NCBI RefSeq assembly: GCF_021391395.1
Contig: NZ_CP090059.1
Span: 1,783,001-1,847,000, forward strand
DNA from: Sphingomonas cannabina
Lineage (GTDB): Bacteria > Pseudomonadota > Alphaproteobacteria > Sphingomonadales > Sphingomonadaceae
Length of the DNA: 64,000 nucleotides
Direction: 5' to 3'
A program made the position numbers and the translations under genes. The notes beneath the pieces are model-generated. The model worked only from the letters and a program-made list of their open reading frames with translations. It made no database searches and was not told the DNA's origin. This document shows, one piece after another, positions 1-64,000 of the stretch. How positions within the stretch are numbered: position 1 is the stretch's first letter; every line of letters begins with the position of its first letter.

Positions 1-1
1 C

Positions 2-322
2 ATGGTCGTCAGCCGCTCGCGCGCGCCGCACGAATGCCCCGGCATCGCCGCCGCGATCGGCGCCGAGCTGGTGCCGATGGGCTCGGCCGGCGCCAAGGCG
101 ATGGCGGTGGTGCTGGGGGAGGCCGACATCTACCTCCACTCCGGCGGCCAATATGTCTGGGACAATTGCGCCCCCGCCGCGGTGGCGCTGGCGGCGGGGC
201 TCCATGTGTCGCGACTGGATGGCAGCCCGCTCGTCTACAATTGCGTCGACACCTATTTACCGGATTTGCTGATCTGCCGGCCGGAGCTTGCCGAACCGGT
301 GCTGAGATTGGTCCGCGGCTGA
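2..322 (+). CDS. CysQ-like 3'(2'),5'-bisphosphate nucleotidase / inositol monophosphatase family, C-terminal part
   Basis: This is the 3' end of a gene that begins before the window; the ATG at base 2 is probably internal. About 106 residues are visible. They match the C-terminal lobe of the IMPase/CysQ fold: a Gly-Ser-Ala-Gly-Ala-Lys segment (the usual GSxxxK substrate-site motif), then a short helix, then a YVWDNCAP segment that carries the metal-binding Trp-Asp of the family, then an AAGLH segment. CysQ enzymes remove the 3' phosphate from PAP in sulfur assimilation, and other IMPases act on inositol phosphates. The WDNCAP/AGLHVSRLDGSPLVYN wording fits CysQ better than SuhB. The active-site metal motifs of the N-terminal half lie outside the window, so the exact substrate is inferred. 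Confidence 0.75.
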   Translation: MVVSRSRAPHECPGIAAAIGAELVPMGSAGAKAMAVVLGEADIYLHSGGQYVWDNCAPAAVALAAGLHVSRLDGSPLVYNCVDTYLPDLLICRPELAEPVLRLVRG

Positions 323-571
323 CACCTACACCGAGCGGCACTTCACCTCGACCATATACCGCCGGAAGTGGCCGTCACACTCTCCAAACCCGCGCACACC
401 GTATACGGACAAAGCCATATCTGAAACTGATTGTGGTTAATAAGCAACAGTTGCGAAACAAAACTTCGTGCTTTGGAAACTTTGTGTTGAACGCTGACTG
501 TTAAGAATTGACCATGGCGCCTCCATCGGTCCGGCAGCGATATCGCTCGCCCGCATCAAATGGGGGTTCGC
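323..571. other. Non-coding leader upstream of the first TonB-dependent receptor
   Basis: This stretch of about 250 bases lies between the CysQ-like stop and the receptor start. It is clearly more AT-rich than the flanking genes around 400-510, as expected for a promoter region. I see no convincing -35/-10 pair, no operator dyad and no small coding frame with a ribosome binding site. Confidence 0.5.
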
Positions 572-3500
572 ATGACCAGAATATTGCGTCGTCATCTCTT
601 GGCCACCACGTTGCTGATCTCTACGAGTGCCCTTGCTTCACCGGCCTTCGCACAGGATGCCCAGCCCGCGCAGTTAGGCCAGCCGCAGACGCCAGCCGCT
701 GCCGATATCGCCCAGCAACAGAGCGATGCGACCACGCCCGACACGCAGGGCACCGGCAACGACATCATCGTCACCGGGACGCTGTTCCGCCGCACCGATA
801 CCGAGACGGCTTCGCCCGTCACCGTGCTCACCTCGGACAATCTCGCCAAGGCGGGCGTCACCAACATCGCCGACGCGATTCGTTCGGTCTCCGCCGACAG
901 CGCCGGCTCGATCTCGACGGGCTTCCAGGGCGGCTTCTCCGCGGGCGGCCAGGCAGTATCGCTGCGCGGCCTCGGCGTGTCGTCGACGCTGGTGCTGATC
1001 GACGGCCTGCGCTCGACCAACTTTCCGCTCAACGACGACGGCCACAACGCTTATACCGATCTCAACTCGATCCCGTTCAGCGCGGTCGAGCGGGTCGAGG
1101 TGCTGAAGGACGGCGCCTCGTCGACCTATGGCGCCGACGCGATCGGCGGCGTGGTCAACGTCATCATGAAGAAGCAGTTCACCGGCGTCGCCGGCACGGC
1201 CGAGGCCGGCGTCGGCGAGGACGGCTATGCCTCGCGCTACCGCGCCAACCTGACCGCCGGCATCGGCGACTATGACGCCGCCGGCTGGAACTTCTACATC
1301 AACGGCGAATATCAGCGCGACGGCCGCGTCTCGGTGCAGGACGTCGGCTTTCCGTTCAATACGACCGACCTGAGCTCGATCGGGCTCAGCGACAACAACG
1401 CCGACGACAGCTCGCTGACCGGCACCGGAGCCAACGGAACGGTCAGCGCAGTGGTGCGCCGGACCACCCAGACCAACCTGAACGATCCGTTCACCGGCGG
1501 CACGACCGAGACGGGGCAATATACCACGCTCAATCTCGGCAGCTGCACGAACGGCACCTTCACCGTTGCGGGGGCGAGCGGCGGCACCGGCTGCCGTCAT
1601 GATACGACTTATGAGTATTCCCAGGTTCAGCCGAAGCAGGAACGCTTCAGCTTTACCGGCCGCCTGAGCCTCCGCCTCAGCGACAATATCGAAGCCTATG
1701 CTCTCGGAAGCTATGCCCAGAGCGAGGTCGATATCATGGGCCTGCCGCCCTCGGTCCGCCAGCGCCAGCCTTATGGTGCGCCGCCGACGGTCGCATCGAA
1801 CAACCCCGGCGTCGTGCTGCCGGTCTGGATCTGTCCGTCGGGCGTGGATTGCGCCAATCCCGCGACGGCAGGTCGCCAGCTCAATCCGAACAATCCCTAT
1901 GCGGCTGCTTTCGCCAATGATCCGGCTAATGGTGCGGCGCGCATTTACTACCGCTTTGGCGATATCCTGGCCCAATCGCACCGCAACAATGAAGTGATCC
2001 GTGGCGCCATCGGTTTGAACGGGCAATTCGGCGACGATTGGAATTGGCGGGTCGAGGCGGTCGGCGCCCGCGACAACTACCGCCAGAACTCCTTCGGCGT
2101 GATCAACATTGCGGGGCTCCGGCAGGCGATCAACACCGGCGCATACAATTTCGTCGATCCTAGCCAGAATACCGACGCCGTACGCCAGATGATCGCGCCG
2201 GAGGTCGTATCGCGCGCCTATACCTCGATGGCATCGCTGGACGCCTCGATCGCGAAATCGCTGATGCAGCTGCCGGGCGGCCCCCTGCAGCTTGCCATCG
2301 GCGGGCAGGTGCGCCGCGAGACGCTGAACAATCCCGGCATCAACCCGGATCTCGAGAACTACGGCAACACGGCGGCCGCGTTCGGCAAGCACACGGTGTC
2401 GGCCGCCTATTTCGAGCTCAGCGCGCCGATCCTCGAGCAGCTCGAGGTTACCGCCTCGGGCCGCTACGACCATTATTCGGAAGGATTCGATCACTTCTCG
2501 CCGAAGGTTGGCTTCAAGTTCACGCCGATCCGCCAGATCGCGTTGCGCGGCACTTATTCGGAGGGCTTCCGCGCGCCGACCTTCGCGGAAAGCAATCCGC
2601 GGTCGAGCTTCCCCGGCTTCGTCAACCTGACGCCGCCATGCAGTTTCCAACTACAGCACGGCGCTACGCCGGGTCCGAACGGCACTTGCACGTCCACCAA
2701 TCCTTATAACCAGCGCTATGCCGTCGGCGGCGGTTTCCAGGGTAACCCCGATCTGAAGCCCGAAACGTCGCGCAGCTTCACCGCGGGCCTGATCGCCCAG
2801 CCGACCCGCTGGTTGAGCCTCACCGTCGACTATTATAACGTGAAGAAGAAGGACGTGATCGTCGCCGGACCGGATCTCGGCAGGGCGCGCGACCTCTACT
2901 TCTCGTCGAATAGTCTCGCCGAGGCGCAGGCCGCGGTGGCGTCGCTGCCGGGCTATTCGGTCGGCGCCGTCGACGCGATTGACCCGCTGTTCCCGAATGC
3001 TCTGCCGCGCGTGCTCGTGATCAACGCGCCGTACGTCAACGCCGGCTACTTCAAGACCGAGGGTGTCGACTTCTCGGCCACCGCTACGGTGCCGTTCAGC
3101 GATACGGTGAAGTTCACGAGCCGCCTCGACGTAACGGCGATCCTCAAGTTCAACGTCGATTTCGGCGATGGCGTGATCCGCAAGTACGTCGGAACGCTGG
3201 GGCCGTATGAGCTGTCGTCGGGCGCCGGCACGCCGAAGTGGCGCGGCAACTGGCAGAACACGCTCGAGATCGGCGACTTCTCCGTGACCGCGACGACCTA
3301 TTATGTGTCGAAGATCAAAGCGGTCGCCGCCGATGAGGTGAGCCCCGACGACGACGGCAACATCGACCTGTCGTGCGAGAATGCCGAGCTCTATCCGGGC
3401 CAGTGCCATATCAAGCGCTTCATCTACGCCGATCTGAACCTGGCGTATAAGGTGAACGACAACTTCACCTTCTTCGGCACCGTCAACAACGTCACCAACG

Positions 3501-3613
3501 AGCGGGCACCGCTGGCGGCGGCGTCCTATTCGGGCACCAACTACCTGCCGACCTGGCATTATGCCGGCGTCATCGGCCGCGTGTTCCGGGCGGGCGCCAG
3601 CTTCAAGTTCTGA
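572..3613 (+). CDS. TonB-dependent receptor, copy 1 of a tandem pair
   Basis: Outer-membrane receptor of 1013 residues that would import a ligand using TonB energy. It has a signal peptide (MTRILRRHLLATTLLIS, ending in an AFAQ cleavage site), a TonB box (about DIIVTG) near residue 69, a plug domain with the DGLRS and VEVLKDGASSTYGADAIGGVVN motifs, and a long beta-barrel that ends in the aromatic RAGASFKF terminus. An in-frame ATG 12 bases upstream exists. I chose 572 because its leader aligns with the leader of the neighbouring copy and a GGGGG tract sits just before it. Paired cysteines occur in extracellular-loop regions, as in Oar-like sphingomonad receptors. The ligand cannot be read from sequence, and no transporter gene is adjacent. 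Confidence 0.93.
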   Translation: MTRILRRHLLATTLLISTSALASPAFAQDAQPAQLGQPQTPAAADIAQQQSDATTPDTQGTGNDIIVTGTLFRRTDTETASPVTVLTSDNLAKAGVTNIADAIRSVSADSAGSISTGFQGGFSAGGQAVSLRGLGVSSTLVLIDGLRSTNFPLNDDGHNAYTDLNSIPFSAVERVEVLKDGASSTYGADAIGGVVNVIMKKQFTGVAGTAEAGVGEDGYASRYRANLTAGIGDYDAAGWNFYINGEYQRDGRVSVQDVGFPFNTTDLSSIGLSDNNADDSSLTGTGANGTVSAVVRRTTQTNLNDPFTGGTTETGQYTTLNLGSCTNGTFTVAGASGGTGCRHDTTYEYSQVQPKQERFSFTGRLSLRLSDNIEAYALGSYAQSEVDIMGLPPSVRQRQPYGAPPTVASNNPGVVLPVWICPSGVDCANPATAGRQLNPNNPYAAAFANDPANGAARIYYRFGDILAQSHRNNEVIRGAIGLNGQFGDDWNWRVEAVGARDNYRQNSFGVINIAGLRQAINTGAYNFVDPSQNTDAVRQMIAPEVVSRAYTSMASLDASIAKSLMQLPGGPLQLAIGGQVRRETLNNPGINPDLENYGNTAAAFGKHTVSAAYFELSAPILEQLEVTASGRYDHYSEGFDHFSPKVGFKFTPIRQIALRGTYSEGFRAPTFAESNPRSSFPGFVNLTPPCSFQLQHGATPGPNGTCTSTNPYNQRYAVGGGFQGNPDLKPETSRSFTAGLIAQPTRWLSLTVDYYNVKKKDVIVAGPDLGRARDLYFSSNSLAEAQAAVASLPGYSVGAVDAIDPLFPNALPRVLVINAPYVNAGYFKTEGVDFSATATVPFSDTVKFTSRLDVTAILKFNVDFGDGVIRKYVGTLGPYELSSGAGTPKWRGNWQNTLEIGDFSVTATTYYVSKIKAVAADEVSPDDDGNIDLSCENAELYPGQCHIKRFIYADLNLAYKVNDNFTFFGTVNNVTNERAPLAAASYSGTNYLPTWHYAGVIGRVFRAGASFKF

Positions 3614-3637
3614 CGCTTATCCGCTTGCCGAATCAGG

Positions 3638-3664
3638 AGGGCGGCCCTTCGGGGCCGCCCTTTC
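3638..3664 (+). terminator. Rho-independent terminator of receptor copy 1
   Basis: A GGGCGGCCC arm, a UUCG tetraloop and a GGGCCGCCC arm are followed by TTTCT, starting 25 bases after the stop codon. The extra-stable C(UUCG)G loop makes this a strong call. Confidence 0.9.
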
Positions 3665-3783
3665 TGTTCGCTGCGGCGGCCAGCGGAAACTGGAACTGGC
3701 GCGGATCGACGTTCAGGCGTGCCGCGTCCATTTAAGCCCCCGAAGGAGAGAGACCTTGTTTGCTGAATGCTGGTCCGGGAATC

Positions 3784-3858
3784 GTGCTCCTGCGAAAGCA
3801 GGAGCCCTGGATCACGGGACATCGCCTGCGGCCTGAGCTCCTGCTTTCGCAGGAGCAC
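3784..3858. repeat. REP-like paired inverted repeat, family A (CTCCTGC core), copy 1
   Basis: Two palindromes, GTGCTCCTGCGAAAGCAGGA on the left and the matching GCTCCTGCTTTCGCAGGAGC on the right, lie in inverted orientation about 25 bases apart, so the whole unit folds back on itself. The same unit recurs downstream of ftsZ (26445-26523). The arrangement resembles bacterial interspersed mosaic elements built from REP pairs. Confidence 0.85.
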
Positions 3859-4149
3859 TGGCACTGCTTCATTCTGGACAGGATCCTAGTTGCCGGCGGA
3901 TCGCGGGGCGTGGTTGGACACTCTCTTGAGCAATGGCTCCGCGCCGTCACCGGGACGCGCCCGAAATAAGGGTCGCAAGCTAGCGGTAATAATTGTTCGC
4001 ATGCTATTTTTACCGTGATTTACATGCAACAGTGTTGCCGTTCCTTTTCTCAAATCTGTCATTTTGTATTGAACGGCGGTCGGAAACCCTCGACGATAAG
4101 CTATCGGGCCGCAGACCCGTCTCATTCGCGTAATCGGGGGGATTACATC

Positions 4150-7100
4150 ATGACCTATATGCTGCGCCGTCGCCTGCTGGCGACGACTCTGTTGATTTCC
4201 GCTGCCGCTTTCACCACGCCTGCGTTTGCTCAGGACGCCGGGTCCTCGAATCAGGCAGCGACGCAGGATTCCCAGACGGCCGAAGGGCAGGGGGCGGGTG
4301 AGGACATCGTCGTCACCGGTTCGCTGTTCCGCCGCACCGATACCGAGACGCCGTCGCCGGTCACCGTGCTGACCTCGGACAATCTCGCCAAGGCCGGCAT
4401 CACCAGCATCGCGGAGGCGATCCGCTCGATCTCGGCCGACAGCGCCGGCTCGATCGGCACCGGCTTCCAGACCGGCTTCTCGGCCGGCGGCTCGGCGGTG
4501 TCGTTGCGCGGCCTCGGTGTGTCGTCGACATTGGTGCTGGTCGACGGCCTCCGCTCGACCAATTTCCCGATCAACGACGACGGCCACAACGCCTATGTCG
4601 ACCTGAACTCGATCCCATTCAGCCTGGTCGAGCGGGTCGAGGTGCTGAAGGACGGCGCCTCCTCGACCTACGGCGCGGACGCGATCGGCGGCGTGGTCAA
4701 CCTCATCCTCAAGAAGCATTTCACGGGGGTCGACGGCCTGGTCGAGGCCGGCGTCGCCGAGCGCGGCGATGCGGGCCATCAGCGCGCCAATCTGACGCTG
4801 GGCTACGGCGACTATGATGCGAACGGCTTCAATGTCTACATCAACGGCGAGTATCAGCGCGACGGCCGCGTCTCCAACCACAGCCGCGGTTTCCCTTACA
4901 ACACCCGTGACCTGACGCCGATTGGCGGCAACGACGGCAACTCCGCCGATCAGTCGCTGACGGTCAACACGCCGACCGCCTATGTCACCCGCGTCGGCCA
5001 GACCGATCTCAACAATCCGTTGAGCGGCGCGGCGGGGTCGCCGGCGACCAACCAGTATCTTGCGCTCGGGCTGCAGAATTGCACCACCGGCACCTTCACC
5101 GTGACCACGGGATCGGCGCGCGGCACCGGCTGCAAATACAATCTCGAGGATATGTACCGCCAGATCCAGCCGCTGCAGGAACGCTGGTCGATCAACGGCC
5201 GCGTCAGCGTGCGGGTCTCCGACGATATCGAGGCCTATGTCACCGGCAGCTACAGCCGCAGCGACGTCAGCATCACCAGCGCCTTCCCCTCGGCGGTCCG
5301 CCAGACGCAGCCGTTCGGCGCCGCGCCGAGCGTGGCGTCAAGCAATCCCGGCATCGTGCTGCCGGTCTGGATCTGCCCGTCGGGCAACAACTGCGCGGAC
5401 CCCGCCACGCCGGGTCGCCAGCTCAACCCGAACAATCCCTATGCCGCCGCCTATGCCGACCGGCCGGCAGAGGGTGCGGCGCGCATCTATTACCTGTTCG
5501 GCGACATCCCCGCCGGCAGCGACCGCCGCAACGAGGTCTATCGCTTCACCGGTGGCCTCACCGGCAGCTTCGAGGGCGGCTGGGACTGGCGGGTCGAGGG
5601 CGTCTATGCCCGCGACAACCTCCACATCACCCAGCACGGCCTGCTCAACATCGCGGCGCTGCGCCAGGCGATCAACACCGGCTCGTATAACTTCGTGAAC
5701 CCGTCGGCGAACAGCGACGAGCTCCGCCAGACGCTCGCTCCGGACAAGACCACGCCGTCGCATTCGGAGATGTACGGCCTCGACGCCTCGGTCGCCAAGA
5801 AGCTGTTCGACCTGCCCGGCGGCCCGCTCCAGCTCGCCGTCGGCGGCCAGGTCCGTCACGAGGAGCTCGAGAACAACAATCAGAACGCCGCGCTCGACAC
5901 CTACGGCCTCACCACCGCGTCGGCGTTCGGCAAGCACACGGTCTCGGCCGCCTATTTCGAGATCGACGCGCCGGTCCTGAAGCAGGTCGAGCTCAACCTT
6001 TCCGGCCGCTACGACCATTATTCGGAAGGGTTCGACCATTTCTCGCCCAAGGTCGGCGTCAAGTTCACGCCGATCCCCGAGCTGGCGCTGCGCGGCACCT
6101 ATTCGGAGGGCTTCCGCGCGCCGACCTTCGCCGAATCCGGCCCGCGCAGCCAATATGCCGGCTTCGTCACCACCTCCCCGCCGGGCAATTTCTGCGCCCA
6201 ACACGGCGGTTCGGCGGGAGCGCAGAATGCCTGCGTCTCGGGCGGCAACCCCTATAACCTGCCCTATTCGCTGGGCCGCGGCGTCGCCGGCAACCCGGAT
6301 CTCAAGCCGGAAACCTCGCGCAGCTTCACCGCCGGCGTGATCTTCCAGCCGGTCAAGTGGCTGAGCCTCACCGCCGACTATTACAACGTCAAGAAGAAGG
6401 ACCTGATCATCGCCGGCCCGCAGATCGGCGACGCGGTCAACGCCTATTTCAGCGCGCCTAACCTCGCCGCGGCGCAGGCGGCGGTGGCGGCGATCGGGCC
6501 GGGCTATTCGGTCAACACGGTCGACGCGGTCGATCCGCTCTATCCGAACGCCCTGCCGCGTGTGCTGATCATCAACGTGCCCTATGTGAACGCCAACTAC
6601 GCGATGACCTCGGGCCTCGATCTCGCCGCGACCGCGACGATCCCGCTCGGCGGCGACGCCACCTTCACCAGCCGGGTCGAGGTGACGCACGTCTTCAAGT
6701 ACGACCTCCACACCAGCGCGGGCGTGCAGCATTATGCCGGCACCATGGGGCCCTACGACCTGTCGTCGGGCAACGGCACGCCGGATTGGCGCGGCAACTG
6801 GCAGAACACGCTCGAGGTCGGACCCTACTCGATCAGCCTGACCGCCTATTATGTCGGCAAGATCAAGGCGGTGGCGACCGACCAGGGCAACCTGTCGACC
6901 GACTGCTCGGCGGCGCTCTACAAGGCGGCGGGCGACACCACCGGCGAGAAGTTCTGCTACGTCAACAGCTTCATCTCGACCGACCTCAACATGTCGGCGC
7001 GGGTGGCCGACAACTTCAGCCTGTACTTCAACGTGAAGAACCTGCTCGACGCGCGCGCGCCGGTTGCACCGGCGGCCTATTCGAGCGCGCCGAACTTCTT

Positions 7101-7167
7101 CACGAGCTGGCACTATGCCGGCCTGATCGGGCGCCAGTTCCGCGCCGGCGCCACCTTCAAGTTCTAA
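4150..7167 (+). CDS. TonB-dependent receptor, copy 2 of a tandem pair
   Basis: A receptor of 1005 residues and a clear paralog of the preceding gene. The leader is MTYMLRRRLLATTLLIS with an AFAQ cleavage site. A TonB box (EDIVVTG) and a nearly identical plug domain follow, with the barrel ending in RAGATFKF. The start at 4150 is supported by a GGGGGG tract 5 bases upstream and by alignment with copy 1. The plug and terminal barrel strands are the most conserved parts. The pair diverges mostly in loop-like segments, for example around residues 240-300 and in the Cys-containing insert near residue 660, as expected if the copies bind different ligands. It arose by tandem duplication, and each copy has its own terminator. 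Confidence 0.93.
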   Translation: MTYMLRRRLLATTLLISAAAFTTPAFAQDAGSSNQAATQDSQTAEGQGAGEDIVVTGSLFRRTDTETPSPVTVLTSDNLAKAGITSIAEAIRSISADSAGSIGTGFQTGFSAGGSAVSLRGLGVSSTLVLVDGLRSTNFPINDDGHNAYVDLNSIPFSLVERVEVLKDGASSTYGADAIGGVVNLILKKHFTGVDGLVEAGVAERGDAGHQRANLTLGYGDYDANGFNVYINGEYQRDGRVSNHSRGFPYNTRDLTPIGGNDGNSADQSLTVNTPTAYVTRVGQTDLNNPLSGAAGSPATNQYLALGLQNCTTGTFTVTTGSARGTGCKYNLEDMYRQIQPLQERWSINGRVSVRVSDDIEAYVTGSYSRSDVSITSAFPSAVRQTQPFGAAPSVASSNPGIVLPVWICPSGNNCADPATPGRQLNPNNPYAAAYADRPAEGAARIYYLFGDIPAGSDRRNEVYRFTGGLTGSFEGGWDWRVEGVYARDNLHITQHGLLNIAALRQAINTGSYNFVNPSANSDELRQTLAPDKTTPSHSEMYGLDASVAKKLFDLPGGPLQLAVGGQVRHEELENNNQNAALDTYGLTTASAFGKHTVSAAYFEIDAPVLKQVELNLSGRYDHYSEGFDHFSPKVGVKFTPIPELALRGTYSEGFRAPTFAESGPRSQYAGFVTTSPPGNFCAQHGGSAGAQNACVSGGNPYNLPYSLGRGVAGNPDLKPETSRSFTAGVIFQPVKWLSLTADYYNVKKKDLIIAGPQIGDAVNAYFSAPNLAAAQAAVAAIGPGYSVNTVDAVDPLYPNALPRVLIINVPYVNANYAMTSGLDLAATATIPLGGDATFTSRVEVTHVFKYDLHTSAGVQHYAGTMGPYDLSSGNGTPDWRGNWQNTLEVGPYSISLTAYYVGKIKAVATDQGNLSTDCSAALYKAAGDTTGEKFCYVNSFISTDLNMSARVADNFSLYFNVKNLLDARAPVAPAAYSSAPNFFTSWHYAGLIGRQFRAGATFKF

Positions 7168-7194
7168 CCACGGCCAAAAGGTTGGGGAGAGGGT

Positions 7195-7226
7195 AGGGCG
7201 GCCCCGCAAGGGGCCGCCCTATTTTC
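7195..7226 (+). terminator. Rho-independent terminator of receptor copy 2
   Basis: A perfect 10-bp stem GGGCGGCCCC/GGGGCCGCCC with a GCAA (GNRA) tetraloop is followed by TATTTTC. It begins 28 bases after the stop codon. Confidence 0.92.
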
Positions 7227-7266
7227 GTGCGGCCGTCCCGTGCCGGTACGGGATACCTCGATCCAT

Positions 7267-7343
7267 CCGTCATCCGGCGAAAGCCGGGATCTCAGGCCGG
7301 ATCGGATCATCGCATGAGATCCCGGCTTTCGCCGGGATGACGG
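7267..7343. repeat. REP-like paired inverted repeat, family B (ATCCCGGC core), copy 1
   Basis: The left arm begins CCGTCATCCGGCGAAAGCCG and the right arm is its inverted counterpart ending in GCCGGGATGACGG. The same unit occurs at 32369-32444 and 53696-53770, each time in an intergenic gap after a gene end. Confidence 0.88.
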
Positions 7344-7409
7344 CCATCTGCCGTTTCTCCGAAATCTCCTCCGCCCATTCAACCTAGAAGCCGTGCCGCA
7401 GGACCCATC

Positions 7410-7435
7410 GAACATCCCATGTTCTTATGAAGAAC
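7410..7435. promoter_or_regulatory. Phased GAAC-N7-GTTC-N7-GAAC dyad
   Basis: GAAC, GTTC and GAAC start at 7410, 7421 and 7432, exactly 11 bases apart. They form two overlapping perfect dyads, GAACAT-CCC-ATGTTC and GTTCTT-ATG-AAGAAC. The word and spacing recall the alphaproteobacterial LexA box (GTTC-N7-GTTC), but the orientation here alternates. A dimeric regulator binding successive turns is the simplest reading, and its identity is unknown. Confidence 0.45.
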
Positions 7436-7454
7436 ATTCCACAAACATCGCCAC

Positions 7455-7484
7455 TTTTCCCCGTTTCAGGCAGATTTTCCCCGT
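7455..7484. promoter_or_regulatory. Paired TTTTCCCCGT direct repeats upstream of mraZ
   Basis: Two identical 10-mers start 20 bases apart, about 145 bases before mraZ. MraZ in other bacteria binds short G-rich repeats with 10-base periodicity upstream of its own gene. On the minus strand these read ACGGGGAAAA with a 20-base period, so they are a reasonable candidate for an MraZ or other autoregulatory site. The assignment is inferred. Confidence 0.4.
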
Positions 7485-7627
7485 CTGTGGCAGCTAAAAC
7501 CATTGCGGCCCCAAGCCAATTTTGGTAACCAAAGCAACAGAGGGGCAGACTCCCGCCTTCATGAGCCGATCCTGGTTCGGGAAACCGATTCCGGAGGCGG
7601 GGAGCCGTTTGTCCGTGGAACGGCAAA

Positions 7628-8107
7628 GTGGACGAGGCGGGACTTTACGAAGGTGCGGGATTGCAGGCCGTCGACCCCAAGGGTCGCGTCGCCATCCCCG
7701 CAGACTTCCGCTCCACCATCGACCGCAACTCGCAGGCGAAGATCATCGTCGTCGGCTTCCACCCGACGCTGCCGTGCCTGCGCGCCTACGACACCGCCTG
7801 GTCGCAGTCGGAGGAGCGCCGCTTCCGCCGCATGGCCGACGAAGGGGTCGACATCCGCGAGATCGAGCGCCAGCGCGAGGCGGTGTTCGGCGACGTCGAG
7901 CGCGCGAGCTTCGACCCCAGCGGCCGCTTCATCCTGCCGGAGTTCTTCAAGGACGAGGCGAAGATCGCCGACTGGGCCTTCTTCGTCGGTGCCGGTCCCA
8001 CCTTCAACATCTGGGCGCCCGACGTGCTGCTCGCGTCGGACGAGGCGAGCCCCCGCCTCAAGGGCCGCTGCGCGCACATGATGGCCAACCGGAAGGCGCG
8101 CGGATGA
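7628..8107 (+). CDS. mraZ: Transcriptional regulator MraZ
   Basis: First gene of the dcw cluster, 159 residues, with a GTG start. MraZ has two SpoVT/AbrB-like domains. Here the first contains [13 protein letters not shown] (about residues 16-28) and the second contains [15 protein letters not shown] (about residues 97-111), the expected duplicated DxxGRxxxP signature. It forms ring-shaped oligomers, binds repeats upstream of its own operon and represses dcw transcription in enterobacteria. The next gene, rsmH, starts inside its stop codon (ATGA overlap), so the two are co-translated. Confidence 0.93.
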
Positions 8108-9054
8108 TCGCCGCGCGCGCCCATATCCCCGTGCTGCTCGACGAGGTCGTCGACGCGCTCGCCATCGCCCCCGGCGAGCGCCACGTCGACGCGACCTTCG
8201 GAGCGGGCGGCTACACGGTCGCGTTCCTCGAGCGGGGAGCCGAGGTGGCCGCCTTCGATCGCGACCCTACCGCGATCGAAGGCGGTCGACCCCTCGCCGC
8301 CGAGGCGGATGGCCGGCTGATCCTGATCGAGGCGCCGTTCTCGGCGATGGAGAGCGAGCTCTCCGCCCGCGGCCTCGTCCCCGTCGACGGCGTGACGATG
8401 GACATCGGCGTCTCGTCGATGCAGCTCGACCAGCCCGATCGCGGCTTCTCCTTCCAGGCCGACGGCCCGCTCGACATGCGGATGAGCCGTTCGGGCATGA
8501 CCGCCGCCGACTTCGTCAACACCGCCGACGAGGGCGAGATCGCCGACGTGCTCTACCATTATGGCGAGGAGCCGCGCGCCCGCCGCGTCGCGAAAGCGAT
8601 CGTCGCCGCGCGCCCGCTCGCGCGCACCGGCGAGCTGGCCGAGGTCGTGCGCAAGGCGCTCGGCCACAAGCCGCATGACAAGAAGGATCCGGCGACCCGC
8701 ACCTTCCAGGCGATCCGCATCCATCTGAACCGCGAGCTCGACGAGCTGAGCGAAGGGCTGGAGGCGGCCGAGCGCGTGCTGAAGCCGGGCGGCCGGCTGG
8801 CGGTGGTGACCTTCCACAGCCTCGAGGACCGCATGGTCAAGCGCTTCCTGCGCGAGCGCAGCGGCGGCGAGCCCGCGGGATCGCGCCACCGCCCGGCGGC
8901 GCAGGCGGCGAACGATCCGAGCTTCGAGACACCGGCGCGGGCGGTCCGCGCCAGCGAGAGCGAGATCGCGCGTAACCCGCGCGCGCGGTCGGCGACGTTG
9001 CGGGTGGCGCGGCGCACCGCCGCTGCGCCGTGGCGTACCCTGGGAGACAAGTAA
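8104..9054 (+). CDS. rsmH: 16S rRNA (cytosine(1402)-N(4))-methyltransferase RsmH
   Basis: SAM-dependent methyltransferase of 316 residues that modifies C1402 in the ribosomal decoding centre. The N-terminal [13 protein letters not shown] segment, the SAM-binding [10 protein letters not shown] loop, the [19 protein letters not shown] block and the [18 protein letters not shown] block are all family hallmarks. The start at 8104 overlaps the mraZ stop (ATGA), and the stop overlaps the start of the ftsL-like gene (TAATG). The length is normal for the family. Confidence 0.96.
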
Positions 9055-9638
9055 TGGCGTCCATGAGCTTCAAGGGATTCGGCTGGGTCCTCGGCATCGC
9101 GACGGTGCTGCCGGCCTGCTACATGGTGACCTCGGCGGTCGCCTCGGAGCGCGGCCGCGTCGAATCGGTCGATCGCGCGATCGTGCAGGCGAAGCGCGAC
9201 ATCCGCAGCCTCGAGACCGAGTTCGAGACGCGCGCCAGCCTCGCCCAGCTCGAGCGCTACAATGGCGAGGTGCTCGCGCTCACCGCGCCGCGCCCCGAGC
9301 AATATCTGGCGAGCGACACCGCGCTCGCCTCGCTGCAGCCGCTCGGCGGCGGGCAGGCGCCGCAATATGCCTCGCTGGTGGTGCCCTCGGGCATCCAGGC
9401 GGCGCAGCCGCAGACCGCCGCGGTCGAGGCTCCGGCCGCCGCCCCGGCTCCGGCGCGGACCGCCGCCCCCGCCGCGGTCGAGGTCGCGTCGAACGAGGGC
9501 GCGTCGAACGAGGTCAGGCGCGCGGTCGCCGCCGGCCGCGCGCAGGCGGTGGCGATGCTCGACCACCGGCTGATCAGCGAATCCACCCTCGGCGACGTCG
9601 TCGCGCGCGCCCGCAGCGAGACGGCGGCGTTGCGTTGA
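9054..9638 (+). CDS. ftsL: FtsL-like cell division protein
   Basis: A protein of 194 residues in the ftsL position between rsmH and ftsI. It has a short cytoplasmic end, one transmembrane helix (about residues 9-29) and a coiled-coil stretch (about 31-75, with RDIRSLETEFETRASLAQL). This is the FtsL/DivIC-like bitopic plan in which the coiled coil pairs with FtsB and links FtsQ to FtsW/FtsI. The Ala/Pro-rich tail after residue 95 is longer than in enterobacterial FtsL but common in alphaproteobacteria. The call rests on topology and gene order, since FtsL sequence is poorly conserved. It overlaps both neighbours by a few bases. Confidence 0.8.
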   Translation: MASMSFKGFGWVLGIATVLPACYMVTSAVASERGRVESVDRAIVQAKRDIRSLETEFETRASLAQLERYNGEVLALTAPRPEQYLASDTALASLQPLGGGQAPQYASLVVPSGIQAAQPQTAAVEAPAAAPAPARTAAPAAVEVASNEGASNEVRRAVAAGRAQAVAMLDHRLISESTLGDVVARARSETAALR

Positions 9639-11344
9639 TCGTCCTCGTCGCTCCTGCTGCGGCCGAGCGCCGCCGGGAGGGCGGCCGGCATTCGCTGGTC
9701 GCGGTGGCGCATCTGCGCCTGACGATCCTGATGCTGCTGTTCGTCTTCTCGACGATCCTGATCGTCGGCCGGCTCGGCTGGCTGGCGCTGTCGGCGGAGC
9801 CCGCGACCACGCGTGACGCCGCCGCGGCGCTGGTGCCGCTGCGCGGCGACATCGTCGACCGCAACGGCGCGTCGCTCGCGCGCACCATCGACGCCTGGTC
9901 GATCGGGGTGCAGCCCGGCAACATCATCGGCGACAAGGTCGAGCTGGCGCAGAAGCTCGCCGCGTTGATGCCGGAGCGCGATCCGTCCTATTACTACCGC
10001 CTGCTCACGCTGAAGGCGCCCTTCACCTACATCCGCCACCGCGCGATGCCCGAGCTGGTGACCGCGGTGAACGCGCTCGGCGAGCCCGGTATCACCTTCG
10101 CGCGCGAGCCGGAGCGGCTCTATCCGCAATCGGCGCTGGCGGCGCAGGCGCTCGGCTATCTCAACGCCGAGCGGCGCGGCGTGCGCGGCATGGAGAAGGC
10201 GCTCGACGCGCGGCTCACCAACCGCGCGCTGCGGTCGCAGCCGGTCGCGCTGTCGCTCGACCTGCGCGTGCAGGGCGCGCTCGAAAGCGAGCTCGGCCGG
10301 GCAATGACCTCGTTCCAGGCCAAGGGCGCGGCCGGCATCGTCCTCGACGTCCACACCGGCGAGGTCATCGCCATGTCGTCGCTGCCGACCTTCAACCCGA
10401 ACAAGGTCCGCAGCGGGGAGGGCACGCTGCTCAACAACGTGACGCAGAGCGTCTACGAGCTCGGCTCGGCGTTCAAGCCGATCGCGATCGCCGCTGCGAT
10501 CGACACCGGCACCGTCACCTCGATGGCGCGCAAGTTCGACGCGACCCAGCCGCTCCAGGTCGGCCGCTTCAAGATCAAGGACGATCACGCGCAGAAGCGC
10601 TGGCTCAACATCCCCGAGACGCTGATCCACTCGTCCAACATCGCGACGGCGCGCATCGCCGACGAGATGGGGCAGGAGAAGCTGTCGGCGATGTTCCGCA
10701 AGGTCGGCTTCGACACCGCGCCGGACATCGAGATCGAGAAGGCGCATCCGCTGTGGCCGCGCTTCTGGGCGCGCACCACGGTGATGACCACTGCCTACGG
10801 CCATGGCATCGCGGTGACGCCGCTCCACCTCGCCAGCGCCTATGCCGCGCTGGTCAACGGCGGCATCTGGCGGCCGGCGACGCTGCTCAAGGTCGAGCCG
10901 GGCCATGCTCCCGAGGGCCGCCGCGTCATCTCGGAGGCGACCAGCGCGCGGATGCGCCAGCTGCTCCGCCTGATCGTGCTCGACGGCACCGGCCGCAAGG
11001 GCGAGGCGCCCGGCTACCGCGTCGGCGGCAAGACCGGCACCGCGGAGAAGCCAGGAGCGGGCGGCTATTCGAAACATGTCAACGTTTCGACGTTCGCGGC
11101 GGCTTTCCCGATGGACGCACCGCGCTATGTGGTGATCGCAATGCTCGATTCGCCCATCGGCAATGCCGAATCCTTTGGCCTGACCACCGCCGCCTACACC
11201 GCTGCGCCGGTGGTGAGCCGTCTCATCACGCGCGCGGGGCCGCTGCTCGGCGTGCAGCCCGACATGAACCGCGACGTCGACGTGTCGGACCTGGAGCCGC
11301 TGATCTGGCACAAGCCCGGCGAGGACCCGGGGCTGGCCGAGTGA
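9635..11344 (+). CDS. ftsI: Penicillin-binding protein 3 (FtsI), septal peptidoglycan transpeptidase
   Basis: A class B PBP of 569 residues that cross-links septal peptidoglycan together with FtsW. It has one N-terminal membrane helix (about 28-48), a PBP dimerisation domain starting with PLRGDIVDRNG, and a transpeptidase domain. The catalytic motifs are visible: SAFK with nucleophile Ser278 and Lys281, SSN at 333-335 and KTGT from Lys466. The TTG start overlaps the ftsL stop codon. Later in-frame starts exist, but this one leaves no gap. Downstream is a 235-base repeat-filled spacer before murE, an unusual break in an otherwise overlapping cluster. Confidence 0.95.
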   Translation: MIVLVAPAAAERRREGGRHSLVAVAHLRLTILMLLFVFSTILIVGRLGWLALSAEPATTRDAAAALVPLRGDIVDRNGASLARTIDAWSIGVQPGNIIGDKVELAQKLAALMPERDPSYYYRLLTLKAPFTYIRHRAMPELVTAVNALGEPGITFAREPERLYPQSALAAQALGYLNAERRGVRGMEKALDARLTNRALRSQPVALSLDLRVQGALESELGRAMTSFQAKGAAGIVLDVHTGEVIAMSSLPTFNPNKVRSGEGTLLNNVTQSVYELGSAFKPIAIAAAIDTGTVTSMARKFDATQPLQVGRFKIKDDHAQKRWLNIPETLIHSSNIATARIADEMGQEKLSAMFRKVGFDTAPDIEIEKAHPLWPRFWARTTVMTTAYGHGIAVTPLHLASAYAALVNGGIWRPATLLKVEPGHAPEGRRVISEATSARMRQLLRLIVLDGTGRKGEAPGYRVGGKTGTAEKPGAGGYSKHVNVSTFAAAFPMDAPRYVVIAMLDSPIGNAESFGLTTAAYTAAPVVSRLITRAGPLLGVQPDMNRDVDVSDLEPLIWHKPGEDPGLAE

Positions 11345-11361
11345 GGCTGGGGAAATTTTCT

Positions 11362-11577
11362 CTGCCCTCGCCCCTCCGGAGGAGGGGAGAGGGTTGCGCA
11401 GACTTAGGTCTTGCGCAGCAAGGCCTTAGTCGGAGCTGGGAGAGGGGTGGGCGCTTGCGCAGCAAGCGCGCGAGGCTCCGCCTCGCTCTACCCCTCTCCC
11501 AACCTCCGCTAGGCGCCCCGGCTACGCCGGCGCACCAAGCTGCGGTAACCCTCTCCCCTATCAAGGGGAGAGGGCAG
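11362..11577. repeat. Complex fold-back repeat between ftsI and murE
   Basis: The spacer is almost entirely self-complementary. An outer GCCCTC arm near 11364 answers GAGGGC near 11570. Nested inside are CCCCTCCGGAGGAGGGG, a GGGAGAGGGG...CCCCTCTCCC pair and a GCTTGCGCAGCAAGC palindrome. It looks like a REP-type unit of the CCCTCTCCCC kind. The right edge contributes the purine-rich ribosome binding site of murE. Confidence 0.8.
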
Positions 11578-11579
11578 CA

Positions 11580-12995
11580 ATGAAACTCGGCCAGCTCACC
11601 GGCAACGGCGAGGACGCAGCCGTGACCGGTTTCGCCATCGATCACCGCAAGGTCGCGCCGGGCACCGTGTTCGGCGCTTTCGAGGGCACGCGCGTCAACG
11701 GCGAGGATTTCATCCCCCAGGCGGTGGCGAGCGGCGCCATCGCCGTGGTCGCGCGGCCGGAGGCGCGGGTCGAGGGCGTGCTCCACATCGCCGACACGCA
11801 CCCGCGCGAGCGTTTCGCCCGGCTGGCGGCGAAGTTCTTCGCGCCCTTCCCGGAGACGGCGGTCGCGGTCACCGGCACCAACGGCAAGACCTCGACGGTC
11901 GAGCTCACCCGCCAGCTCTGGCGGATGGCGGGCTTCCATGCCGCCTCGATCGGCACGCTCGGCGTCACCACCGCCGACGACCGCGTGACGACCGGGCTGA
12001 CGACGCCGGACATCGTCACCTTCCTCTCCAACGTGGCGGGCCTGGCGCGCGAGGGGGTGAGCCATCTCGCCTTCGAGGCGTCGAGCCACGGCCTGTCGCA
12101 ATACCGTACCGAGGGGCTGCCGGTCCGCGCCGGCGCCTTCACCAACTTGAGCCGCGACCATCTCGACTATCACGGCGACATGGCCGCCTATTTCACCGCC
12201 AAGCTCCGCCTGTTCGCCGAGGTGATCGATCCCGACGGGACGGCGGTGGTGTGGGTCGACGATCCCCATTCCGAGCGGGTGATCGACCTCGCCCGGATGC
12301 GCGGGCTCAAGCTGGTCACGGTCGGCGAGCACGGCGACACGCTGCGGCTGGTGTCGCGCGATCCGACCTTGCTCGGCCAGGCGCTGGTGATCGCGGCGGA
12401 GGGGCGCGAGCACAAGGTCACGCTGCCGCTGATCGGCGCCTATCAGGCCGCCAATGCGCTCACCGCCGCGGCGCTGGTGATCGCGACCGGCGGCGATGTC
12501 GCCACGACGCTCGCCAATCTCGCCCGCCTGGCGCCGGTGCGCGGCCGTCTGGAGCGCGCGGTGATCACCAAGGCTGGGGCGCCGGTCTATGTCGACTATG
12601 CCCATACTCCCGACGCGCTCGAGGCGGCGATCGCCGCCCTCAAGCCGCATACGGCGGGCCGCCTGATCGTCGCCTTCGGCGCCGGCGGCGACCGCGACAC
12701 CGGCAAGCGCGAGGAGATGGGCGCGGTGGCGGCCGCACGCGCGGACGTCCTGATCGTCACCGATGACAATCCCCGCAGCGAGGATCCCGCCGCGATCCGC
12801 GCCGCGATCCTCAAGGGCGCGCCGAACGCGACCGAGATCGGCGACCGCCGCGCCGCCATCGCCCACGCCATCGCCGAGGCCGGGCCGGAGGACATCGTCC
12901 TCATCGCCGGCAAGGGTCATGAGCAGGGCCAGATCGTCGGCGACCTCGTGTTGCCCTTCGACGACGTCACTGTCGCACGCGAGGTGGCGGCATGA
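11580..12995 (+). CDS. murE: UDP-N-acetylmuramoyl-tripeptide synthetase MurE (meso-diaminopimelate adding)
   Basis: Cytoplasmic ligase of 471 residues that adds the third stem amino acid to UDP-MurNAc-L-Ala-D-Glu. The ATP loop GTNGKT covers residues 99-104. The DDNPR motif (395-399) is the signature of the meso-diaminopimelate-specific enzymes, as opposed to the lysine type. The ATG start is preceded by GGGGAGAGGG with 5 bases of spacing, and that Shine-Dalgarno is part of the preceding repeat. The stop overlaps murF. Confidence 0.96.
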   Translation: MKLGQLTGNGEDAAVTGFAIDHRKVAPGTVFGAFEGTRVNGEDFIPQAVASGAIAVVARPEARVEGVLHIADTHPRERFARLAAKFFAPFPETAVAVTGTNGKTSTVELTRQLWRMAGFHAASIGTLGVTTADDRVTTGLTTPDIVTFLSNVAGLAREGVSHLAFEASSHGLSQYRTEGLPVRAGAFTNLSRDHLDYHGDMAAYFTAKLRLFAEVIDPDGTAVVWVDDPHSERVIDLARMRGLKLVTVGEHGDTLRLVSRDPTLLGQALVIAAEGREHKVTLPLIGAYQAANALTAAALVIATGGDVATTLANLARLAPVRGRLERAVITKAGAPVYVDYAHTPDALEAAIAALKPHTAGRLIVAFGAGGDRDTGKREEMGAVAAARADVLIVTDDNPRSEDPAAIRAAILKGAPNATEIGDRRAAIAHAIAEAGPEDIVLIAGKGHEQGQIVGDLVLPFDDVTVAREVAA

Positions 12996-14382
12996 GCGCA
13001 CCCCTGTGGACATCCGCCGAGATCGAAAGGGCAACCGGCGGCACCGCGAACCGTAGCTTCGCGTGTGGACATGTGACATTCGACTCTCGCGAAGTGACCA
13101 ACGGCTCCCTGTTCATCGCCCTCAAGGGCGAGACCACCGATGGACATCTCTACCTCGACAAGGCGATCGCCGCCGGCGCGACCGGCACGCTGGTCAGCCA
13201 GCCGACCGACCACCCCGCCGTCCAGGTGCCGGACACCATGGCGGCGATGGAGGCCCTCGCCCGGGCGGCCCGCGCCCGCACCGCTGCGACGGTGATCGGC
13301 GTCACCGGCTCGGTCGGCAAGACGGGCACCAAGGAAGCGCTCGCGGAGGCACTTTCCCGCGCGAATCAAGGCTTTGTCCACCGCTCGGTCAAGAGCTACA
13401 ACAACCACACCGGCGTGCCGCTCAGCCTCGCGCGGATGCCGGCGGCAAGCCGCTTCGGCGTGTTCGAGATGGGCATGAACCACGCCGGCGAGCTCTCGGC
13501 GCTCACCCGCCTCGTCCGTCCCCACATCGCCCTCATCACCGCCATCGCTCCCGCCCATACCGCCTTCTTCCCCGACGAAAGCGCCATCGCCGACGCGAAA
13601 GGCGAGATTTTCCAGGGTCTTGAACCGGGCGGCACCGCGATCGTCCCCTACGACAGCCCCCACCGCGACCGCCTGATCGCGGCGGCCGAGCCCCATGCCG
13701 GCCGCATCGTCACCTTCGGCCTCGACCAGGGCGCCGACGTCCACGCGATCGAGACGATGCCGGCGGCGAACGGCGGCACCTTCGTCAGCGCCGCGATCGG
13801 CGAGGACCGCGAGCTCAGCTTCACCGTCGCCCACCCCGGAAACCATTGGGTTTCCAACGCATTGGCGGTTCTGGCGGCGGTCGATGCGGCAGGCGGCGAC
13901 CTCGGCCTCGCCGGCCTCGCGCTCGGCGAGCTGCCGGGCCTCCCCGGCCGCGGCGCGCGCCTGCTGGTCGAGGTACAGGACGGCACCGCGCTGGTCATCG
14001 ACGAAAGCTACAACGCCAACCCCGTCTCGATGCGCGCGACGCTGGCGGTGCTCGCCCGCGAGCCCGGCCGCCGCATCGCCGTGCTCGGCGGGATGCGCGA
14101 GCTCGGCGACCAGAGCGCCGCCTATCATGCCGGCCTGGTCGGACCGATCGACGAAGCGGGGCTTTCCTACGCCATCCTGGTGGGCGAGGAGATGGCCCCG
14201 CTCGCGCAAGCCCTTGAGGGCCATCTCGATTTCGTCCATGTGCCCGACGCCGCAGCCGCGCGCGACCGCCTTCAGGCGGTGCTGGCGCCGGGCGATGCGG
14301 TTCTCGTCAAGGGATCGAACGGAATCGGGCTGGCGGCGGTGGTCGCGGCGTTGGCCAGGCAATCGGTTGGGGTAGGGGGCTG

Positions 14383-14383
<1 letters not shown>
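12992..14383 (+). CDS. murF: UDP-N-acetylmuramoyl-tripeptide--D-alanyl-D-alanine ligase MurF
   Basis: Ligase of 463 residues that adds D-Ala-D-Ala to complete UDP-MurNAc-pentapeptide. Family features are the N-terminal FDSREV substrate-binding segment, the ATP loop [15 protein letters not shown], the [10 protein letters not shown] motif and [14 protein letters not shown]. It starts by ATGA overlap in murE and ends by overlap with mraY, so translation is coupled through murE-murF-mraY. Confidence 0.96.
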
Positions 14384-15449
<1,066 letters not shown>

Positions 15450-15453
<4 letters not shown>

Positions 15454-16784
15454 TCACCAGCCCGTCCTGGCGCGGCAGACGCTATGCGGTGCTGGGGCTG
15501 GCGCGCTCGGGCGCTGCGACGGTTCGCGCTCTGGTGGCGAGCGGAGCCAAGGTGGTCGGATGGGACTCGAACCAAGACACTGCGCGCGGTCTCGTCGGAC
15601 AACTGAAATCTGATCGTGAGCAATATGAGGCCGAGCCAGGCTTCATCTTGAAGAATTGGGAGCTCGCTCTCGACCTGACGGGGTTCGAAGCCGTTGTCGT
15701 CTCGCCAGGCGTGCCGCTCAATCGGCATCCGGTTGCCGAGAAGGCTGCGCGCTATGGTCTCCCGCTGATCGGCGACATCGAGCTGTTCGCCGAAGCGCGC
15801 CCGTCGCTGCCGCCGCACAGGGTCGTCGGCATCACCGGCACCAACGGCAAGTCGACCACCACTGCGCTCATCCACCACATCTGCGAGACCGCCGGCCTCC
15901 CGGCGCGGCTCGGCGGCAATATCGGCCTGCCGATCCTGGGGCAGGACCCGCTGCCCGAGGGCGGCGTCTACGTCCTCGAGCTGTCGAGCTACCAGATCGA
16001 CCTCACCCACAGCCTCGACTGCGATGTCGCGGTGCTGCTCAACATCACCCCCGACCATCTCGACCGTTACGACGGCTTCGAAGCCTACGCCGCCGCCAAG
16101 GCGCGGTTGTTCGCGATGCAGTCGCCTGGCCATGCCGCGGTGATCGGCATCGGCGACGAGCCCTCCGCCGCCATCGCCCGCCAGGTCTCGCGCGCCGGCC
16201 GCGCCGAGGACCTGACCAAGATCGCCCCCGGCGTCTGTATGGACCAGTCGCGCTGGCCGGCGCTCCAGGGACCGCACAATGCCCAGAACGCGCTCGCCGC
16301 GATTGCCGCCTGCGACGCGCTCGGCATCCCCAACGCAGCGATCGACAAGGGGCTGGAGACCTTCCCCGGCCTGCCGCATCGCATGGAGCGGATCGCGGTC
16401 CGGCACGGCGTCGCCTACGTCAACGATAGCAAGGCGACCAACCCCACTTCGACCGCGCCCGCGCTCGCCGCCTTCGAACGCATCCACTGGATTCTCGGCG
16501 GCCAGGCCAAGACCGACGATCTCGACGCCTGCGCGCCCTACTTCGGCCATGTCGCGCGCGCCTATACGATCGGCGAGGCGGGGCCGATGTTCGCCCGCCT
16601 GCTCGCCCCCCACATGCCGGTCGAGGAAAGCGGCACGCTCGCCGCCGCCGTGGCCCAGGCCGCCGCGTGGGCCGGGGAGGGGGAGACGGTGCTGCTCTCC
16701 CCAGCCTGCGCCTCGTTCGACCAGTTCAAGGACTATGAGGACCGCGGCCGCGCCTTTCGCGCCGCGGTGGAGGCGCTGGCATGA
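15450..16784 (+). CDS. murD: UDP-N-acetylmuramoyl-L-alanine--D-glutamate ligase MurD
   Basis: Cytoplasmic ligase of 444 residues that adds D-glutamate to UDP-MurNAc-L-Ala. The N-terminal nucleotide-binding stretch AVLGLARSG, the ATP loop [14 protein letters not shown], the ELSSYQID block and the C-terminal [12 protein letters not shown] motif are typical of MurD. It starts inside the mraY end (ATGA) and ftsW starts inside its own end. Confidence 0.96.
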
Positions 16785-17998
16785 CCGACGCCGCTCGTCC
16801 CTCCGCGACCCCCAAGGGCCTGCGCGGCCGCATGGAGCAGCGTTTCGGCCGCGGCAACCAGGGGCCGATCGCGATATGGTTCTGGGAGCTCGACCGCGTG
16901 CTCCTGTTCCTCGTCTTCCTGCTGATCGCGATCGGCCTGGTCGCGGTCGCCGCCGCCAGCCCCGCCTCGGCCGTCCGCTATTCCGAGGGCGCGCACCAGA
17001 TCGCGCCCATGTATTATTTCTGGCGCCAGACCGCCTGGGTCGCGGTGTCGATCCCGGTGCTGCTGGTCGTGTCGATGCTGCCGATCACGGTCGCGCGGCG
17101 CATGGCGATCGCGGGAACCATCATCTTCCTGGTCCTGCTGATGGCGGTGCCGGTGATCGGCGTGACCGTGAACGGAGCGCGGCGCTGGATCGGCGTCGGC
17201 ATCGCCCAGTTCCAGCCGTCCGAATTCCTGAAGCCGCTGTTCATCGTCACCACCGCCTGGCTGCTGTCGCTGCGCGCGCGCGATCCCCAGCTGCCGATGC
17301 TGGTCGTCACCGGGTTGCTGACCGCGGTCGTCGCGGCGCTGCTGATGCTCCAGCCCGATTTCGGACAGACCATCGTCTTCTCCAGCGTGTGGCTGATCCT
17401 GCTGATGATTTCGGGCGTCTCGCCCAAGGCGATCGGCGCGCTGTTCGGTGCCGGGTTCGTCGGCGTCATTGCGGCCTATCTCTTCTATCCGACCGCGCGC
17501 CTCAGGATCGACAACTTCCTGTTCCCGGACCGCGAGGGAGCCGGGACAGACCACTATCAGACCGACATGGCGCACGCGACGCTGACCGCGGGCGGCGTCA
17601 CTGGCACCGGCCCCGGCGGCGGCACCGTCAAGTTCAAGCTGCCCGAGGCGCACACCGACTATATCTATTCGGTGGTCGGCGAGGAGTTCGGCCTGCTCGC
17701 CTGCGCGATCATCGCGGTGCTGTTCCTCGCCATCGTCGTGCGCGTGTTCGTGAAGCTGCTCGACGAGGAGGACGCCTTCCGCCTGCTCGCCGCTTCGGGC
17801 CTGGCGGCGCAGTTCGGAGTGCAGGCGACGATCAACATGGGCGTCAACACCGGCCTCTTGCCGTCGAAGGGCATGACGCTGCCCTTCATCAGCTACGGCG
17901 GATCGTCGATGATCGCCTTGTCGCTGGGGATGGGACTGCTGCTCGCCTTTACCCGCCGCAACCCGTATCTGACCCGCTCGCCCTATATCGTGAGGTGA
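16781..17998 (+). CDS. ftsW: Septal peptidoglycan glycosyltransferase FtsW (SEDS family)
   Basis: Polytopic protein of 405 residues that polymerises lipid II at the septum with FtsI. About ten transmembrane helices follow a cytoplasmic N-terminus of about 40 residues. SEDS motifs include GARRWI, FQPSEFLKP, the LQPDFGQT segment with the essential Asp, and the C-terminal PFISYGGSSM. Its place inside the dcw cluster next to murG assigns it to division rather than to elongation (RodA). Confidence 0.95.
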   Translation: MTDAARPSATPKGLRGRMEQRFGRGNQGPIAIWFWELDRVLLFLVFLLIAIGLVAVAAASPASAVRYSEGAHQIAPMYYFWRQTAWVAVSIPVLLVVSMLPITVARRMAIAGTIIFLVLLMAVPVIGVTVNGARRWIGVGIAQFQPSEFLKPLFIVTTAWLLSLRARDPQLPMLVVTGLLTAVVAALLMLQPDFGQTIVFSSVWLILLMISGVSPKAIGALFGAGFVGVIAAYLFYPTARLRIDNFLFPDREGAGTDHYQTDMAHATLTAGGVTGTGPGGGTVKFKLPEAHTDYIYSVVGEEFGLLACAIIAVLFLAIVVRVFVKLLDEEDAFRLLAASGLAAQFGVQATINMGVNTGLLPSKGMTLPFISYGGSSMIALSLGMGLLLAFTRRNPYLTRSPYIVR

Positions 17999-18008
17999 CA
18001 GGAAGAGC

Positions 18009-19096
18009 ATGGGATCGGAACGCCACTACGTCCTCGCCGCAGGCGGCACCGGAGGCCATATGGTCCCCGCCGCGGCGCTCGCCGCCGAGCTGTCGGCGCG
18101 CGGCCACCGCGTCGCGCTGGTGAGCGACGCGCGCGGGGTACGCTTTCCCGGACTGTTCGAGGACGTGCAGACCCATGTCCTGCCCGCCGGACGCCTCTCC
18201 GGCGGCCCGGTCGGCTGGGCCAGGGCGGCCAAGCAGATGTGGGACGGGCGTGCCCAGGCGATCGAGCTCTACCGCAACTTCAAGCCCGCCGCCGTGATCG
18301 GCTTCGGCGGCTATCCGGCGCTCCCGGCGATGCTCGCTGCCTTCTCCGCGGGCATTCCAACGGTGATCCATGAGCAGAACGCCGTGCTCGGCCGCGTCAA
18401 CCGCTTCGTCGCGGGGCGGGTGGCGGCGATCGCCACCTCCTATGCCGACGTCGCGCGGCTCAAGGAGAGCTGGCGCGGCAAGACCCATCTCGTCGGCAAT
18501 CCCGTCCGCCAGGCGATCCTCGACATCCGCGAGCGTCCCTATCCGGTGCTGGAGGAGGACGGCATCTTCCGCGTGCTGGTGACCGGCGGCAGCCAAGGCG
18601 CCACCGTGCTGAGCCAGGTCGTGCCCGATGGCCTCGCGCTGCTCCCCGTCCATTTCCGCCGCCGCCTCCAGGTGACGCACCAGGCGCGGATCGAGGACAT
18701 CGACCAGGTCCGCGCCAAATATGCCGAGCACGGCATTCCCGCCGAGCTCGCGACCTACCTTCCCGACCTTCCGGAGCATCTCGCCTGGGCGCATCTGGTG
18801 ATCGCGCGCGCGGGCGCCTCGACGATCGCCGAGCTCACCGCCGCCGGCCGCCCGGCGATCCTGGTGCCGCTGCCTAGCGCCACCGACGACCACCAGACCG
18901 CCAACGCGCGCGAGATCACCGAAGCCGGAGGAGCCCGCACCATCTCGCAGCCGCAGTTCACTCCCGCCGAGCTCGCCAAGCAGATGCAGAAGCTCGGCCT
19001 CGATCCCGCCGCGCTCGCCAACGCCGCCGCGCGGGCGAAGAAATGCGGCCGCCCGGACGCGGCGCGCCATCTCGCCGATCTGGTGGAGGGATTAGC

Positions 19097-19100
<4 letters not shown>
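18009..19100 (+). CDS. murG: UDP-N-acetylglucosamine transferase MurG (lipid II synthase)
   Basis: Peripheral membrane GT-B glycosyltransferase of 363 residues that adds GlcNAc to lipid I. Visible motifs are the N-terminal [10 protein letters not shown] loop, the [10 protein letters not shown] loop, [11 protein letters not shown], and the donor-site GGSQGA and [11 protein letters not shown] segments. The ATG at 18009 has an AGGAAGA Shine-Dalgarno in the 10-base gap after ftsW. The stop overlaps murC. Confidence 0.96.
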
Positions 19101-20505
<1,405 letters not shown>

Positions 20506-20509
<4 letters not shown>

Positions 20510-20700
20510 GCGATTTCTTCTCCACCATGGTCGACATGCAGCGCGAGATCCTGCGCGCGCAGAAGGCGCAGCTCGACGCGGCCAAGCGCGGGCTCGATCT
20601 CGGTGCGCAGATCGCCGCGGCGCAGGAGGTGACGCACAAGGCGGCCGAGGCCAATCTCAAGGCATGGAAGGCCTGGGCAAGCCTGTGGGGGTGGAAATGA
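20506..20700 (+). CDS. Small helical protein of unknown function between murC and murB
   Basis: A 64-residue frame that starts by ATGA overlap in the murC stop and ends by ATGA overlap with murB, so it is translationally coupled on both sides. It begins [19 protein letters not shown] and is mostly one long charged helix with an Ala-rich amphipathic centre and a Trp-rich tail ([13 protein letters not shown]). There is no signal peptide or recognisable domain. The tight coupling and lack of stops argue that it is a real gene. The Trp-rich end could touch the membrane or a Mur enzyme, which is speculation. Confidence 0.75.
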
Positions 20701-21620
20701 GCGCCGTCTGCACCGCGCTCCCGCCGCTGCGCGGTTCAGTCGAGCACCACGGCAGCCTCGCCGACTTCATCTGGTTCCGCACCGGCGGGCCGGCGGAATG
20801 GCTGGTGCGGCCGGACGACGTGCAGTCGCTCGCCGCTTTCCTTGCCGCGCTCGATCCGGACGTCCCGGTGCTGCCGGTGGGCGTCGGCTCCAACCTGATC
20901 GTGCGCGACGGCGGCGTGCCCGGCGTGGTGGTGCGCCTGCCCAAGGCGATGGCCAAGGTGAGCGTCGAGCCCGGCACCAAGGAAGGCTTTCGGCGCGTGC
21001 GGGCGGGCGGCGCGGCGATGGGGATCACCGTCGCCAGCGCCGCGCGCGATGCCGGCATCGCCGGGCTGGAGTTCCTCCGCGGCATCCCCGGCACCGTCGG
21101 CGGCGCGGTGCGGATGAACGCCGGCGCCTATGGCCGCGACACCAGCGACATCCTGGTCGAGGCGACCGTCGTCACCCGCGACGGCGCGATCGAGACGTGG
21201 CCGGCGGAGCGGCTCGGCTACACCTACCGCCACTCCGAAATCCCCGCCGGGGCTGTCGTGGTCGAGGCGCTGTTCGAGGGCACCCCCGGCGACCCCCAGA
21301 AGATCGGCGCCGAAATGGACCGCATCGCCGCCGAGCGCGAGGCCTCGCAGCCGCTGCGCAGCCGCACCGGCGGCTCGACCTTCAAGAACCCGGACGGCGA
21401 CAAGGCCTGGCGCCTGATCGATGCCGCCGGCTGCCGCGGCCTGCGCCGCGGCGACGCGCAGGTGAGCGAGAAGCATTGCAATTTCCTCCTCAACCTCGGC
21501 GACGCCACCAGCGCCGACATCGAGGCACTAGGCGAAGAGGTCCGCGAGAAGGTGAAGGCGCATTCCGGCGTCACGCTCGAATGGGAGATTCAACGCGTGG
21601 GGGTGGCCGATGCGGAGTGA
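20697..21620 (+). CDS. murB: UDP-N-acetylenolpyruvoylglucosamine reductase MurB
   Basis: FAD-dependent reductase of 307 residues that makes UDP-MurNAc from the enolpyruvyl precursor. The FAD domain shows LPVGVGSNLIVRDGG and the NAGAYG block after GIPGTVGGAVRMN. The substrate domain has the catalytic RTGGSTFKNP segment with the proton-donor serine. I set the start at 20697 ([10 protein letters not shown]) because it overlaps the stop of the preceding small gene. The length is that of the short class of MurB. A repeat unit separates it from ddl. Confidence 0.95.
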   Translation: MSAVCTALPPLRGSVEHHGSLADFIWFRTGGPAEWLVRPDDVQSLAAFLAALDPDVPVLPVGVGSNLIVRDGGVPGVVVRLPKAMAKVSVEPGTKEGFRRVRAGGAAMGITVASAARDAGIAGLEFLRGIPGTVGGAVRMNAGAYGRDTSDILVEATVVTRDGAIETWPAERLGYTYRHSEIPAGAVVVEALFEGTPGDPQKIGAEMDRIAAEREASQPLRSRTGGSTFKNPDGDKAWRLIDAAGCRGLRRGDAQVSEKHCNFLLNLGDATSADIEALGEEVREKVKAHSGVTLEWEIQRVGVADAE

Positions 21621-21628
21621 TGCGTTCA

Positions 21629-21699
21629 CGTTCCCCGGCGAAGGCCGGGGCCCAGTTGCCATCGGCTCGAAGCTGGGCCCCGGCCTTCGCCGGGGAACG
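21629..21699. repeat. REP-like paired inverted repeat, family C, between murB and ddl
   Basis: CGTTCCCCGGCGAAGGCCGG and its inverted counterpart ending in GGCCTTCGCCGGGGAACG lie about 17 bases apart and form a near-perfect fold-back that fills most of the 90-base gap between the two genes. Confidence 0.85.
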
Positions 21700-21710
21700 G
21701 AGATACTGTT

Positions 21711-22637
21711 GTGACTCGCACGTTTCTCCACATAGCAGTCCTGATGGGCGGCTGGTCGGCCGAGCGCGAGGTGTCGCTGTCGTCGGGCAGCGGTATCGCC
21801 GACGCGCTCGAGAGCCTCGGCCATCGCGTGACGCGCATCGACATGGGGCACGACGTCGCCCTGAAGCTGGCCGAGGCGAAGCCCGACCTCGTGTTCAACG
21901 CGCTCCACGGCACGCCGGGCGAGGACGGCACCGTCCAGGGCATGCTCGACCTGATGGGCCTCAAATACACCCATTCCGGCCTTGCCACCTCGGTCGTCGC
22001 GATCGACAAGCAGCTGACCAAACAGGCGCTGGTGCCGCACGGCATCCCCATGCCCGGCGGCCGCATGGTGCGTTCCGAGGAGCTCTATGAGCGCGACCCG
22101 CTGCCGCGCCCCTTCGTCCTGAAGCCGGTTAACGAGGGCTCCTCGGTCGGCGTCGCGATCGTCACCGCCGAGGGCAATTACGGCAACCCGATCGGCCGCG
22201 ACGTGCGCGGACCGTGGCAGGAGTTCGACGAGCTGCTCGCCGAACCCTTCATCCGCGGTCGCGAACTGACGACGGCGGTGCTCGGCGACCGCGCGCTCGG
22301 CGTCACCGAGCTCAAGCCCAAGAGCGGCTTCTACGACTATGACGCCAAGTACACCGACGGCCTGACCGAGCACATCTTCCCGGCCCCGATCCCCGACGAC
22401 ATCGCCGAGGCCTGCAAGGCCATCGCGCTCGAAGCCCATCGCCTGCTCGGCTGCAAGGGCTGCTCGCGCTCGGACTTCCGCTGGGACGACGAGCAGGGCG
22501 TCGCCGGCCTGTTCCTGCTGGAGGTCAACACCCAGCCCGGCATGACCCCGCTCAGCCTGGTCCCCGAGCAGGCCCGCCACCTCGGCATCTCCTATCCCGA
22601 GCTGGTCCAGATCATCGTCGACGAGGCGCTGAGATGA
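21711..22637 (+). CDS. ddl: D-alanine--D-alanine ligase
   Basis: ATP-grasp ligase of 308 residues that makes the D-Ala-D-Ala dipeptide used by MurF. The N-terminal LMGGWSAEREVSLSSG motif, HGTPGEDGTVQG, the KPVNEGSSVGV loop and the C-terminal LEVNTQPGMTPLS block identify it. It begins with GTG, preceded by CGGAG just outside the repeat unit. The stop overlaps ftsQ (ATGA). Confidence 0.96.
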   Translation: MTRTFLHIAVLMGGWSAEREVSLSSGSGIADALESLGHRVTRIDMGHDVALKLAEAKPDLVFNALHGTPGEDGTVQGMLDLMGLKYTHSGLATSVVAIDKQLTKQALVPHGIPMPGGRMVRSEELYERDPLPRPFVLKPVNEGSSVGVAIVTAEGNYGNPIGRDVRGPWQEFDELLAEPFIRGRELTTAVLGDRALGVTELKPKSGFYDYDAKYTDGLTEHIFPAPIPDDIAEACKAIALEAHRLLGCKGCSRSDFRWDDEQGVAGLFLLEVNTQPGMTPLSLVPEQARHLGISYPELVQIIVDEALR

Positions 22638-23521
22638 GCCGCGCGCCCGCCCGCGGCAACATCAAGCGCCGGCCGCAGCAGCGCAAGCCGGCCAAGAAGG
22701 TCGGCCTGCTCGACCAGGCGGTCGCCGCGCTCCCGGTCAGCGAGGAGACGCTGCGCCGCTGGACCGGCTGGGCGATGTTCGCGGCGGCGCTGGCGGTGCT
22801 GCTGGCGCTGGCGACCTGGCTCGGCATCCCCGGCGCGGCGGGCACGGCGATGGCGGAGGGCGTCGGCCGCGCCGGCTTCCGCGTCGAGCAGATCGAGATC
22901 ACCGGCTTGAAGCGCATGGACCGCATGTCGGTCTACGCCGTCGCCACCGACCAGCAATCGCGCGCGATGCCGCTGGTGGACCTGCAGCGGGTGCGCGAGC
23001 GGCTGCTCGACTATGGCTGGATCGCCGACGCCCGCGTCTCGCGCCGCCTGCCCGACACGCTGGTCATCGACATCGTCGAGCGCCAGCCCGCAGCGATCTG
23101 GCAGAGCCAGGGCCAACTCATGCTGATCGACGCCGCCGGCAAGATCCTGGAGCCGGTCGATCCCAACGCGATGCCGCCGCTGCCGCTGGTGATCGGCGAG
23201 GGCGCCAATGCGCAGGAACCCGCCTATCAGGCATTGATCAAGACCGCACCCGCGCTCAAGGGGCAGGTCAGGGCCGCGACCTGGGTCGGCGACCGCCGCT
23301 GGGACCTGACCTTCAAGAGCGGCGAGCAGCTCTCGCTGCCGGAAGGCGAGCAGGACTCGGCCCGCGCGCTCGCCAAGTTCGCCGAGCTGGAGGCGCGCGA
23401 CCATCTGCTCGGACGCGGCTATGTCCGCTTCGACATGCGCAATCCCGACCGGCTGGTGGTACGCATGCCGGGACGGGTGGTGGATCGATCGACGGCGGCC
23501 GAGACCGCTGCGGCCGAATGA
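22634..23521 (+). CDS. ftsQ: Cell division protein FtsQ
   Basis: Bitopic divisome protein of 295 residues. A basic cytoplasmic N-terminus (about 35 residues, rich in Arg/Lys) precedes one transmembrane helix (about 45-66). A POTRA domain then follows, with FRVEQIEITGLKRM and a FtsQ-type LVIDIVERQPAAIW segment, and then the FtsQ beta domain. It recruits FtsB/FtsL to the septum. It starts inside ddl and is followed by ftsA after 22 bases. Confidence 0.93.
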   Translation: MSRAPARGNIKRRPQQRKPAKKVGLLDQAVAALPVSEETLRRWTGWAMFAAALAVLLALATWLGIPGAAGTAMAEGVGRAGFRVEQIEITGLKRMDRMSVYAVATDQQSRAMPLVDLQRVRERLLDYGWIADARVSRRLPDTLVIDIVERQPAAIWQSQGQLMLIDAAGKILEPVDPNAMPPLPLVIGEGANAQEPAYQALIKTAPALKGQVRAATWVGDRRWDLTFKSGEQLSLPEGEQDSARALAKFAELEARDHLLGRGYVRFDMRNPDRLVVRMPGRVVDRSTAAETAAAE

Positions 23522-23543
23522 GTTGAGTTAGGGGGACGGGACA

Positions 23544-24806
23544 GTGGCAAAGACGGCACCGGAAGGACTGATCACCGCACTCGACATCGGATCGTCGAAG
23601 GTGTCGGCGCTGATCGCGCAGAAGGGCGACGGCGGCGAGCTGGTCGTGCTCGGCACCGGCCAGCGCGAGAGCCGCGGCGTCAAGCGCGGCTACATCGCCG
23701 ACATGATCGCGACCGAGGCGGCCGTGCGCGAGGCGGTCGAGCAGGCCGAGCGCATCGCCGGCACCAACATCGAGGAGGTGTGGGTCAGCTTCTCGGCCGG
23801 CGGCCTCCTCTCCGACATCCTGCGGCTCGAGGTCGACCTCGGCGGCCACCGCGTCGAGCAGGGCGACATCGACGACCTGCTCAAGGCCGGCCGCGAGGCG
23901 ATCGACCCCAGCGGCCGCATGATCCTCCACGCCCAGCCGACCCGCTACACGCTCGACGGCCTGGGCGGGGTCAAGCGGCCGCTCGGCCTCCACGCCGACC
24001 GGCTCGGCGTCGACATCCACGTCGTCGCGACCGACGGCTCGCCGGTGCGCAATCTCGACCTCTGCGTCCGCTCGGCACATCTCGAGGTGCGCTCGATCAT
24101 CGCTGCGCCGGTCGCCACCGGCCTCGCCTGCCTGACCGAGGAGGAGCGCGAACTCGGCGTCGCGCTGGTCGAGATCGGCGCGGGCGTCACCAACGTCTCG
24201 GTGTTCCGGGAAGGCGTGCTCGCCAACCTCGCCTCGATCGGCATGGGCGGCGGCGACATCACCGACGATATCGCCTCCGCCTTCGGCACGCGCCGCGCGC
24301 AGGCGGAGCGGCTCAAATGCTTCCACGGCTCGGCCAACATGAGCCCGCGCGATCATCACGAGATGGTCGACATCGCGCCCGTGAACCCGGAAGCCGAGCC
24401 CGACGGCCACCGCATCACCCGCGCCCAGCTCAACACCGTGATCCGCGCCCGGCTCGAGCGGCTGATGGCTGAGGTGCAGAAGGAGCTGAAGCGGCTCGAC
24501 TTCGCCGACCCCGTCGGGCGCCAGCTGGTGCTGACCGGCGGCGGCGCCGAGCTGCGCGGCATCGCCGATTATGCGCAGCAGGCGCTCGGCAGCGCCGTGC
24601 GCGTCGGCCGACCGCGCGGGCTGACCGCACTGCCGGACGCGCATTCGGGGCCGGCGTTCGCGACGCTGGCGGGCCTCGCCGCCTTCGCCGCGTCCGATCC
24701 GGTCGATTTGCGATCGATCGAGCCTGCGCGCAGCCAGACGGTGGTGCGACCGACCTCTATGGCCGTTCTCGGACGGTTGCTGGCGGCGTTCAAAGCGAAC
24801 TATTAA
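23544..24806 (+). CDS. ftsA: Cell division protein FtsA
   Basis: Actin-like ATPase of 420 residues that tethers FtsZ to the membrane. The phosphate-1 motif TALDIGSSKVSALIA, the SHS2-type 1C domain (about 85-165), IGAGVTNVSVF and LTGGGAELRGI are conserved. The end, with AVLGRLLAAFKANY, is the usual amphipathic membrane-targeting helix. The GTG start has a GGGGGACGGG Shine-Dalgarno. Confidence 0.96.
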   Translation: MAKTAPEGLITALDIGSSKVSALIAQKGDGGELVVLGTGQRESRGVKRGYIADMIATEAAVREAVEQAERIAGTNIEEVWVSFSAGGLLSDILRLEVDLGGHRVEQGDIDDLLKAGREAIDPSGRMILHAQPTRYTLDGLGGVKRPLGLHADRLGVDIHVVATDGSPVRNLDLCVRSAHLEVRSIIAAPVATGLACLTEEERELGVALVEIGAGVTNVSVFREGVLANLASIGMGGGDITDDIASAFGTRRAQAERLKCFHGSANMSPRDHHEMVDIAPVNPEAEPDGHRITRAQLNTVIRARLERLMAEVQKELKRLDFADPVGRQLVLTGGGAELRGIADYAQQALGSAVRVGRPRGLTALPDAHSGPAFATLAGLAAFAASDPVDLRSIEPARSQTVVRPTSMAVLGRLLAAFKANY

Positions 24807-24920
24807 GGAATTACGACATCGGCGTGACTTTGCGCTAGGAGAGCGGAAGCGGATCGTGCAGAAGATTGAGCATTATGTGAGGGGCCCGGCGTTCTTCGAG
24901 GCTCCGGGGGAGACCAGGCG

Positions 24921-26402
24921 ATGAGTATCGAATTCCTTCCGCCCGACGTCGACGAGCTGACGCCGCGCATCACCGTGATCGGCGTCGGCGGCGCGGGCGG
25001 CAACGCCATCGCCAACATGATCCGCGCCGAAGTGCAGGGCGTCGAGTTCCTCGTCGCCAACACCGACGCGCAGGCGCTGAAACAGTCGGCCGCGCCGCAG
25101 CGCATCCAGCTCGGCGCGAAGATCACCCAGGGCCTCGGCGCCGGCTCGCGGCCCGAGATCGGCCGCGCCGCCGCCGAAGAGACGATCGAGCAGGTGACGA
25201 AGTCGCTGGAGGGCGCCCACATGTGCTTCCTCGCCGCCGGCATGGGCGGCGGCACGGGCACGGGCGCGGCGCCGGTGATCGCCAAGGCCGCGCGCGACAT
25301 GGGCATCCTGACCGTCGGCGTCGTGACGAAGCCGTTCGCGTTCGAGGGCAAGCGCCGCGCCGCCTCCGCCGAGGCGGGGATCGAGGAGCTTCAGAAGTAT
25401 GTCGATACGCTGATCGTCATCCCCAACCAGAATCTGTTCCTGATCGCCAACGCCAACACCACCTTCAAGGAAGCCTTCGAGCTCGCCGACGAGGTGCTGC
25501 AGCAGGGCGTGCGCGGCATCACCGACTTGATGGTGATGCCCGGCCTCATCAATCTCGACTTCGCCGACGTCCGCTCGGTGATGCAGGAGATGGGCAAGGC
25601 GATGATGGGCACCGGCGAGGCCGGCGGCGACAGCCGCGCGATCGAGGCGGCGCAGAAGGCGATCGCCAACCCGCTGCTCGACGGCGTGTCGATGCGCGGC
25701 GCCAAGGGCGTGATCGTGTCGATCACCGGCGGCGAGGACATGCGCCTGCTCGAGGTCGACGAGGCCGCGAACCACATCCGCGAACTGGTCGATCCCGACG
25801 CCAACATCATCTGGGGCTCGGCGTTCAATCCCGAGCTCGAGGGCAAGATCCGCGTGTCGGTGGTCGCCACCGGCATCGATGTCAACGCCCAGGCGCAGCA
25901 GGCGGCCGCCGCGGCGGCCGAGCAGCCGCGCGTCTTCTCGTTCAACACGCCGCGCCGTCCGGAGCCGGTGGCGCCGGCCGCCCCGTCCGAGCCGGTCGCT
26001 GCCGCGCCCGTGCCGGAGCTGGAACCGCCGGTGGTGGCGGAAGCGGCGGAAGCCGAGGAGCCGGACGCGCTCGACCTCACCCAGGAGTTCGCCGCGCCTG
26101 CCGACGAGCCCGAGGAGGACGAGCTGGTGCTCGGCGCCGAGTCGCAGGTCGCACCGGAGGAGCAGCCGCAGCCGTCGATCGCCCGCGACACGCCGCCGCC
26201 GGCGCCCGAGCCGACGATCCGCCGCCGCTGGCTGACCGGTGTCACCGAGGAACCCGAGGCGCCTGCCGCCGAGGCCGCCAAGCCGCGCTCGGGCGGTACG
26301 CTGTTCGAGCGCATGTCGGGCCGCGGCCGGGCCGACGATGCTGCGGACGATCGGACTCAGCCCGACATCCCGCGCTTCCTCCATCGCCAGAACAACCAGT
26401 AA
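24921..26402 (+). CDS. ftsZ: Cell division protein FtsZ
   Basis: Tubulin-like GTPase of 493 residues that forms the Z ring. The GTP-binding tubulin signature GGGTGTG spans residues 109-115, and the T7-loop region has [12 protein letters not shown] Pro/Ala/Glu-rich linker of about 150 residues, typical of alphaproteobacteria, leads to the C-terminal peptide [12 protein letters not shown] that binds FtsA. A 114-base gap after ftsA may contain a separate promoter, but I could not define one. Confidence 0.97.
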
Positions 26403-26444
26403 TCAAAAGAAAAAGCCTGGAGTCTGTCCGGGGTGAGATTGAAT

Positions 26445-26523
26445 CGTGCTCCTGCGGAAGCAGGAGCCCAGGCCGCGAGCGTGACGGCACATAATCCAGG
26501 GCTCCTGCCTTCGCAGGAGCACG
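26445..26523. repeat. REP-like paired inverted repeat, family A, copy 2 (downstream of ftsZ)
   Basis: The CGTGCTCCTGCGGAAGCAGG unit and its inverted partner GCTCCTGCCTTCGCAGGAGC recur here. Flanking sequences also pair (GATTGAA near 26437 with TTCAATC near 26532), extending the fold-back to about 26421-26552. Confidence 0.83.
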
Positions 26524-26652
26524 GACGCCGTTTCAATCTGACAGGACGGACTCCAGCCGGCCCGGTTCGTCGCCGCGCCGGCTCGGCTGGGCGAGGTGGG
26601 GGTGCATGGTCAGCGGCCGTTCACCTGGCGTCGGCTTGATCCGGCGTCGGTC

Positions 26653-28413
26653 ATGAAGCTTTCGACGGTCCTCCGGGCCGGTCTCTCCGCCGCAGCGCTG
26701 ACGCTATTGCCAGCGATGCTGCCGGCGCAGGAGGTCGTGCCTCCGCCCACGCCCAATGCCGACGCGCTCGCCGCGCAGATGCGCGTGCTCGCCTCCAATC
26801 CGCGCGACCTCAACGCGCTTATCACTGCGGGCGATCTCAGCGTGAAGCTCGGCGATCCGCAGGCGGCGATGCGCTTCTTCGACCGGGCGGAGGACGTCTC
26901 GCCCGGCAATGCGCGCCTGCTCGCCGGCAAGGCCGGAGCGTTGGTGCTGCTCGAGCGCCCGGGTGAAGCGCTCAGCTACTACGACCGGGCCGAACGTGCC
27001 GGCGCCTCGATGACCGGCTATCTGGCCCAGCGCGGCCTTGCCTACGACCTGATCGGCCAGTCCGGCTACGCCCAGCGCGACTATCGTCGCGCACTCGAGA
27101 CCAACCGCGACGACGAGACGGTGCGGCGGCTCGCGCTGTCGCTAGGCATCTCGGGCAAGCGCGACGAGGCGATGCAGCTGCTCGACCCGCTGTTGAGGCG
27201 CAGCGATCGTGCCGCGTGGCGCGATCGTGCCTTCATCCTGGCGATGACCGGCGACCTGCCCGGCGCTGAGCGGATCGCTACCAGCATGATGGTGAACGGC
27301 GCGGCGATGGCGCCGTTCTTCCGCCGCCTGGCCGCGCTGGCACCGGCCGACCGCGCCTTCGCCGTCCATTTCGGCGAGCCCACGCCGACGCCCGCGCGCA
27401 CCGCCGACGCCCGGCTGGCGCCACCGCTGGCGCCGCTGCCCGGGGAGGCCGCTTCTCCCGCGAGGACGGCGACCGCAATGGCGGAACGCCCGCGCCCCGA
27501 GCCGCACAGCCGCGCATCGCAGGGACGCGTCCCGCCACGGACTTCCACACCCACTCCAACTCCGACGCCGACACCCACGCCGGCCGCGGCGCCGACGCAG
27601 CTTGCCAGTGCCGCGCCGCGTAGGCCGACGGTCATCGATGCGCCGAGGCGAGAGACGCCAGCGCAGGGCTGGGCGATGACCGCGGATGCCACGCCGCCCC
27701 GCTCTGCGCCGGTGCCGACTCCGACACCTGCCGCGACTCCAACGCCCACGCCAACCCCGACACCGCCGCCGACTGCGGTGACACCTGCTTCGTCTGCCGC
27801 GACACCGGCGCCGACTGCGGTGGCGTCCGCTCCCTACACCACGACACAAGCGCCGACTCCGGCACCCGCAGCGCCGCCTCCAAGTTCCGGCCAGTCGGTG
27901 CTCGCCGCGATCATCGCGAGGATCAGCATTCCGGCCTCGGAACTCGAGCGTCCGGCGTCGCCTCCACCGACCCCACGGCCGGTCACCGTGAGGAAGGCGG
28001 AGCCGAAGCAGCCCGATCCCGCTCCTGCCGCGACGGCAAGCAAGCCCGAACCGAAGAAACCAGACCCAAAGAAGCCGGACCCGAAGAAACCCGACCCGAA
28101 AAAGCCAGACCCGAAGAAGCCCGATCCGACCAAGACCGAACCCGCGCGTATCTGGGTCCAGGTCGCGGGCGGGGCCAACGCCGCCGATCTCGGCAAGGAC
28201 TGGAAGCGCCTCGCTGCCAAGTCGCCCGCCGCCTTCCGCGGCAAGACCGCCTGGACCACGCCGCTGCGCGCGACAAACCGCTTGCTCGCCGGCCCGTTCA
28301 AGACGCAAGGGGAGGCCATGGCCTTCGTCAACCAGCTCGCCAAGGACGGCTCCTCCGCCTTCATCTGGCAGAGCCCGGCCGGGCAGAAGATCGACAAGCT
28401 CGGCGTGAAATGA
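26653..28413 (+). CDS. Secreted TPR protein with low-complexity linker and C-terminal SPOR domain
   Basis: A protein of 586 residues with a signal peptide ([19 protein letters not shown] cleavage). TPR-like helices (about 30-210) contain repeated AxxxxxxAEDxSPGNA units. A Pro/Thr-rich linker (about 235-430) follows, then a lysine-proline tract of six KPxPKK-type repeats (about 467-495), then a SPOR domain (about 500-586). SPOR domains bind denuded glycan strands at the septum, so a periplasmic role in division is likely, matching its place after ftsZ. I chose ATG 26653 because it opens the signal peptide, although an in-frame start 57 bases upstream exists. The repeat-rich linker could vary in length between strains. 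Confidence 0.82.
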
Positions 28414-29579
28414 GCGCGCTCGCGCCCTGGGCGGCGGACCCCGCGCGGACGCGCGGGCGGCTCCATCCTGAGCCCGGCGATCCCGAGCGCGGCCCGCGCG
28501 ACGCCTTCCAGCGCGACCGCGACCGGGTGATCCACTCGATCAGCTTCCGCCGCCTCCGCCACAAGACCCAGGTGTTCATGGCGCCCGACGGCGACCATTT
28601 CCGCGTCCGCCTGACGCACAGCCTGGAAGTCGCGCAGATCGGCCGCACCATCGCCCGCGCGCTCGGCCTCAACGAGGACCTGACCGAGGCGCTCTGCCTG
28701 GCCCACGATATCGGCCATCCGCCGTTCGGCCATGCCGGCGAGGATGCGCTGGAGACGGCGCTGGCGGGGCAGGGCGGCTTCGACCACAACGGCCACACCC
28801 TGCGTGTCGTCACCCACCTCGACTCGCCCTATCCGCGCTGGAGCGGCCTCAATCTCACCTGGGACACGCTGGAGGGCCTCGCCAAGCACAACGGCCCCAT
28901 CTGGGAGCCGGGCTGGGCGCTGGCCGAGGCGGACGCCGCCTTTCCTCTCGACCTCCATAGCTGGCCGTCGCTGGAAGCACAGGTCGCGGCGATCGCCGAC
29001 GACATCGCCTATGACAACCACGACATCGACGACGGCCTCCGCGCCGGCCTGCTGACGCTCGACCAGCTCCTTGAGGTGCCGATGGTCGCGCGCGGCTGGG
29101 ACGCGGTACGCGCCCGCCACCCCGACGTGCCGCCCGACAAGCTGGTGCGCGAGCTGGTCCGCTCGCAGATCGGCACAATGGTCAACGATCTCATCACCGA
29201 GACCCGCGCCGCGGTGACCGGCAAAGGGGTCGCCAGCGTCGACGACGTCCGCGCGGCCGGCGAGCCGCTCGTCCGCTTCTCCGCGGCGATGCGCGACGAG
29301 GAGCGCGCGCTCAAGCGCTTCATGTACGCCAATCTCTACCACCACCCGAGCCAGCTCACCGCGGCTGGCGTCGCGCGCGAGATCGTCGCCGGCCTGTTCG
29401 CCGCCTATCGCGAGGACCCGCTCCATCTGCCCGAGGAGTGGCGCGCACGCCTGCCGGAGGACGAGCCCGGCCGCAGCCGCCACATCGCCGACTTCATCGC
29501 CGGCATGACCGACCGCTACGCCGCTCGCCATTATGAGGCGATCACCGGCCGCAAGCCGGCGCTGTCCGACGCGTTCTGA
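28410..29579 (+). CDS. Deoxyguanosinetriphosphate triphosphohydrolase-like protein (HD domain)
   Basis: An HD-superfamily hydrolase of 389 residues in the dGTPase family, type 2 subgroup by length. The metal ligands are visible: His70 in [13 protein letters not shown], the His99-Asp100 doublet in [15 protein letters not shown], and a distal Asp near residue 190 in [14 protein letters not shown]. The N-terminal [24 protein letters not shown] block is strongly conserved. It overlaps the SPOR gene by ATGA. The true substrate preference (dGTP or other dNTPs) cannot be read from sequence. Confidence 0.9.
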
Positions 29580-29674
29580 CGCGAACCGCCCGATTTGAGC
29601 GACGAACCGATGAGCCGGTAAATTCCTGCGACAGGTCGCGGGTAGCATCTTCGCATGACCCGAAGAGGACGATC

Positions 29675-31192
29675 ATGACCGTCGCCGCCATCGCGCTCAA
29701 TCGGTTCGGTCTCGGTGCGCAGCCCGACGACGGCGTGCCCGACGATCCCAAGGCCTATCTGCTCGCGCAGTTCGACCGATACGACCCGCGCCCGCCCGCG
29801 CTGGCGGAGGCGCAGACCACCGCCGCGGTCTCGTCCGAGCTCGCCGCCTATTTCGATGCGCAACGCCAGAATCGCGCCGATCGCAAGGCGCCGCCCGGAG
29901 CAATGATGCCGGCCGCCGGGGGCACGCCGCCGGCCATGACGGCGTCGCCGCCGATGCAGCCTGCGATGACGGGGCAGAAACCTTCAGCGCCGACTGGTGC
30001 GCCGCTGGACCCCGTGATGGAGGCGCGCCGCCTCGCCCAGCGGCAGAACCGGCAGGTCTATATCGATTCGGCCGGCCTGCGCGCCAATGCCGCGCTCGCC
30101 ACGTCCGCGCCGATGGTCGAACGGCTGGTGCATTTCTGGGCGAACCACTTCGCCGTCTCCGCCGACAAGCTTGAGGTGATCGGCCTCGCCGGCCCGTTCG
30201 AGTTCGAGGCGATCCGCCCGCATGTCCTCGGCAGCTTCCGCGACATGCTCTACGCCGTGGAGCGCCATCCGGCGATGCTGATCTATCTCGATCAGGCACA
30301 GTCGATCGGCCCCGACTCCCCGTTCGGCGCGCGCGCCGCCCAGCGCAATCCGAAGCGCCGGCCCGGCCTCAACGAGAATCTCGCGCGCGAGATCATGGAG
30401 CTCCACACGCTGGGCGTGCGCACCGGGTACACCCAGGCCGACGTCACCGAATTCGCCCGGGCGATGACCGGCTGGACGACGGCTGGGCTCGGCCGTGGCG
30501 GCGGCGGTGGTGCCCGCAATGCCGGCAATCCCGGCGACTTCGTGTTCGTGCCGCAGCTGCACGAGCCGGGCGTGCGCACGATCATGGGCAAGAGCTACCC
30601 GCAGCAGGGCGAAGCGCAAGCCGCGGCGGTGCTCGACGACCTCGCTGTCCATCCGGCGACCGCGAAGCATGTCGCCACCAAGCTCGTCCGCCATTTCGTC
30701 GCCGACGATCCGCCGCCGGCCGTCGTCAAGCGATGCGAGGGGGCCTTTCTGAAGTCGGACGGAGACCTGCCCACCGTCTATCGCGCGCTGATCGACTCGC
30801 CCGAGGCCTGGGCGCCGCAGCCCGCCAAGTTCAAGACGCCGTGGGAATGGTCGATCTCGATGATGCGCGCGCTGGGGATGCAGCAGATCGGCGCGCAACA
30901 GATATTCGGACTCCAGCAGCAGCTCGGCCAGCCGGTGTGGAAGCCGGGCCAGCCCTCCGGCTGGGACGACATCGCCGGCAGCTGGGCCGGCCCGGACGCG
31001 ATCATGCGCCGCGTCGAGGCGGCCCAGCGCTTCGCCGCGCGCGCCGGCCAGGTGATCGACGCCCGCGAACGCGCCGAGCAGCTCTTCCCCGGCACGCTCA
31101 CCCCCGCCACCCGTCAGGCGATCGCCCGCGCCGAAAGCCCCCAGCAGGCCGTGGCGCTGATGCTCGTCGCCCCCGAGTTCATGCGGAGATAG
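29675..31192 (+). CDS. DUF1800 family protein
   Basis: A protein of 505 residues. It matches the DUF1800 family through the LVHFWANHFAVSADK segment, NENLAREIMELHTLGV, TQADVTEFARAMTGWT and the FKTPWEWSISMMRALG region near the C-terminus. No export signal is seen at the N-terminus, and residues 70-105 are a Pro/Met/Ala-rich low-complexity insert. An AAGAGGA Shine-Dalgarno precedes the ATG. DUF1800 genes are regularly followed by DUF1501 genes, as here, and the pair presumably works together. No biochemical function is established. Confidence 0.88.
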   Translation: MTVAAIALNRFGLGAQPDDGVPDDPKAYLLAQFDRYDPRPPALAEAQTTAAVSSELAAYFDAQRQNRADRKAPPGAMMPAAGGTPPAMTASPPMQPAMTGQKPSAPTGAPLDPVMEARRLAQRQNRQVYIDSAGLRANAALATSAPMVERLVHFWANHFAVSADKLEVIGLAGPFEFEAIRPHVLGSFRDMLYAVERHPAMLIYLDQAQSIGPDSPFGARAAQRNPKRRPGLNENLAREIMELHTLGVRTGYTQADVTEFARAMTGWTTAGLGRGGGGGARNAGNPGDFVFVPQLHEPGVRTIMGKSYPQQGEAQAAAVLDDLAVHPATAKHVATKLVRHFVADDPPPAVVKRCEGAFLKSDGDLPTVYRALIDSPEAWAPQPAKFKTPWEWSISMMRALGMQQIGAQQIFGLQQQLGQPVWKPGQPSGWDDIAGSWAGPDAIMRRVEAAQRFAARAGQVIDARERAEQLFPGTLTPATRQAIARAESPQQAVALMLVAPEFMRR

Positions 31193-31197
31193 CCCAG

Positions 31198-32352
31198 ATG
31201 ATCGTCACCCGCCGCCGTTTCGTCTCCTGGGGCTCCGCCGCTGCGCTGTCGGCGCTGGCGCCGCGCATCGCCTTCGCCGCGGCGCCGACCGACCGCCGCT
31301 TCGTCTTCATCATCCAGCGCGGCGCCGCCGACGGGCTCGGCACGCTGGCGCCGGTCGGCGATCCCGCCTTCGCCCCCGCGCGCGGCCCCCTGGCCGAGGA
31401 TTTCGCGACCGGCGCCAAGCTCGACGGCATGTTCACGCTGCATCCCGCGCTCGCCGGCGTGGCCGGGCTCTACAAGGGCGGCGAGGCGCTGTTCGCCCAC
31501 GCGGTCGCCTCGCCCTATCGCGACCGCTCGCATTTCGACGGCCAGAACGTGCTCGAGACCGGCGGGACCAGCGCCTACTCGGTCAAGGACGGCTGGCTCA
31601 ACCGCCTGCTCGGCGTGCTGCCCGAGCCCGAGAAGCGCGGCATGGCGATCGCCGCGACGGTGCCGATGGCCCTGCGCGGCAAGGTCGACGTCGCCTCCTA
31701 TGCCCCCTCGGCGCTGCCCGATGCCTCCGACGACCTGATCGCCCGCGTGACCACGCTCTACGCCAGCGACCCGCAGCTCCACGAGCTGTGGGAACAGGCG
31801 GTCGCGACGCGCCAGCTCACCGGCGACCTCGCCGCCAACAACGGCCAGAACGCCGCCGCGACCGGCACGCTCGCCGCCAAGCTGCTCGCGCCCGCCGACG
31901 GCGCGCGGGTGGCGATGATCGAGACCGGCGGCTGGGACACCCACGCCGGCCAGCGCGGCCGCCTGGCGGCGCAGCTGAAGGGCCTCGACGCGATGATAGG
32001 CGCGCTCAAGGCGGGGATGGGCCCGCTGTGGTCCGACACGATGGTGCTGGTCGCGACCGAGTTCGGCCGCACGGTGGCGGTCAACGGCACCGGCGGCACC
32101 GATCACGGCACGGCGTCGGCGGCGATGCTGTTCGGCGGCGCGGTGAAGGGCGGGCGCGTGATCGCCGACTGGCCCGGCCTCACCCAGGCCGACCTCTACG
32201 AAGGCCGCGACCTCAAGCCTACCACCAGCCTCGACGCCTTCATCGCCGGCGCCGCGGCCGAGCATTTCGGCATCGAACCCGCCCGGATGGCGAAGGCGCT
32301 GTTCCCGACCGTCGGGCCGGTGAAGCCGGTCGAGGGGCTGGCGCGGGTTTGA
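31198..32352 (+). CDS. DUF1501 family protein, Tat-exported
   Basis: A protein of 384 residues that begins MIVTRRRFVSWGSAAALSAL, a twin-arginine signal sequence ending near AFA. The body has the DUF1501 blocks SHFDGQNVLETG, ETGGWDTHAGQRG, VATEFGRTVAVNGTGGTDHGTA and FGGAVKGGRV, which resemble metal-binding segments of the alkaline phosphatase/sulfatase-like superfamily. It starts 5 bases after the DUF1800 stop, so they form an operon. Tat export fits a folded, cofactor-bearing periplasmic protein only a few kilobases from tatABC. Confidence 0.88.
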   Translation: MIVTRRRFVSWGSAAALSALAPRIAFAAAPTDRRFVFIIQRGAADGLGTLAPVGDPAFAPARGPLAEDFATGAKLDGMFTLHPALAGVAGLYKGGEALFAHAVASPYRDRSHFDGQNVLETGGTSAYSVKDGWLNRLLGVLPEPEKRGMAIAATVPMALRGKVDVASYAPSALPDASDDLIARVTTLYASDPQLHELWEQAVATRQLTGDLAANNGQNAAATGTLAAKLLAPADGARVAMIETGGWDTHAGQRGRLAAQLKGLDAMIGALKAGMGPLWSDTMVLVATEFGRTVAVNGTGGTDHGTASAAMLFGGAVKGGRVIADWPGLTQADLYEGRDLKPTTSLDAFIAGAAAEHFGIEPARMAKALFPTVGPVKPVEGLARV

Positions 32353-32368
32353 GGCGCATTGAACTCGT

Positions 32369-32444
32369 CGTCATCCCGGCGGAAGCCGGGATCTCATGCG
32401 GCGACGCGATACGGCCTGAGATCCCGGCTTTCGCCGGGATGACG
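32369..32444. repeat. REP-like paired inverted repeat, family B, copy 2
   Basis: CGTCATCCCGGCGGAAGCCG and the inverted arm ending in GCCGGGATGACG lie between the DUF1501 stop and the terminator of the convergent small gene. Confidence 0.88.
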
Positions 32445-32455
32445 GATATCCGAGC

Positions 32456-32490
32456 AAGAAAAAGGGCGCGGCCATGACAGCCGCGCCCTT
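32456..32490 (-). terminator. Rho-independent terminator of the small secreted protein gene
   Basis: A perfect 11-bp stem (AAGGGCGCGGC/GCCGCGCCCTT) with a 7-base loop. Read on the minus strand it is followed by CTTTTTCTT, a proper U-tract, 24 bases after the stop codon. Confidence 0.88.
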
Positions 32491-32513
32491 CTCCACGCAT
32501 ACAACCTGTGGGA

Positions 32514-32840
32514 TCAGTCGCGCGCGGCGGTCTCGAAACCGGTCGAGCCGGCAGCCGCGAACTGCGCCCGGCGGGCGGCGCCGCGGCTCTCGGCAACGCT
32601 GAAGGCGACCGGCTGGCCGGCGACGTCGCCGCTGACGCGGCCGCCCTTCACGACCAGGCGGAACTCGCCGCCGGGCTGGGCATGGCCGACGAGCACGGTG
32701 TTGCCGGCAGCGTCGGTCTCGGTGTTGTAGGTGTAGGTGCGACCCTCGAGGCGGAAGCTGTTGGCCGGCTCGCCCGCGAAGGCGCTGGTGGCGCCGAGGG
32801 CAAGGGTGGTGGCGAGGGCGATCTTGAAGAACTTGGTCAT
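32514..32840 (-). CDS. Small secreted protein of unknown function
   Basis: A 108-residue protein with a clear signal peptide (MTKFFKIALATTLALGA, cleavage after AFA). The mature part is about 85 residues and predicted to be beta-rich, with FRLEGRTYTYNTETDAAG and a KGGRVSGDVAGQPVAFSV stretch. It lacks cysteines and recognisable domains. The start has a GGGAGG Shine-Dalgarno 7-8 bases upstream. It is monocistronic, with its own sigma-70-like promoter and hairpin terminator. I do not recognise the family. Confidence 0.82.
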   Translation of the reverse strand: MTKFFKIALATTLALGATSAFAGEPANSFRLEGRTYTYNTETDAAGNTVLVGHAQPGGEFRLVVKGGRVSGDVAGQPVAFSVAESRGAARRAQFAAAGSTGFETAARD

Positions 32841-32910
32841 GACGTAACCTCCCGTTGGAAAACGCAGGCCGTCAGCACCCTCTCCGCAGCGTGTCTGTTG
32901 CGATGCACAA

Positions 32911-32940
32911 TTTATATTGCGGCGCACAAAGTTTCGTCAA
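32911..32940 (-). promoter_or_regulatory. Sigma-70-like promoter of the small secreted protein gene
   Basis: On the minus strand TTGACG (32940-32935) and TATAAA (32916-32911) are separated by 18 bases, or 17 if ATATAA is taken as the -10. It lies about 70 bases upstream of the start codon in a locally AT-rich stretch. Confidence 0.6.
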
Positions 32941-33111
32941 AAGCATTGGTTGCGATTGCAGTTGCACCATATGCAATCGGTGACGGGGCCAAGGAGGCAT
33001 CCATCGGAAAAGGGAAGCGAGGCTCAAACTACCTCGCTACCATCACCGCCGCGTGACCTCGGGCCCTGAAGCCGCTAAGCGGCGCCACTTCCCTATCCAT
33101 TGGATCCAGCG

Positions 33112-34842
33112 ATGACCCTCTACGCCCGTTTCGCCGCCCATCTCGATGCCGCCCTCGACGCGCTCACCGTGTCGGGCGTGCTGCCGGCTGGGCTGGAGCG
33201 ACGCGCGGTCACCGTCGAGCCGCCGCGGGACACCTCGCACGGCGACCTCGCTACCAACGCCGCGATGGTGCTGGCCAAGCCCGCCGGCACCAATCCGCGT
33301 GCGCTGGCCGAGGCGCTGTCGGCCGAGCTCGCCAAGGTGCCGGGCGTCTCCGGCGTCTCGGTCGCCGGCCCGGGCTTCATCAACCTGACGCTCGACGACG
33401 CCACCTGGCGCGGCGAGCTGGAGGCGATCCACGCCGACGGCGCCGACTATGGCCGTTCGCGGGTGGGCGAGGGGATCACCGTCAACGTCGAATATGTCTC
33501 GGCCAACCCGACCGGCCCGATGCACATGGGCCATTGCCGCGGCGCGGTGGTGGGCGATGCGCTCGCCAGCCTGCTCGAGGCCGTCGGGCACAAGGTGATC
33601 CGCGAATATTACGTCAACGATGCCGGCGGCCAGGTCGACGTGCTCGCCCGCTCGGCGCACCTGCGCTACCGCGAGGCGCTCGGCGAGGACATCGGCGAGA
33701 TTCCGGAGGGGCTCTATCCGGGCGACTATCTGGTCCCGGTCGGCCGGGCGCTCGCCGCCGAGTTCGGCGACCGCTACGTCGGCAAGCCCGAGAGCGAATG
33801 GCTCGTCCCCTTCCGCCAGCGCGCGGTCGCGGCGATGATGGCGCTGATCAAGGCCGACCTCGCGCTGCTCGGCATCCACCACAATCGCTTCGCCTCCGAG
33901 GCCGAGCTCCAGGCCGAGAAGAAGCCCGAGGCGGCCGAGGCGTGGCTGCGCGAGCACGACCTCGTCTACGACGGGATGCTCGAGGCGCCGAAGGGCGAGA
34001 CGCCCGAGGATTGGGAGCCGGTAGAGCTGCCCCTGTTCCGCTCGACCCGCTTCGGCGACGACCAGGACCGGCCGATCAGGAAATCCAACGGCAGCTGGAC
34101 CTATTTCGGCGCCGACGTGGCCTATCACTGGCAGAAGGCGCAGGAGGCGGACCAGCTGATCGACATCTGGGGCGCCGACCATGCCGGCACGGTCAAGCGC
34201 ATCGTCGCGGCGGTGCAGGCGCTGACCGGCGGCAAGACCCGGTTCGACGTCAAGCTCGTCCAGATGGTCCGCCTGCTCCGCGCCGGCGAGCCGGTCAAGA
34301 TGTCCAAGCGGGCCGGCAACTTCGTCACGCTTGCCGATGTCGTGCGTGAGGTCGGCAAGGACGTGGTCCGCTTCACCATGCTGACGCGCAAGGCCGATGC
34401 CCAGATGGACTTCGACTTCGCCAAGGTGGTCGAGGCGTCGAAGGACAATCCCGTCTTCTACGTCCAGTACGCCCACGCCCGCGTCCACTCGCTCCACCGG
34501 CGTGCGGCCGAGGCGGGGCTGGTGCTGCCGCCCGCCGACCTGTCCCGTCTTGATACGACCGAGCTCGGCCTGGTGAAGCTCGCCGCCCAGTTCCCGCGCG
34601 TGGTGGAGGCAGCGGCGGCGGCGCGCGAGCCGCACAGGATCGCCTTTTATCTCTATGACTTGGCGGCAGAGTTTCACGCGCTGTGGAATATGGGCAACGA
34701 CGATCCGTCGCGCCGCTTCCTGCTTCCGGATGATACAGCGCTCTCCGCCGCGCGGCTTTCCTTGGCCGATGCGATCGGGCAGATTATCCGCAACGGCCTG
34801 GCGATCATGGGAGTGGAGGCCGTCGAGGAGATGGGCGGATGA
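33112..34842 (+). CDS. argS: Arginyl-tRNA synthetase
   Basis: Class I aminoacyl-tRNA synthetase of 576 residues. The N-terminal Arg-specific domain, the [21 protein letters not shown] block with the HIGH motif (HMGH, 138-141) and the KMSKR motif (from Lys396) are all present. The anticodon-binding domain ends in [20 protein letters not shown] chose ATG 33112 over an in-frame TTG 12 bases upstream. The next gene, a SPOR protein, overlaps its stop. Confidence 0.96.
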
Positions 34843-35570
34843 CCACCGCGGAGGGCGAGGGGGAAGGCTATCGCGAGGAAGACCGGCTTCCCTGGTTGGA
34901 ATCGGCCGAGGAGGACTATCGCGAAGGCCCCTCCATCTCGCGCGTGATCGCAGCGATCATCCTCGGCCTGATGCTGATCGCGGTCGCGATCTACGGCTAC
35001 AATTGGTGGCGCAACCATCGCACCACCGGCGGCACCGGCGAGCTGATCAAGGCGCCGCCGGGCGACTATAAGGTCAAGCCCGATCAGCCCGGCGGCATGA
35101 AGGCGGACGGAGAGGGCGACACCGTGTTCGCCACCTCCGAAGGCAGCGCCGCCAACGGCGCGATCGATACCGGCGCGGTGCCCGAGACGCCGGTCGCCGG
35201 CCGGACCGCGACCGCGCAGGGCCCGAGCACGAAGGGCACGGCCACGGTGGTAGCGGCGGTTCCGCCATCTGGCGGCACGCTCACCGCCAGGACCCCCACG
35301 GTGCCGGCACTGCGCCCGAACGACGGCGGCGGGCATGGTTCGCTGGTCCAGCTCGGCTCCTTCCCGAGCGAGGCCGCGGCCAACGCTGCCTGGACCCAGC
35401 TCTCGAAGCGCATCACCTACCTCGCCCCGCTCGGCAAGTCGGTCGAGAAGGCGGAGGTCAACGACCGCACCGTCTACCGCCTCCGCGTCAACGCCGGCAG
35501 CGCGGGCGCGGCGACGGCGCTCTGCGGGAAGCTGAAGGTCGCCGGGGAGGCGTGCTTCGTTCCGAATTAG
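34839..35570 (+). CDS. Inner-membrane SPOR-domain protein
   Basis: A protein of 243 residues with an acidic cytoplasmic N-terminus of about 30 residues, one transmembrane helix (about 33-54), a low-complexity linker and a C-terminal SPOR domain (about 166-243) beginning [20 protein letters not shown]. The topology is like FtsN and DedD: the SPOR domain sits in the periplasm and binds denuded septal glycan. The coupling to argS (ATGA) and the nearby nagZ are typical of alphaproteobacteria. It is the second SPOR protein in this window, after the secreted one downstream of ftsZ. Confidence 0.87.
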
Positions 35571-35611
35571 GGGTGGGCCAACATCGACGCACGTCGCGGT
35601 GCAAAGTCCTA

Positions 35612-35714
35612 AGCCCCTCCCCTTCAGGGGAGGGGTTGGGGGTGGGGAAGTGCGGCAGGCGGTCCGGCTCGTGGATAGCCCCCACCCCAACCCCTCCCCT
35701 GAAGGGGAGGGGCT
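35612..35714. repeat. REP-like paired inverted repeat, family D
   Basis: The left arm starts AGCCCCTCCCCTTCAGGGGA and continues into GGGGTTGGGGGTGGG. The right arm is its inverse and ends in GAAGGGGAGGGGCT. The arms are about 35 bases long and separated by about 33 bases. Confidence 0.87.
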
Positions 35715-35849
35715 AAATTGCTGAGCGTCGATCCGCTCTCGGACGAATAGCCTAGTCGCGCTTGCAATGTAGGATTTCGCCTGCTCGGCTCGCCCGGCCC
35801 GATCCGCGCGAGTGCCGGTCCGCTCTTTGACCTCGTCGATTTTGCCCAT

Positions 35850-35981
35850 GTCGCGCCGCAGTCGCCTCGGTGTCGCATCCGCGTCGCGTTGGTGTCGCGT
35901 CGCTGTCGCGTCGCTGTCGCGCCTGTGTCGCGTTGCTGTCGCGTCCCTGGCGCGTCGCCGCCGCGATCCCGTCGCATCCGC
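35850..35981. repeat. Minisatellite: 12 tandem copies of an 11-bp GTCGCgtcgct unit
   Basis: Starting at 35850, the word GTCGC (or a one-base variant) recurs every 11 bases for 12 units, for example GTCGCGTTGGT, GTCGCGTCGCT twice and GTCGCGCCTGT. The central copies are the most alike and the outer ones decay. The flanks are non-repetitive. Confidence 0.88.
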
Positions 35982-36183
35982 GCAGCGTCAAGACGGACCG
36001 GCTCGCAAACACGTGACCTGAGTCAACTTAGTCAACATTTGTTGGAGTTCCCGGCACCGGAAACCTCGTCCGGACGGAGCCGTTTCTACCTATGACTTTC
36101 GTGACCTTCGACGGTTTTCCGCCACTTTTCGCGCCTGCCCGACGACCTTCGACAAGCCCGCCGCGAGCGGCTAGGGAAACGGC

Positions 36184-37188
36184 ATGAAGCCCGTCATCTA
36201 CGGCCTGTCCGGCCCGTCGCTCACTGCCGACGAGCGCGCCTTCTTCGCCGCCGCCGAGCCCGCCGGCTATATCCTGTTCAAGCGCAACACCGTCGACCGC
36301 GCCCAGGTCCGCGCGCTCACCGACGAGCTGCGCAGCCTCGCCGGCCGCGACGATCTTCCCATTCTGATCGACCAGGAGGGCGGCCGCGTCGCCCGGATGG
36401 GGCCGCCCGAATGGCCCGCATTCCCCGCCGCCGCCGCTTTCGACGCGCTCTACGACACCGCGCCGATGTCCGCGATCGAGGCGGTGCGGTCGAACGCCCA
36501 TGCGCTCGGCCTGATGCTGGCCGAGGTCGGCATCACCGTCGACTGCACGCCGCTGCTCGACCGCCGCTTCCCGGAGACGACGGCGGCGATCGGCGACCGG
36601 GCCTTCGGCGGCGATGCGATGCAGGTCGCCGCGCTCGGCCGCGCGACGCTGGAGGGGCTGGCGCGTGCCGGCGTGGTCGGCGTGATCAAGCACATGCCCG
36701 GCCATGGCCGCGCGGTGGTCGACAGCCATCACGAGCTGCCGGTGGTCAACGCCGACGACACAGCGCTGGAGGAGGACATCCGCCCGTTCCGCACGCTCGC
36801 CGTGTCGGCGCCGATGGGCATGACCTGTCACGTCGTGTTCAAGGCCTGGGACCCGGACCACCCCGCCACCCTCTCGCCGACGGTGATCCATGACGTCATC
36901 CGCGGCCGCATCGGCTTCGACGGCCTGCTGATGACCGACGACATCGACATGAAGGCGCTGTCCGGCACCGCCGGCGAGAAGGCAGCGGCGGCGATCGCGG
37001 CGGGCTGCGACATCGTCCTCGACTGCTGGGGCCGCATGGATGAGATGGTCGACATCGCCGACCGCCTCGGCGACATCGCCCCCGAGAGCCGCGCCCGCCT
37101 CGACCGCGCCATGGCCAGCGTATCGCGGCCCGACGGCGACTTCGGCGAGCTGATCGCGAAGCGCGACGAATTGCTGGCGCTCGCCTGA
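36184..37188 (+). CDS. nagZ: Beta-N-acetylhexosaminidase NagZ (glycoside hydrolase family 3)
   Basis: A protein of 334 residues, the normal size for cytoplasmic NagZ, which removes GlcNAc from anhydro-muropeptides during peptidoglycan recycling. The family motif KHMPGHG lies at 169-175, followed by the Asp180/His182 dyad that assists catalysis in NagZ. The nucleophile region MTDDIDM is at 250-256. There is no signal peptide. It is followed 18 bases later by scpA. Confidence 0.94.
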   Translation: MKPVIYGLSGPSLTADERAFFAAAEPAGYILFKRNTVDRAQVRALTDELRSLAGRDDLPILIDQEGGRVARMGPPEWPAFPAAAAFDALYDTAPMSAIEAVRSNAHALGLMLAEVGITVDCTPLLDRRFPETTAAIGDRAFGGDAMQVAALGRATLEGLARAGVVGVIKHMPGHGRAVVDSHHELPVVNADDTALEEDIRPFRTLAVSAPMGMTCHVVFKAWDPDHPATLSPTVIHDVIRGRIGFDGLLMTDDIDMKALSGTAGEKAAAAIAAGCDIVLDCWGRMDEMVDIADRLGDIAPESRARLDRAMASVSRPDGDFGELIAKRDELLALA

Positions 37189-37206
37189 CCTGCTTTACTG
37201 CACCGG

Positions 37207-37935
37207 ATGAGCGACCCCGACACGCTGACGCTCGACCTCGACGGCTGGGAAGGTCCGCTCGACCTGCTGCTGGCGCTCGCCCGCAACCAGAAGGTCGACC
37301 TCAAGGCGATCTCGATCCTCCAGCTCGTCGAGCAATATCTCGCCTTCATCGAGGCCGCCCGCGACCTCAAGCTGGAGATCGCCGCCGATTACCTGGTGAT
37401 GGCGGCGTGGCTGGCCTACCTCAAGTCGGCACTGCTGCTGCCCCGCGATCCCGAGGAGGTGCCCAGCCCCGAGGAGCTGGCGCTGCGCCTCCAGCTCCGC
37501 CTCGAACGGCTGAACGCGATGCGCGAGGCGGGAGGCCGGCTGCTCGCCCGCGACCGACTCGGTCGCGACGTGTTCCTGCGTGGGGCGCCGGAGGGGCTGC
37601 GCACCGTCCGCAAGGCGCGCTGGGAAGTTGAGATCTACGACCTGATCGCCGCCTACGGCCGGGTCAGCGCGCGCACCCGCCCGGTGATGCACGTCGTCGC
37701 AGCACGCGACGTAATGACGCTGGAGGAGGCGATCGAGCGCGTCTCGACCCTGATCGGCACCGCCATCGACTGGGCGACGATCGAGACCTTCCTGCCCGAG
37801 GAGGCGGAGGGCAGCTACCGCAAGTCGGCGCTCGCCTCGAGCTTCGTCGCCGCGCTGGAGCTGGCGCGACAGGGTAGGGTGGAGCTCCGCCAGAAATCCC
37901 CGTTCGCACCGCTCTACTTGAGGGCGCCGGCATGA
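37207..37935 (+). CDS. scpA: Segregation and condensation protein A
   Basis: Kleisin subunit of 242 residues of the SMC-ScpAB condensin. The N-terminal LDGWEGPLDLLLALARNQKVDL segment that binds the Smc neck, the AADYLVMAAWLAYLKSALLLP helix and the C-terminal winged-helix region (FVAALELARQGRVEL) are typical. It overlaps scpB by ATGA. In this order nagZ-scpA-scpB-tatA is a recurrent alphaproteobacterial arrangement. Confidence 0.94.
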   Translation: MSDPDTLTLDLDGWEGPLDLLLALARNQKVDLKAISILQLVEQYLAFIEAARDLKLEIAADYLVMAAWLAYLKSALLLPRDPEEVPSPEELALRLQLRLERLNAMREAGGRLLARDRLGRDVFLRGAPEGLRTVRKARWEVEIYDLIAAYGRVSARTRPVMHVVAARDVMTLEEAIERVSTLIGTAIDWATIETFLPEEAEGSYRKSALASSFVAALELARQGRVELRQKSPFAPLYLRAPA

Positions 37936-38507
37936 CCCCGCCCGACGATCTCGTCCGCGCGGTCGAGGCGGTGCTGTTCGCCTCGGAATCGCCACTGACC
38001 GTCGCCGAGATCCGCCTGTATCTGGGAGCCGAGGCCGACGTGCCGAGCGCGCTCGACACGCTTGCCGGGGCCTATGCCGGCCGCGGCATCGAGCTGGTCG
38101 AGCGCGGCGGGCGCTGGCACTTCCAGACCGCGGCCGATCTCGCCCATCTCCTCCGGCGCGACCGCGAGGAGCCGCGCAAGCTCACCCGCGCCGGCATCGA
38201 GACGCTGGCGATCATCGCCTATCACGAGCCGGTCAGCCGCGCCGAGATCGAGGCGATTCGCGGCGTACAGACCGCCAAGGGCACGCTCGACGTGCTGATG
38301 GAGGCGGGCTGGGTGCGCCCCGCCGGCCGCCGCGAGGTACCCGGGCGGCCGCTCACCTATGCGACGACATCGGCCTTTTTGAGCCACTTCGGCCTCGCCA
38401 GCCGCCGCGATCTGCCGGGCATCGACGACCTCAAGGCGGCCGGCCTGCTCGACCCGATTGATCTAGCCCTTGAGAATGCCGTGGAAAAGGACGCCGAGGA
38501 TGACTAG
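37932..38507 (+). CDS. scpB: Segregation and condensation protein B
   Basis: Dimeric winged-helix partner of ScpA, 191 residues. It contains AVEAVLFASESPLTVAEI at the start, an RAGIETLAIIAYHEPVSRAEIEAIRGV block and a GRPLTYATTSAFLSHFGL block, the two most conserved ScpB segments. It begins inside the scpA stop and is followed by tatA after 28 bases. Confidence 0.94.
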   Translation: MTPPDDLVRAVEAVLFASESPLTVAEIRLYLGAEADVPSALDTLAGAYAGRGIELVERGGRWHFQTAADLAHLLRRDREEPRKLTRAGIETLAIIAYHEPVSRAEIEAIRGVQTAKGTLDVLMEAGWVRPAGRREVPGRPLTYATTSAFLSHFGLASRRDLPGIDDLKAAGLLDPIDLALENAVEKDAEDD

Positions 38508-38535
38508 ATAGGGTCCGGCACAAGGAGATTTTTCG

Positions 38536-38760
38536 ATGGGTGGTTTCAGCCTGATGCACTGGCTGGTGTTCGGCGTGGTCGCGATCCTCATATTGGGCGG
38601 CGGTCGCTTCTCGAACATGATGGGTGACGTTGCCAAGGGCATCAAGAACTTCAAGAAGGGCATGGCGGAGGAAGATGAGCCGACGCGGATCGAGGGGCAG
38701 CGCGCTGCTCCGGAGCCGTCGTACCGCTCCGAATCCGAGCGCGTCCGCGAGGAGCGCTGA
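38536..38760 (+). CDS. tatA: Sec-independent protein translocase TatA
   Basis: A protein of 74 residues with one N-terminal transmembrane helix, a GG-R-F hinge and the amphipathic helix (NMMGDVAKGIKNFKKGMAEE) that defines TatA, followed by a charged tail. Many copies assemble into the Tat pore for folded proteins. A strong AAGGAGA Shine-Dalgarno lies 9 bases before the ATG. First gene of tatABC. Confidence 0.95.
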   Translation: MGGFSLMHWLVFGVVAILILGGGRFSNMMGDVAKGIKNFKKGMAEEDEPTRIEGQRAAPEPSYRSESERVREER

Positions 38761-38818
38761 CCTTTCCCTCTTAGGCCTGGAGCGCGCCGGCCCCGGTCGG
38801 CGCGCCGCGGACGGTTGA

Positions 38819-39217
38819 ATGTTCGACATCGCGCCTTCCGAATTCCTGCTCGTCGCGATCGTCGCGCTGCTCGTCATCGGTCCCAAGGACCTGCCGAAGG
38901 CGATGCGCTTCGCCGGCTATTGGGTCGGCCGCGCGCGCGGCGTCGCCCGCCAGTTCCGCAGCGGTTTCGACGCGATGGTGCGCGAGGCCGAGCTCGCCGA
39001 GATGGAGAAGAAATGGGCGGAGGAGAACGCGCGGATCATGCGCGAGCATCCGCTCGATTCGACGACTCCCGCGCTGCCGGCGCCTGTCGAGCCGGAAGCG
39101 ACGCCCGCCGATGAGACGACCGAGCCGATGCTGACGCCGAAGCCGGAGATCACGACCGAGCCTTCGCCCGAGGCCCCCGAACTGCCGCTCGGCGAGCCGC
39201 ACAAGACCCTGCCGTGA
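38819..39217 (+). CDS. tatB: Sec-independent protein translocase TatB
   Basis: A protein of 132 residues with the TatB N-terminus [30 protein letters not shown], which has the Glu in the transmembrane helix and the GPKDLP hinge. An amphipathic helix and a Pro/Glu/Thr-rich tail follow. It forms the twin-arginine receptor with TatC. The stop overlaps the GTG start of tatC. Confidence 0.95.
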
Positions 39218-39993
39218 AGGACATCGACGACACCCAGGCTCCCCTGCTGGAGCACCTGATCGAGCTGCGCCGGCGCCTGCTCTACTGCGTGGTCGCGCTG
39301 GTGGTATGCTTCGGCGCCTGCTTCTACTTCGCGCGTGAGATCTTCGCCTTCCTGGTCCAGCCGCTTGTGCACGCAGGCCAGAACAAGGTGATCTTCACCC
39401 AGATCTTCGAGGCGTTCTTCGTCCAGGTGAAGGTCGCCTTCTTCGCGGCGATGATGATCTCGTTCCCGGTGATCGCCAATCAGCTCTGGCAGTTCGTCGC
39501 TCCCGGCCTCTACCGCAACGAGAAGCGCGCGCTGCTGCCGTTCCTGATCGCGACCCCGGTGCTGTTCATCGCCGGCGCGGCGCTCGCCTATTACATGGCG
39601 ATCCCGATCGCGCTGCATTTCCTGCTGAGCTACCAGGGCGATCTCGGCGGCGTGCAGCAGGAAGCGCTGCCGTCGGTCGGCAATTATCTGTCGTTCGTGA
39701 TGCAGTTCCTGTTCGCGTTCGGGCTCGCCTTCCTGCTGCCCGTCGTACTGATGCTGCTCGAGCGGGCCGGCATCGTCACGCGCAAGCAGCTGGTGAGTGC
39801 GCGCCGTTACGCGATCGTCGCGGCGTTCGGCCTGGCGGCGGTGCTGACGCCGCCGGACATCGGCTCGCAGCTCCTGCTCGCGATTCCCCTTGTGCTGCTC
39901 TACGAGCTCGCGCTGATCGGCATCTGGTTCACCGAGCGCCAGCGAAGCCGCGAGGCCAAGCGGGCCGAAACCACCGAGGCTACCGAGGCCTGA
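39214..39993 (+). CDS. tatC: Sec-independent protein translocase TatC
   Basis: Six-helix membrane protein of 259 residues that recognises the twin-arginine signal. The N-terminal [17 protein letters not shown] block, [29 protein letters not shown] and the [21 protein letters not shown] segment are hallmark TatC sequences. GTG start, overlapping tatB. A bidirectional-looking hairpin follows directly. A likely client in this window is the DUF1501 protein. Confidence 0.96.
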
Positions 39994-40024
39994 AAAAGGG
40001 GCCGCGCACTCGGCGCGGCCCCTT
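39993..40024 (-). terminator. Hairpin between tatC and the convergent lipoprotein gene
   Basis: A 12-bp stem AAGGGGCCGCGC/GCGCGGCCCCTT with a 5-base loop. On the minus strand the stem runs into a TTTTT tract, giving a good terminator for the entericidin gene. On the plus strand the tail is weak, so it would stop tatC transcription less well. Confidence 0.8.
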
Positions 40025-40032
40025 CCATATAA

Positions 40033-40167
40033 TTACTTAGCGTCGTTGGCGGTCTTGGCGACCGTGTTACCGGCGGACGAGACGTCCCGGCCGACGCCTT
40101 CGACGGTGTTGCACGCGCCCAACGCCAGCGTGGCGGCGAGAGCGAGGGCAGCGGTGATCTTGCGCAT
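40033..40167 (-). CDS. Entericidin A/B family small lipoprotein
   Basis: A 44-residue frame. It reads MRKITAALALAATLALGAC, a lipoprotein signal whose lipobox LGAC puts the lipidated cysteine at residue 19. A short mature peptide of 26 residues follows, with NTVEGVGRDVSS and NTVAKTANDAK. This is the entericidin pattern (TxxGxGxDxxxxG) of stress-induced membrane lipoproteins such as E. coli EcnB. It has a perfect GGAAC-N17-CGTT promoter about 40 bases upstream and a terminator just after the stop. It is therefore very likely part of the general stress regulon controlled by the neighbouring EcfG. Confidence 0.88.
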   Translation of the reverse strand: MRKITAALALAATLALGACNTVEGVGRDVSSAGNTVAKTANDAK

Positions 40168-40207
40168 GATAGACGCTCCATGAGTGATGAAATCGGTCCG
40201 GAGGTGA

Positions 40208-40233
40208 AACGACCGAAGGCGCGGTATCGTTCC
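40208..40233 (-). promoter_or_regulatory. Sigma-EcfG promoter of the entericidin gene
   Basis: On the minus strand GGAAC (40233-40229) and CGTT (40211-40208) are separated by exactly 17 bases, matching the alphaproteobacterial general-stress consensus GGAAC-N16/17-CGTT. Predicted transcription start is near 40201, giving a 5' leader of about 34 bases. Confidence 0.85.
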
Positions 40234-40282
40234 CGATAGGCGATGAACGCAGCATTGACCGGGATGCGCCGAAAGGACGGCC

Positions 40283-40387
40283 GAAAAAGATGTAGGCCCG
40301 GAAGCGTCACCGGGGGGGGAGGGTAGACGCTTCCGGGCCCATGTCTTGGATAGCGAGAGCGGGGGGGCAAAAGGTCACTATCCGAAG
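40283..40387 (-). ncRNA. Candidate sigma-EcfG-dependent small RNA, GsrN-like
   Basis: A transcript starting near 40387 would be about 104 nt. It folds into two hairpins. The 5' hairpin (40383-40348) has a 9-bp stem, GGATAGTGA with TCGCTATCC including one G-U pair, and an 18-base loop carrying seven consecutive C. The 3' hairpin (40339-40295) has a perfect 14-bp stem GGCCCGGAAGCGTC/GACGCTTCCGGGCC and a 17-base loop with eight consecutive C. A TCTTTTTC tract at about 40290-40283 follows, as in a Rho-independent terminator. A perfect EcfG promoter sits directly upstream. Caulobacter GsrN is a sigma-T-dependent sRNA with a C-rich 5' loop, and this locus has the same plan. Alternatively the 3' hairpin is only the terminator of the upstream kinase gene. 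Confidence 0.72.
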
Positions 40388-40392
40388 CGCAG

Positions 40393-40417
40393 AACGCTCC
40401 TTGTGATCCCCGGTTCC
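40393..40417 (-). promoter_or_regulatory. Sigma-EcfG promoter of the candidate small RNA
   Basis: On the minus strand GGAAC (40417-40413) and CGTT (40396-40393) are separated by exactly 16 bases, a perfect match to the general-stress consensus. It lies 29 bases after the stop codon of the PhyP-like kinase gene, and no coding frame follows it before the hairpins. Confidence 0.85.
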
Positions 40418-40445
40418 CATTTCTCGAAAAAATTTTTGATGCCGC

Positions 40446-42017
40446 TCAGTCACGCCCGGTGATGGCGATCGCGATCTCGAACGCCCCGCTCAGCGGCTCA
40501 TGGTGGAGGGGGGAGCGCAGCTGGCGGGACAGCCCTTCGATCACACGCCCATAGCGTTCTGCGATCGCCTTGCGCAGTCCCTCCGTCTCGATCAGCGCGG
40601 GAGAGCTGACCCGGACGAGGGCGTGCGTCTGGTTCTCACCGGGCTTCACCGAGATGCGGAGCTGTGCCGCCGGACTCGCGCCCATCGCCATCTCGACCAG
40701 CTCGGTGATGAGGAAGGCGACCGCCACCGCGGTATCCTGCGAGACGAGATAGGGATCGATCTCCAGCGTCAGCCCGAAATCGCGGCTGCGGCCGCTTGCG
40801 GTCGCGCGGATGTTGGCGGCCAGCTCGCTGATCACCGACCGGAGCCCGAGCCCGCGATTCTCCTCGAGCTCGGCAAAATGGTGACGGTGTACCACCGCCA
40901 GCGCATCGACGCGGCGCTGGATCGCGGCATAGGCGGCGGTCGCCTCGGCATCCACGGCGCTGCGCGCGTGGAAGTTGATCAGGCTGGTGATGACCTGGAG
41001 GTTGTTCTTGACGCGGTGATGGACCTCGCGCGTGAGCTTGGTCTGACGTGTCAGTCCCTCGGCGAGATCGGATTCGTGATCCCTGATCGTGCGGGTCAGG
41101 TCGGCGAAGGTGTCGCCGAGGTCGCGGATCTCGTGCGCGGGGATCGCTCCGAACTCGCCGGGATCGAACACGCTGCCCGGCGTATAGGCGCCGACCCGCG
41201 TGCGCAGCCGGCGGAGCGGGCGGATCAGCAGCCGGTCGACCACGAACCAGCCGATCCCCGCCGCCGCCGCCCACATCAGGATCGGCAGCAGCATCGCCGC
41301 CAGCACCGCCGAGGTGATCGGCGCGCTGTCGACCTCCATGTGCAGCACCAGCCGGTCGAGCCCGATCGGGCTGTCGTCCCGCTCGCGCCGGGACAGCACG
41401 GTGCCGGGAAGCTGGCGCAGGTCCAGCATATCCTCGTCGCGCATCAGCCTGGTGCCATAGGCGCGCAGGAAGCCGCTGGGGCGCGCGATGTCGGCGAGAT
41501 AGGCCGTCGGGAAGAAGGCGGTCGCCCGTGCCGTACCGCTGCCGCCGGTGACGCCCAGCAGCAATCCGCCCGGCAGCAGCCGCACCGCGACGGCGTTGGG
41601 GCCGGGTTTGGGCGCCTCCCGCTCGATCGGCCCACCGCAGCGAAGCTGTCCCGCGCGGTCGATCACGGCATAGCGGGCGCCGGCGGGAAGGCTGGGGGCG
41701 AACACGCCGCGCGTCCTGGCGCAGACAGCGGTGTCGCCCGGATCGGCCTCGATCGCCGCGACCGCCGATCGCAACGCATTGGCGTCGCCGACAAGCTCGA
41801 TCGCGAGCGAGCGCGCCGCCTCGCCGGTCGCGACCCTCAGCGCGGCACGATTCTCGACGTCGGCGGTGCGGGTGGTCTGGAGCGCGGCGAACACCGCGAT
41901 CAGCGCGAGCGGCAGGAGAGCCGCGCTCAGAATGAGGAACAGCTTGGCGCCTGTCGGCATCCGCGCCAGTGCTGGCAATGCGCGGTCGCCCTCAGGGAGA
42001 CCGGTAACGTCGTCCAT
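40446..42017 (-). CDS. phyP: PhyP-like membrane histidine kinase/phosphatase of the general stress response
   Basis: A protein of 523 residues with two transmembrane helices (about 24-46 and 237-260) around a periplasmic sensor of about 190 residues, a HAMP-like linker and a HisKA_2 domain. The phosphoacceptor is His334 in EVHHRVKNNLQ. The ATPase domain is degenerate: the N-box reads ELVEMAMG, so the Mg-ATP-binding Asn is Met443, and the DxGxG loop is replaced by VSSPALIE. A kinase reaction is therefore doubtful. In Sphingomonas, PhyP of the GSR locus acts as a negative regulator that dephosphorylates PhyR, which fits this degeneracy. The gene follows nepR by 10 bases. Confidence 0.85.
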   Translation of the reverse strand: MDDVTGLPEGDRALPALARMPTGAKLFLILSAALLPLALIAVFAALQTTRTADVENRAALRVATGEAARSLAIELVGDANALRSAVAAIEADPGDTAVCARTRGVFAPSLPAGARYAVIDRAGQLRCGGPIEREAPKPGPNAVAVRLLPGGLLLGVTGGSGTARATAFFPTAYLADIARPSGFLRAYGTRLMRDEDMLDLRQLPGTVLSRRERDDSPIGLDRLVLHMEVDSAPITSAVLAAMLLPILMWAAAAGIGWFVVDRLLIRPLRRLRTRVGAYTPGSVFDPGEFGAIPAHEIRDLGDTFADLTRTIRDHESDLAEGLTRQTKLTREVHHRVKNNLQVITSLINFHARSAVDAEATAAYAAIQRRVDALAVVHRHHFAELEENRGLGLRSVISELAANIRATASGRSRDFGLTLEIDPYLVSQDTAVAVAFLITELVEMAMGASPAAQLRISVKPGENQTHALVRVSSPALIETEGLRKAIAERYGRVIEGLSRQLRSPLHHEPLSGAFEIAIAITGRD

Positions 42018-42027
42018 CCGCCGGCGG

Positions 42028-42195
42028 CTACCCCAGCTTGTTCAACAGGTCGAGCATTTCGTCGGGAATCGTCTCGGAAACAGCATCCTGGTAGACCGCG
42101 CGCAATGCCTCGCCCACGCTGCGGTCGTCTCCCTTCTGCTTCCGCTCTCCCTTCTTTCGCATCTTCGGGTCAGAATCGGTCTTCTCAGAACGCAC
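42028..42195 (-). CDS. nepR: Anti-sigma factor NepR
   Basis: A 55-residue frame starting at GTG with a GGAGGGGGGAAGAC ribosome binding site. The sequence contains the NepR core LRAVYQDAVSETIPDEMLDL ending in LNKLG, the two helices that clamp EcfG or phospho-PhyR. The charged N-terminus is the usual disordered arm. A shorter ATG start at 42162 is possible (MRKKGERK). NepR holds EcfG inactive until phosphorylated PhyR titrates it. Here nepR is in an operon with phyP and divergent from phyR, not fused to ecfG. Confidence 0.9.
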   Translation of the reverse strand: MRSEKTDSDPKMRKKGERKQKGDDRSVGEALRAVYQDAVSETIPDEMLDLLNKLG

Positions 42196-42298
42196 GTCTT
42201 CCCCCCTCCGGGCCCGGCAGGGCCGGGGAACATCAAAGGCTCAGGCATCGGGTAAACGCCATTGCCGCCGCGCACAACGCGATCGTGGGCGAACGTGA

Positions 42299-42323
42299 AA
42301 CCAAATATCGCTTCGATTGTTCC
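42299..42323 (-). promoter_or_regulatory. Probable sigma-EcfG promoter of nepR-phyP
   Basis: On the minus strand GGAAC (42323-42319) and GGTT (42302-42299) are separated by 16 bases. The -35 is perfect and the -10 differs from CGTT at one position. It lies about 100 bases upstream of nepR. It would give negative feedback, since EcfG would raise its own anti-sigma factor. Confidence 0.6.
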
Positions 42324-42434
42324 CAAGGGCGGTGCAAAATGCGGGGAGGGGCCTTCTCCCTTGTGCCGAAAGATTTAAGCTGTCGCGTGGATGGCCCCGC
42401 ACGACAGGGTTTTACGACGGAGAACAACGCCGAA

Positions 42435-43235
42435 ATGTCGCTTGGACAGCAGCTTGCGCCGCATCTTCCCTTCCTGCGGCGCTACGCCCGCGCGCTCACC
42501 GGCAGCCAGTCCGAGGGCGACCATTATGTTCGCGCCACGCTGGAAGCGATCGTCGCCGCGCCGGAAGAATTTCCGCGCGACGTCGATCCCAGATTGGGAC
42601 TCTATCGCATTTTCCAGGCGATCTGGGGCCCGACTCACCCCGACGACGGCCGCACGCCCGCGGCGCCGGAAAGCGACCATGAAGCGATCGCCCGCGCCCG
42701 GCTTGCCCGGATCGCGCCGGTTTCCCGCCAGGCGCTGTTGCTGACGGCGATGGAGGGCTTCACCACCGAGGATGCCGCCTATCTGATCGACAAGACGCCG
42801 CAGGAGGTCGACGGGCTGGTCGCCGACGCGCTGGCCGAGATCGAGAAGCAGACCCGCGCCCGCGTGCTGATCATCGAGGATGAGCCGATCATCGCCATGG
42901 ACATCGAGGCGATCGTCCGCGACCTCGGCCATGAGGTGACCGGCGTCGCCGTCACCCGCGACGAGGCGGTGGCGCTGGCGATGGAGGATCGGCCGGGGCT
43001 GGTGCTCGCCGACATCCAGCTCGCCGATGACAGTTCGGGTATCGACGCGGTCAAGGACATCCTGGCCGAGTTCCAGGTGCCGGTGATCTTCATCACCGCC
43101 TTCCCCGAACGGCTGTTGACCGGTGAGCGACCCGAGCCGACCTTCCTCATCACCAAGCCGTTCCAGCGCTCGACCGTGAAGGCGGCGATCAGTCAGGCGC
43201 TGTTCTTCGACCAGGCGACCGTGCCGGCAAATTGA
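42435..43235 (+). CDS. phyR: General stress response regulator PhyR
   Basis: A response regulator of 266 residues with an N-terminal EcfG-like sigma domain (about 1-140, including a region 4 mimic SRQALLLTAMEGFTTEDAAYL) and a C-terminal receiver (about 142-260). The receiver has the acidic pocket IIEDE, phosphoacceptor Asp193 in LADIQL, Thr221 and Lys241. On phosphorylation the sigma-like domain opens and binds NepR, freeing EcfG (partner switching). I set the start at 42435 (MSLGQQLAPHLPFLRRYARAL). It is divergent from nepR-phyP. Confidence 0.96.
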   Translation: MSLGQQLAPHLPFLRRYARALTGSQSEGDHYVRATLEAIVAAPEEFPRDVDPRLGLYRIFQAIWGPTHPDDGRTPAAPESDHEAIARARLARIAPVSRQALLLTAMEGFTTEDAAYLIDKTPQEVDGLVADALAEIEKQTRARVLIIEDEPIIAMDIEAIVRDLGHEVTGVAVTRDEAVALAMEDRPGLVLADIQLADDSSGIDAVKDILAEFQVPVIFITAFPERLLTGERPEPTFLITKPFQRSTVKAAISQALFFDQATVPAN

Positions 43236-43278
43236 GCCAAGTTACGGAGCCAAAACGGTTCTCAGGTGTTGAGGGGGC

Positions 43279-43425
43279 ATGGCTGACGAAATCGACCGAG
43301 ACGGAGTGCAGCACGTCGACGCCGAGCGCGCCCGCGCCGGCGCGACGCCGCACATGACCCGCTATATCCTGGGCATCTCGCTTGCCCTCGTCATCGTGAT
43401 CTTTGCCGTTCTCGTCCTCCGTTGA
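43279..43425 (+). CDS. Small single-TM protein between phyR and ecfG
   Basis: A 48-residue frame with a GAGGGGG Shine-Dalgarno. It begins MADEIDRDGVQHVDAERA, a charged cytoplasmic half, and ends in one hydrophobic helix (about 29-47) closing with a C-terminal Arg. It resembles small tail-anchored membrane proteins. No domain is recognised. Its position inside the GSR locus, after phyR and before ecfG, suggests co-expression and possibly a membrane role in stress signalling, which is inferred. Confidence 0.72.
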   Translation: MADEIDRDGVQHVDAERARAGATPHMTRYILGISLALVIVIFAVLVLR

Positions 43426-43503
43426 GCGGCGAAGTCCTTCGCAAACTTCTCGAAAATTAATCCCGCACTCCTATGTTGAGCGCGACCTGAAGAACGGATC
43501 ACG

Positions 43504-44139
43504 ATGACCGAGCGTGACGACATCGCCGACGATTCCGCCGAGCCGACTGCGCCGCACGTCGCCCTGTCCGATCCCGAGTTCAAGGAGCAACTCGCGCAGG
43601 TGATCCCGCATCTGCGCGCCTTCGGGCGTTCGCTGTCGGGTAGCCGCGACCTCGCCGACGATCTGGTCCAGGAGACACTGCTCAAGGCATGGGCGGCACG
43701 CAAGCGCTTCCAGGCGGGCACCAACATGCGCGCCTGGACCTTCATCATCCTGCGCAACCTCTATCTCAGCCAGATGCGCCGCGCGCGCTTCAAGGGCGAG
43801 TGGGACGACCTAGTCGCCGATCGGCTGCTCGCCGCGCCAGCCAGCCAGGACCGGCACGTCGAGCTCACCGACATGCAGCGCGCGCTGCTCCATCTGCCGC
43901 AGCCGCAGCGCGAGGCGCTGATTCTGGTCGGTGCGGGCGGCTTCGCCTATGAGGAAGCAGCGGAGATCTGCGGCGTCGCTGTGGGCACGATCAAGAGCCG
44001 CGTCGCGCGCGGCCGGGTGGCGCTCGAATCGATCCTCAGCGAAGGGAAGCTGCCGTCACGGCGCGAGCATGATGCCGACGGCCAATCGGCGCTGGACACG
44101 ATCATGGGAGAGGTCGACGAGCTCAGCCGCGACGGCTGA
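43504..44139 (+). CDS. ecfG: General stress sigma factor EcfG
   Basis: ECF sigma factor of 211 residues. Region 2 covers about residues 30-95 with LVQETLLKAWAARKRFQ and the NMRAWTFIILRNLYL segment. Region 4 covers about 120-170 with LPQPQREALILVGAGGFAYEEAA and the GTIKSRVARGR recognition helix. These are the wording and length of EcfG (ECF15 group), the sigma factor released by PhyR-NepR partner switching. The nearby GGAAC-N16/17-CGTT promoters are its expected targets. The last 17 bases overlap the convergent second NepR-like gene. Confidence 0.95.
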   Translation: MTERDDIADDSAEPTAPHVALSDPEFKEQLAQVIPHLRAFGRSLSGSRDLADDLVQETLLKAWAARKRFQAGTNMRAWTFIILRNLYLSQMRRARFKGEWDDLVADRLLAAPASQDRHVELTDMQRALLHLPQPQREALILVGAGGFAYEEAAEICGVAVGTIKSRVARGRVALESILSEGKLPSRREHDADGQSALDTIMGEVDELSRDG

Positions 44140-44314
44140 AGCCGTTGCCCTGGTCGCTGCCATCCAATTGGCTGAGCAGCGCTGCGAGGTCGTCCGGAAT
44201 CCCGAAATCGCGCTCATAGGCTTCACGCAGGGCGACCCCGATCGCATCGCCCGCGCGCGGCCGTTCGACGACCGTCGCCTCGTCACGTGCGGAGTTGCCG
44301 AGCATCTGAGTCAT
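44123..44314 (-). CDS. Second NepR-like anti-sigma factor
   Basis: A 63-residue frame that begins MTQMLGNSARDEATVVERP. Its core GVALREAYERDFGIPDDLAA followed by LLSQL aligns with the NepR helices (LRxxYxxxxxxxIPDDLxxLLxxL). The N-terminal arm is long and charged, and a short tail follows the core. It is convergent with ecfG and overlaps its 3' end by 17 bases. Paralogous NepR proteins are known in some alphaproteobacteria. This one could tune EcfG or respond to another PhyR-like regulator. No EcfG promoter was found upstream. Confidence 0.8.
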   Translation of the reverse strand: MTQMLGNSARDEATVVERPRAGDAIGVALREAYERDFGIPDDLAALLSQLDGSDQGNGFSRRG

Positions 44315-44384
44315 GCGCCTAAAACAAATAAAGTACGGATTTGTTGCTTGACTTGATCGGACTGATCGCCCGTCAAGCGGATCG

Positions 44385-47054
44385 ATGTCGGATTCAGAAT
44401 ACAGGATCGAGCAGGCGCTTGCCCGCGCTAAGACGGAATCGCCGTTTCTTTCGGGGCTGATCGAGCGGGAGCGAGCGCTGGTCGACGGTATGGCGGAGGC
44501 GCTTGCCGATCCCCTCGCAGCGGCAGCGATCGACGATCCCGACATGCCGGTCGGCCGCCGCCTGCGGCTCGAGCGGCGGCGGCTAGCGCTGGTCGTGGCG
44601 ATCGGTGATCTTGCCGGCCTCTATGATCTGACCCGCACCACCGGGGCGTTGACCGCGTTCGCCGATCATGCGCTCGACAGTGCCATTGCCGCGGCGATCC
44701 GCGAGCGCGTGCCCGGTGCCGAGCCGGCGGGGCTCGCCGCGATCGCGCTCGGCAAGCAGGGCAGCCGCGAGCTCAACTATTCGTCCGACATCGATCCGAT
44801 CCTGCTGTTCGACCCGGCGACGCTGCCGCGGCGCGAGCGTGACGAGCCGGGCGAGGCGGCGGTGCGGATCGGGCGCCGCGTGGTCGAGCTGCTGCAGACG
44901 CGCGACGGCGACGGCTATGTGCTGCGCGTCGACCTGCGCCTGCGGCCCTCGCCGGAGGTCACGCCGATCGTGCTGCCGGTCGAGGCGGCGATCTCCTACT
45001 ACGAATCGCAGGCGTTGCCGTGGGAGCGTGCCGCCTTCATTCGCGCTCGCGCCGCGGCGGGGGACGCGACGCTGGGCGACGAATTCCTGGCGACGATCCG
45101 CCCATTCGTATGGCGTCGGGCGCTCGACTTCGGCGCGATCCGCGAGATCCGCGGCATCTCCGCCCGCATCCGCGACCATCATGTGCGCGGGCAGCAGTTC
45201 GGGCTTGGCTACGACCTGAAGCGCGGGCGCGGCGGCATCCGCGAGGTCGAGTTCTTCGCCCAGATCCACCAACTCATCCACGGCGGCCGCGAACCGGCCT
45301 TGCGCACGCCGGCGACGCGCGATGCGCTGGCGCGGCTCGCGGAGGCGGGGCGGATCGACCCGGAGGAAGCGGCGGCGCTGTCCGAAGCCTATACGCTGCT
45401 GCGGACGATCGAACACCGCGTCCAGATGATCGACGACCGGCAGACGCATGCCTTGCCGGAAACGGCGGAGGGGCTCGATCGCATCGCCCGGCTGCACGGC
45501 CTCGCCGACGGGGGCGAGCTGCTCAACCTGCTCCGCCCGCACGTCGAGCGGGTCGAGCGCATCTACGGCGCGCTCGACGGCGAGGAGGCGCCGCAGCTTC
45601 CTGGCGGCGTCGAGCCGCTGGCCACCGCCGGTTTCGCCGATCCGGAGGCGGCGGCCCGGCTGATCGCGACGTGGCGGTCGGCGACCTATCCGGCGCTGCG
45701 CAGCGGGCCGGCCCAGGCGGCGCTGGAGGCGGTGCTGCCGGCGCTGGTGCGTGCATTGGGAGCGGCGCCCGACGCCAATGCCTCGCTGATCCGCTTCGAC
45801 GCGATCCTCGCGCGGCTCCCGACGGCGATCAACGTGCTCCACCTCATCGAGGCGCGGCCGCCGCTGCTCAAACTGCTCACCACCATCCTTGCCTATGCGC
45901 CGACGCTCGCCGATGCGCTCGGGCGGCGTGCCGAACTGCTCGACGGCCTGCTCGACACCTCCGCGCTCGATCCGGTCGGAGAGGTCGAGGCGCTCGCCGC
46001 AGAAATGGCGGCGCGGGAGGCAGGCGACGATTACCAGAGCCTGCTCGACGGCGTGCGCCGCGTGGTCGGGGAGCGCCGCTTCGCGCTCGGCACCCAGATC
46101 GTCGCCGGCACCAGCGATCCGATGCAGGTCTCCGCGGGCTATGCCCGCGTGGCCGAAGCGGCGGTGGACGTGCTTGCCGCCGCCACCGTCGAGGAGTTCG
46201 CCGTCCGCCACGGCCGCGTGCCCGGCAGCGAGCTGGTGATCCTGGCGCTGGGGCGGATGGGCGGAGCGGCGCTGACGCACGCTTCCGACCTCGATCTCAT
46301 CTATCTGTTCACCGGCGATTTCGCGGCGGAATCGGACGGGGAGAAGCCGCTGGGCGCGGTGCTCTACTACAACCGTCTCGCCCAGCGCGTCAGCGGTGCG
46401 CTGTCGGTGCCGACCGCGTCGGGACCGCTCTACGAGATCGACACGCGCCTGCGCCCTTCCGGCACGTCGGGGCCGCTGGTGGTCTCGCTCGACGCCTTCG
46501 ACCGTTATCAGCGCGAAGCCGCCTGGACCTGGGAGCATATGGCGCTGACCCGCGCGCGGCCGATCTTCGGCTCGGCGCAGGCGCGGGCCGAGGTGAGTGC
46601 GATCATCGCCCGCATCCTCGCCGGCGACCGGCCGGAGCGCGACATCGTCGCCGACGCCGTCAAGATGCGCGCCGAGATGGCCGCCCACAAGCCGCCGGCA
46701 GGTCCGCTCGACGCCAAGCTGCTCGACGGCGGGCTGGTCGACCTCGAGTTCGTCGTCCATGTCGCGCAGCTCACCCGGCGCACCGGTTTCGACCCGCACC
46801 TCGGCCGCGCGATCGACCTGTTGGTGGAGACCGGACATCTGCCGAGTGAGCTGCGCGCGGCGCACGACTTCCTCACGCGCCTGCTGGTGACGATGCGTCT
46901 CGTCGCGCCCGATTGCCAGCCGCCGCCGCCCGCGACCCAGGCGCTGGTCGCGCGCGCCTTGTCGCTGCCCGACTGGGCGGCCGTGCTTGCAACGCTGGAG
47001 ACCACCCGGCAGAGCGTGCGTGCGGCATGGAATTCGGTGATCGGAGAACGGTGA
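44385..47054 (+). CDS. glnE: Bifunctional glutamine synthetase adenylyltransferase/deadenylylase GlnE
   Basis: A protein of 889 residues that attaches and removes AMP on glutamine synthetase in response to PII. Two nucleotidyltransferase domains are evident. The N-terminal one carries GKQGSRELNYSSDIDPILLFD and the C-terminal one carries LGRMGGAALTHASDLDLIYLF, the GxG..DxD signatures. Each is followed by a helical GlnD_UR-like region (LKRGRGGIREVEFFAQIHQL and DAKLLDGGLVDLEFVVHVAQL). It is slightly shorter than the enterobacterial enzyme. The stop overlaps the peroxiredoxin gene (TGATG). Confidence 0.94.
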   Translation: MSDSEYRIEQALARAKTESPFLSGLIERERALVDGMAEALADPLAAAAIDDPDMPVGRRLRLERRRLALVVAIGDLAGLYDLTRTTGALTAFADHALDSAIAAAIRERVPGAEPAGLAAIALGKQGSRELNYSSDIDPILLFDPATLPRRERDEPGEAAVRIGRRVVELLQTRDGDGYVLRVDLRLRPSPEVTPIVLPVEAAISYYESQALPWERAAFIRARAAAGDATLGDEFLATIRPFVWRRALDFGAIREIRGISARIRDHHVRGQQFGLGYDLKRGRGGIREVEFFAQIHQLIHGGREPALRTPATRDALARLAEAGRIDPEEAAALSEAYTLLRTIEHRVQMIDDRQTHALPETAEGLDRIARLHGLADGGELLNLLRPHVERVERIYGALDGEEAPQLPGGVEPLATAGFADPEAAARLIATWRSATYPALRSGPAQAALEAVLPALVRALGAAPDANASLIRFDAILARLPTAINVLHLIEARPPLLKLLTTILAYAPTLADALGRRAELLDGLLDTSALDPVGEVEALAAEMAAREAGDDYQSLLDGVRRVVGERRFALGTQIVAGTSDPMQVSAGYARVAEAAVDVLAAATVEEFAVRHGRVPGSELVILALGRMGGAALTHASDLDLIYLFTGDFAAESDGEKPLGAVLYYNRLAQRVSGALSVPTASGPLYEIDTRLRPSGTSGPLVVSLDAFDRYQREAAWTWEHMALTRARPIFGSAQARAEVSAIIARILAGDRPERDIVADAVKMRAEMAAHKPPAGPLDAKLLDGGLVDLEFVVHVAQLTRRTGFDPHLGRAIDLLVETGHLPSELRAAHDFLTRLLVTMRLVAPDCQPPPPATQALVARALSLPDWAAVLATLETTRQSVRAAWNSVIGER

Positions 47055-47515
47055 TGGCGATCGAAGGCGAGCGGCTCCCCGACCATGAGTTGACCGGCAG
47101 CGACGGCGCACCGCTGCGGCTCGCCGGCTTCGTCGGCAAGCCGCTGGTGCTCTATTTCTATCCCAAGGACGACACCACGGGCTGCACGCGCGAGGCGCAG
47201 GACTTCACGGCGCTGATGCCCGAGTTCGAGGCGGCCGGTGTGCAGGTTCTCGGCGTCTCCAAGGACACGCCGGCAAGCCACGTGAAATTCACGAAGAAAT
47301 ACGATCTGACGGTGCCGCTTGCCAGCGACGCGGACGGCGCGTTGATCGAGGCGCTGGGTGCCTGGGTCGAGAAGTCGATGTATGGCCGCCGCTTCATGGG
47401 AATCGAGCGCTCGACCTTCCTGTTCCGCGCCGACGGCACGCTGGCGCGGGCGTGGCGCAAGGTGAAGGTCGCCGGGCATGCCGCCGAGGTGCTGGCGGCC
47501 GCCCGCGCGCTGTGA
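47054..47515 (+). CDS. bcp: Thioredoxin-dependent peroxiredoxin (Bcp/PrxQ type)
   Basis: A peroxiredoxin of 153 residues that reduces hydroperoxides in the cytoplasm. The peroxidatic Cys44 lies in YPKDDTTGCTREAQDF, the PrxQ motif. The usual resolving cysteine five residues later is absent (Gln49), so this is a 1-Cys-type member. The start at 47054 overlaps the glnE stop. The conserved GVSKDTPASHVKFTKKYDL and GIERSTFLFRADG segments complete the fold. It is coupled to the DUF455 gene downstream. Confidence 0.92.
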   Translation: MAIEGERLPDHELTGSDGAPLRLAGFVGKPLVLYFYPKDDTTGCTREAQDFTALMPEFEAAGVQVLGVSKDTPASHVKFTKKYDLTVPLASDADGALIEALGAWVEKSMYGRRFMGIERSTFLFRADGTLARAWRKVKVAGHAAEVLAAARAL

Positions 47516-48306
47516 CCAACGTCGCCGAGGCGGCGCGGGCGGTACTGCTCACCGCCGATCCGCGCGCCAAAGTCGCCGCGGCGCGCAAGGCTGCGCGCGA
47601 CTGGCGGCTGGGGCGGCTCGACCATGCGTTCGACCTCGTCATGCCCGATCGCCCGGCGCGGCCCGCGGAGCCCGAGCTGCTGCCGCCCAACCGCATGCCC
47701 AAGCGCGGCCGCGCCGGATCGGAGCGCAGCCGGATCGCCATGATCCACGCGCTCGCGCACATCGAGTTCGTCGCGATCGATCTCGCCTTCGACCTGGTCG
47801 GGCGGTTCGGGGCGCATTTCCCCCGCGGCTTCACTGACGACTGGATGCGGGTTGGCGCCGACGAGGCGATGCATTTCGCGCTGCTCGACCGGCGACTGAA
47901 GGCGCTCGGCAGCCGCTATGGCGCAATGCCCGCGCACGACGGCCTGTGGGAAGCGGCGGAGGCGACTGCGCATGATCCGCTGGCGCGGCTGGCCGTGGTG
48001 CCGATGGTGCTGGAGGCGCGGGGGCTGGACGTGACACCGGGGACAATCGTGCGGTTCGAGGAGGCCGGCGACCATGCCACCGCGCGCATCCTCCGCCGCA
48101 TTGTTACCGACGAGGTACGCCATGTGCACGCTGGTACGCGCTGGTTCGAATCGCTATGCGCGGAAAAAGGAATCGTATCCGAAACGACCTGGCAACGCCT
48201 TGTTTCTCAGTATTTTCGGGGCGTCTTGAAGCCTCCGTTCAACGACTCGGCGCGCGACTCAGCCGGTCTGACGCGGGATTATTACGCGCCTATTGCCCAG
48301 GGCTGA
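47512..48306 (+). CDS. DUF455 family ferritin-like protein
   Basis: A protein of 264 residues with a GTG start inside the bcp stop. It has the ferritin-like di-iron helices: ALAHIEFVAIDLAFD, GADEAMHFALLDRRL, EARGLDVTPGTI and TDEVRHVHAGTRWFE provide the Glu/His ligands expected for DUF455. The C-terminal KPPFNDSARDSAGL is also conserved. A hydroxylase/oxidase-like or iron-handling role is likely by fold. The substrate is unknown. Confidence 0.86.
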   Translation: MTNVAEAARAVLLTADPRAKVAAARKAARDWRLGRLDHAFDLVMPDRPARPAEPELLPPNRMPKRGRAGSERSRIAMIHALAHIEFVAIDLAFDLVGRFGAHFPRGFTDDWMRVGADEAMHFALLDRRLKALGSRYGAMPAHDGLWEAAEATAHDPLARLAVVPMVLEARGLDVTPGTIVRFEEAGDHATARILRRIVTDEVRHVHAGTRWFESLCAEKGIVSETTWQRLVSQYFRGVLKPPFNDSARDSAGLTRDYYAPIAQG

Positions 48307-48419
48307 TCGGTCGAGCAACAAGTCTCAACGTCTTGGTGCGGAGGGGGTTCCACACGAGACACGGACGAATTGCCATTCGGGCTGTCGGCCTGAGGGGCTT
48401 TCTTTTGTTGCGGGGATCG

Positions 48420-49613
48420 ATGGTCGCTACCACCTTTCAGAATCTGTCGAGCCGCATCGACCGGGTGCGATCGCTGTTCACCACTCGCGACTTCATTTTC
48501 CACGACGGCAAGGCGCTGCGCCGCTTCAGCATCTCCGGCCGCGCGCAGGCGCTGCTCGCCGGCACCGCCGCCGTCACGCTCGCCTTTTCCGCCTATGGCG
48601 TCGCCTCGGCCGCGGTCGGTGCGGTCGCTGCCACCGGTATCGCCGGCACGCCGGCCTCGCCCGAGGCGCGGATGATCCGCATGCGCGCCGAGATGATGGC
48701 GATGCAGGCGGATGTCGCCGCGCTCAAGCTCGCGACCCGTGTCCATGCCGCGCGCGTCGAGCAGCGCCAGGCGCTGATCGCGGCGGTGCTCTCCGGCAAG
48801 GGCGATCCCGAGAAGCTCGTCGCCGCCATCCAGCCGGTTTCGGTCGATTCGCACGGCACCGGCACGGTGCTGGCGCCGCTACAGCGCATCGAGGCACGCC
48901 AGGTCGCGCTCGCCCGCGCCGCCCAGCGCGCGACCGAAGAACGGCTGGCGATGACGACCAGTCACCTGCGCCGCCTTGGCGTCGCCCCTGAGCGCTTCGT
49001 CAGCGGCGGCATGGGTGGTCCGTTCGAGGCGGCCGACAGCGCCGAGGCGGCGGCGGAGCTCAATAGCGCCGATTCCGACGCGCAGTTCAAGACGCTGTTC
49101 CAGACCTGGAAGAAGCTCGACACGCTCGAGCAGGGCGCGATCTCGATCCCGTCGATGCAGCCGGTGCAGAACCTGAGCTTCACCAGCAACTTCGGCGTCC
49201 GCTCCGATCCGTTCCGCGGCGTCGCTGCGATGCACGCCGGGGTCGACATCCCCGGGCCGCTCGGCACGCCGATCTACGCGACCGCCGACGGCATCGTCGC
49301 CCGCGCCGGCCGCGCGTCGGGTTATGGCAATCTCGTCGAGATCAACCACGGCAAGGGCATCGAGACCCGCTACGGGCACATGTCCAAGATCCTGGTCACG
49401 CCCAACACCCGCGTGAAGCGTGGTCAGCTCATCGGCCTGATGGGCTCGACCGGGCGGTCGACGGGAAGCCATCTTCACTACGAAGTCCGCATCGACGGCC
49501 GTGCAGTCAATCCGGTCCCTTTCCTGCAGCCGTCGAGCACGCTGGTCGCGATCCAGGCGCGTGCCGCGCACGGGCAGCAGGTCGCGATGGGCGGGCCGGC
49601 GACCAACAACTGA
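48420..49613 (+). CDS. Murein hydrolase-like M23 family metallopeptidase (LytM domain)
   Basis: A protein of 397 residues with a cytoplasmic N-terminus, one transmembrane helix (about 43-66), a coiled-coil region (about 80-190) and a C-terminal M23/LytM domain. The zinc ligands are visible: His272 and Asp276 in MHAGVDIPG, and His351 and His353 in HLHYEVR. It would cut or help control cutting of peptidoglycan cross-bridges in the periplasm. I chose ATG 48420 (MVATTFQNL). Upstream in-frame codons read into the preceding gene. Confidence 0.9.
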   Translation: MVATTFQNLSSRIDRVRSLFTTRDFIFHDGKALRRFSISGRAQALLAGTAAVTLAFSAYGVASAAVGAVAATGIAGTPASPEARMIRMRAEMMAMQADVAALKLATRVHAARVEQRQALIAAVLSGKGDPEKLVAAIQPVSVDSHGTGTVLAPLQRIEARQVALARAAQRATEERLAMTTSHLRRLGVAPERFVSGGMGGPFEAADSAEAAAELNSADSDAQFKTLFQTWKKLDTLEQGAISIPSMQPVQNLSFTSNFGVRSDPFRGVAAMHAGVDIPGPLGTPIYATADGIVARAGRASGYGNLVEINHGKGIETRYGHMSKILVTPNTRVKRGQLIGLMGSTGRSTGSHLHYEVRIDGRAVNPVPFLQPSSTLVAIQARAAHGQQVAMGGPATNN

Positions 49614-49660
49614 TCTGACTGCCGGTTGCCGCTGAGGCTAGCGTCGCCTATCTGAGCGTC

Positions 49661-50002
49661 ATGGCCACGCTCGCCGCTTCCGAAATCGCACTGACATCCG
49701 CCGCCGCGGCACGCGTCGCCGCGATCGCCGAACGCCAGGGCAAGCCCGCGATCCTGCGGCTGTCGGTCGAAGGGGGCGGGTGTTCGGGCTTCCAATACCG
49801 TTTCGGCCTCGCCGACGCGCCGGAGAGCGACGACATGATCGTCGAGACCGACGGGGTCCGGCTGGTGGTCGACGCGATCAGCCTCGATCTCGTGCGCGGC
49901 GCGGAAGTCGATTTCGTCGAGAGCCTCGGCGGTGCGGCATTCCGCGTGAACAACCCCAACGCCGCCTCAGGCTGCGGCTGCGGCTCGAGCTTCTCGGTCT
50001 GA
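49661..50002 (+). CDS. erpA: Iron-sulfur cluster insertion protein ErpA (A-type carrier)
   Basis: An A-type Fe-S carrier of 113 residues. The three cluster ligands are Cys41 (GGGCSGFQY), Cys105 and Cys107 (SGCGCGSSF). The VDAISLDLVRGAEVDFVE stretch is typical of ErpA. It delivers clusters to apo-enzymes such as those of isoprenoid synthesis. The next gene, xthA, starts 10 bases later. Confidence 0.93.
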   Translation: MATLAASEIALTSAAAARVAAIAERQGKPAILRLSVEGGGCSGFQYRFGLADAPESDDMIVETDGVRLVVDAISLDLVRGAEVDFVESLGGAAFRVNNPNAASGCGCGSSFSV

Positions 50003-50012
50003 GCGGCGTCGC

Positions 50013-50786
50013 TTGAAGATCGTCAGCTACAACGTCAACGGCATCAAGGCGCGGCTCCCGCGCCTGATCGAATATCTGACCGAGCAGCAGCCGGACGTCG
50101 TCTGCCTGCAGGAGCTCAAGGCCGCCGACGACGGCTTTCCCGAGAAGGAGATCCGCGACGCCGGCTACGGCGCCGTGTGGCATGGACAAAAGGGTTGGAA
50201 CGGCGTCGCCGTGCTGGCGAAGGGCGCCGACCCGGCCGAGCGCCACCGCGGTCTCGCCGGCGAACCGGAGGACGAGCATAGCCGTTACCTCGAAGCCGAG
50301 GTGAACGGGGTGGTGATCGCCTCGATCTATCTCCCCAACGGGAATCCGGTGCCAGGCCCCAAGTTCGACTACAAGCTACGCTGGATCGGGCGGCTGGCAG
50401 CACGGGCACGCGAGCTGCTTGCCGAGGAGCGGCCGGTGGTGCTTGCGGGCGATTACAATGTCATTCCTAACGACGACGACGTCTTCTCCGTGCGTGCAAT
50501 GCAGTCGGATGCGCTGATGCAGCCGGAGAGCCGCCAGGGCTATCGCGCGCTGCTGGCGCAAGGGTGGACGGACGCGCTGCGCACCCAGTATCCACGCGGC
50601 GGCGTATGGACCTTCTGGGATTATCAGGCGGGCGCGTGGCAGCGCGACGCAGGCTTCCGCATCGACCACCTGCTGCTCAGCCCGATCGCGGCCGACCGCT
50701 TCCACTCCGCCGGCGTCGACAAGGATTATCGCGCCCGTGAGAAGGCGAGCGATCACGCACCGACCTGGGTCAGGCTACGGCAGTAG
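50013..50786 (+). CDS. xthA: Exodeoxyribonuclease III
   Basis: An AP endonuclease/3'-5' exonuclease of 257 residues used in base-excision repair. The EEP-fold catalytic residues are visible: Asn8 in SYNVNGIKAR, Glu34 in CLQELKA, the AGDYNV Asp/Asn pair and the C-terminal SDHAP histidine. The start is TTG, 10 bases after erpA. The length is normal for the family. Confidence 0.94.
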   Translation: MKIVSYNVNGIKARLPRLIEYLTEQQPDVVCLQELKAADDGFPEKEIRDAGYGAVWHGQKGWNGVAVLAKGADPAERHRGLAGEPEDEHSRYLEAEVNGVVIASIYLPNGNPVPGPKFDYKLRWIGRLAARARELLAEERPVVLAGDYNVIPNDDDVFSVRAMQSDALMQPESRQGYRALLAQGWTDALRTQYPRGGVWTFWDYQAGAWQRDAGFRIDHLLLSPIAADRFHSAGVDKDYRAREKASDHAPTWVRLRQ

Positions 50787-50913
50787 GGGCGCCTGGGCGG
50801 TCATCTGCCACTACGCTGAACATCTGTCTTCGATCCCACGAACTGCCCAACTACGGATGTAGACAGCACCGATGCCGTTGGCGCCGCGTCGCATGCGGCT
50901 CACGTCAGCGCGC

Positions 50914-50940
50914 TTGAGTGTTGTATGTCGATAATACAAT
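50914..50940 (+). promoter_or_regulatory. Candidate promoter with overlapping dyad upstream of the small secreted protein
   Basis: TTGAGT (50914-50919) and TACAAT (50935-50940) resemble a sigma-70 promoter with a short 15-base spacer. Between them a TTGTAT-N7-ATACAA dyad (50921-50939) overlaps the -10, as an operator would. Confidence 0.45.
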
Positions 50941-50990
50941 CCTGGCGTGCGGGCTCGCCTCTTGGCCCCGCGAGTTCGGGAGGACTTTCG

Positions 50991-51269
50991 ATGTTGCATT
51001 CCGCCATATTGATTGCTGCGATTGCGACCGCACTGACCGTATCGGACCCTGTTCCAGCCACGCAGGGTGCGAAGATGCTGGACGCTGCAACGCCCGCCTC
51101 GGCACCGGCGTCTGTCTCCACCTCCGATGCTCAAGCCGGGAGCAAGCGGGAGCAGCGCTATTGCGTGAAGCAGGAAACCACCGGATCGATCCTGACGTAC
51201 CGCAAATGCCTCACGCGCGAGCAATGGATCGCCAAGGAGGGGTTCGACCCACTGGCCGCGAAGAAGTGA
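50991..51269 (+). CDS. Small secreted protein with a Cys pair, unknown function
   Basis: A 92-residue protein. A GGGAGGA Shine-Dalgarno precedes ATG 50991 and the N-terminus (MLHSAILIAAIATALTVSD) is a signal-like hydrophobic segment. The mature part ends with REQRYCVKQETTGSILTYRKC followed by LTREQWIAKEG. This YCVxxxxTGSxxxxxxC...W pattern recurs in small secreted sphingomonad proteins, and the two cysteines probably form a disulfide. The function is unknown. It is convergent with the acyltransferase gene. Confidence 0.75.
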   Translation: MLHSAILIAAIATALTVSDPVPATQGAKMLDAATPASAPASVSTSDAQAGSKREQRYCVKQETTGSILTYRKCLTREQWIAKEGFDPLAAKK

Positions 51270-51305
51270 TGGGCAGCCGGCGGCGTCTCGCCAGCCCGCC
51301 GGCCG

Positions 51306-52457
51306 TCACAGGTCCTTGCCGTAGACTTGGTAAACCTTGTTGACCTTGCTCTCGATCGTCTCGGCGATCGAACGCATCCCCTGATTGTCGTCGAGGATCC
51401 AGCCGATCTCGCCGCGGCTCGCGCCGTAGCGCGTAACCGACGCGCGGCGGATATATTCGATCATCATGAAGGCGAGCTGGCTCGCCATCCGCGACGATTG
51501 CAGCTCCTTGACGACGCCCATCAGCGGCACGCGCATCGTGCGCACGCGCGGCCGGCGCAGCCACAGCAGCAGCTTCGCCCAACCGAACGGGAACAGGTTG
51601 CCGTTCAGCGGCTTGATCGCCTCGTTGAGGTCGGGGAGGGTGATCATGAACGCGACCGGGCGGCCGTCGAGCTCGGCGATGCGGATCAGGTCGTTGAACA
51701 CGATCGGCTTCAGCTTGACGCCGACATCCTTGATCTCGGGCGGGGTCAGCGGGACGAAGCCCCAATTGTCCGCCCAGGCATCGTTGAGGATGTCGAGGAT
51801 GATCGCGGCTTCCTCCTCGAACTTCGACTTGTCGACCTCGCGGACGCGGATGCGCTCGTTGCGCTCGCCGGACTTGATGATCCGTTCGACGATCGGCGGG
51901 AAGCCCTGCGTGATGTCGAGCTCATAGGTGAGGAGCTGCTTGACCGGCTGATAGCCGGCGCCTTCGATCCAGCCGCGATATTCGGGCTTGGCGTGGCCCA
52001 TCATCACCGTCGGGGGATGATCGTAGCCCTCGATCAGCAGGCCGGGCTCCTCCCAGATCGACATGGAGATGGGACCGAGCGCGCGTTTCATGCCCTGTTC
52101 GCGCAGCCATTCCTCGGCGCGCGCGATGAGGGCGCGGCCGATCTCCTCATTCTCGGCATCGAACAGGCCCCATTGGCCGACGCCGGGGCCGAAGCCCTGC
52201 TCGGGCGGCTGCTCGAGCGCTAGCGTGTCGATGTGCGCCGAGATGCGGCCGACGACGCGCCCGTCCAGCTCGGCGAGGAAGAGCTGCGCCTTGGCATGGC
52301 TGAACCAGCCGTTCTTCTCGGGCGTGATCAGGCCCAGCGCCTCGGACTTGAGCGGCGGCACCCAGTTGGGATCGTCGGCATAGAGGCGGAAGGGCAGGTC
52401 GACGAAGGTCTTGCGGTCGGCCTTTGTCGTGACCGGCCGGATGGTGAGCGAGGACAT
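51306..52457 (-). CDS. GNAT-fold acyltransferase, candidate bacterial ceramide synthase
   Basis: A protein of 383 residues beginning MSSLTIRPVTTKADRKTFVDLP. It has GNAT-like features: DDPNWVPPLKSEALGLI, KAQLFLAELDGRVVGRISAHID and a C-terminal half with EIGWILDDNQGMRSIAE. This is a long family often labelled as hypothetical or GNAT. In Caulobacter a GNAT-like protein of this kind (bCerS) N-acylates 3-ketosphinganine in ceramide synthesis. The presence of spt, acp and a cerR-like gene about 6 kb away supports the same role here, but the assignment is by context and general resemblance. It is divergent from the desaturase gene. Confidence 0.65.
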   Translation of the reverse strand: MSSLTIRPVTTKADRKTFVDLPFRLYADDPNWVPPLKSEALGLITPEKNGWFSHAKAQLFLAELDGRVVGRISAHIDTLALEQPPEQGFGPGVGQWGLFDAENEEIGRALIARAEEWLREQGMKRALGPISMSIWEEPGLLIEGYDHPPTVMMGHAKPEYRGWIEGAGYQPVKQLLTYELDITQGFPPIVERIIKSGERNERIRVREVDKSKFEEEAAIILDILNDAWADNWGFVPLTPPEIKDVGVKLKPIVFNDLIRIAELDGRPVAFMITLPDLNEAIKPLNGNLFPFGWAKLLLWLRRPRVRTMRVPLMGVVKELQSSRMASQLAFMMIEYIRRASVTRYGASRGEIGWILDDNQGMRSIAETIESKVNKVYQVYGKDL

Positions 52458-52566
52458 TGCTGGAGCCGCCGGAGCTAGGTTGCGAAGGGCCCGTGAAGTC
52501 CTGCGTCGGCGCCCCGCTGTCAAGCCGCCCCTGTTGTTGCCCACATATAGCCACTATCTAAAGGCA

Positions 52567-53688
52567 ATGCCCCAGGCGATGAATAGCTCGATCACCCTCG
52601 ACCGTGCGTCCGCTGCGCCCTCGCCCAAGGCGGCCGCTCCGGCGCGCTCGGTCCGCGTGCCCGACGACAAGACGCTGCTGCGCACGGCGGCGGAGCTTTC
52701 GCGCGACCTCAACCGGCCCAAGCCAGCGGTCTATTGGACCGACATGCTCGCCTCCGCGCTGGTCGGTTATGCCGCGCTGGCCGGCGCGATCCTGTCGCCG
52801 TCGACGGGCTGGGCGATCGTCGCCGGCGTGGTGGCGGTGCTCGCGCTCTATCGCGCGGCGAGCTTCATCCATGAGGTCAGCCATATCAAGCATTCGGCGC
52901 TGCCCGGCTTCCGGCTGGGCTGGAACCTGTTGGTCGGCATTCCGCTGATGGCGCCGTCGTTCATGTACGAGGGCGTCCACAACCTCCACCACGCCCGCAC
53001 CCGCTACGGCACGGCTGAGGATCCCGAATATCTGCCGCTCGCGCTGATGAAGCCGTGGACGGTGCCGCTGTTCGTGTTGGTGTCGGCGCTGGCGCCGGTC
53101 GGTTTCCTGATCCGCTGGGGCGTGCTGTCGCCGCTGTCGGTGCTGTTCCCGCGCCTGCGTGCGCTCGTGGTCGCCCGCTATTCGGCGCTGGCGATCAATC
53201 CCTCGTTCGAGCGCCGCGCGCCCGAGGGCGACGCGAAGATGCTATGGCACCGGCTGGAAGCAGCGACCAGCGTCTGGGCGATCGCGCTGATGACCGCCAC
53301 GGCGACCGGCGTGCTACCGCTCCGCGCCTTCCTGATCGTCCTCGCGGTGATCTCCGCGGTGATGGTGATCAACCAGGTCCGCACGCTCGTCGCCCATCTT
53401 TGGGAGAATGACGGCGAGCCGATGAGCGTGACCGCGCAGTTCCTCGATTCGGTCAACGTGCCGCCGCCGGCGCTGCTGCCGTTCCTGTGGGCGCCGGTCG
53501 GCCTGCGCTACCATGCGCTGCATCACCTGCTGCCGGGGCTGCCCTATCACGCCCTCGGTGAGGCGCACCGCCGCCTGTCGGCCGCGCTCGATCCGCAGTC
53601 GCCCTATCACAAGGCCAATTACCGCGGCCTGCCGGGGCTACTCGAGCGGCTGGTGCGCAGCACCTTCGCCGTCGTCGGGCGGCGCTGA
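52567..53688 (+). CDS. Membrane fatty acid desaturase/hydroxylase superfamily protein
   Basis: A polytopic protein of 373 residues with the three His boxes of membrane di-iron desaturases and hydroxylases: HEVSH (102-106), HNLHH (138-142) and HALHH (316-320). These lie on the cytoplasmic side between pairs of hydrophobic helices. ATG 52579 is an alternative start that would remove four residues. Its divergent neighbour is the candidate ceramide synthase, with 109 bases between the starts. It may therefore modify a sphingoid base, a ceramide acyl chain or an ordinary fatty acid, and the substrate is unknown. Confidence 0.8.
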   Translation: MPQAMNSSITLDRASAAPSPKAAAPARSVRVPDDKTLLRTAAELSRDLNRPKPAVYWTDMLASALVGYAALAGAILSPSTGWAIVAGVVAVLALYRAASFIHEVSHIKHSALPGFRLGWNLLVGIPLMAPSFMYEGVHNLHHARTRYGTAEDPEYLPLALMKPWTVPLFVLVSALAPVGFLIRWGVLSPLSVLFPRLRALVVARYSALAINPSFERRAPEGDAKMLWHRLEAATSVWAIALMTATATGVLPLRAFLIVLAVISAVMVINQVRTLVAHLWENDGEPMSVTAQFLDSVNVPPPALLPFLWAPVGLRYHALHHLLPGLPYHALGEAHRRLSAALDPQSPYHKANYRGLPGLLERLVRSTFAVVGRR

Positions 53689-53695
53689 GCTTATC

Positions 53696-53770
53696 CGTCA
53701 TCCCGGCGAAAGCCGGGATCTCCTGCCGTATCGCGCCTCCGCATGAGATCCCGGCTTCCGCCGGGATGAC
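53696..53770. repeat. REP-like paired inverted repeat, family B, copy 3
   Basis: CGTCATCCCGGCGAAAGCCG and the inverted arm ending in CCGCCGGGATGAC fill the gap between the convergent desaturase and lptG genes. Confidence 0.88.
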
Positions 53771-53780
53771 ATAGAAGAGC

Positions 53781-54881
53781 TTATTCCTCCGTCCTGACCA
53801 GCACCGCCTCGCCGACCAGCAGGAACAGCAGGAACGGTGCCCAGGCGGCGAGGAAAGGCGGATAGGCGCCGAGGTTGCCCATCGCCAGCGCGAAATTGTC
53901 GGCGACGAAATAGGCGAAGCCCAACGCCATGCCGATCACGGCGCGGATGAAGAGCTTGCCCGAGCGCGCGACACCGAACGCCGCCACCGCCGCCAGCAGC
54001 GGCATCAGCACCGACGAGAGCGGTCCGGACAGCTTGTGCCACAGCGCGCCCTCGAGCGCCTTGGTCGGCCGCCCGGCTGCCCTGAGGTCACCGATCGCCG
54101 ACGACAGCGCGCCGAACGACATGCCGTCGGCGTTGATGTTGGCCAGCGTGAACTGATCCGGCCGCACGCCGTCACCGACGTGGAGGCTGCCGAGCGGTGT
54201 GATCGTGCCCTGTGCGACATCGAAGCGGCGGGCATTCTCGATCCGCCAGCCCTTGCCCTCGCGCCGGCCGCTGTCGGCGGTGATGATCGCGGTAAGCGAT
54301 CCGCCGCTGCGCTGATAGGCGGCGATCCCGGCAAGCTGCACCGCATCGCCCTTGCCGCGGACCTGCTGGACCTGAATGAGGCTGTCGTCGGCGCGCACCC
54401 AGACGTTGCTGCGCTCGCCGCGTTCGATCGGCAGCGGCCCGTAATTGACGCGCTGCCACTGGTCGAGCGTCGCGCTGGCGCGGCTCACGACACGGTCGTT
54501 GAAGGCGAACGAGACGGCGGCGACCGCTATGCTGGCGACGATCAGCGGCGCCAGCACCTGATGTGCCGACAGGCCCGAGGCCTTGAGCGCGATCACCTCA
54601 GAATTCTGATTGAGCGTCGACAAGGTGATGATCGTGCCGAGCAGCACCGCGAAGGGCAGGAACTGGGCAATGATCTGGGGTACGCGCAGGCTGACGTAGT
54701 GCCAGATCTGCGCCTGCCCATTGCCTGGATAGGCGAGGATGTCGCCGGTCTCGGACAGGAGATCGAGCGCCTGCAGCACCAGCACGAGGGCGAGCAGGAT
54801 CGACAAGGTGCGTGTCAGGAACAGTCGCGCCATATAGAGCGTGACCGTGCGTGACGGGAAGAAGCTGGGCATGTTGCTCAT
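53781..54881 (-). CDS. lptG: LptG, permease subunit of the lipopolysaccharide-type export ABC transporter
   Basis: A YjgP/YjgQ family protein of 366 residues. Three N-terminal transmembrane helices, a periplasmic beta-jellyroll (about 130-265) and three C-terminal helices give the LptG plan. ARLFLTRTLSILLALVLV, QFLPFAVLLGTIITLSTLN and SEVIALKASGLS are recognisable family segments. I set the start at 54881, where it overlaps the lptF stop (ATGA). With LptF and LptB it lifts a glycolipid out of the inner membrane. In sphingomonads, which lack LPS, the cargo is more likely glycosphingolipid. Confidence 0.88.
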   Translation of the reverse strand: MSNMPSFFPSRTVTLYMARLFLTRTLSILLALVLVLQALDLLSETGDILAYPGNGQAQIWHYVSLRVPQIIAQFLPFAVLLGTIITLSTLNQNSEVIALKASGLSAHQVLAPLIVASIAVAAVSFAFNDRVVSRASATLDQWQRVNYGPLPIERGERSNVWVRADDSLIQVQQVRGKGDAVQLAGIAAYQRSGGSLTAIITADSGRREGKGWRIENARRFDVAQGTITPLGSLHVGDGVRPDQFTLANINADGMSFGALSSAIGDLRAAGRPTKALEGALWHKLSGPLSSVLMPLLAAVAAFGVARSGKLFIRAVIGMALGFAYFVADNFALAMGNLGAYPPFLAAWAPFLLFLLVGEAVLVRTEE

Positions 54882-56077
54882 GCCTGCGCCTCCCGCCGGC
54901 GCCGCCCGGGCAGGCGCCGTACGATCGCTGCCGTGAGCTTCGAGAAGCCGCGCTCGAGCACGCCGATCGGCTGCCCGCCCGGCACATGGGCGACGGTATA
55001 GTACATCCACAGCACTAGCGCGGCGAACAGCGCGAACGGACCCCACAGCGCGAGCCGCGGATCGAACCGCCCGAGGCCGCCCAGGGCTTCACCATATTCG
55101 TTGATCTTGTGATAGCTGACCAGCATCACGATCGACAGGAACACGCCCAGCGACGAGGTCGACCGCTTGGGCGGGATGCCGAGCGCCACGGCCAGCAGCG
55201 GCAGCAGGAACATCGTCGCGACCTCCGCCAGGCGGAAGTGGAAGGCAGCGCGGCTGGTATCGCGCAGCTCCTCCGGCGCGCGGACATCGGCACCGATGCG
55301 CGCGAGCTCGGGCAGGGTGAGCTCGAGATTGCGGCCGCCGCGGCCGCGGAAGCTGCCGTATTTGGGCAATGCGATCGGGATGCTGTGCGAGCTGAAGGTC
55401 AGCACGCGCGGAACCGGCGAATCCTTCGTGTGCTGGACGAGCGTGCCGTTGGTGAGGCGGAACACGATCGATTCCATATCCTCGGTGCGCAGGAACTGGC
55501 CCTTTTCCGCGGTGACGGCGTAGGAGCTGCCGTCCTTGAGCTTGCTGTAGACGAAGATGCCGGACAGCTCGCGGCCGCCGTCCTTGCTGTCCTCGATGCG
55601 GACCGTGATGTTGTTCGGGAAGTTGGTGAACTCGCCGACCTTGATCGACGCACCGAGCGCCCCCGAGCGCAGCTCGAACCGCAGCCCCTCATAGGCGTAG
55701 CGTGCATAGGGCTGGACGAAGCCGACGATCGCCAGGTTCACCAGGGCCAGCGCGATCGCGTACATATAGGGCACGCGCAGCAGCCGCGTGTAGCTCATCC
55801 CCACCGCGCGCAGCACGTCGAGCTCCGACGTGGTGGCGATGCGGCGGAAGGCGAGCAGGATGCCGAGCATCAGCCCGATCGGGATGCCGAGCCCGAGATA
55901 CTCCGGCAGCAGATTGGCGAGCATCTTCCACACCACGCTCACCGGCCCGCCCTGGGTCGCGACGAAGTCGAACAGGCGCAGCATGCGGTCGAGCACCAGC
56001 AGCATCGCCGCGATCACCAGCGTCGAGAACAGCGGCACCGCGATCAGCCGCGCGAGATAGCGATCGATCGAGGTCAT
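54878..56077 (-). CDS. lptF: LptF, permease subunit of the lipopolysaccharide-type export ABC transporter
   Basis: A YjgP/YjgQ family protein of 399 residues: three helices (about 12-125), a periplasmic jellyroll (about 130-280) and three more helices. The segments MTSIDRYLARLIAVPLFSTL, YLGLGIPIGLMLGILLAFRR and SELDVLRAVGMSYTRLL are diagnostic. It is the first gene of the lptF-lptG pair, with translation coupled by ATGA. The ABC subunit LptB is not in the window, as is usual. Confidence 0.9.
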   Translation of the reverse strand: MTSIDRYLARLIAVPLFSTLVIAAMLLVLDRMLRLFDFVATQGGPVSVVWKMLANLLPEYLGLGIPIGLMLGILLAFRRIATTSELDVLRAVGMSYTRLLRVPYMYAIALALVNLAIVGFVQPYARYAYEGLRFELRSGALGASIKVGEFTNFPNNITVRIEDSKDGGRELSGIFVYSKLKDGSSYAVTAEKGQFLRTEDMESIVFRLTNGTLVQHTKDSPVPRVLTFSSHSIPIALPKYGSFRGRGGRNLELTLPELARIGADVRAPEELRDTSRAAFHFRLAEVATMFLLPLLAVALGIPPKRSTSSLGVFLSIVMLVSYHKINEYGEALGGLGRFDPRLALWGPFALFAALVLWMYYTVAHVPGGQPIGVLERGFSKLTAAIVRRLPGRRRREAQA

Positions 56078-56201
56078 GCTTGGCGGCGACAGGCTTCCGG
56101 GGAGAACTGGGCTGGAGAGGCTATAGAGGCGTGGGGCTGGCGCGCAAAAGGAAAGTTGGAGTCGTTTTCAGCTTCGCTGGCCGGTGCCGCCGAAACCGAC
56201 T

Positions 56202-58178
56202 CTACTCCGCCGCGATCGCGGGCGGCGGGATGGTGCGGCCGGCGGTGGCGGTCTCGATCGCGCGGGCGAGGGCGGCGAGGGTGAAGGGCTTGCGCAGCAC
56301 CTCATAGTCCCCGAACCCCGTCGCCTCGCGCTCATCGCCCGCATAGCCGGTGACGTAGAGCACCGCGATGTCGGGAATGTCGGCGGTCAGCTCGGCGACG
56401 AGCTCGGGACCCGTCTTCCCCGGCATCAGCACGTCGGAGATGACCAGGTCGATCGATGCCATCCCATCGGCGACGACGTGCGCCGCCGCCGGATCGCTGC
56501 ACGCGACTGGGCGGTGGCCGAGCTCGCGCAGCAGCTCGACGGTGGCGGCAAGCAGGCGCCGGTCATCCTCGATCACCAATATGTCGAGCTGTCCGGGCGA
56601 GCTCACCGGCTCGTCCGCGGCTGCAGGTACGGCAGCGGAGAGGCTCACCTCCGCCGAGGTGTCGCGGGGCAGGTAGATGGTGACGATGGTGCCCTCGCCC
56701 GGCGTCGACGCGATCGCCACGTCGCCGTGCGACTGCCGCGCGAAGCCGAACACCTGGCTGAGGCCGAGGCCGGTGCCCTTGCCGATCGGCTTGGTGGTGA
56801 AGAAGGGCTCGAACACGCGCTCGAGCACCTCCGGCGCCATGCCGCAGCCGGTGTCGCGGATGCTGATCGCGACATAGTCGCCCGCCGCGCATTTCCCCAC
56901 TTCGTTCTGGGCGAGCGCGGCGGTGGCGGTGGCGATGGTCAGCCGGCCGCGGCCCTCCATCGCGTCGCGCGCGTTGACTGCGAGATTGAGGATCGCATTT
57001 TCGAGCCCGTCGCGATCGACCCACACGTTCCAGATCGACGCGACGCCGCTCGCGTCGACCTGGACGCCGTCGCCGAGCGTGCGGTCGAGCAGGTCGGACA
57101 TGTCGTGGATCAGCGTCGCCGGATCGACCGCGCGCGGCAGCAGCGGCTCGGCGCGGGCGAAGGCGAGCAGGCGGCTGGTGAGCGCGGACGCGCGGCTGGC
57201 ACCCTCCTCGGCGCTGTCGAGGTGGCGGATGACGTCCTTGCCCTTGCCGCCTTCGAGGAAGCGCCGCCGCGCCAGCTCGATTCCGCCGAGAACGACCGCC
57301 AGCATATTGTTGAAATCATGGGCGATGCCGCCGGTGAGCTGGCCGACCGCTTCCAGCTTCTGCATCTGGCGGAGCTTGGTCTCGGCGGCTTCGCGCTCGC
57401 GGGCCTCGGCGTGGAGCTCGTGCGTCGCGACCTGGACCGCGGCTTCGAGCTGGCCGGCGCGCATCCGTTCGGCCTCGGCCTCGGCGGCGGCGCGGGCGCG
57501 CTCCTCGGACGAGCGCATCGCCAGCCAGCCGAACCCAATCGTCGCCAGCACCAGCAGCACGCCGAACGCCGCGAAGATCTTGGCGGCGAAGTTCGACTGC
57601 TCGATCTTGAGCGTCGCCGCGGCGGTGCGCGCGTCGAGCACGCCGCGCTCGGTGGTGATGAAGCCGTCGAGCAGCGTGTCGATACGCGTGAGCGAGGGGC
57701 TGTTGCGCGCCTCGTAATAGAGCGCGAGCGCCTGGTTGTTCTTCTTGTAGCTGGTCGACAGCGCGATCAGCGACAGCTGGTCGCTGCGCTCGCGATAGGC
57801 CTGGCGCAGCGCGAACACGCGGCCCTGCTGGGTCGGATTGTCGTTGGTGATGCGGTCGAGCCGGTCGATCTGCGCGCCGGCCTGGACCCATTCGTCGGAG
57901 AAGAGCTGGCCGAGCGTGCGGTCGCCGCTGATGACGAAACGGCCGAGCGCCGCCTCCGCCCGCGCCATCTTGCCCGACAGGCTGCGGGTGAGGATCATCA
58001 CCTCATAGCTGTGCGACTGCGCGCGCAGCGCTGCGTCGCGCTCGCGGTTGGCGCTGGTCAGCGCGACGATCAGGGCAATGAGCACGCCAGCGCTCAACAG
58101 CGCGGCGACCAGCATCATGATCGCCCGCCAATGCGCGTGTAGCAGGCCCGCGCCCCCGGTTGCGGCCCGTTCGGTCAT
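56202..58178 (-). CDS. Hybrid histidine kinase with CHASE3-like sensor and receiver domain
   Basis: A protein of 658 residues with two transmembrane helices (about 19-41 and 199-221) around an all-helical periplasmic sensor of CHASE3 size. A coiled coil, HisKA with His287 in GGIAHDFNNML, an intact HATPase (NLAVNARDAM N-box, DTGCGM, GTGLGL) and a receiver with Asp582 (ISDVLMPG) follow. It resembles hybrid kinases that signal through an internal or separate receiver, and no cognate regulator gene is adjacent. It lies 55 bases after spt on the same strand and may be co-transcribed, which would link it to envelope sensing. Confidence 0.88.
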   Translation of the reverse strand: MTERAATGGAGLLHAHWRAIMMLVAALLSAGVLIALIVALTSANRERDAALRAQSHSYEVMILTRSLSGKMARAEAALGRFVISGDRTLGQLFSDEWVQAGAQIDRLDRITNDNPTQQGRVFALRQAYRERSDQLSLIALSTSYKKNNQALALYYEARNSPSLTRIDTLLDGFITTERGVLDARTAAATLKIEQSNFAAKIFAAFGVLLVLATIGFGWLAMRSSEERARAAAEAEAERMRAGQLEAAVQVATHELHAEAREREAAETKLRQMQKLEAVGQLTGGIAHDFNNMLAVVLGGIELARRRFLEGGKGKDVIRHLDSAEEGASRASALTSRLLAFARAEPLLPRAVDPATLIHDMSDLLDRTLGDGVQVDASGVASIWNVWVDRDGLENAILNLAVNARDAMEGRGRLTIATATAALAQNEVGKCAAGDYVAISIRDTGCGMAPEVLERVFEPFFTTKPIGKGTGLGLSQVFGFARQSHGDVAIASTPGEGTIVTIYLPRDTSAEVSLSAAVPAAADEPVSSPGQLDILVIEDDRRLLAATVELLRELGHRPVACSDPAAAHVVADGMASIDLVISDVLMPGKTGPELVAELTADIPDIAVLYVTGYAGDEREATGFGDYEVLRKPFTLAALARAIETATAGRTIPPPAIAAE

Positions 58179-58233
58179 CCCACCGCTATCTTACATGCCC
58201 GGAAGGGCGGGGCAAAGTGCCGCTTTCAGGCGA

Positions 58234-59496
58234 TCAATTGATGACGCCGACCGCCTGTCCGGCGGCGCGGAACATGCCGAGAATGGTCTCGACCTGTTCG
58301 GACGTGTGCTCGGCGCAGAGCGAGCAGCGCAGCAGATAGGTCCCGGCCGGCGTCGCGGGCGGGCGCGCCATGTTGACGTAGAGGCCGCCTTCCAGCAGCG
58401 CCTGCCACATCCGCACCGCCTGGTCCTGATCGCGCAGGATCACCGCGATGATCGCCGACTGCGGCGTATCGGTGCCGAGCGTGAAGCCCATCTCGCGAAG
58501 GCCGGTGTGGAGCCGGCGGGAGTTCTCCCACAGATGCGCGCGCTTGTTGCCGGCGTGCATGAGCTTGCGGATCGAGGTCGCCGCGGTCGCCACAACCGAC
58601 GGCGGCAGTGAGGCGGTGAAGACATAGGGCCGGCAGACGAGGCGCAGCACCTCGAACTTGGGATGGTTGGAGACGCAGAAGCCGCCGACCGTGCCGACCG
58701 ACTTGGAGAAGGTGCCGACGACGAAGTCGATGTCGCCCTCGCAGCCCAGCTCCTCATAGACGCCGCGCCCGTTGGGGCCGAAGAAGCCCATGCCGTGCGC
58801 CTCGTCGCACAGGATCATCGCGCCGTGCTTCTTGGCGACGGCGACCATCTCCGGCAGCGGGGCGATGTCGCCGAGCATCGAGTAGACGCCCTCCAGCACC
58901 ACCAGCTTGCCGGCCTCCGCGGGCAGGCGGCCGAGCCGCTTGTCGAGATCCTCGACCGAATTGTGGCGGAAGCGGACGACCTCGGCATTGCCCATCGCGC
59001 AGCCGTCGTAGATCGACGCATGGCTGTCGGCGTCGAGGATGATGTATTCGCCCTTGCCGGCGAGCGTCGAGATCATCCCGAGATTGGCCTGATAGCCGGT
59101 CGAGAACACCATGGCGTGCTCGGTGCCGTAGAATTCCTTCAGCGCCTCCTCGACCTCCTTGTGGCCCTGATAGGTGCCGTTGAGCACGCGGCTGCCGGTG
59201 GTACCCGCGCCGAAATTGTCGAGCGCATCCTTGCCCGCCTGCACCACGTCGGGGTCGAAGGTCATCCCCATGTAGTTGTAGGTGCCGAGCAGGATCGTCT
59301 CCTTGCCCTTGATCACGGCGAGGGTGGGGGACTTCACCTCGTCCATCACGATCGCGAAGGGATCGCGCACGCCGCTCGCCAGCAGCGCCTCGCGCTCGGC
59401 GATCAGCGGGTCGAACTTGGAGAAGAGGTCACGCTCGGGCGCGATCACCGGCGGGTTCTCGGGCAAAGCGTCGGCAGTGGCGGCGGCTTCGGTCAC
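58234..59496 (-). CDS. spt: Serine palmitoyltransferase
   Basis: A PLP enzyme of 420 residues, the same length as the S. paucimobilis enzyme, and the first committed step of sphingolipid synthesis (L-serine + palmitoyl thioester to 3-ketosphinganine). The PLP lysine is Lys265 in GTFSKSVGTVGG, the stacking histidine is His159 in DADSHAS, and Asp231 and His234 lie in CDEAHGMGF. Soluble bacterial SPT is a homodimer. At the position equivalent to Asn100 of the S. paucimobilis protein it has Thr100 (GAGTTGSR), next to the active site. It starts 1 base after the acp stop. Confidence 0.96.
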   Translation of the reverse strand: MTEAAATADALPENPPVIAPERDLFSKFDPLIAEREALLASGVRDPFAIVMDEVKSPTLAVIKGKETILLGTYNYMGMTFDPDVVQAGKDALDNFGAGTTGSRVLNGTYQGHKEVEEALKEFYGTEHAMVFSTGYQANLGMISTLAGKGEYIILDADSHASIYDGCAMGNAEVVRFRHNSVEDLDKRLGRLPAEAGKLVVLEGVYSMLGDIAPLPEMVAVAKKHGAMILCDEAHGMGFFGPNGRGVYEELGCEGDIDFVVGTFSKSVGTVGGFCVSNHPKFEVLRLVCRPYVFTASLPPSVVATAATSIRKLMHAGNKRAHLWENSRRLHTGLREMGFTLGTDTPQSAIIAVILRDQDQAVRMWQALLEGGLYVNMARPPATPAGTYLLRCSLCAEHTSEQVETILGMFRAAGQAVGVIN

Positions 59497-59497
59497 G

Positions 59498-59743
59498 TCA
59501 CGCGTCCTTGAGCTTGGCGACGGCGTCGACGAGCTGGCCGACCGTCTCGATCTCGGCCTGCATGTTCATCGTGATGATGATGTCGAACTCGTCCTCGATC
59601 GCCGCGACGAAGTCCATCACGGTCAGGCTGTCCCACTCGAGGTCGCCCTGGAAGGTGGTGCTCTCGGTCAAGGTGACGCCCTTCTTGTTGAAGGGTTCGA
59701 TCTGCGCCTTGACGGTCTCGAAAATCTGGTTGCGGTCGCTCAT
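59498..59743 (-). CDS. Acyl carrier protein of sphingolipid synthesis
   Basis: An ACP of 81 residues, MSDRNQIFETVKAQIEPFN, with the phosphopantetheine serine at Ser39 in LEWDSLTVMDF. It is acidic and all-helical. It directly precedes spt with a 1-base gap, which implies that it carries the acyl chain used by Spt rather than by general fatty acid synthesis. A similar specialised ACP accompanies spt in Caulobacter. Confidence 0.93.
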   Translation of the reverse strand: MSDRNQIFETVKAQIEPFNKKGVTLTESTTFQGDLEWDSLTVMDFVAAIEDEFDIIITMNMQAEIETVGQLVDAVAKLKDA

Positions 59744-59811
59744 GGCCGGTCCTTAGTTCGGTGCGGAGTGGCAGGCAAATGGGGCTGAAGCTTGTCGCGC
59801 CTGCGGCGGGA

Positions 59812-60707
59812 TCACAGCAGCCCCGCCGCGCGATAGGCGGCAGCGGTGGCGGCGAGACCCTCCGGCGTCGACACCTGCGGCTGCCAGAGCTGCGCGGGCG
59901 GACGGCGGGCGGGATCGATCACCCAGTCCTGATGGCAGAAATAGGCGACGCGATCGGGGGTGAGTTTCGCGCGCTTGCCGCGGATCAGCCGGTCGAGCTG
60001 CGCGCCCGCCATCAGGATCGGGCGGGGCAGGGCAAAGGTCGCGACGCGGCGGCCGACGGCGTCGCCGATCGCTCGGGCGAACTCTTTGTGGCTCCAGCCG
60101 CCGGGCTTGCCGTCGTCGGCGTCGAGGCTGAGGCGCTCGTCGGTGGCGGCGAGCGCGAGGAGCAGGCGAGCGAGGTCGCTCGCCTCGATCACTGACAGCT
60201 GCCCGCCCGGCGGCAGCAGCGCGAGACCGCGCTTCGCTAGGCGGAACAGTTCGAGCATCTCCATGTCGCCGGGGCCATAGATCGCAGGCGGGCAGACGAC
60301 GCTCCAGGCGAGGGGGGAGGCGGTGACGAGCCTTTCGGCTTCGGCCTTGGACCAGCCGTAGACGGAGAGGTGCGGCTCGCGTGCGGCGAGCGAGGAGACA
60401 TGGACGAACCGGCGAACGCCCGCGCGCTCGGCTGCGGCGAGCATCTTGCGCGTGCCCTCGATGTTGCCTGCGATGAAGCCGTCGCGATCGGGAGCGTTGA
60501 CCACGCCTGCGACGTGGATCACCGCATCGGTGCCCTCGGCCAGTCGAGCAAGTGCCGCCTCATCGTTCAGCGTGCCTGCGATCCAGGTGATGCCTGCGCG
60601 CTCGGTTTGCGGCCGGCGGGTGAGGGCGCGGACCTCGTGGCCCGCGTCGGTCGCCAGGCGGAGCAGATGTCCGCCGACGAAGCCGGTGCCGCCGGTGACG
60701 GCGAGCT

Positions 60708-60711
<4 letters not shown>
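59812..60711 (-). CDS. NAD(P)-dependent epimerase/dehydrogenase, probable ceramide reductase (CerR type)
   Basis: An extended short-chain dehydrogenase of 299 residues. The Rossmann loop VTGGTGFVGGHL is at residues 5-16. The catalytic Ser lies in HVSSLAA and the Tyr-Lys pair in VYGWSKAEAE. It sits immediately upstream of acp and spt, the position held by the ceramide reductase gene (cerR) in Caulobacter, which reduces the keto group made by Spt. Its start overlaps the proB stop (ATGA). The role is assigned from family and context together. Confidence 0.8.
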
Positions 60712-63458
<2,747 letters not shown>

Positions 63459-63494
63459 AAGTGAGGCTGTAGGAGGAAGTGATTGGAATTAAAA

Positions 63495-63629
63495 TCCTCC
63501 CCGGCACGGGGAGGGGGACCATTCGCGTCAGCGAATGGTGGAGGGGGCCCGCCTCAGGCGGTGTCGCTAGTGGAGGGTTCCCTCCACCACGCCCTTCAGG
63601 CGCGGTCCCCCTCCCCGTGCCGGGGAGGA
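63495..63629. repeat. Paired inverted repeat, family E, with inner palindrome
   Basis: TCCTCCCCGGCACGGGGAGG and its inverse GGTCCCCCTCCCCGTGCCGG enclose about 80 bases. A second palindrome, ATTCGCGTCAGCGAAT, sits just inside the left arm. It fills the gap between tetR and the truncated GNAT gene. Confidence 0.85.
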
Positions 63630-63636
63630 GCTTGAT

Positions 63637-64000
63637 TTACGCCGCCATGCACATGACCGGTCGCTCGTCCTCGGCAGCGAGGTCGAGCGTGTAGGTGGCC
63701 GTCGGCACGCGCGTACCGCGCGCCCGGCACTCGCGCCGCTCGATCCGGCCGGTGGCCCGGAAGCCGAGCTTGCGCAGCACCCGGCCCGAGGCGGGGTTGT
63801 CGACGAAATGGCCGGAAACGAGGCGCCGCACCCCGAGCCCGTAGCGCGCGATCCCCAGCATCGCCTTGCCCGCTTCGGTCGCATAACCGCGGCCCCAGGC
63901 ATCGGGCGTCAGCCAATAGCCGATCTCATGCGCCCCTTCTTCCGCCGGATGCAGACCGATAGCGCCGACCAGCCGGGGCTGCTCGCCGCCCTCATGGGCG
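63637..64000 (-). CDS. GNAT family N-acetyltransferase (RimJ/RimL type), truncated at the window edge
   Basis: The C-terminal 120 residues of a GNAT protein whose 5' end lies outside the window. The acetyl-CoA fold is clear: IGLHPAEEGAHEIGYWL (beta strands 4-5), WGRGYATEAGKAML (the Q/RxxGxG/A-like pantetheine loop) and NPASGRVLRKLGF. These match the RimJ/RimL group that acetylates protein N-termini or small amines. The substrate is unknown. Confidence 0.85.
   Translation of the reverse strand, partial: AHEGGEQPRLVGAIGLHPAEEGAHEIGYWLTPDAWGRGYATEAGKAMLGIARYGLGVRRLVSGHFVDNPASGRVLRKLGFRATGRIERRECRARGTRVPTATYTLDLAAEDERPVMCMAA

Follow-up and report, generated by a model that had tools for sequence, protein, structure and literature searches.

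GsrN of Caulobacter is one EcfG-linked C-loop RNA that has been studied; it pairs with G-rich mRNAs, and targets such as UCGGGGGGCG are given in the paper that defines it (PMC5869019). From location, EcfG site and a C-rich 5' loop, the same paper predicts GsrN-like RNAs near the general stress response (GSR) loci of Rhizobiaceae, which are set beside the present RNA here by that description alone and are like it in all three respects. In the available main text of the paper, Erythrobacter litoralis serves as an outgroup without an apparent gsrN-like gene, and no word beginning with "sphingomon" occurs (PMC5869019). The Rfam family RF01529 bears the name CC3552, which is absent from the available text of that source (PMC5869019); we infer that RF01529 is GsrN, since published targets such as UCGGGGGGCG fit its loop. 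A scan of six Caulobacteraceae GSR loci against Rfam found RF01529 in five of them, and each of these RNAs directly follows a GGAAC-N16-NGTT promoter; their loops read GACGCCCCCCC(C)GACTTGA in four cases and TTGCCCCCCAACTTGA in one.

The window, i.e., the whole stretch of 64,000 nucleotides of Sphingomonas cannabina that was analysed, contains a GSR locus in which an entericidin-like gene, the candidate RNA gene, a PhyP-like kinase gene and nepR occupy the minus strand, while phyR and ecfG occupy the plus strand and tatC lies on the other side. The kinase is presumed to be PhyP from its gene position. The features of this locus are:

40036..40167, minus strand: entericidin-like small lipoprotein gene (Pfam PF08085)
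40208..40233, minus strand: separate EcfG-type promoter GGAAC-N17-CGTT of the downstream entericidin-like gene (sequence pattern)
40283..40387, minus strand: small RNA gene, predicted transcript of ~105 nt (fold z -7.2, covariation; both ends inferred)
40284..40288, minus strand: T5 tract 3' of hairpin 2 (sequence; poorly kept among relatives)
40294..40340, minus strand: hairpin 2, 14-15-bp stem, probable terminator stem, loop with CCCTCCCCCCCC (C8 at 40312-40319)
40348..40383, minus strand: hairpin 1, 9-bp stem, loop with GCCCCCCCGC (C7 at 40361-40367)
40393..40417, minus strand: EcfG-type promoter GGAAC-N16-CGTT of the RNA gene (sequence; conserved upstream of the modelled RNA in relatives)
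40446..42017, minus strand: PhyP-like HWE/HisKA_2 histidine kinase (Pfam PF07568, PF07536)
42028..42195, minus strand: nepR, anti-sigma factor gene with GTG start, candidate target (translation, profile search)
42201..42209, minus strand: G-rich Shine-Dalgarno GGAGGGGGG of nepR, candidate pairing site (sequence; loop 2 pairing rank)
42299..42323, minus strand: EcfG-type promoter GGAAC-N16-GGTT upstream of nepR (sequence, read by eye)
42435..43235, plus strand: phyR (Pfam PF22029, PF22233, PF00072)
43504..44139, plus strand: ecfG sigma factor gene (Pfam Sigma70_r2, r4_2)

Between tatC and the entericidin-like gene, a strong GC-rich palindrome (39992-40031) is probably a shared bidirectional terminator.

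The promoter and the two hairpins displaying C7 and C8 that the initial annotation had described are present at the place it gave. Stem 1 (GGATAGTGA/TCGCTATCC) pairs positions 40383-40375 with 40356-40348, and stem 2 (GGGCCCGGAAGCGTC/GACGCTTCCGGGCCT) pairs 40340-40326 with 40308-40294 in 14 perfect pairs and one G-U pair; the predicted fold reaches -51.8 kcal/mol (z = -7.2), a stability equalled by none of 200 shuffles. The U-tract of the annotation exists as the T5 at 40288-40284, but it is weak in the window and often broken in relatives; since a simple terminator scan, which considers loops of 3-8 bases only, also found no terminator at the RNA gene, the 3' end is the least certain part of the RNA. 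The annotation had further stated that the region holds no ORF. A mechanical 156-aa TTG ORF does overlap the RNA gene on the same strand, but it is not taken as coding, because length changes in the C runs would often shift its reading frame and because covariation is seen in the stems. The RNA is single-copy in the window's genome, where the second DNA match is 16 bases long and at chance level.

Comparison of relatives supports a discrete structured RNA with C-rich loops. A DNA search of 61 genomes recovered the element from 36 of the 37 that belong to the same genus, a set that contains the window's genome, with matches that span promoter to terminator stem and mostly fade outside these limits; the sole same-genus genome without it (G007) is 84% complete. 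In a first alignment, which was not fitted to a model and held 35 of the 37 segments (the truncated L035 and L037 were left out), double-sided changes occurred in 10 of 23 pairs (44 cells); none of 500 shuffles scored as high, and slid controls were far lower. Among 91 members from many genera, in an alignment that is fitted to the model and so leans towards it, double changes were seen in 24 of 25 pairs, including eight of nine in hairpin 1 and all 14 in hairpin 2, and again 0 of 500 shuffles reached that level. The compensatory stem changes that the annotation had expected in relatives are thus found in both alignments. Stem sequences vary between members from Sphingomonas, Sphingobium and Sphingopyxis, both loops remain C-rich, and a run of at least six C is kept in 90 of the 91 members for each loop. 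Covarying stems combined with constant C-rich loops point to a structured RNA in which the loops are the working part, and by this comparative evidence the RNA gene is real.

The assignment of GGAAC-type promoters to EcfG follows the known consensus and is presumptive, at sequence level. In 88 of the 91 members, the loose pattern GGAAC-N15-17-NGTT ends 5-7 nt before the modelled RNA (it is missing in L040, L091 and L117), against 220 of 18,200 random 66-nt stretches of the same loci, and the strict pattern (N16, C/G/T-GTT) is present in 68 of 91; the EcfG-type promoter claimed from the single sequence therefore has the backing of relatives. Within the 64 kb, the promoter pattern with a spacer of 16-17 occurs three times where 0.5 occurrences are expected. 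A third GGAAC-N16-CGTT match in the window lies at 48351-48327 on the minus strand. The GGAAC-N16-GGTT site upstream of nepR suggests, as far as a promoter motif can, EcfG autoregulation of nepR-phyP. Synteny of the RNA with ecfG, phyR, phyP, entericidin and tatC recurs in many relatives, so that its proposed GSR-locus position extends beyond the window; in some genera the RNA sits at the entericidin-tatC site, away from ecfG, nepR and phyR.

Across the order, model R1 matched 84 of 296 genomes at E <= 0.01, and the wider model R2 matched 123 of 396 at E <= 0.001. After reading of weak matches, the RNA was accepted in 116 of the 396 sampled genomes at a score of at least 41 bits, a count that comes from the R2 table, whose individual matches were not all read. 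This accepted set includes 45 of the 46 same-genus genomes listed, and named carriers include Sphingomonas, Stakelama, Sphingobium, Sphingopyxis, Parasphingopyxis, Sphingorhabdus and Novosphingopyxis. With strict filters, R2 found no match in 273 of the 396 genomes; since the large R1 and R2 searches scored only 9-13 candidates per genome under such filters, absences in them are not firm. Outside the family, strictly filtered searches of the class with R1 (289 genomes) and R2 (385 genomes) gave weak matches only, none of them convincing (the R1 class matches L068-L078 were not read one by one). Matches in Caulobacter (L399, L400) and Erythrobacter (L398), without promoter or fold, were taken as chance. 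Among 80 named PhyR-bearing loci, 27 hold the RNA within a stretch of at most 10 kb on each side. Of these 80 records, 28 that were picked by hand, most of them lacking a local match, were searched over the whole genome; 22 carry the RNA at a score of at least 41 bits, among them Sphingomonas panni, Sphingomonas sp. Leaf32, Sphingobium, Sphingopyxis, Sphingorhabdus and Novosphingopyxis. In two Sphingomonas records, the RNA is absent from the GSR stretch but present in another part of the genome. Three further whole-genome matches at 27-34 bits are regarded as chance, and no match came from two Novosphingobium MAGs or from one Phenylobacterium MAG. All 17 family genomes without a model match have TatC; four of them lack both nepR and a full PhyR match, and 13 have both. 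G261, a genome of the same genus with a completeness rating of 100%, has no model match, and its nepR tract is only G4.

Several individual matches deserve comment. L131 (30 bits) seems genuine, to judge from its synteny and a near-match promoter, and stands outside the count of 116, and L126 is doubtful. L138 (G319:C1:940677-940785, minus strand) is a possible second copy in one genome; it has a GGAAC promoter, its two hairpins bear loops of C8 and C6, and the 10 kb around it gave no match to a GSR gene. L135, L136 and L137 were rejected as members for want of an EcfG-type promoter in their surroundings, and the low-scoring matches of R1 (L110-L115) and R2 (L127-L130, L139, L140), likewise promoterless, were set aside. 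In L110, L112, L137 and L139, a C-rich hairpin follows the same-looking gene end (LDLVGKI, stop) in several genera; it is perhaps a 3'-UTR-derived RNA or just a terminator.

The known target of GsrN is katG. The 17 loci read, of 20, show no recurring G-tract near the katG start, with single G4-G5 runs in four; katG was accordingly set aside as a probable conserved target. The nepR gene of Sphingomonas, read by eye, is often preceded by CAGGGGGA, AGGGGGGAATTG, TTGGGGGGTAAGCG and similar tracts, followed by TTG or GTG. According to one automatic start picker, a G run of at least five lies close to the nepR start in 30 of 43 same-genus and 14 of 21 named Sphingomonas loci, two sets that overlap in species and whose orthologous starts are not independent of each other; the background is 18 of 326 other genes of the 21 named loci. 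Within 150 nt, G5 or more occurs at nepR in 40 of the 43 same-genus loci and in nine of 19 RNA-bearing loci of other genera; among genes sampled from the window's genome, 45 of 331 have such a run. C runs of at least five occur in the same nepR stretch in two of the 43. As a control for shared ancestry, the near-start measure was applied to 15 orthologous groups of neighbouring genes; the highest reached 3/10, tatC 4/19, and the other 13 remained below 10%, while the divergent phyR group reaches 53% when the looser count within 150 nt is used. The nepR start of the window ranks second of 332 for pairing with loop 2, a ranking that ignores site accessibility; loop 1 is not selective for nepR, and 25 of 331 sampled genes score as well.

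The G-tract at nepR also serves as a Shine-Dalgarno sequence, and its occurrence follows the RNA imperfectly. RNA-bearing Sphingopyxis (g26), Sphingorhabdus and Novosphingopyxis have no G-tract at nepR, and in Sphingobium and several others the tract is mostly G4. In RNA-less genomes, ten nepR stretches could be placed (nine genomes), three of them with G5 or more somewhere; in one of these three, G094, it lies in a plausible Shine-Dalgarno place, and two Novosphingobium MAGs without a model match have G5 at nepR, though G094 and one of the MAGs carry a different C-rich RNA candidate. Outside all these counts stand L250, L251, L253, L255-L257, L260 and L265, in which nepR was unplaced or misplaced, as well as 15 of the 80 named loci, mostly Caulobacteraceae, in which the nepR core was not found, and two more in which nepR itself was not found. 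Because of the genera without a tract, the short tracts of Sphingobium and the RNA-less genomes with G5, nepR appears as a strong candidate target in Sphingomonas, not across the family.

Unlike C-loop RNAs turn up near GSR genes in related genomes. In the MAG Novosphingobium sp. 32-60-15 (L362), an EcfG-type promoter at 8586 on the minus strand, ~1.4 kb from phyR, is followed by a hairpin whose loop holds CCCCCCCTCCC and, 3' of this C-rich hairpin, by a strong terminator that stands apart from it; nepR in the same GSR locus starts with GGAGGGGGAGGCG-TTG. This RNA is like that of Sphingomonas in its GGAAC-N16-CGTT promoter, its C7TCCC loop and the G-tract nepR start in the same locus, but it has one C-rich hairpin with a separate strong terminator, and its genome has no R2 match. 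Promoter-led, differently folded C-rich RNAs also lie near phyR in G118 (L169, near 1457, minus strand) and G094 (L177, G094:C2:805023-805093), two genera in which the present RNA is absent; these two are possibly independent GsrN-like RNAs. A search for promoter plus C6 in the 17 RNA-less family genomes yielded 12 rows in eight genomes, three of the rows being one place, against six rows for a reversed control pattern; only L177 looked interesting in this search, and L169 came by another scan. As single cases found by scanning for a promoter plus C runs, L362, L169 and L177 are leads only.

The computed part of the best explanation is a conserved gene with its promoter, stems and loops and an unusual nepR start. 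From these, we consider it likely that the RNA is a trans-acting, stress-linked, mRNA-pairing small RNA of the general stress response. Under stress, PhyR would sequester NepR and EcfG would transcribe the RNA, whose two C-rich loops, held on stable stems, would bind G-rich translation starts by base pairing and there block or otherwise alter translation of the targets, the sign of regulation being presumptive. At nepR, the best candidate target and encoded just upstream, pairing would hide a G5-G6 Shine-Dalgarno before a weak TTG or GTG start and cut anti-sigma synthesis; with nepR translation blocked, less NepR would be resynthesized and the stress response would last longer. Since nepR has its own GGAAC-N16-GGTT site at 42323-42299, NepR and the RNA limiting it may both be under EcfG control. 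The full feedback loop is a tentative proposal that may well prove wrong. In it, EcfG, which apparently drives nepR as well, would make an RNA that blocks translation of EcfG's own anti-sigma factor NepR by covering a G-tract Shine-Dalgarno, and Sphingomonas would have retained this tract for the pairing; different C-loop RNAs (Novosphingobium, G094, G118) may have taken on the same task independently.

Resemblance to described RNA families leaves room for other readings. The Rfam scan of the window found no family above cut-off. The 6C RNA of actinobacteria, presumably RF01066, has two stem-loops, each with six or more C, and in this layout resembles the Sphingomonas RNA across phyla; it was absent among the matches at E <= 10 to the RNA region. 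The best weak Rfam match, Scr3202 of Streptomyces (RF02833; 30.2 bits), also has two C-rich hairpins at similar spacing, but its score is far below the cut-off of 52 and Streptomyces belongs to another phylum; the resemblance is most likely convergent. The search with a GsrN covariance model that the annotation had proposed came out negative: RF01529 has no match at E <= 10 within 39990-40500 and none above cut-off in 61 relatives (three weak matches lie elsewhere), although Caulobacter vibrioides does match. R2, conversely, misses the Caulobacteraceae GsrN-type RNAs at their positions, so that no covariance-model match exists either way. It is conceivable that the RNA descends from the same ancestor as Caulobacter GsrN, as its orthologue, and has been rearranged so far that covariance models no longer recognize it; both RNAs have an EcfG/sigma-T type promoter, as judged by motif, and begin within ~12 nt of it, the RF01529 model has 106 positions against ~105 nt, both expose a C-rich 5' loop, whose core GCCCCCCCG is common to the Sphingomonas RNA and four of the five Caulobacteraceae RNAs, and GsrN lies near GSR core genes in most Caulobacteraceae as the Sphingomonas RNA lies near ecfG, nepR and phyR in many relatives. 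The failure of the models in both directions speaks against such descent, as does topology, with a predicted closing stem round one C loop and an inner hairpin in GsrN versus two independent hairpins with two C loops in Sphingomonas; flanking by phyP, entericidin and tatC and a katG without a recurring G-tract are further differences, and common descent is on the whole unlikely. The "functional counterpart of GsrN" of the annotation survives as an analogy in promoter, location and 5' loop core, without covariance-model membership and with a different fold; by this analogy, the Sphingomonas RNA is a distinct RNA that probably resembles GsrN in its mode of action.

The role of nepR is the more evenly balanced matter. 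Its G-tract could be nothing but a ribosome-binding site tuned for low anti-sigma expression, with the RNA acting on other mRNAs; a G-tract before TTG or GTG is a plausible weak start, and some RNA-bearing taxa lack the tract while a few RNA-less ones have it, so that this reading comes close to even chances, even though few other starts in these loci have G5 or more, in the background genes as in the 15 orthologous groups. The RNA may instead bind protein through its loops and act as a sponge, whose layouts are resembled by two repeated single-stranded C-rich loops on stable stems. Against this improbable reading stands GsrN, the EcfG-linked C-loop RNA that has been studied, which pairs with G-rich mRNAs (PMC5869019). 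In the window, the RNA lies on the same strand as the entericidin-like gene and ~115 nt before it, which would also suit a 5' leader or attenuator of that gene rather than a free RNA; yet the lipoprotein gene has its own EcfG-type promoter in between, for which reason the RNA and the lipoprotein are likely separate transcripts, and some members, among them L081, L086 and L132, have no entericidin match nearby, although so short a protein is easily missed. A leader is therefore very improbable, and a free, mRNA-pairing RNA remains the preferred reading.

By comparative sequence evidence, the RNA represents a conserved small RNA family of Sphingomonadaceae outside Rfam. Neither the RNA nor RNA control of nepR was found among the listed titles and abstract openings of the open-licence literature, which is weak evidence of absence. 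Sphingomonas melonis, a GSR model species, carries the RNA (L310). With this RNA, the GSR of Sphingomonadaceae, Sphingomonas melonis included, would have a post-transcriptional arm, with nepR as one directly testable target; the RNA also allows a clean comparison of unlike RNAs that have the same C-rich loop and the same sigma factor.
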